Positions 1-41,960 of a DNA stretch of 41,960 nucleotides are shown one piece after another (positions within the stretch are counted from its first letter, which is position 1; every line of letters begins with the position of its first letter). Under the pieces are notes generated by a model. The model was not told the origin of the DNA, made no database searches, and saw only the letters and a list, made by a program, of their open reading frames with translations. The position numbers were made by a program, and so were the translations under genes. The DNA is from Anaeromyces robustus (Eukaryota > Neocallimastigomycota > Neocallimastigomycetes > Neocallimastigales > Neocallimastigaceae), in contig MCFG01000497.1 in NCBI GenBank assembly GCA_002104895.1, forward strand, positions 1-41,960, given 5' to 3'.

Positions 1-469
1 GGAAAGGTAACTTTTTTAAGTCAATTTCATAATTGTTTATTATGGAGGACATTGGTTAACCTTATATAGGACCCATATTTACAGGGAGCGAGTTTAGAGC
101 TGGATTCGAGGTTCAAGGAAGGAGGAGCTTGTATCCAGACAAGATCGTCAATCTTATACGTAGGAGCGGTCATTCTCTTCTTATCGGATGCGCGCTTGTA
201 TAATTCTTGAGAACGGAGAAGGACATCCTGTATATGATTGAATCCTTCGGCAACCTTTTGAATGGTTTTGTGATTTATATTAGTTGTTGGAAGTAGAGTG
301 AATTCGTCCATATACGGGTGGAATCCATAATTTACAAAGAAGGGAGTTTCGTTGGTAGAAGGGTGAATTGAGTTGTTGTAGGCAAACTCAGCTAGAGGTA
401 GGAAGTCAGCCCAGTCATTGTGATAAAAGGATCTTGAGAAACAGCGGAGGTATTGTTCGATGTAGGAGT
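1..469 (-). pseudogene. Ty3/gypsy integrase C-terminal part (family 1), detached and frameshifted
   Basis: This is the end of the integrase of the element at 1106-5115, cut off from it by the insertion at 470-1105. Reading down the minus strand from 469 it resumes with a typical post-catalytic integrase segment (Tyr-Ile-Glu-Gln-Tyr-Leu, then AEFAYNNSIHPST, FFVNYGFHP), followed by the basic KRMTAPTYKIDDLVWI stretch that precedes the GPF/Y module. The frame ends at a stop at 27-29, but a one-base shift there restores YEIDLKKLPF up to the window edge, so the GPF/Y-like region is frameshifted and continues outside the window. Joined to the upstream pol it would complete the IN domain; as it stands it is not translated with it. 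The family assignment is secure, but functionality is unlikely. Confidence 0.8.
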
Positions 470-1105
470 ATCAAAAGGTTAAACAAACGAAATAGGCTGA
501 AAGTTATTAAATGTGGCTTGTAATAAATTTTGTCTTTTTATTTAAGATTTAGTTTAAGAATATTATTATTTATTCAGGTTAAATAGTAATTAAATTTATA
601 AATTGTTTCTAACTATCGATATAAAAAATTAATTAATAAAGATTATGGTTAAATCTTCAATTTAGATTATTCAGACGATAATCTCTTTTATGAAGAAAAA
701 ATATAAAAGTGATTTTTCTTCATATTTATATTTTTTTCTAAATTTAAACTATATAAATAAACTAACTAATATTACTAATAGAAAATGAGTTATTAGTAAT
801 AGAAAATGATTAATTACTAAAAGCATAAAAATATTATTAATACATTAATAATTATTATTTTTAAAGAAATAAAATAATTTCTAAGATATTCTAATTATTA
901 ATAATAAAATTGATAAAATATTTAAATTATTCTTAAACTATTTTTGAGGCTTGAAATAAATTTTAATTATTAATTATTATTAAATAAAAATTAATTTTAT
1001 TATATTTATTAATATATTATTGTTTAAGGCTTGAAATAAATTTTAATTATTAATTATTATTAATAAAAATTAATTTGATTATATTTATTAATATATTATT
1101 GACAA
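470..1105 (-). mobile_element. solo-LTR-like insertion inside integrase (LTR-C related)
   Basis: This 636-bp AT-rich insert breaks the family 1 integrase reading frame and is flanked on both sides by the 5-bp direct repeat ggagt (465-469 and 1106-1110), as expected for an integrase-made target duplication. Removing the insert and one repeat joins the integrase codons in frame. The minus strand carries a TATA-like aaaatataaatat at about 719-735, in a context that resembles the LTR-C copies near 20350 and 37210. The right edge reads ttattgacaa, close to the LTR-C edge ttatttatca. The left edge does not show the usual TG/CA terminus, so the exact family and ends are uncertain. Confidence 0.6.
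947..1101. repeat. 80-bp tandem duplication inside the solo LTR
   Basis: Two nearly identical copies of an approximately 80-bp AT-rich unit starting aggcttgaaataaatttt begin at 947 and 1027. They differ by one A and one T/G change. The unit lies at the minus-strand start of the 470-1105 insertion. Confidence 0.85.
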
Positions 1106-3919
1106 GGAGTTACATTGTTCAACTTGTCCAACGGTTTCGTGGTGGTCGGTAGTTGCTATTTTTGATTGAACACCTAAAATAAGAAGGAACTCTTGCCATA
1201 AATCACTAGTAAATTGAGTTCCTCTATCAGTTATTATATCGTAAGGAAGCCCATGCAGTCTATAAATTGAATTAATAAAAGCTTTAGCTGTTTGTGCTGC
1301 ATTGGGTATATCCTTAAATGGAACAAGGTGTATCATTTTAGAAAATCTATCAACAACTACCATTATTACAGTGTAATTTTTGGAAGGAGGAAGCCCACAA
1401 AGAAAATCGATTTCGATTGATTTCCAAGGTCTTTCAGGAACTTCTAAGGGTTGAAGTAATCCAAATTTTCGGTGTCTCGACTTTTTATTTCTCATGCATG
1501 TTTCGCATGATTTAACAAAGTCTTTGACATCGTCTTCCATTTTAGGCCACCAAAAGTTCCTAGAGATAAGTTCCAAGGTTCTTTTGACACCTAAATGACC
1601 GGCGGCGGGAGTCTCATGATATCTCATGAGTATTTCTAATCGAAGTTCCTTAGGAATATATATTAAATTGTTATAAAATATAAGATTGTCATCGATTTTA
1701 AATTTGTTCATTTTTCTGAACGGTTTATAAAAATAACCTTGATTTGCATTATTGGGAGCGAAGTAAAGACGAAGGTCTTCGGCTACAGGATCATTTTTAA
1801 GATGCTTTTTAATATTCGAGAGAAAATCATTTGTTATGCTAATCAAACAGGGAGTAGAGCTAATGTTCTTTTTATCCAAAATAAACTCTGGTTCTTCTTC
1901 TCTATCATCTTTTACGTAGTCGGGTCTTCTTGATAAAGAATCTGGCTTACCATTTTTATTACCTTGGCGATAAATAAGTTCGAAATCGTACTCTTGGAAA
2001 AATAGATGCCAACGATGTTGTCGTTGGTTGCCAATTTTACCACCAAGAGTGTATATTAGGTTCTTGTGATCGGTGAATACTTTCACCTTAAACTTAGCAC
2101 CTAATAAGAGATGACGCCAGGTAGAGAATGAATCTTTAATAGCCAGAAGTTCTTTGTCGGTGATCGGATAATTAAGTTCAGCGTTGTTAAGACTTCTCGA
2201 ATGATATGCAACAGAATGAAGTTTATTATCATCATCGTATTGCGAAAGAACTGCGCTAATAGCAAAGTTGCTGGCGTCGCATTCGACAATAAATTGTTTA
2301 GTATTGTCGGGATGGAGAAGGACGGGAGAAGTCGTAAAACGTTTCTTTAAGATTGAGAATGCAGAGTCGCATTCTGGAGACCAGATAAATTTCTTCCCCT
2401 TTTTTGTTAAAGAGTGTAAAGGTTTAGCGATTGAGGAGAAGTCCTTTACAAATCTTCTATAGAAATTGCAAAGACCAACGAATCTTTGCACATCCTTTAC
2501 ACATTTAGGGACAGGCCATTCTTCAATGGTCTTAATCTTCTTCGGGTCGGTAGAAATACCAGATCCTGAGATTACGTGACCTAAGAATTCGACTTTGTCT
2601 TTATCGAATTCGCATATTGAAAGTTTTGCAAATAAGTTCTTTTCAATTAATTTCTTAAGAACATCGCGAACGGTTTTATGATGTTCTTCTAGACTATCAG
2701 AGTAGATAAGGATATCATCTAAATATAAGATGACAGATTTTTCTAAAAAAGGTCTAAGAACGGAGTTAATAAACGATTGGAAGACAGCTGGGGCATTTTT
2801 TAATCCAAATGGCATTACTAAATATTCGTAATGACCATATTTAGTACGGAAGGCAGTTTTATATTCGTCACCTTCCTTAATTCTAATTAAATTATAAGCG
2901 GAGCGTAAATCTAATTTAGTAAAGTATTTTGTTCCCTTCACGCGTTCGATTATATCCCTGATAAGCGGAATTGGATAAGAGTTTCTAACTGTAACCGCAT
3001 TTAATTTTTTATAATCGACGCAAAGTCTAAGAGAACCATCACGTTTCTTCTGGAATAAGACAGGATAACCTGCAGGAGAGTTGGATTCTCTGATAAAGCC
3101 CTTTTCTGACATGTCTTCGATATAATCCTTGAGGGTTTCTTCTTCTTCTAAAGATAGTTGGTAGATAGGATCATAATGAAGGGTAGCACCATCTTTTAGT
3201 ATAATTTCACAATCGGTAAGGCGGTGTGGAGGGAGTTTGTCTGCTTCTTTTTTGCTAAAGAAAACTGCGAGATCTCTATATGGTTCTGGGATATCTTCAA
3301 TATTTGGTTCCTCAGATCCAGAGACATCTTTTTGGGAAAGGAAAGAATAAATTAAAAAATTATAATTGTAATGATTTGACTTATTATTATTATTATTGGA
3401 AAAAGTTTTTATTAAATCATTTTTAAAATGATTTAAACCAAGAGTAGAATAAACATATTTATTGAGATAATTATAGTGGATTTTATATTTCTCCATGAAT
3501 TGATTACCTAAAAGTAACTCAACAGGGAGATGGTCTGAGACCAAAAATTTTTGTTTAAAACGAATAAATCTGAATTTCTTGTTGATAAATAATTTTATTT
3601 GAAATTTTAGAGATACAAAGCTATTTATTGAATCTGTATCTCCACTGATTCCTTTTATTAAGATTTTGTTTTGACATTTGTTAATATTTAAATTAAGTTT
3701 TTTAACAAGATTTGATGAAATAAAATTACAAAGTGATCTAGTATCTAGAATGGATCTAACTTGGTATTTAATAATTTTGTTATTCTCATTTAAAATAGGA
3801 ATGTGTGATTTAAATGAGAAGAATGATTCAGGGAGGCTATTGTTTAGGGTAGTTAAGTTATGTTGAACTTCCTTTGAGAAGTTCAAAGTAAAGGACTTCT
3901 TTTGAAGTTCATCAACTAG
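1106..3919 (-). CDS. pol: Ty3/gypsy Pol polyprotein (protease-RT-RNase H-integrase), family 1, 3' end disrupted
   Basis: Pol of a Ty3/gypsy retrotransposon, which makes the enzymes that copy the element RNA into DNA and insert it. Domain order on the minus strand: aspartic protease near 3740 (LDTRSLCNF), reverse transcriptase with LYLDDILIY near 2720, RNase H (VECDASNFAISAVLSQ near 2270), an HHCC zinc finger (HETPAAGHLGV, then CETC near 1500-1620), and an integrase core with D, D (TDRGTQF) and E (GQVEQ) near 1110-1370. The frame is open from the gag slippage site, so Pol is probably made by -1 frameshifting and has no own ATG. Oddities: the protease motif is DTR instead of DTG, and the frame runs into the insertion at 1105 and stops at 1088, cutting off the IN tail. 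About 930 codons stay open, so the copy is young but probably dead. Confidence 0.92.
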
Positions 3920-5115
3920 TTTTTTGAACTGATCTTTTGAACATCAGTAATGCGGTTGTCGTTACTGTTGTTTTTAGACTTATTATAAAAATTGTAGTTT
4001 TTATTAAAATTATTACTTTTATTCTTCTTATCAGTATTCTGCGGACGGGAATTTGAATTTTTCTTCTTGTTAGTTCTAGTTCCAGAGAACTGACTAATCT
4101 TTACATTCATTTCTTGAGAAGACTCTAACAAAATACACTTTGTTATAATTTCTTCGAGCTTCTCAGGAAACTTTTCCATTTTATTTATTTCATCCTTATA
4201 TTTAGGATGAAGACCTTTATAGAAGAACAATGCTAAAGGTTCTTCAGGCCAAGCTAAGTCAGCTGTTAACTTACGGAATTCATCAATGTACTCATTGATT
4301 TTTCCGTAATTATGCTTTATATTGGCTAATTTAATTTTCTTTAATTTCCTGTTAACGACATCAGGAAAGGCTCTTTTTAATTCTTCTAAAAGAATCCATA
4401 AAGAGGATGGAACAGTACCAATAGGATATTTTGTTTGGTACCAACTTCTTGCAGCTCCACGCAACCTAGACTGAACGAAGTTGATTTTTGCTTCTTCGGG
4501 CCATAACTTACAAGGATAAGTTTTAAATGTATCTCCGCAAAGTTGACAGAATAGATCAATTTCGGAGATATCACCATAAAAAAGACCAGGTTCTGGTACC
4601 TGAGCAATAGTATAGGGAAAAGCTGTTCTCATGATAACGTCGTTGTCTACATCAAACCTGGTAGTAGTAGAAGCATTATCATCGAAAGTAGTTTGAGGAG
4701 CAGAAGTGGTAGGTACAGGAGTTGGTTGTTCGCTAGTGGAAGCCGTAACACCAGGATAAAGTCTCTCTCTTTGTGTAAGCTCGCGCTTAAAGTAGAGAGT
4801 AGCCTTTTTCAGAGATTCTAAGGAGTTCATTATCTCATTGTTGGCACGCTCGTAGGATTGAAATTGTTTCATTACCTCTTGATGGTAACATTGCAAATCA
4901 TCCTTTGAGACAAAGCCTTGATTTACTCCAGATACTATATTTGAGCAAGCTTTGGAAGTCTCATTACTTAATTGTTCTAGCCCTTCAGCTAAGGAATTGC
5001 AGGCTTGCGAGGCTTCCATTCTTAATTGTTGAACTGAATCTTCTTGATTCATCTCCATTTCTTCGTCCGATTTAGCAGAATAACCAGTGTTTTTTCTTAA
5101 AGAAAACTTTGTCAT
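3916..5115 (-). CDS. gag: Ty3/gypsy Gag (family 1)
   Basis: Structural protein forming the virus-like particle of the element. The 399-residue frame starts at an ATG (MTKFSLRKN). An N-terminal helical, Gln/Glu-rich part (about residues 20-115) and a Pro/Thr linker (about 120-145) are followed by a retrotransposon Gag capsid domain (about 160-340) with FYGDISEIDLFCQ, SRLRGAARSWYQTKYP and the conserved segment YIDEFRKLTADLAWPEE. The C-terminus is a Lys/Asn-rich basic tail, presumably RNA binding; no CCHC zinc knuckle is visible. It ends directly after the slippery heptamer that links it to Pol. A second copy, nearly identical over the overlap, lies at 41379-41960. Confidence 0.9.
   Translation of the reverse strand: MTKFSLRKNTGYSAKSDEEMEMNQEDSVQQLRMEASQACNSLAEGLEQLSNETSKACSNIVSGVNQGFVSKDDLQCYHQEVMKQFQSYERANNEIMNSLESLKKATLYFKRELTQRERLYPGVTASTSEQPTPVPTTSAPQTTFDDNASTTTRFDVDNDVIMRTAFPYTIAQVPEPGLFYGDISEIDLFCQLCGDTFKTYPCKLWPEEAKINFVQSRLRGAARSWYQTKYPIGTVPSSLWILLEELKRAFPDVVNRKLKKIKLANIKHNYGKINEYIDEFRKLTADLAWPEEPLALFFYKGLHPKYKDEINKMEKFPEKLEEIITKCILLESSQEMNVKISQFSGTRTNKKKNSNSRPQNTDKKNKSNNFNKNYNFYNKSKNNSNDNRITDVQKISSKN
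3919..3925 (-). promoter_or_regulatory. -1 ribosomal frameshift slippery heptamer at the gag-pol junction
   Basis: On the minus strand the heptamer A AAA AAC sits in the gag frame (codons TCA AAA AAC) immediately before the gag TAG stop at 3916-3918. Pol is open in the -1 frame across exactly this point. A AAA AAC is a canonical X XXY YYZ slippery site of known retroviral frameshift signals. The same arrangement occurs in the second copy at 41382-41388. A downstream pseudoknot was not modelled. Confidence 0.75.
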
Positions 5116-5599
5116 TCCAAGGAAGTTACAAAACAGCAGGTAAGATTATTGTAAAGTTTTAATTTGGTTTAAAGATTAACTTGGTCAGAATACTGAATAA
5201 TCTAATACGTAGGGTGTACAACTAATATTGATTTTATTATAAGTTTTAATATAAATATTAATTCTTTATTTAGTTTTATTTAATTATTTTATTATTATAT
5301 TTTATTAGATTTTTATTAGGTTAATAATCTTACAAAGAATGTAAGAATACATATTTCATCAATCTTTTATACATTTTCATTGAACAATACAATAATATAA
5401 GTAAATTAATATTTATATTAATTATAATAATATATATAAAAATAATATAAGATAAAAATATAATTTGTTAATAAAATAAAAGTATAATTTATATTCAACT
5501 GTATTATTAATTAAAATTAATAATAATTAAATTGTTTAAGGATTTGGGGCGCATAAACATGCTTAATAATAATTATTTAATAGATATAATGTAGCTTAT
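5116..5599. other. gag leader and AT-rich spacer, no gene seen
   Basis: This stretch lies upstream of the family 1 gag on the minus strand and should hold its leader and perhaps its 5' LTR. No convincing TG...CA pair, primer binding site or repeat partner elsewhere in the window was found. Near 5529-5617 there is an inverted repeat, ttaaggatttg facing caaatcctta, that encloses a ggggcgcat motif also present in the MULE-type termini further right. Confidence 0.4.
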
Positions 5600-5865
5600 A
5601 TCTATAATCCATTCAAATCCTTAACATTAGTAAATATTTTACCTCCTTTTACTCTAACAAATCACTGATTAAAGAAAGAGAGAGAGTAAGAATTGCGAAT
5701 GATCTTTTCATTAAATTTTCTATAATCAACACATAAGTGTAAAAAAGCATTCTTCTATTCTACAAAAAGGATAGATGGTGAAGTAGATTTTCTAATAAAA
5801 TCTTTTACAAAATTATCTTTTAAATATAACCTTTTTAATTCTTCTCTTTCAACTTCATTTAAAGT
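5600..5865 (-). pseudogene. reverse-transcriptase relic (Ty3/gypsy)
   Basis: The minus strand encodes a decayed RT N-terminal part: NEVEREELKRLYLKDNF, DFIRKSTSPS, then HLCVDYRKFNEKIIRNSY and VKGGKIFT. This matches the order in the intact family A pol (23395-23640: EIEREELKRYLKEN, FIRKSTSPAG, RLCVDYRKLNEMTIRNSY). At least two in-frame stops and missing residues make it non-coding. It ends abruptly on both sides and is adjacent to an LTR-B copy. Confidence 0.75.
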
Positions 5866-5905
5866 TGAAAAGAAGAATTAAAAAAAGATATAATATAATG
5901 GTCAA

Positions 5906-6609
5906 TGTAACGAATCTTAGAAATTAGTAAAATAATAACTAACCATGATCTAGTAATTAGTCACTATGATCATTAGACCGAATACTCTGGATTCAATTCA
6001 CATTTATTCCAAATTTTATAAAAATTTTATTTTAAAATTATTTATAAACTTCTGTATTTCGTTCTGTATTTTGTTCTGTATCTTTTTCTGTATTTTGTTT
6101 CTGTATTTCTTTATAGAAATACATAGAATAAAATAAGAAACTTTAAGAAAAAATTATATTTCTTTACTTTTCCATGAGATTCATTTTATATCAAAAAATC
6201 TTTTTATATTCTAATATTTTTTTTATTTTTTATAAACTTTTATTTTTAAAATTATTTTCTGATAAGAGTATAAATAGGTGTAAAACTTTTGTTTAAAATA
6301 TTTTCTCTTCGTGCTTTTATTTAATGTTTACATTTTATAATAGTAATAATTAATCAATAAGTAGTTTGAAATACAATAATTAATTAGTATTTATTTTTAT
6401 AATTAAACTATTTTTTTTAATAAAATAATTTTTAATGAATTAAATAAAATTAAAACCCAAATTACTAGTATGTTTTAGCACTGACCTTCCAGATAGTAAA
6501 TGGAAAGGTATTCTAATATTATAAGTTTAATTTTATTTTTTTTTTTATTTTAAATATTTTTTCGCGTCAGTTTCGGTACTTGTAATATTGGAACATCGTT
6601 CCAGTTACA
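5906..6609 (+). mobile_element. solo LTR, LTR-B copy a (divergent)
   Basis: This 704-bp unit starts tgtaacgaatc and ends cgttccagttaca, matching the LTR-B copies at 12104, 18992 and 22285. It contains a decayed tRNA-like module (5944-6000), a tataaatagg-type motif followed by gtgtaaaac near 6270-6290, and the hairpin-forming accttcc...ggaaaggt near 6486-6511. The 5-bp flanks (gtcaa and ctagg) do not match, so it has been rearranged or the duplication has decayed. Confidence 0.75.
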
Positions 6610-6889
6610 CTAGGTTATTCATATTGTTATAGATTTGAGGAAGATAATAATGAAAAAATATCTAATTTACAGATTTTTGGATATTAAGAGCTCTTCTTAT
6701 ACTTTTTCTACAATCGACAAATGTATACATTGATAAAACATGCATTTCTAGTTTTTAAATTATTAATTCTTTCATTTAAATTGTTATATCTTCATTAGTT
6801 ACTATCTTTTTAAATCATTGAATATATATATATTACATTTAGATTAAATATTAATGAAAAAGGCATTATATTATAACTAATAGAACTTA
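6610..6889. other. AT-rich spacer, no gene seen
   Basis: Between two LTR-B copies. No open frame, repeat partner or RNA gene was recognised here. Confidence 0.3.
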
Positions 6890-7065
6890 TTATTTTTTAT
6901 AAGTTTTTATTTTTAAAACTGTTTTTCAGATAAAAATATAAATAGGTGTAAAACTTTTGTTTAAAATATTTTCTCTTGGTGCTTTTATTTAACATTTTAC
7001 ATTTTACATTTTACATTTATATTTACATTTACATTTACATTTCTTATATTAGTAATAATTAATTT

Positions 7066-7118
7066 GGGAGAAGTGCATTTCGGAATCGTGCATTTCGGAA
7101 TCGTGCATTTCGGAATCG
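7066..7118 (+). repeat. left terminal inverted repeat of the MULE
   Basis: Starts gggagaagtgcatttcgg and carries three tandem copies of a 15-bp gtgcatttcggaatc unit. The first two units match the right end in inverted orientation. Confidence 0.85.
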
Positions 7119-7165
7119 TACATTATTGTATGTGGCTTGATGATAAAATATTTTATAGCCACATT

Positions 7166-8107
7166 TATCAAAAATAAATAAATAAATAAATACATAAATA
7201 ACTAAATAAAATCAAAATAAAATAGAATCAAAATAATATTTTATTAATAATCTTTTAAATAATATTTTGTTAAAAATTGTATATAAATAAGGACTTTATT
7301 CTATTATTATTACTAAATAAATAAAACTATTATAATCATTAAATAAATAATTATTTTAATAATAATAAATAAATAAATAAATAAATAAATAAATACATAA
7401 ATAATTAAATAAAATTAAATATTATTTTATTAATAATCTTTTAAATAATATTTTGTTAAAAAAATTATTTAAAAAAGGACTTGTTCTGTTATCATTAAAT
7501 AAATAAAACTATTATAATTATTAAATAAATAATTATTTTAATAAATAATAAATAAATAAATAATTAAATAATTAAATAAAATTAAATATTATTTTATTAA
7601 TAATCTTTTAAATAATATTTTTTTAAAAAAATTATTTAAAAAAGGACTTGTTCTGTTATCATTAAATAAATAAAACTATTATAATTATTAAATAAATAAA
7701 TATTGTAATAAATAATAAATTAATAAATAAATAATTATTAAATAATTATAATTATTAAATAAATAATTATTTTAATAAATAATAAATAAATAAATACTAA
7801 ATAAATAAATAGTTATTAAATAATTATAATTATTAAATAAATAATTATTTTAATAAATAATAAATAAATAAATACTAAATAAATAAATAATAAATAGATA
7901 ATTCTTTAATATTTATTTAACAATTATTGAATATATAAATAAATAATAAATATATAAATATTTAATAAATAAATAAATAAATACTAAATAATTAATTAAT
8001 AAATAAATAAATAATAATTATTTATTATTTATTTTTCAATTATTTCAAAAAAAACATATAAATATATGATAAATAAATAAATAAATAAATACTAAATAAT
8101 TAATTTA

Positions 8108-8139
<32 letters not shown>

Positions 8140-8235
8140 AATTATTTAATATTTATTTAGCAATTATTTAAAAAAATATATAAATATATGATAAATAAAT
8201 AATTAATTAAATAATAATTAATAAATAAATAATTT
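7166..8235. repeat. AAAT microsatellite and longer tandem repeats in the MULE left arm
   Basis: Long runs of aaataaat are mixed with a longer unit of roughly 160-190 bp. That unit contains taataatcttttaaataa, then aaggac and taaaactattataa, and is repeated three times between about 7240 and 7720. No reading frame is supported. Confidence 0.75.
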
Positions 8236-8298
8236 TTTTAATATTTTTTTAAACGGTTATTAATAAAAAAATAATTAGTTACTATATTATAATTATAA

Positions 8299-9720
8299 AT
8301 GGAGGAAATTGAAAAAATTGAATTTAGTGAAACCAATCGAGGCAAAAAACAACTCATTATTAATAAAAAATATAAATTTAATTTTTCACTTAAAAAAAAA
8401 GATAATTCAAAAGTATACAGATGCACAGAATACAAAACAGCAAATAAATGTAAATCTTTCATTATTTTAAATGATACAAATGAAATTTTAAAATATGAAA
8501 GTTTCCATAATCATCTTGAAAAAGAATTTGATGCATCTCTGTCACTAATAAAACATAAAATTAAAGAGGAAATCAGAAAAAGCACAATTCCAATGGATTT
8601 AAAACCAAGGCGTATATAACGAAGTTTCTCAAAACATGGGATTCATATGTCCAGAGTATGATACAATTAGATCCCAAGTACTTAGAAATATAAATAAGCA
8701 AATACATACAGATATTACAACATTTGATAAAATTCCAAATGAATCAATATATTATAAAACAGAAAGAGGAGAGGATTTTATGATATTCAAAAATCCTAAT
8801 AATTTTTCAATCACCATTTCAAGCAAAATTATTTTCGAAATATTATGAAGATATATTTGCTGATGGTACTTTTTATGTAGCGCCTAAGTTTAGCTACCAA
8901 GTATTTATAACAAGAACTTACGTTTCGGAATTAAATAAATTTTATACTACTTCAATTTCTATATTAAAAAATAAAAAAGAGGCCACATATGAAACATTAT
9001 TTAAAGAAATAATAAAAAATGTAAATAAATTTAGGGAAAATAGTATAACTACCCAAATTAATTTACACTGTGATTTTGAAATAGCTATATCCAATGCCGC
9101 AAGAAAAATTATTCCTAATTTAAATATCAAATATTGTGTTTGGCATTACAAAAAATCTTTAGAGAAACAAAAAAATAAATTATGTTTTAATGAAGTTGAT
9201 AATAATAATGATGTATATGTATATTATAAAGCTATTTCAAATTTTCCTTTTATAAATCCTGAATATATATTTGATATTTATTTCAAAATCAAAAGTGCAT
9301 GCAAAAAAAAAAAACTATAGCAATTTTTTGGAATTTTTAGAATATTTTAAAAATAATTATTTACATAAATACAATACTAATAATTGGAATTATTATAAGA
9401 ATATAGAGCATATAACAAATAATGCTTCAGAATCTTTTAATAATTACTTAAATAATTTATTTCCAAAAAAACCTTCATTTTTTAAATTAATTTATATATT
9501 AAAAAAAGAAGAATCCTTATCCTACAATGATTACGAAAGGAGAATTAATGGAATCTGGAGAAAAAAACAAAAAATAATTAGAAAGACTGATGAAATAAAA
9601 AATATAATTGAAAATTATAAATATATGGAAAAAGATTATATTTATAATGGATATGATAGAAAAGATATTGTTGAATTATGGTATAATTGCTTAATTGATT
9701 TAAATAATAAAAAATACTAA
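8299..9720 (+). pseudogene. FLYWCH zinc finger-MULE transposase, frameshifted
   Basis: Transposase of the surrounding element, expected to cut and join its terminal repeats. The protein reads in four pieces. Piece 1 (8299-8619) holds a FLYWCH-type finger (VYRCTEYKTANKCKSF...FHNH). Piece 2 is 8636 to about 8810. Piece 3 (about 8808-9300) holds the MULE DDE core with FADGTF (first Asp near 8862), HCDFEIAISNA (second Asp) and CVWHYKKSL. Piece 4 (about 9300-9720) holds NASESFNNY, the catalytic Glu near 9430. Frame changes lie near 8615 (one base lost), near 8810, and in an A-run near 9302-9313. All three catalytic acids remain, so the decay is recent, or the A-run shift may be a sequencing error. 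Total length is about 470 codons. Confidence 0.88.
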
Positions 9721-9887
9721 TTTTTTATTATAAATTAGTATTTTTCTAACCTTTTTAAATTATATATTATGCTTAAATATTGTTCTTGTAACAATATAAG
9801 GAAATAAAATTACTTTAAGATTTTTTTTAGCTAGTTTTTAACTAAATTATATCTAAAACTGATCTATTTAACTATAATTAAAATATA

Positions 9888-10050
9888 ATTAATATCAATA
9901 TCACAATTTTTAGTATAAAAATATTATTAATATCAATATCAAAATTTTTAGTATAAAAATATTATTAATATCAATATCAAAATTTTTAGTATAAAAATAT
10001 TATTAATATCAATATCACAATTTTTAGTATAAAAATATTATTAATATCAA
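9888..10050. repeat. 38-bp tandem repeat, about four copies
   Basis: The unit contains aatatcaatatcacaatt and tagtataaaaatattatt, with an exact 38-bp period; copies differ at one position (caca versus caaa). It lies between the transposase and the right terminal repeat of the MULE. Confidence 0.9.
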
Positions 10051-10566
10051 TGTCAATCTTATTTAGTAAAAATAATAATATCAATTATGTTTAAAAAATC
10101 ATTAAATAAATATTTTTTTATTTTTTATTATTTTATTAAAATTTTAGTTATTATTATTTCAATTTAATAATAAAATAAATTAAAATATTTTATATAAATA
10201 ATTTTAAATATAAATGAAAAATATAATAAAATATTAAATAAAATAAAAGACTTTGAAAAAATATGATTTTTGTTTGTTTGTAAAAGTTAATGAATAACTT
10301 GAATCTTTCTTTTTTAAATTTTTTTTTGTATTTTTTTGTATTTTTTTTTCAATTTGATTTTATTATAATTTTTTTAATTATTAACTTATTTACATCTATT
10401 CTTATATTATAATTATATTTTTTTAATTATTATTAAAATAATATTCTACTTCATTTTATTTTTATTTCATTTTATTTCATTTTTTAATTTGTAATTATTA
10501 ATTATAATTTTTAATTATTATTTATTTATTTATTCATTTATTTAATATATAAAATTTCATGCGCCA

Positions 10567-10605
10567 CAGATTCCGAAATGCACAATTCAGAAATGCACCA
10601 CATTC
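10567..10605 (-). repeat. right terminal inverted repeat of the MULE
   Basis: Read on the minus strand it gives gaatgtggtgcatttctg, then a perfect gtgcatttcggaatc, followed by tgtggcgcat just inside. It pairs with 7066-7102. Confidence 0.85.
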
Positions 10606-10889
10606 AATTAATTTACAAGTAGTTTGAAATACTACAATAATTAATTAGGATTAATTTTTATTATAATTTATAAAATTATTTTTTAAAACAATTTTTTATT
10701 AATAAAATAAAATTAAATATAAATCACTAGCATGTTTCAGCACTGACCTTCCAGATAGTAAATGGAAAGGTACTCTAATAAGTTTAATTTTATTTATATT
10801 TTTATTTTTAATATTTTTTTCGTATTAATTACGGTACTTGTAATATTGGAACACCATTCTAGTTACAGTCCATAAAAATTAACAATTTT

Positions 10890-11215
10890 CTTTTAATTTT
10901 ATTTCACAAGTCGTAATCATGAGCTATATTCTATTTTTGTATAAATATTTTCTCAATGCATTAGTACACTTGTTTTCTCTTTTCTTAATTTCATCAACAT
11001 TTAAATGACCATCTTTTTTTAAAATCACAAGATTTTTGGATGTCCTTTTCTAAACGATAAATTTGTTTATCACCTAAATCCAATTGTCCTAAACCATTTT
11101 TCCTCATTGAAATATAATTATACAACTTATCACCATCTGAATTACTCGAACATATTTTATGATTCTCTAATAACTGGGCCGAAAATCATTACTTTTTGAC
11201 TGAAAATTGACAGCA
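10890..11215 (-). pseudogene. unidentified protein relic
   Basis: On the minus strand a run without stops reads about ENHKICSSNSDGDKLYNYIS, MRKNGLGQLDLGDKQIYRLE and KDIQKSCDF. After a one-base shift in a T/A run near 11020 it continues as KKDGHLNVDEIKKRENKCTN. The amino-acid mix is less low-complexity than the surroundings, which suggests a former coding region. I do not recognise the family. It is not part of the LTR or MULE next to it. Confidence 0.35.
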
Positions 11216-11509
11216 TTCTACTGTTTTTAATTTATCATCATCACTAAAATGATAACAACCATAATACTACTTGGACTAAAGAAAATTTCTTTATAAGTAT
11301 ATACTTTTTATAAATTAAATGGTTTGACAACTTCCTAGTTCTAATATATATTAATAATTTTCAGTATCATCAGTTTCTATAATATTTTATTCCAATACAA
11401 GCTAAACTGACCCCAGATATTAATTACGACACTAATTGTATATAATACACTTATTGGTATTTCTGTCGATTTACTAATAGAATAGCCTAGAATGATCAAT
11501 TGAAAAATG

Positions 11510-11546
<37 letters not shown>
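11510..11546 (+). repeat. 37-bp poly(A) tract
   Basis: Uninterrupted run of 37 A followed by cgaaaaaag. It could be a simple homopolymer or the tail of a retrocopied transcript; no target duplication was identified. Confidence 0.85.
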
Positions 11547-11547
<1 letters not shown>

Positions 11548-12103
11548 GAAAAAAGTTCATAGCGCAATTTAATTTTTTCTATCTTTCAAGAATAATTGTA
11601 CTAATATTTTATTTATATTCTTTATTAACCCTAACCCATAATTGATAATTACTACTACCATTTAATTTTTTTATTAATATTAAATGTCAGAATTATCTGA
11701 CATTTTAATTATTTATTATTTTATTATATATTTATTAATTAATTATTAATTATTAATTATATATTATTATTTATCTTTTTTTATAAAAGCTCTATTGAGA
11801 CTCTTAACCTTATTAGTTTATTTTAATATAACTTTATTTAATTAATTTTATTTTGGAAAGAAAATCATTCTTTCCAAAATACAAATGTGTTTCATTACGA
11901 ACGTGTTGCATTTCGCAATATGATATGGGGCGCATAGTAAAATTTGTAACGAGGCGCATAAAAATAAATTAAAAAATGAATTTTTTTTTAGCACGAATTA
12001 TGAAAGCCACGTTATGAAATGAAATAGTATATAATTTAAAAAAATAAAATAAAAAATATATAAATAAATGAATAGAAAATAAACAAATATATTTATTAAT
12101 AAA

Positions 12104-12819
12104 TGTAACGGAACGGTTGTTCCAATATTACAATTGACACCAAAATTTGAAGTAAACACAAACAAAATAAAATTTAAAATAAAAGATACTTATTGCAATA
12201 TCAGAACACCTTTCCTTTGTTAACCTGAAAGGTCGGTGTCGAGATATATATATTAGTAAGATTTAGTTTTAAGTTTTATTTTATTTTTATTTAAAATATG
12301 TTTTATTAGAATTTAGTTTTATTAATTATTAAAAATTAATAATAACTAACCTTTGTAGTATTTCGAACTACTTATGAATTAATTATTACTAATATATATA
12401 AAGTTATTAAAAGAATAAAAGCACAAAGAAAAATATTTTAACTAAAGATTTTACACCTATTTATACTTTTTGCGGAAAAATAGTTTTAAAAATAAAAGTT
12501 CATAAAAATAATAAAAAATTGCTAGAAACTAAGATATTTTGATATAAAATGAATCTCATAGAAAAATAAAGAAATATTATATAATTTTTTTTTAAAGTTT
12601 CTAATTTTATTCCATGTAATTCTATAAAGAAATACAGAAATAAAATACAGAAACAAATACAGAATAAAATACAGAAATTTATAATAAATAAATTTAAAAT
12701 AAAATTTTTATAAAATTTGGAACAAGGTGTGAGTCGAACCTAGAGTGTTCGCCCAGATGGTCATAGTTACTAACCACTAGACCATGGTTACTATTTTACT
12801 AATTGAGAGATTCGTTACA
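12104..12819 (-). mobile_element. solo LTR, LTR-B copy c, with ATAAA target duplication
   Basis: This 716-bp LTR lies on the minus strand and is flanked by ataaa on both sides (12099-12103 and 12820-12824). Plus-strand edges read tgtaacggaacgg and gagattcgttaca. It carries a tRNA-like module (12731-12784), a TATA-like box on the minus strand near 12460, and the conserved terminal hairpins. It is inserted in the inverted-repeat element above. Confidence 0.9.
12731..12784 (-). promoter_or_regulatory. tRNA-like A-box/B-box pair in LTR-B copy c
   Basis: On the minus strand TGGTCTAGTGG (A-box-like, 12774-12784) is followed at tRNA-like spacing by GGTTCGACTC (B-box-like, 12731-12740). It is not a complete tRNA gene, because no 7-bp acceptor stem could be drawn. 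Confidence 0.6.
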
Positions 12820-13197
12820 ATAAATATAATTGTTAGTTTGAAAAATATCAATATTTATTAATAAATAATAATATTATTATTTTAAATAAAAAAAATATTC
12901 AAAAAATATTCAAAAATATTCAATATATTAAAATAATAAAAGAATATTAAATATTATTAAATAAAAAATATTAAATAAAAAAAAATTTAATATTATTATA
13001 TTTTTATTTATTTAATTATTTATATAATTATGAGCCCCATTTCGAAATGCAACACTTCCATAAATTTTTATTTTATTTTATAACGTGGCTTTCAAAATTT
13101 GTGTTAAAAAAATTTCAATTATTTTTTTTAGTTTATTTTGTATGCGCCCCATATCATATTGCAAAATGAAACATTGTGAAATGTTAACACATTCCTA

Positions 13198-14111
13198 CCT
13201 GCTTCTATTATCATATTGATTGTCTCTGGTTCGAACCTTATTCTCTTCCTCTTAGAATAATATTATTTATTTAATTAATAATATATACATTCATTCTAAA
13301 TAAATTATTAATTAATAATTTATTTAAATTAATAATATATATTCATTGAAATAAATTTATTTAAATATTAATTCTTTATTTACTTAATTAATATAATAAT
13401 TTATCTATTTTCATAATAATATAATTATTTAATTAAAATAATAACTAAATTATTTATATAATTCTTATTTTAAATAATTTGTCCAATCATGTAATAATTT
13501 AGAATAGATTTTTGAATAAAAAAAATTCATGTATTTTATTTTATTTGACTTTTTGAGTCGATATTAACAATCAAATTAATAATAAATAAAATATAACTAT
13601 CAACCATAAATGAATGAACGAATATATATTAAATAAATAAATCTACTAATTAATTAAGTGAATATTCAATAGTGATTTAGATAATTTCTTATTTTATATT
13701 TTAATTTGTTATTAATTTTCCTACAATATAACCTAGTGGTCAATAGAAATTGTTATAATATTAAATATTTTTGAATATTTTTTAAATATTCTTTTAATTA
13801 ATATTTTAATAATATTTAATATTCTTTTTGTTCTTTTTTATTTTAATATTTTAATAATATTAAAATAGAATAATTTACATTTTTTAATATGGCGTATTTT
13901 TTAAGAAGTGTAAATTTTTTTTGTATATTTTAAGTTGGTGAAATAGGTCCACATCCAATGCAACACAGTTCAAGTTTTAAGTATATAAAATAAAATAATT
14001 TATTAAAGGGTTAGAATCAATTTACGTGATTTTAACTAAATTAACATTATCTATTCATTCTTTATCATGCTTTGACAAGAGATAATTATTATCTTAATTT
14101 AGAATTTAATT
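13198..14111. other. AT-rich spacer, no gene seen
   Basis: Simple AT-rich sequence with tracts such as aatattttaataatatt. A palindromic ggttcgaacc at 13228-13237 is isolated. No frame or repeat partner was recognised. Confidence 0.3.
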
Positions 14112-14405
14112 CTAAAAGTGATAATAATTTGTCAAGTAAAATGTTTTATTAGAAAAATTAGTTTTATAAGAAAATTTATCAATTATTAAAACACTTAAAT
14201 TTTTAATTGAAAATTTCAAAATAAATTTTAGTACTTTTAGATAAACAATAATTTGTTTATTCTTTTTAAAATTTATTTTTAACAAAGAATTATTTATTGA
14301 ACTTAAAGTTGAATTTTTAATGAAGAAAATATTACAAGTATCGATAAGATAACTTGAATTCAGACGTCGCCCTTTCAGGTTGAGTGTTATTAGTTCTGGG
14401 TCTGT
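14112..14405 (-). pseudogene. retroviral-type protease start, decayed (pol frame of the 15189 element)
   Basis: This frame, overlapping the end of the gag at 14332-15189, reads SSYLIDTCNIFFIKNS. It matches the aspartic protease start (LIDTGA.., followed by hydrophobics) but has DTC in place of DTG. After about 60 further residues it loses all resemblance to protease or RT and stops at 14112. Pol is therefore deleted apart from its first residues. The shift relative to gag is +1. Confidence 0.55.
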
Positions 14406-15189
14406 TAATACTAGTAAGAATTGACATAAAAGATACATTTTCACTTTCTTTCTTAATTCTCTTTGGACATTCATTTAATTGATGACTTGGAGATCCACAG
14501 TATAAACAAAGATTTTCCTTTTTCCTTCTTTCCTTTTCTTCTTTACTTAAAGGACCAGAATATCGTTGAGTTTGGCTTTTCCCTTTGTTATTTTTATATT
14601 TTTTGTCCTTAGATTGATTTTTATTTCTTCGATAATTGTAATTATTGTTATTTAAAAATATTTTCCTTGTAGCTAGTCGAGAATCTATCCTTGAGGCAAT
14701 GGTCTGTAAGGATATGAGATCTCTAGGACCCGGAAACATTTCTAAAATTTTCAAAGCAACTTGATTATTCAATCCCGCTATGAAAGCATCCATTTTCGCT
14801 TGTTCATTCCAACTTGACTCATCGGCATATTTATTAAATTCATTTATATACCCCCTGATTCCACCAAGGGTATGCTGTCTTAAGGTTCTTAACATTTGAT
14901 TTGCAACATAAGTGGAATCATTACTACCATAAAAGGCTTTCAACTTGGAAACAAACGCACTATAGTCATTGAGACATGGGTCAGCCTTTTCAATCAAAGT
15001 TGCTGCCCAGTTCATAGCTTGTCCATAAAATCTAGAAATTAAGTATATTACTTTGGATGCATCATCGGGGTACCTTTCTGGATATAGTAAGAATATGAGA
15101 TCAATCTTCGCTAGGAAGCCCTTTAAGTATCGCCTATCTCCTGCAAACCCATCTTTCAGGGTTGCATTATCGAAGTTAGTTTCTTCCAT
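14332..15189 (-). CDS. gag: Ty3/gypsy Gag with CCHC zinc knuckle
   Basis: A 285-residue Gag starting at an ATG (MEETNFDNATLKDG). The capsid domain spans about residues 15-170 (YLKGFLAKIDLIFLLYPERY, SKVIYLISRFYGQAMNWAAT, INEFNKYADESSWNEQAKMD). An Asn/Lys-rich basic stretch follows, then a CX2CX4HX4C zinc knuckle (CLYCGSPSHQLNEC, about residues 228-241) that would bind genomic RNA. The layout and knuckle differ from family 1 Gag, so this is a different Ty3 family. It is followed by a truncated protease frame, and the rest of pol is missing. An LTR-B-like sequence (16143-16690) upstream in the same orientation may be its 5' LTR. Confidence 0.85.
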   Translation of the reverse strand: MEETNFDNATLKDGFAGDRRYLKGFLAKIDLIFLLYPERYPDDASKVIYLISRFYGQAMNWAATLIEKADPCLNDYSAFVSKLKAFYGSNDSTYVANQMLRTLRQHTLGGIRGYINEFNKYADESSWNEQAKMDAFIAGLNNQVALKILEMFPGPRDLISLQTIASRIDSRLATRKIFLNNNNYNYRRNKNQSKDKKYKNNKGKSQTQRYSGPLSKEEKERRKKENLCLYCGSPSHQLNECPKRIKKESENVSFMSILTSINRPRTNNTQPERATSEFKLSYRYL

Positions 15190-16142
15190 TATCTTTCTTT
15201 CAATATTAAAATCTACTACTCAATTATTTTAAAATTTATTTATTCGTTATTTATTCACTTAGTTTATATATCTTGATTTATTTAATTTTTATTTGAACGT
15301 TCACTTAATTTTTATTTATTTAGTTTATAATTATTTATTCACTTATATAATTTATAAATTTATTTAGTTATTTATTAAGTTATTATTTAATCTTCCACTT
15401 ATTTAATTTTTCGCTCTTTACTGTTATTTTTGATAGCAAGTTGACGCTAGTAGATGTATTATTATAGTATAATATTGGTTTGTGAACGATTTTGCTAACT
15501 GGTATTTAAACAGAATAATTTTAAAAAAATTTTTGAAGTTTCAATTTAGATGTAAATTGAAATTTGAATTGAAATTAAAGTTGAAATATAAAAAATTCTT
15601 ATTATATATGACTGTTGATTGAAACTATATTATAAATATAAATTGAAATATAAATTGAAATTTTAATTGATCTAATATTTGAAATTTAAATTGAAATTGT
15701 AATTGAAATTTTAATTGATCTAATATTTGAAATTTGAATTGAAATTGATCTAATGTTTTAAATTGAAATTGAAATTGATCTTATTGTAATTTTTTTTTTT
15801 TTTTTAATTGTAAACGGAATTAAGATTTAAATTGTAATTTAGAATTTGTATTTAAACTTAAATTTTAATTTGTAATTGAATTTTGAATTTGAATGTGATT
15901 GAGGTTGAAATAATTGTAATAATAATTTGATTTTATGTTGAACTGATAATTTTGAGTTGACATGAAAGTTTTTATTTTATTGTATAGTATCAAGAATTAT
16001 ATATACTTATAAAATTTCCTAAAATTATTAAGCGCCAAAAGGTGAATAATTTTTCACTGACTTACTTATAGTCTTAGAATTTTTATATTATATAAATTAT
16101 TTGATACTAAGGTGTTTGTAAATTATCTTAGGAGTTTTTATT
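15190..16142 (-). other. long leader upstream of gag, with imperfect repeats
   Basis: No coding frame. Between about 15540 and 15800 the sequence is a degenerate repeat of aaattgaaatt and gatctaatatttgaaa blocks. If the LTR at 16143 belongs to this element, this is an unusually long (about 950-bp) leader. No clear primer binding site was found next to the LTR edge. Confidence 0.4.
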
Positions 16143-16690
16143 GTGACGGTGGGTGTGTCCAATAATATTCCTTTTATTAAATAAACACTTTTGATCAAAC
16201 AATAGAAATTATTATTATTAGACACTAGCAATCAAACAGGTTAGTATCAAATAAATAATATTATGTTTTATTTCAATTTTTATTTTTTGTTAATAAAAAC
16301 TCGAATTTACAATCGAGAATTATTTCTTATTTTTATAAACATTATTTCTAATTACATTTCTTATATTTTTATGAATTAACTTATTATTATTATCATTGGT
16401 TTAAACTATTTCTTATCCAATAAAAAATTAATAACAATATATAAAGAATATAAATTAAAATAAAATATAATCAAATAGTAAAATAAAGATAAAATAAAAA
16501 TAAAATATAATAAAATAAAATTAAAATTGATAATTGGAACTAATTGGTTCTGAACTCGAGAAGTATAGACTGTGGTCTTAGTTTCTAACCACTAAGACAA
16601 GTTACTTGGTTTAGTGATTGATAAAGTATAAAATTTATAAACATAAAATTAATATTAGCTGAATTTTAAATGTCGCGAATATTAGTGGAT
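16143..16690 (-). mobile_element. divergent LTR-B-like LTR, possible 5' LTR of the 15189 gag element
   Basis: The left edge tgtgacggtgggtgtgtcc aligns with the LTR-B edge tgtaacggaacggttgttcc. Further in, aacaggttagtatc corresponds to the LTR-B segment that forms a hairpin. A tRNA-like module lies at 16546-16599 in the same relative place. The right end is not clearly defined. The position upstream of gag and the same orientation suggest a 5' LTR. Confidence 0.5.
16546..16599 (-). promoter_or_regulatory. tRNA-like module in the divergent LTR
   Basis: Minus strand TGTCTTAGTGG (A-box-like, 16589-16599) followed by GAGTTCAGAACC (weak B-box-like, 16546-16557). It has the same spacing as in the LTR-B copies but differs in many bases, so it looks conserved rather than freshly copied. 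Confidence 0.45.
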
Positions 16691-16989
16691 TTAAAATTGA
16701 AATTCACTAATAGATCAATTACATTAAATTTCGTTATTGACTAAATCACTTAAAATTCGATTTTCAATAAAATAAATAAATAGTAAAAAGTATTTAAATT
16801 GATATTGTAAAGGGTTTGGACAAATTAAATAAATATGGGGGTGTCCCATTTCGCCAAGTCACGTTTTTTTTTTGTGGCTAAATAAAACTATGTATGTTTG
16901 ATGGATTTATGAATATATTATAATGTGGCGTATAAATAATAAAATAAAAAAAATAAAATAATAAAATAAAATAAAATAAAATAAAATAA

Positions 16990-17262
16990 AATAAATGATA
17001 TTTCATAAATAAAATAATAAAATTAAATAAAATAAAATGAAATAAAATAAAATAAATGATATTTCATAAATAAAATAATAAAATTAAATAAAATAAAATG
17101 AAATAAAATAAAATAAATGATATTTCATAAATAAAATAATAAAATTAAATTAAATAAAATAAAATAAATTTTATTTCATTAATAAAATAATAAAATAAAT
17201 AAATGTTATTTCATTAATAAAATAATAAAATAATAAAATAATAAAATAATAAAATAATATTA
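16990..17262. repeat. 61-bp tandem repeats grading into (AAAT/AATA)n
   Basis: At least three copies of a 61-bp unit containing aaatgatatttcataaat are followed by shortened versions and then a simple aataaaataataaaat repeat. Just upstream, 16838-16940 has gtcccatttcgccaagtcac and aatgtggcgtataaat, motifs resembling the MULE-type ends. Confidence 0.85.
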
Positions 17263-17411
17263 TTAAAACATAAATTTTTAAAATAAAACTATATTGATCA
17301 TATTTATTTAGTAATTTCTCTTTTATTTTTTAATTATTAATTAATAATTTTAATATTTAAATCATCTCAACAATCTAACCATAATAAAATAATAAAATTA
17401 TAAAATAATAA

Positions 17412-18665
17412 TAGTGTAATTATTTGTAAAAATAAATAAATTATTTATACAATTATTTTGATTGACCCAATAGGTCTACACAGAAAGTAAATCAGAAAAG
17501 AAAATTGGTTTTATAAGAACTTGTTTTATTAGATTTATTAAAATTTAAAAATTTACTCGTTTATTAATTAATTTTGTAATATTCTGAATTACTTATAATT
17601 AATTAATAAAATCGCGAAGAATTAATCATTTAAAAATTTTACACCTATTTATACTTTTTACGGAAAAATAGTTTTCTTCGTAAAAAGTTATTTAAAATTT
17701 CTAGAAACTTTTGATTAAAATTTTATAGAAAAATTTAGAAAAATTTAATATAAAAGTTGTCTTAAAATTTTTGATTGTATTCTATTAATTTCTACGTAAA
17801 ATACAGAAATAAAAATACAGAAATAAAATACAGAAATTTATAATAAAAATTTAAAAAATAAAATTTTTATAAAGTTTGTAACAAGTGTGAGTCGAATCCA
17901 GAGTGTTTGCCCAGATGGTCATAGTGACTAACCACTAGACCATGGTGTAAAGATATTATGCGCCACATTATAATATCTTTAATTTTAAATTCAGCCACTT
18001 TTCAAGTAACTGAATTACAAAAAAATATTTCTGTAAAATTATTGTGAAACAATAATTTAAATCAATTAAATAAAGTTCAAAACAAAATAAATTATTAATT
18101 TATTTTGTGAAATATTAATTTTTTCACTTTTAATTTATAAAATTTTTCATTGTTTTTAAATTTAAAATATATAATAAATATATTATTAATATTAGAATAA
18201 TAAATAAATAATAAATGAACTCAATTGAAATTATTTAGTCTTAGTTTTAATAGTTAATTTAAAATTTCCATTTTTAGAAATAATAAATAAATTTATTAAA
18301 TAATAAAGTTTAGTTAGTTAGATAGTCCGTAAATAAATAGAAATTAAATATAAATAAATTAGTATAATATATAATAAATATAATTATAAAAAAATATAAA
18401 AATACTTCAAAATTTCTTAAATTTTGAAAGGTGTAATTGTTATTATTTTATATTTTTTTTTATTCTTAAAAAATTAATAAAACATATATTTTAAATTAAA
18501 AATACGTTAATAAAAAATATGTTTTGTTAAAATATATGTTTTATTAATTTTTTAACGTATTTTTAATTTTTTTTGTGTTAGTGTTTTCCAAATTGTTGTT
18601 GTAATCTATTTTTCAACAATCCTTTACACATGGTTACTATTTTATTAATTGTGAGATTCGTTACA
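17412..18665 (-). mobile_element. LTR-B copy d (short subfamily), split by LTR-A
   Basis: The right edge gagattcgttaca ends at 18665, and the tRNA-like module (17889-17942) and minus-strand TATA-like box (near 17648) are in place. The left part resembles the shorter LTR-B copy at 21437-21963 (shared caataggt segment) and lacks the accttcc hairpin block. The exact left end is uncertain. An LTR-A at 17946-18628 interrupts it at the start of the tRNA-like A-box. Confidence 0.65.
17946..18628 (+). mobile_element. solo LTR-A with CATGG target duplication
   Basis: This 683-bp LTR starts tgtaaagatattatgcgcc and ends caatcctttaca, with a 7-bp inverted terminus (tgtaaag/ctttaca). It is flanked by catgg on both sides (17941-17945 and 18629-18633), a perfect 5-bp target duplication. 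The first 35 bases form a perfect 11-bp hairpin (aaagatattat/ataatatcttt) around gcgccacatt. The same LTR recurs at 26260, 28818-31431 and, divergent, at 34421. Confidence 0.92.
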
Positions 18666-18991
18666 TGGTCCTCCTTCAGGATTCGGATACCAGACGAATC
18701 TTAAAACTAGGCTAAACTATACTAAGAAAATTTTAACTAAATTTTAAACTATACTATATAGGTGTAAAAATAAGATAATTTGATATTAATAAAGATACAT
18801 GAATATTAATAAGGTTTACATGATATTAATAAAAATTTTTTATTTCATAAGAATATTAATAAGTTTTAATTTTATAAGTTTGATAATAATAAAGTAATTA
18901 TTTGACTAAGTAATATTAATAAATTTTAATTTTATAACTAATATAGGTTTGATATTAATAAGTATTGATAAATTTTAGTTTTTTAACTAAG
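18666..18991. repeat. degenerate repeats of gatattaataaa between two LTRs
   Basis: Between about 18777 and 18985 the motif gatattaataa(g/a) recurs about every 30-45 bp. It continues beyond the next LTR (tttgatattaataaagt at 20758), which shows the LTR-B at 18992 was inserted into this array. No gene seen. Confidence 0.55.
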
Positions 18992-19605
18992 TGTAACGGA
19001 ACGGTAGTTCCAATATTACAATTGACACCAATATTGAAAACGTACACGAAAAGAAAATAAAATTAAAGGAAGTTAATTATACTTTGTAATATCGGAACAC
19101 CTTTCCTTTGTTAACCCGGAAGGTCGGCGTCGATATGTATTAGTATAATTTTAATTTATTTTTTATTTAAAATATGTTTTATTAGAATTTAGTTTTATTA
19201 ATTATTAAAAATTAATAATAACTAATCTTTGTAGTATTTCAAACTACTTATGAATTAATTATTACTAATATATATAAAGTTATAAAAGAATAAAAGCACA
19301 AAGAAAAATATTTTAACTAAAAGTTTTACACCTATTTATACTTTTTGCGGAAAAATAGTTTTAAAAATAAAAGTTCATAAAAAATAATAAAAATTGCTAG
19401 AAACTAAGATATTTTGTTATAAAATGAATCTCATAGAAAAATAAAGAAATATTATATAATTTTTTCTTAAAGTTTCTAATTTTATTCCATGTAATTCTAT
19501 AAAGAAATACAGAGATAAAATACAGAAACAAATACAGAATAAAATACAGAAATTTATAATAAATAAATTTAAAATAAAATTTTTATAAAATTTGGAACAA
19601 GGTGT

Positions 19606-19659
19606 GAGTCGAACCCAGAGTGTTCGCCCAGATGGTCATAGTTACTAACCACTAGACCA
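19606..19659 (-). promoter_or_regulatory. tRNA-like A-box/B-box pair in LTR-B copy e
   Basis: Minus strand TGGTCTAGTGG (19649-19659) and GGTTCGACTC (19606-19615), identical in these boxes to copy c. Confidence 0.6.
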
Positions 19660-19681
19660 TGGTTACTGTTTTACTAATTGA

Positions 19682-20710
19682 TGATAAATAATGAAATTTT
19701 TATAGTACTTTTAATTATAATATTAACTTTTAAAAATTCTAATTAGTTTTATTTATTATTATTCTCTATAATTTATTATTAATTTACTTTAATTATAATT
19801 ATTTTCTAAACTTCAAATAATTAATAAATTTTAATATTATATTGAATTATCATTTAAAATAATTAATAACATTAATAAAAAAATAATAAGATTATTAAAT
19901 TATATTTTAAAACAATATCTTTATCATTATTATCTTAAACTAAATCAATTCTTAAAAATATTATTGAATATTAAATTTATATAAATTATAAACAATTTAT
20001 AATTAATATTATAAAAATAATAAACGATTCTAAAATATTTTAATTAAATAATATGACTCGAAAATAGTTTCTAAAAACACTTTTAAAATACCTTCTAAAT
20101 ACTTTTTAAATATTCTTTACACTTAAACATTTCTAAATTAGAAATAACAACTAATTTTATTTACTTTATAAATAAATAAACAGTTTATCTTTATAATTTT
20201 ATTAATAATATTATTTATTTTTATTATTTATTTTATTATTATTTTTATACATTTTTACTTATTTTATTCAATAATTTTTAATTATTTTATTTATATTTTT
20301 ATAAATACTTGTATTATTTTATTTATTATTGTAAATAGTTTAATTTTAAAGAAAAATATAAATACATGTAAATATTTTTATGTAAATTAATTCTTTACTA
20401 CTATTTTTAATAATAGCTTAGTCATAAATATAATAAATTAATAATTATTAGAATAAATTACTAAATTAAAATATATAATCAACATAAAATAGTTTAGTTA
20501 AGAATAAAACTACTATTTAATAAATAATAATAAATTTAATAAAATTTTAATAAATAAATTTTATATTTTAAACTTAATAATAAAACTGTGTTTTTATAAA
20601 ACAATTTTAGTGTTTAAATTTACAATCTACTGGAAAATAACTTAGACAGTTATTCTGAAAATACATAGGTAATATCACTTTCTTCCCTATAAAGAATTAA
20701 GATATTACCA
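19682..20710 (+). mobile_element. LTR-C copy nested in LTR-B
   Basis: About 1030 bp starting tgataaataatgaaattt and ending gatattacca. The first about 640 bp recur nearly unchanged in inverted orientation at 36190-36833, and a more divergent full copy is at 36842-37872. A TATA-like aaaaatataaatac is at about 20351. The bases after the end (ttttgtattattga) resemble the bases before the start (ttttactaattga), longer than a normal LTR duplication, so the mode of insertion is unclear. Confidence 0.7.
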
Positions 20711-20802
20711 TTTTGTATTATTGAGAGATTCGTTACACTAAGTAATAAATTTAGTTTGATATTAATAAAGTATTAGATAAATTCGTTCAGAATCTAAGTT
20801 CT

Positions 20803-21436
20803 TTAATTTGTTTTATTGAATTTTTTAAGTAATTCTGGCTCCCAAGAAGCTTCTGATAAAGGATAACCTTTCCATTTTATTAAGTATTGTATTTTTCCGT
20901 AATGCTTTCTTTTGTCCAAAATTTCTTCGACTTCATATTCCTCTTCTTCATTCACAATTATTGGTGGTGGGGGTGCTTGCTTCCTTTTGAATTTGTCTTC
21001 GAAGTAAGGTTCAAGTTCAGATACATGAATAATTGGATGAATTCTAAGAGTTTTTGGTAGTTCAATTTTATAAGAAACTGGGGATACTTTTTCAATAATC
21101 CTAAACGGTCCCAATTTTCTTGGTTTAAGCTTTTTATTTTTGTTTCGAATTATTAATGAACTATTAATCCAAACTTTGTCATTAATTTTATATTCTGGAG
21201 CCTTTATACGATGTTTATTCGCAAAAATTTCTTGTTTTTTAACTGCTTGTTTTAGATTTTCTTTTAATTCCTTGAATAATTCAGACAAATCTTTTGTAAA
21301 TTGGTCTGCACGGGGAACATCTGAAGTACTGGGGATTGCTGGAGAAAATCTTGGGTTATATCCATAATTGGCATAGAATGGGAATTCTTTTAAGGATTCT
21401 TGTATTGTGTTGTTATAACAAAATTCTGCGAGATAT
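20803..21436 (-). pseudogene. Ty3/gypsy integrase C-terminus with chromodomain, 5'-truncated
   Basis: The frame starts at 21436 with LAEFCYNNTIQESLKEFPFY and ANYGYNPRFSPAIP, the post-catalytic part of integrase. It continues to a basic KHRIKAPEYKINDKVWI region, a GPF-type module (KLGPFRIIEKVSPVSYKIEL, about 21070-21130) and a chromodomain (EYEVEEILDKRKHYGKIQYL, then IKWKGYPLSEASWEPE). Chromodomains of this type direct integration to modified histone tails in chromoviruses. The upstream part of pol is missing: the sequence is cut by an LTR-B at 21437. No stop interrupts the remaining frame. It differs from the family A integrase at 25300-26227. Confidence 0.88.
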
Positions 21437-21963
21437 TGTAACGAAACTCATAATCAGTAAATTAGTAACCATGGTTTAGTGGTTAAATACTATGACCATC
21501 GAGCTGAACTCCTTGGGTTCGACTCACACTCATTCTCAATTTATAAAAAATTTTTTATTTTAAGAAAAATTTATTATTAATTTCTGTATTTTATTTCTGT
21601 ATTTTATTTCTGTATTTTATCATAGAAATTAATAGAATAAAATCAGAAATTTTCGGATAAAAATTTTTATAATTTATCCTTTTTCCATAAGATTCTTTTT
21701 TATCAAAAAAATTTAAGTTTCGAGAACTTTTTAGAAATTTTTATTATTTTCAAAAAAATATAAATAGGTGTAAAATTCATTAATAAAATATTTTTTAATT
21801 CGTGCTTTTATTAATTAGTTTATAAGTAATTTGAAATATTATAATAACTAATTAATAATTAATATTTATACTTTAAAATTAATAAAACTTATTTCTAACA
21901 AAACATATTTATTTTAAATTACTTTATTGTTTATAAACCTATTGTGTAAAAGCAAACGTTACA
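21437..21963 (+). mobile_element. LTR-B copy f (short subfamily)
   Basis: Starts tgtaacgaaactc and ends caaacgttaca (527 bp). It has the tRNA-like module (21472-21535) and a tataaataggtgtaaaatt box near 21758 but lacks the 3' accttcc hairpin block of the longer copies. The 5-bp flanks (gatat and gttat) agree at four of five positions. Confidence 0.7.
21472..21535 (+). promoter_or_regulatory. tRNA-like A-box/B-box pair in LTR-B copy f
   Basis: TGGTTTAGTGG (21472-21482) and GGTTCGACTC (21526-21535). The box spacing is kept while bases between them differ from copies c, e and g. Confidence 0.55.
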
Positions 21964-22284
21964 GTTATTGTAACTTGGAATAAAAATTGGAGATTTTGGA
22001 TTTTTATCTATAAATAAAATTTTGACTACTTTTTTATGTGATAAAGTGAACTTTTAGTTTTACATATGGTGTAATTATCCTTTCTAAATTTTATTATAAT
22101 CTTGTATATTATTATTATTATTCTGTACTATATTATTGGAATTGTTATTTAAATTATTTACATTGAAAATTTTATTATCACTATTAGAAAAATTTTTATT
22201 GTTAATATTGTTATTTATATTATCATTTATATTAAAAACCTTATTATTATTAATTTGTTCATTAATATTTGAATTATTAATATT
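21964..22284 (-). pseudogene. Asn-rich retroelement remnant, minus strand
   Basis: From 22284 the minus strand is open for about 65 codons of Asn/Ile-rich sequence (NINNSNINEQINNNKVFNI and so on) ending at 22084. Then, with shifts, come TPYVKLKVHFIT and KKVVKILFIDKNPKSPIFI. It may be a linker/protease part of the chromodomain element at 20803, but no motif proves it. An adjoining stretch of pol would then be deleted. Confidence 0.3.
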
Positions 22285-22991
22285 TGTAACGAATCCTAGA
22301 ATTAGTAAAATAGTAACCATGGCCTAGTGGTTAGTCACTATGACCATCAGGGCAAACGCTCTGGGTTTGACCCACACTAGTTCCAAATTTTATAAAAAAA
22401 AATTTTATTTTAAAATTTAATTACAAATTTCTGTATTTTATTCTGTATTTGTTTCTGTATTTTATTTCTGTATTTCTTTATAAAATTACATGGAATAAAA
22501 TTAGAAACTTTAAGAAAAAATTATATAATATTTCTTTATTTTTCTATGAGATTCATTTTATATCAAAATATCTTAGTTTCTAGCAATTTTTATTATTTTT
22601 TATGAACCTTTATTTTTAAAACTATTTTTCCGCAAAAAGTATAAATAGGTGTAAAATCTTTAGTTAAAATATTTTTCTTTGTGCTTTTATTCTTTTAATA
22701 ACTTTTATATATATTAGTAATAATTAATTCATAAGTAGTTCGAAATACTACAAAGATTAGTTATTATTAATTTTTAATAATTAATAAAACTATATTCTAA
22801 TAAAACAAATTTTAAATAAAAAAATAAATTAAAATTATACTAATATATATCGACGCCGACCTTCCGGGTTAACAAAGGAAAGGTGTTCCGATATTACAAA
22901 GTATAATTAACTTTCTTTTATTTTATTTTCTTTTCGTGTACGTTTTCAATACTGGTGTCAATTGTAATATTGGAACTACCGTTCCGTTACA
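22285..22991 (+). mobile_element. LTR-B copy g (full length)
   Basis: This 707-bp LTR starts tgtaacgaatcctag and ends taccgttccgttaca. It has the tRNA-like module (22320-22373), a tataaataggtgtaaaatc box near 22642, the accttcc...gaaaggt hairpin near 22859-22884 and a ggaactaccgttcc hairpin at 22972-22985. The flanks (atatt and ttaat) do not match. The right flank is family A coding sequence while the left flank is unrelated, which suggests recombination between LTRs. Confidence 0.85.
22320..22373 (+). promoter_or_regulatory. tRNA-like A-box/B-box pair in LTR-B copy g
   Basis: TGGCCTAGTGG (22320-22330) and GGTTTGACCC (22364-22373). The A-box fits the pol III consensus; the B-box has one change from GGTTCGA. 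Confidence 0.6.
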
Positions 22992-25900
22992 TTAATGATA
23001 GTTTTATATTTGATAGTAATAGCGATAGTACTAGTGATATTGATAGTATTAATGATAGTATTAGTGATAGTAAAACTAGTGAAGAAATTAGTGATAGTAA
23101 TAATAACGATTTTAATAATAAAAAAGATAAAAATAAATGTAATAATGATTCTTGTAATGAAAATTCATGTATTAAAAAAGAAAGTAAAATATCTTATGCA
23201 TGTAGAGTTATTAAAAAATTAAATATTATAAATAAAGATGAAAAAATGGTCACTGTACCATCACAATATATTGATTTTATTGATGTGTTTAATGAACAAA
23301 ATTGTAAGAAATTGCCTCCACATCGTGATTACGATTGTGAAATAAAATTAAAAGAAAATAGTAGTTTGTTTTACGGACCACTATATTCTTTAAATGAAAT
23401 TGAAAGAGAGGAATTAAAAAGATATTTAAAAGAGAATTTAGAAAAAGGTTTTATTAGAAAATCTACTTCTCCTGCTGGAGCACCTATTCTTTTCGTTAAA
23501 AAGAAGGATGGTTCTTTACGTTTGTGTGTTGATTATAGAAAACTTAATGAAATGACCATTCGCAATTCATATCCTCTTCCTTTAATCAGTGACTTATTAG
23601 ATAGAGTCAAAGGAGCCAAAATATTTACTAAATTAGACTTAAAATCTGCATATAATTTAGTAAGAATCAAAGAAGGAGATGAATTCAAAACTGCATTTCG
23701 TACTCGTTATGGTCATTATGAATATTTAGTAATGCCTTTCGGATTAAAAAATGCTCCAGCTACATTTCAACATTTTATAAATGATGTTTTAAGTGATTAT
23801 CTTGATGAATTCATAATCTCTTATATTGATGATATCCTCATATACTCTAAGAATATTAAAGAACATCATACTCATGTAACAAAGGTATTAATTAAATTGT
23901 TAGAAAATAATTTATACTTAAACTTGGAAAAGTGTGAATTTGATGTAGAAGAAACAACCTTTCTTGGATATGTAATTTCTAGACGTGGTTTAGAAATGGA
24001 TAAAGAAAAGGTAAAAGCAGTTTTAGATTGGCCTGTTCCAAAAAATGTCAAAGAGATACAATCATTTATTGGATTATGCAATTACTACCGTATTTTTATT
24101 AAAGACTTTGCAAAAATTGCTAATCCATTACACAAACTTACAAGAAAAAATGTTCCTTATAATTGGAGTGATGAACAACAAAATGCTTTTGATACTTTAA
24201 AAAATCTCTTTACCTCTGCTCCAATTTTAAAACACCCTGATAGTAATCAACAATTCATTGTTGAAACCGATGCAAGTAATTTTGCTGTTGGAGCAATTCT
24301 TTCTCAAGAATTCGAAGGAAAGTTACATCCCATTGCATTTCTTTCGAAAAGTCTCAATCAATCTCAAAGAAATTACCCAATTTATGATAAAGAATTACTT
24401 GTTATTAAGACTGCTTTAGAAGAATGGCGTCATTACTTAGAAGGCGCTCGACAACGGTTTATTATTTATACTGATCATAAAAATCTCACATTCCCAAGAA
24501 AACCTGAGATGCTTTCGCAAAGACAAATTAGATGGAATGAATTCTTGTCACGATTTGATTTTGAACTTATTTATCGTGCAGGAAAGAAATCAGGTAAACC
24601 CTATATTTTATCTCGTAGAAGTGATCATCTTTTTAATGTTTACAGAATTACTTCTTGTTGTGTTATTCGTGTTTGCAACATTGAAGATAAAACTATTGTC
24701 AGTTCTATACTTAAAAACTTAAAATTAGATGAATTTTATAATAAAGCTAGAGAATTCATATTAGAAGGAAGGAACGGGAATGCTCCCTTTAAAAAGATGG
24801 ATTGTTTAAAATTAGACGGTGATGGTTTCTTGTTATTTAATAATCTCATTTACGTTCCGTATAATCTTCGTGGCAAAATTCTTGAAATTCATCATGATTC
24901 GATAACTGCAGGTCATTTTGGTGTTTTGAAAACATTCGAATTAATCTCTAGAAATTTTTGGTGGCCTAAAATGAGAAAAGATATTAAAAAATTTATTAAG
25001 TCTTGTTTTATTTGTTGCAAGTCAAAAGTTCCAAAACATAAACCTTATGGATTACTCTCCCCATTGTCCACTCCAGAAAGATCTTGGAAGAAAATTTCAA
25101 TGGACTTCATAGTTGAACTTCCTAAATCAAGAGAAATGACTACTATTATGGTTGTAGTCGATAGGTTAACTAAGATGGCTCATTTTATTCCTTTACGTTG
25201 TCTGCCTACTGCTTCAATCGCAGCTGATTCATTCATTAACAATATATTCCGTCTTCATGGTTTTCCAGATTCCATTATTTCTGATAGAGGCTCCCAATTT
25301 ACTTCTGAATTTTGGAATAGAATGTGTAAGTTACTTGATATTAATCATTCTCTTTCCACTGCCAATCATCCTCAGACTGACGGTCAAACGGAGAGGGTGA
25401 ATGGAATCTTGGAACAATATCTTCGATGCTTTATTAACGAAAGACAAAATAATTGGGTGGATATTTTACCTTTTGCTGAATTTTCTTATAATAATACTAT
25501 CCACCAATCTACTAAACAATCATCTTTCTTTTCCAATTATGGATTTAATCCTAAATTCTCTCCAGAAATTCCATCCTTTGATAATCCAAATAGCGCTGAA
25601 AAAAGAGTCATTGATATTGAAAATAATATTAAACTCCTTAAAGAAAACTTGAATAATGCTAAGAAAACCTATAAAAAGTATGCAGACAAAAGAAGATTGA
25701 ATGCTCCTAGTTTTGAAGTGGGTCAACAAGTGTGGTTATACAAAGGTCTCAATATAAAAAATAGCAAGAAAAAATTAGCAGATCAAATGATGGGTCCTTT
25801 TACTATTACTAAAAAAGTTAGTCCTCTCGCTTTCGAATTAGATCTTCCTAGTGATATGCGTTGTCATCCTGTCTTTCATGTTTCTCTTTTAGAACCATAT

Positions 25901-26227
25901 CACGAAAATGAATTTAAAGGTAGATCTTTGAGACCTAGAAGAAATACACATCTAACTGTTGACTCAATCGATAAAAGTCCGGATAAGATAATCGATATGA
26001 AGACCTATAAAGGTGAAACTTATTATCTTATGTCCTGGAAAGGTAACGATCCAGTAGATCAATCGTGGATCAAAGAAGACCAAGTAACAGACAAACAATT
26101 GATTCAACAATACCTTAAAAGATCTAGAAAAGGTAAGAGTTCTGAAGAGGATGACTTTAATAATGACTATTATATTAGACATAAGCCTCGACCTGTTTTT
26201 ATTAACATTGAACCAAGAAAATTGTAA
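22992..26227 (+). CDS. pol: Ty3/gypsy Pol (RT-RNase H-integrase), family A, 5'-truncated
   Basis: This frame is uninterrupted for 1077 codons from the LTR-B edge. Order: an Asp/Ser- then Asn/Lys-rich linker (22992-23230); RT from PPHRDYDCEIKL with SYIDDILIYS near 23820; RNase H (VETDASNFAVGAILSQ near 24260, YTDHKNL near 24470); HHCC finger (HHDSITAGHFGV, then CFICC near 24890-25020); integrase core with MDFIVELP/VVVDRL, ISDRGSQF and VNGILEQY (D, D, E); a GPF module (MMGPFTITKKVSPLAFELDL near 25790); and a chromodomain-like tail (YYLMSWKGNDPVDQSW near 26020). The protease is absent here; in this family it sits at the end of Gag (26891-28456). The upstream 13 codons in LTR-B are probably not part of the protein. 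A polypurine tract and LTR-A follow at once, so this is a true element 3' end. Confidence 0.93.
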
Positions 26228-26247
26228 TCTCGCAGGAGCTCGATTTT

Positions 26248-26258
26248 AAGGAGAGAGA
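26248..26258 (+). promoter_or_regulatory. polypurine tract
   Basis: The purine run aaggagagaga lies just before LTR-A (26260) and after the pol stop, the expected place for the plus-strand primer of reverse transcription. Confidence 0.75.
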
Positions 26259-26259
26259 T

Positions 26260-26895
26260 TGTAAAGATATCATACGCCACATTATAATATCTTTAATTGT
26301 AAATTCAGCCACTCTTCAAGTAACTGAATTACAAAAAATATTTCTGTAAAATTATTGTGAAACAATAATTTAAATCAATTAAATAAAGTTCAAAACAAAA
26401 TAAATTATTAATTTATTTTGTGAAATATTAATTTTTTCACTTTTAATTTATAAAATTTTTCATTGTTTTTAAATTTAAAATATATAATAAATATATTATT
26501 AATATTAGAATAATAAATAAATAATAAATGAACTCAATTGAAATTATTTAGTCTTAGTTTTAATAGTTAATTTAAAATTTTTATTTTTAGAAATAATAAA
26601 TAAATTTATTAAATAATAAAGTTTAGTTAGTTAGATAGTCCGTAAATAAATAGAAATTAAATATAAATAAATTAGTATAATATATAATGAATATAATTAT
26701 GAAAAAATATAAAAATACTTCAAAATTTCTTAAATTTTGAAAGGTGTAATTGTTATTATTTTAAATTTTTTAATTCTCAGAAAATTAATAAAACATATAT
26801 TTTAAAAAACATATTTTTATTAGCATATTTTTTTTAATTTTCGTGTTAGTGTTTTTAAATTGTTGTTATAATCTATTTTTTAACAATCCTTTACA
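26260..26895 (+). mobile_element. LTR-A, 3' LTR of the family A pol
   Basis: 636 bp, tgtaaagatatcatacgcc to caatcctttaca, close to 17946-18628. It directly follows the polypurine tract of the plus-strand pol, so it is its 3' LTR. Its outer side abuts the gag-pro of the same family in opposite orientation. Confidence 0.9.
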
Positions 26896-28456
26896 CACTA
26901 ATACTATCATTAATACTATCAATATCACTAATACTATCGCTATTACTATCAAACATAAAACTATCATTAACATCACTTTCATAGTCAACATCACTATCAT
27001 TGATTGTACGAACTAATCTTCTTTTGAAACATTCTTCTCTATCTTCTTCGTTTTCACTAGACCAGTTTGTCTTTGAAGTAGAAGGTTCTTCTTTAAATTC
27101 CTTCTTGACTTTATTTCTCTCGTTTTCATCTTCCGCAGGTTCTTTTCCTTTTCTTGATATAATTTTAATAACTGGTTTCTTTTCTTTCTTGGAGTTTCTT
27201 TTTCTCTTTCCATAATTGCAGAAACGTGCACAGAAACCAGAACTGAAGGCTAATTTCTTATTGTCGTGGTAGTTTGAGGGACAGTGCTTTTCGATCCAAG
27301 GTAAACCTAAAATGATATCGACATCAGGGATTCGAAGGACATAAAATTTAATAAGTTCATAGTGGTTTCTTTTTCTTAAAATGCATTTTTCCATTTCTTT
27401 TTTAACCTTAGAAATTCCATAACCCAGCCCAGACACTCCAAATGGTTCTTTTAATTGATTTACGTTGATGCCGATTAATTTAGCAAATTCTGGGTGAATA
27501 AAATTAAGGTCTGCCCCAGAATCAATTAGTACTCTAGCTTTTTGTTCATTTATTTCGTTAGTATTAATATAGAATTCAATAACATTGCTTTTTTCAGCTT
27601 CCTTTTTTATTTCAGTCACCTTTGACTCATGTAATTTTGAAGTAGCTCCTGGCATTAGTCCCTTTTCTCTGAGAATCTTTTTGATTACCTTCATTTGTTT
27701 GGGTTTTTTTCGATTTGGACAGTTGAATTGTAAATGACCCTTCTGTTTACAGAGGAAACATACTCCATCTCTTCTTTCTTTTTCGAAGGATTTTTTACTT
27801 TCCAGATATGGACTTCTGAAATTTGGGCGGTAGTTAAGACTTCTTTCCCCTCTCTTGATACGGTAGAAATCAACTTCCATAGGGTCGTTACCATGTTGGT
27901 AGTAGTCTTCCAATCTCTCGTTTCTCTTGACTAGGTTTTCAACTGTGACTACTGTTCTATACAATCTTTCGAGAGAGTTTGGATTGGGGTTAACAATTGC
28001 AATTTTCTCTCTCAACTGTTGTTTTAATCCCCTAATAAACATGTGGATTTTGGCGCTCTCATTAAAGTCAGAATTCTGACTTATTCTTTGGAATTCGGTT
28101 ATGTACTCAAATACATGACTATAACGCCTTTGTCTTAAGTTGCAAAGCTTTTCATTTGCAACCACCGCTTCGGTAGTGTAATCACCGAAGTTAGACTTTA
28201 ATTCTCTTATAAATGCATCGTAATTATTCAAGAGTGGACTATTGTTCTTTCGTAAAATTGATGCCCACTCTAAAGATCGTCCAAGCATATACGACATTAA
28301 AAACCTTACTTTTGTGTCGTCATTCAAAAATCTTTGTGGATTGGATTCCATGGCTAGCTCAGCGCGGGTTAGGAATCTATCCAGTTCTTCTCGTTTTCCG
28401 GTGAATAAGGGTGGTTCATTTATCATTTTTATGTGTTGATTGTTGTTATCGCTCAT
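26891..28456 (-). CDS. gag: Ty3/gypsy Gag-protease, family A, 3'-truncated by LTR-A
   Basis: Start chosen at the ATG at 28456 (MSDNNNQHIKMINEPPLF); the frame is open further upstream but only from a GTG. Gag capsid domain about residues 15-180 (LFTGKREELDRFLTRAELAM, RFLMSYMLGRSLEWAS, YITEFQRISQNSDFNESAKI). CX2CX4HX4C zinc knuckle CFLCKQKGHLQFNC near 27735-27780. Aspartic protease VLIDSGADLNFIHPEF near 27480-27535, with a downstream IILGLPWIEKH. The tail becomes Lys/Glu- then Asp/Ser-rich (NDSFMFDSNSDS). The last native codon lies at about 26897, and the stop comes from the LTR. The same Asp/Ser segment opens the pol at 22992, so the two frames were once one Gag-Pro-Pol polyprotein. Confidence 0.92.
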   Translation of the reverse strand: MSDNNNQHIKMINEPPLFTGKREELDRFLTRAELAMESNPQRFLNDDTKVRFLMSYMLGRSLEWASILRKNNSPLLNNYDAFIRELKSNFGDYTTEAVVANEKLCNLRQRRYSHVFEYITEFQRISQNSDFNESAKIHMFIRGLKQQLREKIAIVNPNPNSLERLYRTVVTVENLVKRNERLEDYYQHGNDPMEVDFYRIKRGERSLNYRPNFRSPYLESKKSFEKERRDGVCFLCKQKGHLQFNCPNRKKPKQMKVIKKILREKGLMPGATSKLHESKVTEIKKEAEKSNVIEFYINTNEINEQKARVLIDSGADLNFIHPEFAKLIGINVNQLKEPFGVSGLGYGISKVKKEMEKCILRKRNHYELIKFYVLRIPDVDIILGLPWIEKHCPSNYHDNKKLAFSSGFCARFCNYGKRKRNSKKEKKPVIKIISRKGKEPAEDENERNKVKKEFKEEPSTSKTNWSSENEEDREECFKRRLVRTINDSDVDYESDVNDSFMFDSNSDSISDIDSINDSISV

Positions 28457-28612
28457 CGTTTGGTTTTCGTTTAAAGATAGGTTCTGAAGAGCGTTATTTA
28501 TTATCAATAATTTTGACACTTTGGAACTTTTTATTTATTTAAGTATTCACAAAATATTCTCCTATTTAAGATTTTTTTTTTTTTTTTTTTTTTATATATA
28601 TTTTAGTGAAAG

Positions 28613-28653
28613 TCGACCAGGACGCTATCCCGATTGCAATGGGTGTCGGTCGA
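28613..28653 (-). promoter_or_regulatory. GC-rich hairpin in the family A leader
   Basis: Arms tcgacc/ggtcga (6 bp), then gac/gtc and ccc/ggg, around gattgcaat. It lies between a T run (about 28572-28593) and an A/T homopolymer tract (about 28672-28699), between LTR-A and gag. It could be an RNA packaging or dimerisation element of the retroelement RNA; this is inference from position and structure. Confidence 0.55.
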
Positions 28654-28705
28654 GTTTCTTATATAAAATAAAAAAAATTTTTTTTTTTTTTTTTTTTTAA
28701 TGGAT

Positions 28706-28772
28706 CCCCTAAATTGGTAACTTCTGATCCGGTAGCTTCTAATCTGGTAGCCTCTAATCTGGTAGCTTCTAA
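28706..28772 (-). repeat. 15-bp tandem repeat in the family A leader
   Basis: Four copies of a 15-bp unit of the type ggtagcttctaatct. On the minus strand one frame reads LEATRLEATRLEATG without a start codon. It lies between the LTR-A end and the hairpin. Confidence 0.8.
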
Positions 28773-29303
28773 GGTAGTTGTTGTAACGTATTTACTTGAG
28801 AAAAAGGTAATTGTTATTGTAAAGAATTTATTTAAATAGATTACAACAACAATAAAAAATACGCTAACACAGGAATTAGAAAAATCACTTTAATAAAAAT
28901 TTGTTTTATTAAAATATATGTTTTATTAATTATCTTAAAAAATATAAGTTAATAACAATTATACCTTTCAAAATTTAAGAAGTTTTGAAGTATTTTTATA
29001 TTTTTTCATAATTATATTTATTATATATTATACTAATTTATTTATATTTAATTTCTATTTATTTATGAACTATCTAACTAACTAAACTTTATTATTTAAT
29101 AAATTTTTTTATTATTTCTAAAAATAGAAATTTTAAATTAACTATTAAAACTAAGACTAAATAATTTCAATTGAGTTCATTTATTATTTATTTATTATTC
29201 TAATATTAATAATATATTTATTATATATTTTAAATTTAAAAACAATGAAAAATTTTATAAATTAAAAGTGAAAAAATTAATATTTCACAAAATAAATTAA
29301 TAT

Positions 29304-29726
29304 TTACCTAGTGTTGAAGAGATATTTAATGAAGAAAGAAACTATGAAACAAGAAATAAAGAAAAAGAAAAAGAAAAAGATCCTCCTGACATGGAATATG
29401 TACAAGGAGAAAACTTAGCAAAGGAATATCTACCAAAATACGAAGAAGGAGAAATTGAAAAAATAAAAAATTGGTTAAAAACAAATGAAGAAATGCAAAC
29501 AACTATTATTAACGGATATCAAGAAGCCAAATGGTTAGCTGAACATTATCAAATGTTAGCTAACTATTGGGCTAATAACTTTGCAAAAATAAAAACAGAA
29601 GAAGAAGAAAAAAGAAAAGAATTAAAAGATATGAAAAGAAAATTAACTATTAAATTAAATAATAAAAATAATAAAAGAAAATGTAATGACACTGAATATG
29701 TAAAAAATAAAAAAAATAAAAAATAA
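29304..29726 (+). CDS. 3' end of an unidentified (possibly viral Rep) gene
   Basis: The frame is already open at the insert border (LPSVEEIFNEERNYETRN), so the ATG at 29391 is probably internal and the true start is missing. The protein has an acidic/lysine-rich stretch, then a helical middle (YLPKYEEGEIEKIKNWLKTN, INGYQEAKWLAEHYQMLANY) and a strongly basic, Asn/Lys-rich tail. No Rep endonuclease or helicase motif is in the surviving part. By position, opposite to and converging on the capsid-like gene, it could be the C-terminus of a Rep or another viral protein; I do not recognise it. Confidence 0.5.
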   Translation, partial: LPSVEEIFNEERNYETRNKEKEKEKDPPDMEYVQGENLAKEYLPKYEEGEIEKIKNWLKTNEEMQTTIINGYQEAKWLAEHYQMLANYWANNFAKIKTEEEEKRKELKDMKRKLTIKLNNKNNKRKCNDTEYVKNKKNKK

Positions 29727-29833
29727 AAAAAAAAAATGTTGAATTAAAAACCCAAACAAAAAAATAGTTTTATTTTTTTACTTCTTTTTTGTGTTTACAC
29801 TTAAACTAATTCTCTAAATTATTTACTATCGTT

Positions 29834-29889
29834 ATTGAACATCTCTCCAGCCTGGTATCCTGAAAAAGGCATTCCGAGCGAGGTTCAAT
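29834..29889. promoter_or_regulatory. hairpin between the two viral-like genes
   Basis: Perfect arms attgaac (29834-29840) and gttcaat (29883-29889), with inner ctc/gag and a small gcct/aggc hairpin. It is the least AT-rich part of the spacer between the convergent frames. It could be a replication origin stem-loop, a terminator, or chance; no known nonanucleotide origin motif is seen in the loop. Confidence 0.4.
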
Positions 29890-29974
29890 ACTTGTAAATA
29901 ACACAGAGTCTCATTAGTTTGATTTTATTTAGTTTCAGGATATAATCTTTATTTATATTTATTTATATTTACAT

Positions 29975-31285
29975 TTATGATTGTTCTTCTACAACCATAT
30001 CTTGTGTTGTTTCTACAACACGTTCTTTTTTATCGGTCATAATCTTAACCTTATCTTTGTCTACGACAGATTGGTTAAGATCTGAAATTGTTTTATAAGA
30101 TATTATAGTTGGTGGTCCATAATAGATGTTTTCTCTTTTTGTTCGTTTTACGATTAATTTACCAGGTAAATTAAATACTCTATTGTTCATATCTAACTTA
30201 CCCTTAGTATCTACTTGTTGTCTATTTGGTGCATCTATTTCTATTTCTGTTTGTGTTGTTAAACCATAAGTATTACTAGAAGCGGCTTTAAATTGTGTAA
30301 GTTCTGTTGTGTTACTAGCTTCTACTGCTATTTGACCATAAGTTCTAAACATACATCCTGTAGTAACTCCTCCTAAAATACCTACATTTGTTAATAGATC
30401 TTTATTATCTATATGTGGGAATCTATAGAAGAATGATGCTCTATCATATATTTGACCTAACTTAACTATTAAATTATGCTTATATGTTCTATTAGGTTCT
30501 ATCATAATCCTAGTTACCTTCTTAACTTTCCAAAAAGTATTAAATAATCTATAATTTGTTGGATTCATACCTAAACTATTCCACTTACTTTGGCTAACCG
30601 ATGTTGCATAATTAGTATTTTGAGTATTAGTACTAGTAGTTTTCTCTACATTATCTATTTGATTACCAGAAGTTTCAACATATTCTCCAGTTTGTGTAGC
30701 GGTACTAAAAGCATTAGCAGATTCACTAAATGTAACATCTTGTTGAATATTTTGAGATGGATAAAGTATTCTATTATATCCTATAGTTATTGGATGAGAA
30801 TTATAGTACATACAAGCTTCGGGATATGGTATATCTGGATATTCTACTACATTACTTTGTGGGTATCCATTGGCTGCTGTTGCTGCTGATGAACCTGTTA
30901 ATACTGGTGGTGCTGATTGTACATTAACATATAATTGATTATAATCCCAAAATGGTTTTGGATCTGTATTTACGTAATCCTTTTTAGCTATAATATCGTA
31001 TATATCTACATACATATTATAATTTGTTGGATTACTAATTTCATATTGATAAACTGCTTTACCAATATATAACGACTTTTGTTCATTTAGATATTGAGCA
31101 TAAGATACATTTACATTAGTTTGGGATCCTGTTGCATTGAATAAATAATCTTTAGCAGCGTTTTCATTTGATGCGGCAGTTGATAGTTGTTGCATATAAT
31201 TCCAGAAATAATCATAAACATCTGATACGGTCATGTGAAGAAATGTAGAATATCTATATTTATTAAATCCTACGTTTTCTACTAC
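29975..31285 (-). CDS. CRESS-DNA-virus-like capsid protein, N-terminally truncated
   Basis: A 436-codon frame without stops. It is open from the LTR junction (VVENVGFNKYRYSTFLH) into an ATG at 31234 that looks internal, so the start and any basic N-terminus are missing. The composition (Tyr, Asn, Thr, Ser rich, many beta-type segments) and phrases such as YQYEISNPTNYNMYVDIYDI near 31050, then LFNTFWKVKKVTRIMIEPNR and TYKHNLIVKLGQI near 30470-30560, resemble the jelly-roll capsid of CRESS-DNA viruses. In those, an F..(Y/W)KI..vk.i.l.PG-type strand precedes a basic strand. This is recognition by pattern, not by search. The complete frame in an AT-rich, decaying neighbourhood indicates recent entry or selection. 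Confidence 0.6.
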   Translation of the reverse strand, partial: VVENVGFNKYRYSTFLHMTVSDVYDYFWNYMQQLSTAASNENAAKDYLFNATGSQTNVNVSYAQYLNEQKSLYIGKAVYQYEISNPTNYNMYVDIYDIIAKKDYVNTDPKPFWDYNQLYVNVQSAPPVLTGSSAATAANGYPQSNVVEYPDIPYPEACMYYNSHPITIGYNRILYPSQNIQQDVTFSESANAFSTATQTGEYVETSGNQIDNVEKTTSTNTQNTNYATSVSQSKWNSLGMNPTNYRLFNTFWKVKKVTRIMIEPNRTYKHNLIVKLGQIYDRASFFYRFPHIDNKDLLTNVGILGGVTTGCMFRTYGQIAVEASNTTELTQFKAASSNTYGLTTQTEIEIDAPNRQQVDTKGKLDMNNRVFNLPGKLIVKRTKRENIYYGPPTIISYKTISDLNQSVVDKDKVKIMTDKKERVVETTQDMVVEEQS

Positions 31286-31431
31286 ATTTATTTTGTTTTG
31301 AACTTTATTTAATTGATTTAAATTATTGTTTCACAATAATTTTACAGAAATATTTTTTGTAATTCAGTTACTTGAAAAGTGGCTGAATTTACAATTAAAG
31401 ATATTATAATGTGGCGCATAATATCTTTACA

Positions 31432-31710
31432 ACTTGTGATAGGCAACCGAAGGATCTAATTTGTCGATAATATAATCTTCAGGATTTTATTTCTTTTAAT
31501 TTTCTTTATCTTTTCAGAAATAACATAGTCGACAAGGTTGTTAATATCCAAGAGATAGAGCATGTTAGTTTTCCAGCTATTATAATTATCAGTATTTAAG
31601 GTAATAGTATGAGTAAAATAATCAGTATAGTTGAAGGATATATTTTGTCTGTTTTCTGGTTCACTGATTTCACCATCTCTGGTTCTTCTATTATTCAATC
31701 TTACGGACAT
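31432..31710 (-). pseudogene. Ty1/copia Gag N-terminus, frameshifted and cut by LTR-A
   Basis: Starts at ATG 31710. Residues TLNTDNYNSWKTNMLYLLDI match the start of copia Gag (LN..NY..W...M...L). The frame breaks near 31495; with a shift it continues NPEDYIIDKLDPSVAYHK to the LTR edge at 31431. The rest of gag is missing. Confidence 0.75.
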
Positions 31711-31759
31711 ATTATACGATCTTTATCAATATAGAATTGTTTATTAGACAATATTATGA

Positions 31760-32418
31760 AATGAATTATTGAAATATATGAAAAAAAAAATCAATTTATA
31801 CGATGGATTTATATTTTGAAAATAATATTTTATCAAATGTTATCATGATGATACACAATTTTAATTACAGTAATGATATGATTTATTTATATTTTATTGA
31901 TTTTAAAAGTTAATATAATTTATTTATATTGATTTTAAAAGTTAATTATAATATAATTTAATTGAGATAATTAATTATAATTTGAGTATAATTATTATAA
32001 ATAAAATTTCTGATTGGGCATGTATTAATTTTCATATATTTTTAAAAATAGAAATAAAGTGTGTTAAATTATGATGTTAATGAACTTAATATTTAAGTTT
32101 AATTTTAATTAATGTTTAATTTGGGATAAATATATATTATATTAATAAATTTATTGATTAATGAGTATGAGAAATAATTTTAAATTCATGTTTATATTTT
32201 TTATAGTTAATTCTTATGTTAAAATTCATATGTGTATAGTCATATTATTATTTGTATAAATATTCAATATTATAACTTAATTAATGTATTTCATGAATAC
32301 TTATTTTAATTTTTATTAATTTTCAATTAAAATTAGTTAATATAGCTGAAATTTTATTTAAATTTTAACTTATTTTATCTATTTCAGCTCTTTTTATTTA
32401 TATAGCTGACCCTTATTA
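31760..32418 (-). mobile_element. putative copia LTR upstream of the gag relic
   Basis: On minus, the copia pol sequence stops and tgtaataagggtcagc starts at about 32418. From there to the gag leader the sequence is non-coding, with a TATA-like ctatataaataaaaag. This fits a 5' LTR of the gag at 31710 inserted into the older copia pol. The 3' edge and duplication were not found. Confidence 0.4.
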
Positions 32419-34420
32419 CATGGTTGGATTTTCAGAATATCTAGCAACCATTCCGATTGCGAAAGAAATATCAGGTCTTGTACATCTGGATAAATAAATC
32501 AAAGATCCTACAGCACTTTTATAGGTAGTTTTATCAAAGGTGTGTTGTCCTTTTTGTTTAATTTGTTTTCTCCTGAACAAGGTGTTTTTATTTTCTTATA
32601 TTTGTAATATTAAATTTTTGTAAAATTTCATTAATTAATTGTGTTTGTGAAATTGAATAATTGAATTTTTGTTTTTCAATTTTTATTCCTAAAATATAAT
32701 TTGCTTTCCCACAATTTGAAATTTTAAATGTTTTCTTGATCTTTTTAATTATTGTGAATATGATAATCTTTTCCAGTAATTAAAAGATCATCAACATATA
32801 CACCTATTATGAATACAACTTTCTTCCCCGCCATTTTCTTAAAAATACAAGATTTTGATAATAATTGAGTAAACTTGTTATTTTTAAGAAAATTAGTAAA
32901 GTGTATATTCCATTGACAGCCAGATTATTTAAGGCCGTATAAAGCTTTCTTAAGTAACCAATAGCCTTTACCAAAATTTTTATCACCTGGAGGCACTGGG
33001 ATATAAATTTTTTTATCCAATTGCGCATTTAAATATGCAGCTTTAATGTCTAACTGCATAATATTCCGATTAAATTTTGAAGCAATAGCTATAAGTAGTT
33101 TTAGGCTATCAATGCTTAAGGTAGGAGAGTATGTTAATTCATAATCAGTACTTTTTCTTTGTGTAAATCCTCTAGCACTAAACGGGCTTTGAATTTTATA
33201 ATATTACCATTACTATCTTTCTTAATAGTATAAACCCATTTTGTAGAAGTTGGTTTTACACCTTTAGGTAAATGCTTAATAAAAGTCATGATTTCATTAT
33301 CATAGAAATTTTGAATTTCATCTTTCATTGCTTTAATCCAATATTTACCATATTTACATGATATAGCTTGTTTGTATGAAAGAAGTATATCCGTAATGAT
33401 ACTTTCATTTCCATTAGAAAAAGTACATGAACAGTTAACATAATAGCGGTGATTAAGTTTTTCGATATTTTCGAGTATAAATTTTGGCCTTTTATGTTCT
33501 AATAGACTACTAGGTCTTTTTACCTTCTCAATTGGAGTAGGTTTAAGTTCACCATTATCTAAATTTTCATTTTTTCTTTTTAATGAGAAGCTGTTTGTAT
33601 GATAAGTATTAGTATTAATTCTCTTATGTTGAGTGGTATTATTTTCATTACCTAGGCTTGAATCAGATTCAGCAAGAGAGTGTTTTCTTTTATGAGAAGT
33701 TTTGTAAATTTTATTATCTCTTCTGTTTAAAGAAGAATTATTATTATTGTTTAATAATTCAGTATTAATCGGTTTATAAGTTTTAATATTTTGTTCATTT
33801 AATTTATTAGATAAAGTACTTTGATTTTCAATTGTAGTTTTATTTTCAGAAGATGAATCTTCTTCATCATTATTATTTTGCTTTGTATTAGTAACATTTT
33901 CAATATTTTGAATAGTCTCGTTATATAATGCATTATTATAATTAAATCTAACAATATCAATTTTTTCAGTGTTTGTAGTAAAGTCATCAGTTATATAATT
34001 ATCGTTATTAAGGAGGTTATTATAATTTAATTTGTAACGTTCGTTTGCCTTTAAGGCGGAAGGAGTACTTTCGTCAAACTCAACTTCATTTACTAGATGG
34101 ATACTGAAGTCTACAGGATTCATTATTATATAACAATGAGATTCGTTATTAATCCCGAGAAACACGCCTTTGACACCTTAAGTGTCGACTTTAACTCTGT
34201 TTTGGAAAAAATCCTTGTAGTATGCTGTACAGCCAAATACTTTTATATATTTAATATCAACTTTTTTGTTATAGAATATTTCATTAGGAATCTTATTTTT
34301 AATTAATTTGTGAGGTGTGATATTATACAAGGAGTTAGCATATTTTATCGATTAATCCCAAAATTCAAGACTCATTTTAGCCCATCTTAATAGAGTTCTT
34401 GTACAATTTATGATTGTGTA
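32419..34420 (-). pseudogene. Ty1/copia Pol relic (integrase end and reverse transcriptase)
   Basis: From 34420 down: integrase end (TRTLLRWAKMSLEFWD, KYANSLYNITPHKLI, VFGCTAYYKDFF), then an open block 34165-33134 (GVFLGINNESHCYIIMNPVD, a long Asn/Ser-rich linker, AMKDEIQNFYDNEIMTFIKH, WVYTIKKDSNGNIIKFKARL). After a shift near 33160 it continues YSPTLSIDSLKLLIAIASKF, MQLDIKAAYLNAQLDKKIYI, KKALYGLK-stop, the catalytic YVDDLLITG near 32785-32810, and finally VARYSENPT at the left end. The order IN before RT is diagnostic for Ty1/copia. Several stops and shifts make it inactive, and RNase H is missing. Confidence 0.85.
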
Positions 34421-35190
34421 TGTAAAGATATTTAACGCCACAGCGTAAAATCCTTATATGTAATTTAAGCTACTATACGTAGTGATTAAAATTACATAAA
34501 ATAATTCTGTAAAATTATTGTGAAACAATAATTTAAATCAATTAAATAAAGTTCAAAACAGAATAATTATTAAATTTTAATTTTTAATTTATAAAATTTT
34601 TCATTGTTTTTAAATTTAAAATATATAATAAATATATTATTAATATTAGAATAATAAATAAATAATAAATGAACTCAATTGAAATTATTTAGTCTTAGTT
34701 TTAATAGTTAATTTAAAATTTCTATTTTTAGAAATAATAAATAAATTTATTAAATATTAAAGTTTACTTAGATAGTCCGTAAATAAATAGAAATTAGATA
34801 TAAATAAATTAGTATAATATTGATATAAAATGAACATATAAACTTTAATTAATATAAAAATTATTACACATAAATTTATTCCTGATTACATTAAAAATAA
34901 TATGTAGTAATCATAGGATATGAATTATATGTGGCACATTAGTAGTCATGTGTAAACATGATTTACATATAATTAGACATAATTTTATAATTCTATTAAT
35001 AATTTACTTATTTTATAATATTTACTTTATATTATTTTTTATATTGTTATAATATATTACTGTTTAGTAATTATATATAGTTATAATATACTTTTATTAT
35101 ATTATATTAAAAATACACTTAAATAGTAAAATTAACAATATATTAAAAACATGTTCTTGAATTTATAATTGAAAAGTGTAATTGTTATAG
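34421..35190 (+). mobile_element. divergent LTR-A copy interrupting copia integrase
   Basis: Starts tgtaaagatatttaacgcc at 34421 and follows LTR-A from ctgtaaaattattgtg to aattagtataatat (about 34823). About 330 bp without LTR-A similarity follow, then an LTR-A-like piece (gaatttataattgaaaagtg, then taattgttat) near 35158-35182. The 5' hairpin found in the other copies is decayed. It cuts the copia integrase. The right end is not clear. Confidence 0.65.
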
Positions 35191-35450
35191 AAGGTTTATT
35201 GAAATAGATAAACAAATTATATAAATAAAGTTTAATTAATTATTCTCTAAAAGAGTAAAGAACTCAGTTATATCATTTGGTGGAGATATCGGTTCTTTTA
35301 AGGAAAGTGTTATAATATTTTTAATATTTTATAGAAAATTTTAGTGTATCGTGATTTAATATTGTTTACTATTTGATTAAAAGTAAACAAACAAATTAAT
35401 TTTTTATAGAAAAACGCAATATAAATACAACCTACCCAACCTTGCTATAG
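35191..35450. other. AT-rich spacer, no gene seen
   Basis: No frame, repeat or RNA gene was recognised between the LTR-A remnant and the gag fragment. Confidence 0.3.
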
Positions 35451-36190
35451 ATTAAGAATGCTCTAGCTGAACATTACAAAGCTGAAGACGTGGACGCCGA
35501 AGAACTACTGGAAGAGTTGAAGGAATTAAGAATATCAAGACATGAAGACATGAAAGCCTTCAACTATAAATATTTAGAGAAATATGAAAAGTTAGAAGAG
35601 GCCGACAAAGCAATCATATCAATTTCAGACTACCTAAATGCGATTGAAAATAGAGAAGCTTGGAAAGGAGTCAAACTTTTAGGAAGAAAAGTAACTCTAG
35701 AAGCCGCCATGAAAACTACTGAACTACGCGAAAAAGTTAACCAACAATTAAAAAAAAAGAGAAGTGCCTACCTTAGAAGAAACGACTTCTCTTATTCCAG
35801 CTATTATGATGACTCTAACTTCTCTAATAATAATAACAATAATAATAATAATAGAAACAGAAATAGAGAAGTAGCCAATAAGGAAGCAAGTAGACAGTAT
35901 TATAAAACTCTTACTTGTTACTTATGCAACCAGCCCGGACATAAGAAATTTGAATGCCCTATTTTGGAAAGTTCAGAATTTTTGGAGTGGATTGTTACCA
36001 GAAAGAGCCAAGGAATGAATAGAAAAGAAGAAAATGAAGATAGAAATTCACGTTTAAACTACTAAGTAGGAGTAAGCGTCCTCCCAGTAATAAAGGCGCA
36101 GATTTGATAAGAAACTTTTTCTTAGATGCTACCAAAAGAAAAGAAATAGCTTTGGAACCAAGTACTGAAGTAAGAAAAAAGTTAATAAAA
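35451..36190 (+). pseudogene. gag: Ty3-type Gag fragment with CCHC zinc knuckle
   Basis: Open from just after a stop at 35448 (NALAEHYKAEDVDAEELLEE) to 36065, with no ATG at a plausible start, so the N-terminal capsid part is missing. It has a helical middle (YLEKYEKLEEADKAIISISD), an Asn/Arg-rich stretch, and a zinc knuckle CYLCNQPGHKKFEC near 35919-35960. A shift at the end restores another 40 codons (KRPPSNKGADLIRNFFLDAT) up to 36190, where it meets an LTR-C in inverted orientation. It could come from the same family as the pol at 37886-40215, but orientation and position have been rearranged. Confidence 0.75.
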
Positions 36191-36833
36191 TAATACAAGT
36201 ATTTATAAAAATATAAATAAAATAATTAAAAATTATTAAATAAAAACAAGTAAAAATGTATAAAAATAATAATAAAATAAATAATAAAAATAAATAATAT
36301 TATTAATAAAATTATAAAAATAAACTGTTTATTTATTTATAAAGTAAATAAAATTAATTGTTATTTCTAATTTAGAAATGTTTAAGTGTAAAGAATATTT
36401 AAAAAGTATTTAGAAAGTATTTTAAAAGTGTTTTTAGAAACTATTTTCGAGTCATATTATTTAATTAAAATATTTTAGAATCTTTTATTATTTTTATAAT
36501 AATAATTATAAATTGTTTATAATTTATATAAATTTAATATTTAATAATATTTTTAAGAATTGATTTAGTTTAAGATAATAATGATAAAGATATTGTTTTA
36601 AAATATAATTTAATAATCTTATTATTTTTTTATTAATGTTATTAATTATTTTAAATGATAATTCAATATAATATTAAAATTTATTAATTATTTGAAGTTT
36701 AGAAAATAATTATAATTAAAGTAAATTAATAATAAATTATAGAGAATAATAATAAATAAAAATTATTAAAATTTTTAAAAGTTAATATTATAATTAAAAG
36801 TTCTATAAAAATTTCATTATTTATCAAAATTGA
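36190..36833 (-). mobile_element. truncated LTR-C, inverted
   Basis: The minus strand from 36833 starts tgataaataatgaaattt and matches 19682-20330 almost base for base; it stops at about 36190 against the gag fragment. The remaining about 390 bp of the LTR are missing. Confidence 0.8.
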
Positions 36834-36841
36834 AACATATG

Positions 36842-37872
36842 GAAAATATTATCTTAATTTCTTATAACTAAGAAAAGTGATAATATTTATGTTCTTTTGG
36901 AATAGTTGTCTAAATTATTCGTTTACACAAAAATTGTTTTATTAGAAACACAATAAAAATTGTTTTATTATTAAAATTGTTTTATTAATTTTATTTATTA
37001 AAATAAATTTTAAAAGTTAATTAAGATTAAGAATAAAACTATTCTAGTATTTATTTATAAATCTTTAATTTTATTATAATTTTTATTATTTAAAAATTAT
37101 TAAACTATACTATTTAAAGCTAAACTATGTTTTAATTTTATTATTTGACTAATTTTATATTGTAATTAGCGAAGAGAAAATTTACATGAATTATTTTACA
37201 GATATTTATATTTTTCTTGAAATTTAAACTATTTACAATAAAAGAAATAAAAGAATAATTATTTACAATAAAATAATTAATAAAATAAACAAATAGAATA
37301 AAATAATAAATATAAAATATTAATAAAAGAATTATTTAGAATGTAGAAAATAATTAAAGTATTAATAAAAGAAGTATTTAGAATAATAAAATAAATAAAT
37401 TTGTTTATTAATTTTTAATAAAATTAATTGTTATTTTTAATTTAGAATTATTATTATATTATAAAGAATAATTAATAATTTATTTTAAAGTCATGTTATA
37501 TTATTAAAGTGTTTTAATTTATAATTTTATAATAATTATTAATAATAATATTTATTTTATTTTAATAAAAATATTAAAAACATTGTCTAAAGTATTCATT
37601 TTGTGTTCTGTTTACTTTTAAAGTGTAATTTATTATTTTTATTAATATTAAAAGTAATTTCTCGAAGTTATAAATTTTATTTAATAATATTTATTAATTT
37701 AATTTGATAAATTAAATTTTATTATATCTTTCTAGAAGAAGTTAAGTTAATTTGGTTGTAAATTTTTGGTAACTTGTTTTAATTGATCTTTAATAAATTT
37801 TAGGTTATTTTTGATTTAACCTAAAAATCAATCATTATAATTAATTATTATTTATTAATTTAATTATTTATC
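36842..37872 (-). mobile_element. LTR-C, 3' LTR of the pol at 37886
   Basis: About 1030 bp on the minus strand, starting tgataaataattaaatt at 37872 and ending near tattttcca at 36842. It directly follows the stop of the minus-strand pol, the place of a 3' LTR. It is more divergent from 19682-20710 than the truncated neighbour, and keeps the TATA-like box near 37210 and the end block (agataatattttcca). Only about 8 bases separate it from the next LTR-C. Confidence 0.65.
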
Positions 37873-37885
37873 AATTCCTCGGCGA

Positions 37886-40215
37886 TTAAGAGTGAACTTC
37901 GTCCCTTGAAGTTAAGTTTTCTTCGGGAATAACATAAGAAAAAACATTTTTAATATGAACATTTCGGTTGAGTAATTTTCCAGTTTGAGGATCTTCTAAA
38001 ACCAAGGTATTAAATTTTTGTTTGTTAACTACTTTATACGGTCCATAGAAGTATGGATTTAACTTACTTCTACCAATTAATCTTATCATAACAAAATCTC
38101 CTGGCTTATAAGTCTTTTTTAAAGCTTTGGATAATCCAATTCGATGTTCCCAGTATTGATTAGCGAAATTGGAATATTCAGTAGCTTGTTTGACCCAATT
38201 TTGATGTCTTAAAAATCTTCTGAAGATATATTCTTCTTCAGTTTCATTTGGATCTTTATAAATGTCAGGAAAAATTACTTCTAGTGGCCAAGTACTTCTT
38301 CTTCCGTATAGAAGTTCAAAACTACTAAATTTTGTTTTAGAACTTTTTGTAGTTCTAAGAGCCCATAATGCGGATGGTAAATATTCATCCCATTCACTTT
38401 CATTTTCAACTAATAAACGTAGTATTTTCCCAATTTCTTTGTTTCGGTTTTCTATCATCCCATTAGACTCTGGATGATGTGGAGAAACAAAATGTACCCA
38501 GGAATCATATAAGTCAATCATCATTTTAGTGATGTCGGACATAAAAGAACTTCCATTGTCAGTAACAATTATTTCAGGTGGACCATGCCTAGTTATTACT
38601 TCAATTAAAAATTTGATTACTTCTTCAAATTTCATGTTTGGGATTGGTTTTGCTTCAACCCATTTCGTGAAGTAATCAACAAGAGTAATGATATATGAAT
38701 TGCCATTTTTAGTAATAGGCAAAGGACCAATAATATCTAATCCAACTCGAGTGAAAGGTTGTTCAACTGGAGTAAGATTATCTTCGGTATGTTTTGGGAA
38801 AGGCTTTGGACGACAAAGTTGACATTTGCGGCAAGACTTGATCCAAAATCTGACATCATTCCAGATGCCTGGCCAATAATAAGAATTTAGAATTCTTTGG
38901 ACAGTCTTTTCTGCGCCTTCATGAGCAACTTCATGAGCACGACTAATAATGTCCTTTTTATCCTCATCTTTGTAAATTACTTTAAGATATAAGTTATTTC
39001 TTATGTAATAAAGAGTACCGTCAACTACCTGATAATTTTTAGTAAAGTATTTTTCAATTCCTTCAGGTAGATCTAAGTTTTTAGGATTAAAGTCAGCTAA
39101 AATTGCATTAATACAATTTATAATGCCATTAGAATCTTTAGAAGGTAATCTGGATAATGCATCAGCGAAAACATTTTTCTTTCCTTTTTCGTATTTAAGT
39201 TCAATTTTATATTTATTGAACTCTTCGATCCATCTCATAACTCTACCTTTAACAGGTATTGTATTTTTGTATAGGCCGATTAATGGTTTATGATCAGTAA
39301 TAAATACTGTTGGTTGTTTACTACTGATTAAATAATGCCTTAATTTTTGAATTGCGTAGTAAATAGCTAAACCTTCAAGATCAGTAACAGAATAGTTTTT
39401 CTCTGAAGTGGAAAGAGTACGACTAACACAACAAATTGGGTGTTCCAATTTGTCCTCCTCCACCTGTAAAAGGACAGCTCCGATGCCTTGAGAAGAAGCA
39501 TCAGTTCTAACAATGAATTCTTTGTCAAAGTCGGGATAACTTAAAATAGGATCGGAAAGTAAGCATTGGCGAATATCTTCAAAAGCTTCATTACGATCAG
39601 GAGTCCATAAATATTCTTGGTTTTTCTTTAGTAATTTAAATAAAGGTTCGGCTCTTATAGAAAAGTTTTGAATAAACTTTCTATAATAACTAGCGAGACC
39701 AAGGAAAGATCTTAATTTGTTTACGTTTCTAGGTGCGTTCCACAAAGCTATACTTTGAACTTTTGATGGAACAGTTTTTAAACCATTAGGTGTTAATACA
39801 TGACCGAGGACTTCAACAGATGTTTGGAAGAATTTGCATTTTTGTAAGTTAAGTGAAAGATTATATTTAGAAAGATTTCGAAAACTTGTTGTAAATGTTC
39901 TAAGTGTTCTTCGAGTGACTTAGAATAAACAACAATATCATCTATCTATACAAATAGACATTTACCAATTAATGGGAGAAGAATTCGATTCATCTCTCTT
40001 TGGAATGTAGCAGGAGCGTTAGTTAAGCCAAAAGGCATAACTAAGAAATTATAGTTTCCGAATTTAGTAGTAAAGGCAGTTTTCTCGATGTCTTTGGGAT
40101 TCATTGGGATTTGATGATATCCCAAAAACAGATCAAGAGCAGAGAATATAATAGCACCTTTAACTGAAGATAAAAGTTCTTCGATGAAAGGTAGTGCATA
40201 AGAGTCTTTAATAGT
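37886..40215 (-). pseudogene. pol: Ty3/gypsy Pol (RT-RNase H-integrase) of another family, with damaged RT
   Basis: From 40215 down: [40 protein letters not shown], then the catalytic motif reads V-stop-IDD (TAG at 39946-39948 replaces the Tyr of YIDD), and a further shift lies near 39870. From 39745 the frame is clean for 619 codons: RNase H (VRTDASSQGIGAVLLQ, ITDHKPL), HHCC finger (HEVAHEGAEKT, then CRKCQLC near 38815-38945), integrase core (GLDIIGPLP/TLVDYFTKW, VTDNGSSF, GMIENRNKEI) and a GPF-like end (FYGPYKVVNKQKF). No chromodomain. The upstream end is fused to another element at 40216. It cannot make an active RT. Confidence 0.88.
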
Positions 40216-41388
40216 CTAAGAACGGAGTTAATAAACGATTGGAAGACAGCTGGGGCATTTTTTAATCCAAATGGCATTACTAAGTATTCGTAATGACCAT
40301 ATTTAGTACGGAAGGCAGTTTTATATTCGTCACCTTCCTTAATTCTAATTAAATTATAAGCGGAGCGTAAATCTAATTTAGTAAAATATTTTGCTCCTTT
40401 AAAGCGTTCGATTATGTCTCTAATAAGCGGAATAGGATAAGAGTTTCTAACTGTAACCGCATTTAATTTTTTATAATCGACGCAAAGTCTAAGAGAACCA
40501 TCACGTTTCTTCTGGAATAAGACAGGATAACCTGCAGGAGAGTTGGATTCTCTGATAAAGCCCTTTTCTGACATGTCCATGATATATTCCTTGAGGGTTT
40601 CTTCTTCTTCTAGAGATAATTGATAGATAGGACCATAATGAAGAGTAGCACCATCTTTTAGAATAATTTCACAATCGGTAAGACGGTGTGGAGGGAGTTT
40701 GTCTGCTTCTTTTTTGCTAAAGACAACTGCAAGATCTCTATATGGTTCTGGGATATCTTCAATATTAGGTTCCTCAGATCCAGAGACATCTTTTTGTGAA
40801 AGGAAAGAGTAAATTAAAAAATTATAATTATAATGGTTCGACTCATTATTTTTATTATAAGAAAAAGTTTTTATTAAATCATTTTTAAAATGATTTAAAC
40901 TAAGAGTAGAATAAACATATTTATTTCGATAATTATAGTGGATTTTATATTTCTCCATAAATTGATTACCAAGAAGTAAATCGACAGGGAGATGGTCTGA
41001 GACCAAAAATTTTTGCTTAAAACGAATAAATCTGAATTTCTTGTTGATAAATAATTTTATTTGAAATTTTAGAGATACAAAGCTATTTATTGAATCTGTA
41101 TCTCCACTGATTCCTTTTATTAAAATTTTATTTTGACATTCGTTGATATTTAAATTAAGTTTTTTTAACAAGATTTGATAAAATAAAGTTACAAAGTGAT
41201 CCAGTATCTAGAATGGATCTAACTTGGTATTTAATAATTTTGTTATTCTCATTTAAAATAGGAATGTGTGATTTAAATGAGAAAAATGATTCAGGGAGAC
41301 TATTGTTTATGGTAGTTAAATTATGTTGAACTTTCTTTGAGAAGTTCAAAGGAGAGGACTTCTTTTGAAGTCCATCAACTAGTTTTTT
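40216..41388 (-). pseudogene. pol: Ty3/gypsy Pol N-terminal part, family 1 copy 2
   Basis: Nearly identical to 2750-3925. Protease LDTGSLCNF with the normal DTG (codon at 41200-41202), then a seventh T in a run at 41160-41166 (six in copy 1) shifts the frame. After that, protease end, linker and RT fingers/palm ([36 protein letters not shown]) are open down to VLR, where the sequence switches to the other family at 40216. The catalytic YLDD, RNase H and integrase of family 1 are absent. Confidence 0.88.
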
Positions 41389-41960
41389 GAACTGATTTTT
41401 TGAACATCAGTAACGCGGTTGTCGTTACTGTTGTTTTTAGACTTATTATAAAAATTGTTGTTTTTATTAAAATTGATGCTTTTATTCTTCTTATCAGTAT
41501 TCTGCGGACGGGAATTTGAATTTTTCTTCTTGTCAGTTCTATTTCCGGAGAACTGACTGATCTTCGCATTCATTTCTTGAGAAGACTCTAACAAGATACA
41601 CTTTGTTATGATTTCTTCGAGCTTCTCAGGAAACTTTTCCATTTTGTTTATTTCATCCTTGTATTTAGGATGAAGACCTTTATAAAAGAACAAAGCTAAA
41701 GGTTCTTCAGGCCAAGCTAAATCAGCAGTTAACTTACGGAATTCATCAATGTACTCATTGATTTTACCGTAAGTATGTCTTATATTGGCTAGTTTAATCT
41801 TCTTTAGTTTCCTGTTAACGACGTCAGGAAAGGCTCTTTTTAATTCTTCTAAAAGAATCCATAAGGAGGATGGAATAGTACCAATAGGATATTTTGTTTG
41901 ATACCAACTTCTTGCAGCTCCACGCAACCTAGACTGAACGAAGTTGATTTTTGCTTCTCT
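41379..41960 (-). CDS. gag: Ty3/gypsy Gag, family 1 copy 2 (runs off the window)
   Basis: The C-terminal about 190 codons of a Gag nearly identical to 3916-4497 (RLRGAARSWYQTKYPIG, YIDEFRKLTADLAWPEE, basic tail). It continues beyond 41960, so the start is outside. The stop follows a conserved A AAA AAC heptamer (41382-41388). Confidence 0.9.
   Translation of the reverse strand, partial: REAKINFVQSRLRGAARSWYQTKYPIGTIPSSLWILLEELKRAFPDVVNRKLKKIKLANIRHTYGKINEYIDEFRKLTADLAWPEEPLALFFYKGLHPKYKDEINKMEKFPEKLEEIITKCILLESSQEMNAKISQFSGNRTDKKKNSNSRPQNTDKKNKSINFNKNNNFYNKSKNNSNDNRVTDVQKISSKN
41382..41388 (-). promoter_or_regulatory. -1 frameshift heptamer, copy 2
   Basis: The same A AAA AAC directly before the gag TAG (41379-41381) as in copy 1, with pol open in the -1 frame up to the homopolymer shift at 41160. 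Confidence 0.7.

Follow-up and report, generated by a model that had tools for sequence, protein, structure and literature searches.

A probable CRESS-type virus capsid fragment within a retrotransposon LTR of the anaerobic gut fungus Anaeromyces robustus

In Anaeromyces robustus, an anaerobic gut fungus of the phylum Neocallimastigomycota, a retrotransposon LTR is interrupted by 1983 nt of DNA that differs in composition from its surroundings (27.6% GC, against 13.2% in the LTR flanks). What is this DNA, and how did it come to lie there? A first-pass annotation had read it as a virus-like fragment captured during repair. We analysed the whole stretch that carries it, a window of 41,960 nucleotides (contig C442), and the genome-wide searches covered the A. 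robustus assembly of which it is part (70.2 Mb, 769 contigs).

Borders and age of the insert

The borders of the insert were placed by comparing its flanks with uninterrupted LTR copies (Table 1). The left flank ends in ...AAATTAATA, with 29302 as its last base, and the right flank begins with ATTTATTTTG..., with 31286 as its first. When joined, the two flanks reproduce the site as it occurs in two uninterrupted copies (26259-26880 and 17946-18495), and no base is gained or lost at the junction; away from it, divergence among the LTR copies amounts to a few per cent. The copy at 34421-34820, which is more diverged and whose alignment omits about 17 bases immediately left of the junction, is uninformative here. 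Throughout the genome, the longer, uninterrupted form of the site was present in all 64 places that matched the motif pattern, which also accepts a site one base shorter and requires exact surrounding bases, leaving diverged copies uncounted; the reversed control pattern matched nowhere. With two intact copies in the window and 64 concordant places in the genome, the insert can indeed be delimited to the base, as had been proposed. A search of the window for tRNA genes found none.

Table 1. Features at the interrupted LTR and within the insert, in window coordinates.
Feature	Position	Strand	Basis
Inserted DNA fragment, probably viral	29303..31285	.	Flank versus intact-LTR comparison, genome-wide motif count, composition
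Interrupted LTR, left part	28834..29302	-	Same family as 26259-26880
Interrupted LTR, right part	31286..31432	-	Flank versus intact-LTR comparison
Palindrome in intact LTR copy (13-bp arms, 1-nt spacer)	26395..26421	+	Palindrome search
Gag-like frame adjoining the interrupted LTR	26891..28519	- (strand of that LTR)	ORF list; CCHC-type motif read by eye
Lys/Glu-rich 140-codon open frame, converging on the capsid gene	29304..29726	+	Length versus simulations
Intergenic stretch, long-hairpin former	29759..29914	.	Folding; relative at C388:14718-14874
Probable CRESS-type capsid gene, 5′-truncated, 436 codons + stop	29975..31285	-	phmmer relatives, alignment, tblastn

The insertion point is equivalent to 26405/26406 in the intact copy, 2.5 nt from the centre of the palindrome listed in Table 1. 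This perfect palindrome is the longest in the LTR when spacers of up to 6 are allowed, and palindromes with arms of at least 12 occurred in 14 of 300 simulated LTRs.

The earlier statement that no base is duplicated or missing holds as the simplest reading of the junction. The insert starts with TTTA, however, which is identical to bases 2-5 of the right flank (ATTTA), and this overlap permits a second reading, in which an integrase or transposase inserted the viral piece and a 5-bp ATTTA duplication later lost one base. TTTA makes up 1.5% of positions in the insert on both strands, the chance of such a repeat being about 1.5-1.8% per site. Target duplications of Ty3 elements are usually 5 bp long, which a duplication of ATTTA would equal. 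By contrast, the shorter site was found in none of the 64 motif copies, such that this reading needs an extra one-base deletion, and the two ends of the insert, compared by eye, exhibit neither terminal inverted repeats nor LTR-type ends. Moreover, the capsid gene described below has only one other place in the genome, at 28% identity. The plus-strand frame was found only at its own place and the intergenic stretch in one further place (77%), and none of these counts as multi-copy. We consider insertion by an integrase or transposase unlikely.

A misassembly that joined viral DNA to an LTR-bearing contig is more improbable still. LTR copies are a common source of misjoins and are numerous here (485 candidates, 40 of them scored). 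Nevertheless, both borders match one LTR copy to the base; the other CRESS-type loci of this genome are likewise embedded in host repeats, several of them on contigs 87-304 kb long and two with internal stops; and the product of the second capsid gene of this family, on contig C159, has an NCBI entry under A. robustus (BCR32DRAFT_302449).

To gauge the relative age of the event, six full or partial LTR copies were aligned. Over 616 bases, 6 substitutions are private to the interrupted LTR; the other five sequences (373-622 nt) have 2-8 each. The viral insertion is younger than the LTR that hosts it, and the open capsid frame can therefore be explained without selection. In relative terms the integration appears to be recent; no absolute date is claimed.

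A truncated, probable capsid gene and the rest of the insert

The minus strand of the insert carries an open frame of 436 sense codons followed by a stop, the length that the first-pass annotation had given, whereas open frames reached at most 171 codons in 2000 simulated versions of the insert (order-2 Markov model). GC content at its three codon positions (40/35/13%) fits a coding sequence. The first in-frame ATG, at 31234, would yield 419 aa. A phmmer search at E <= 1 returned six proteins among 5.8 billion, including that of the window itself. The closest relatives are P0002 (629 aa; 53% identity, its residues 171-621 forming the matched part) and P0003 (424 aa; 55% identity over 46% of the query), whose contigs measure 3197 and 1326 nt, respectively. 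Three more distant proteins, P0004-P0006, on contigs of 7417, 1691 and 2828 nt, are 26-31% identical to the query across 37-46% of its length and share the core motifs of the alignment. The only further protein from a profile search, P0007, is the NCBI entry for the second copy in this genome and is named hypothetical protein. The family has no match to any Pfam model.

Comparison with the closest relatives shows that the gene is cut at the border, because P0002 and P0003 continue past it. Their tblastn matches begin at 31288, three bases outside the insert, at residues 171 and 175, and both proteins have about 170 additional N-terminal residues with Arg/Lys-rich stretches; in the window, the LTR stands there instead. 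The fragment thus corresponds to about the last three quarters of a shell-protein (capsid) gene. The three bases at 31286-31288 that are shared with the relatives also fit the LTR and may be microhomology. Both frames had been described as running off the insert. For the capsid gene this is borne out by the relatives that extend beyond it; the plus frame runs to its border as an open frame, for which no relatives were found.

The assignment to CRESS-type capsids draws on several lines of evidence. An Arg/Lys-rich N-terminus, read by eye, is present in P0002-P0006 and in the C159 copy; the window copy, in which the gene is cut, lacks it. A weak structural model of the distant relative P0006 (pLDDT 46) gave 130 matches in BFVD at E <= 0.001. 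Among the 50 of these that were listed, 28 were named and 22 unnamed, and 27 of the 28 named matches were to capsid or coat proteins: 14 from Cressdnaviricota, CRESS, circular DNA virus, circovirus or Circoviridae entries, 12 from 'uncultured virus' and 1 from Capybara virus. Against the PDB, a Foldseek search with the same model returned no match at E <= 0.001. The basic N-termini and the BFVD list, together with the CRESS-type Reps, origins and capsids found elsewhere in the genome, support the viral assignment made at first pass.

The profile and structure check suggested earlier for the window product itself gave a mixed outcome. No retroelement or cellular protein emerged as a best match; at the same time, sequence searches of Pfam, PHROGs and the PDB with the window capsid, and of the PDB with the family profile, returned nothing significant, and its AlphaFold model, built from a seven-sequence alignment, reached a pLDDT of 36 with no BFVD match at E <= 0.001. 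A cellular or retroelement origin of the minus frame would accord with the lack of significant Pfam, PHROG or PDB sequence matches, yet is hardly credible given that none of the relatives bears a cellular family name (P0007 being the sole named one), that viral capsids make up most of the P0006 structural matches listed and that the relatives have basic N-termini. No relative was found by tblastn of the capsid in a phage collection, and three scans of viral contigs by capsid gave 1, 46 and 2 pattern-matching stretches, none of which was confirmed as a relative.

The remainder of the insert contains the convergent plus frame and an intergenic stretch. The plus frame is open from the border, and its 140 codons exceed the 99th percentile (132) of the 2000 simulations of the insert and fall below their maximum (171), a length that chance would seldom produce. 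It had no relatives in Pfam, in the genome or in the protein collection, and may be the 3′ portion of another viral gene. The sole further genome place of the intergenic stretch, C388:14718-14874, is 77% identical to it and lies about 1.5 kb from Rep genes. Folded as DNA, the intergenic hairpin has a z-score of -3.0 on the minus strand and -2.3 on the plus strand, and its C388 relative one of -1.1. Rfam returned three sub-threshold matches on the insert, which we take to be chance, and none on the C388 relative; a viral-contig scan by the intergenic DNA motif found no stretches. No Rep was detected in the insert (no significant Pfam match in two frames, and no Viral_Rep or RNA_helicase match on C442), nor was an origin stem-loop; the only candidate, AAGTATTAC within the capsid frame, is stemless by eye.

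Other CRESS-type loci in the genome

A second gene of the same capsid family lies at C159:3234-4577. It encodes 447 aa with a basic N-terminus and is apparently complete. Facing it is a 133-aa frame whose helicase-like motifs were read by eye; this frame had no Pfam match and no credible PDB match. Its motifs may hint at an affinity with geminiviruses or genomoviruses. The frame aligns weakly (24-26%, E 0.006) with one on C179 that keeps a P-loop-like motif and likewise had no credible PDB match. The C159 locus was considered as a second clean insertion and rejected: its flanks match different repeats on each side, and no empty site can be demonstrated.

Matches to Pfam Viral_Rep, presumably a different family from that of geminivirus-like Reps, occur in seven places on five contigs (C625 twice, C130, C459, C222 and C388 twice), all seven above the cut-off, and in none of 14 control genomes. 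Six of the seven were aligned and have in common FTLN, HLQ, YC.K and GPTG.GKS, which we read as HUH and Walker A motifs. The Rep on C222 has matches among solved Rep structures (7lar, E 1.2e-13). Stem-loops with TAGTATTAC lie beside the Rep at C222, C130 and C388, their stems read by eye from the flanks; none was found in the scanned intervals at C625, C459 and C159. A viral-contig scan by the Rep alignment gave 25 pattern-matching stretches, none of them confirmed as a relative. PF00910 matches were rejected as evidence for Rep on their own: the genome has 28, 10 of them over the cut-off, and such matches are present in all 14 control genomes (over the cut-off in 6). Among the 10, the matches on C332 and C720 belong to a proteasome-type ATPase, as judged by eye from one of the two near-identical loci. 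These two loci are 99.8% identical over 3.2 kb, a recent duplication or an uncollapsed allele.

A second type of capsid, circovirus-like, gave nine matches at six loci on five contigs (C222, C114, C233, C130 twice and C146), with stops inside two of the nine, at two loci. With Pfam Circo_capsid, two of these loci gave sub-cut-off matches, and 'circovirus-like' is therefore a weak label. The Reps, this second capsid family and the window-type capsids together indicate that the genome took up DNA from more than one CRESS-type lineage.

In L016 (C222:16000-25999), a TAGTATTAC stem-loop lies between a circovirus-like capsid (-) and a Rep (+) at 2927-5526; the locus is integrated in a repeat, an uninterrupted relative of which is at 468-1022 of the window, and a different repeat overlaps the Rep end. 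L017 (C388:7000-16999) has, at 3521-6263, tandem Rep frames about 1.77 kb apart (79% DNA identity across 1.2 kb), preceded by a TAGTATTAC stem-loop. A coiled-coil-like frame beside the Rep is common to L013 (4922-5836), L014 (5450-6376) and L017 (4739-5154), with 77-88% DNA identity over pieces. In L013 (C625), pieces of a Ty3-type gag-pol (3857-4657 and 6872-7807) enclose the Rep and the accessory frame; one stretch recurs in their translations on either side, perhaps a long insertion-site duplication. This repeat was not listed by DNA self-comparison with a low-complexity filter.

Proposed capture of the insert and known systems

The evidence argues strongly that the insert is a fragment of a CRESS-type ssDNA virus, joined by end joining into an LTR break near the centre of a palindrome, in a recent event that left a dead fossil. 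A CRESS-type ssDNA virus would have infected an ancestor of this A. robustus strain, and the chromosome would have broken in the LTR near the centre of its longest palindrome, a position open to cleavage of a hairpin or cruciform. Linear double-stranded viral DNA, such as a broken replicative form, would then have been joined into the break by end joining, bringing in the last three quarters of the capsid gene together with the intergenic region and, perhaps, the terminal part of the convergent gene. The capsid frame would still be open on account of how recent the event was. Repair-mediated capture, as proposed at first pass, fits the clean junction, the ends that by eye have no terminal inverted repeats and the single other, 28% identical place. 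Because a capsid start and basic N-terminus are missing and no Rep or origin was found, the insert is best regarded as a fossil rather than a provirus; a working capsid is not expected from a gene without its start and basic N-terminus, and we infer that the captured gene lacks function. Origin-to-origin, Rep-mediated integration was rejected for this piece, the right end of which lies inside the capsid gene.

A broader proposal can be advanced only tentatively: that an undescribed CRESS family with capsids of 414-629 aa exists in gut fungi and is captured preferentially at hairpin-prone palindromes, perhaps with Rep-like nicking. Under this proposal the virus would still be circulating, because the integration is young.

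The hosts of many metagenomic CRESS viruses are unknown. A young, base-exact capsid insertion connects a previously unplaced capsid lineage with a gut fungus, and the further loci point to infection of A. robustus by several CRESS lineages. Anaerobic gut fungi, which degrade plant fibre in herbivores, can thereby be tested as hosts of some of the ssDNA viruses in the gut, and the insert provides a little-decayed example of the entry of CRESS-type DNA into a genome.

Endogenous CRESS viruses are already known as a kind. BdDV-1 (Clemons et al. 2024) is reported to be a CRESS virus that carries a capsid gene. Among the matches listed in the open-licence literature, as far as their available text goes, we found no report of endogenous CRESS capsids in Neocallimastigomycota, and a survey of early-diverging fungi is directed, in its accessible part, at RNA viruses (PMC7482067). 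The expectation that an endogenised capsid would be unusual is borne out in part by a 2011 survey of eukaryotes, the available portion of which gives 305 matches, 3 of them to capsids and none of those in fungi (Liu et al. 2011, PMC3198968). A. robustus itself, however, has two capsid loci of the window type and six of the circovirus-like type, and a fungal precedent is cited in PMC11115238.

The A. robustus elements resemble those of the 2011 survey in being CRESS-virus-derived DNA in fungal genomes. The survey reports Rep elements in ascomycete and basidiomycete genomes, with all fungal entries of its Table 1 being Rep, and describes them as geminivirus-like, whereas the A. robustus Reps match Pfam Viral_Rep (PMC3198968). 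The listing of Gigaspora circovirus A, and of an ssDNA virus for Pecoramyces, another anaerobic gut fungus, similarly places ssDNA viruses in early-diverging fungi; the part of that source available describes no endogenised capsid (PMC10224137). BdDV-1, as cited in PMC11115238, is like the present insert an endogenous DNA virus of a zoosporic fungus, in its case the chytrid Batrachochytrium dendrobatidis, which belongs to a different phylum. Finally, whole CRESS viral genomes are integrated in Entamoeba and Giardia, according to Kinsella et al. 2020 (PMC7493932). Those elements and the A. robustus insert share the presence of CRESS DNA in the genome of a unicellular gut eukaryote, and they differ in the host and in what was retained, which in A. 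robustus is a truncated capsid fragment from a family without a Pfam match.
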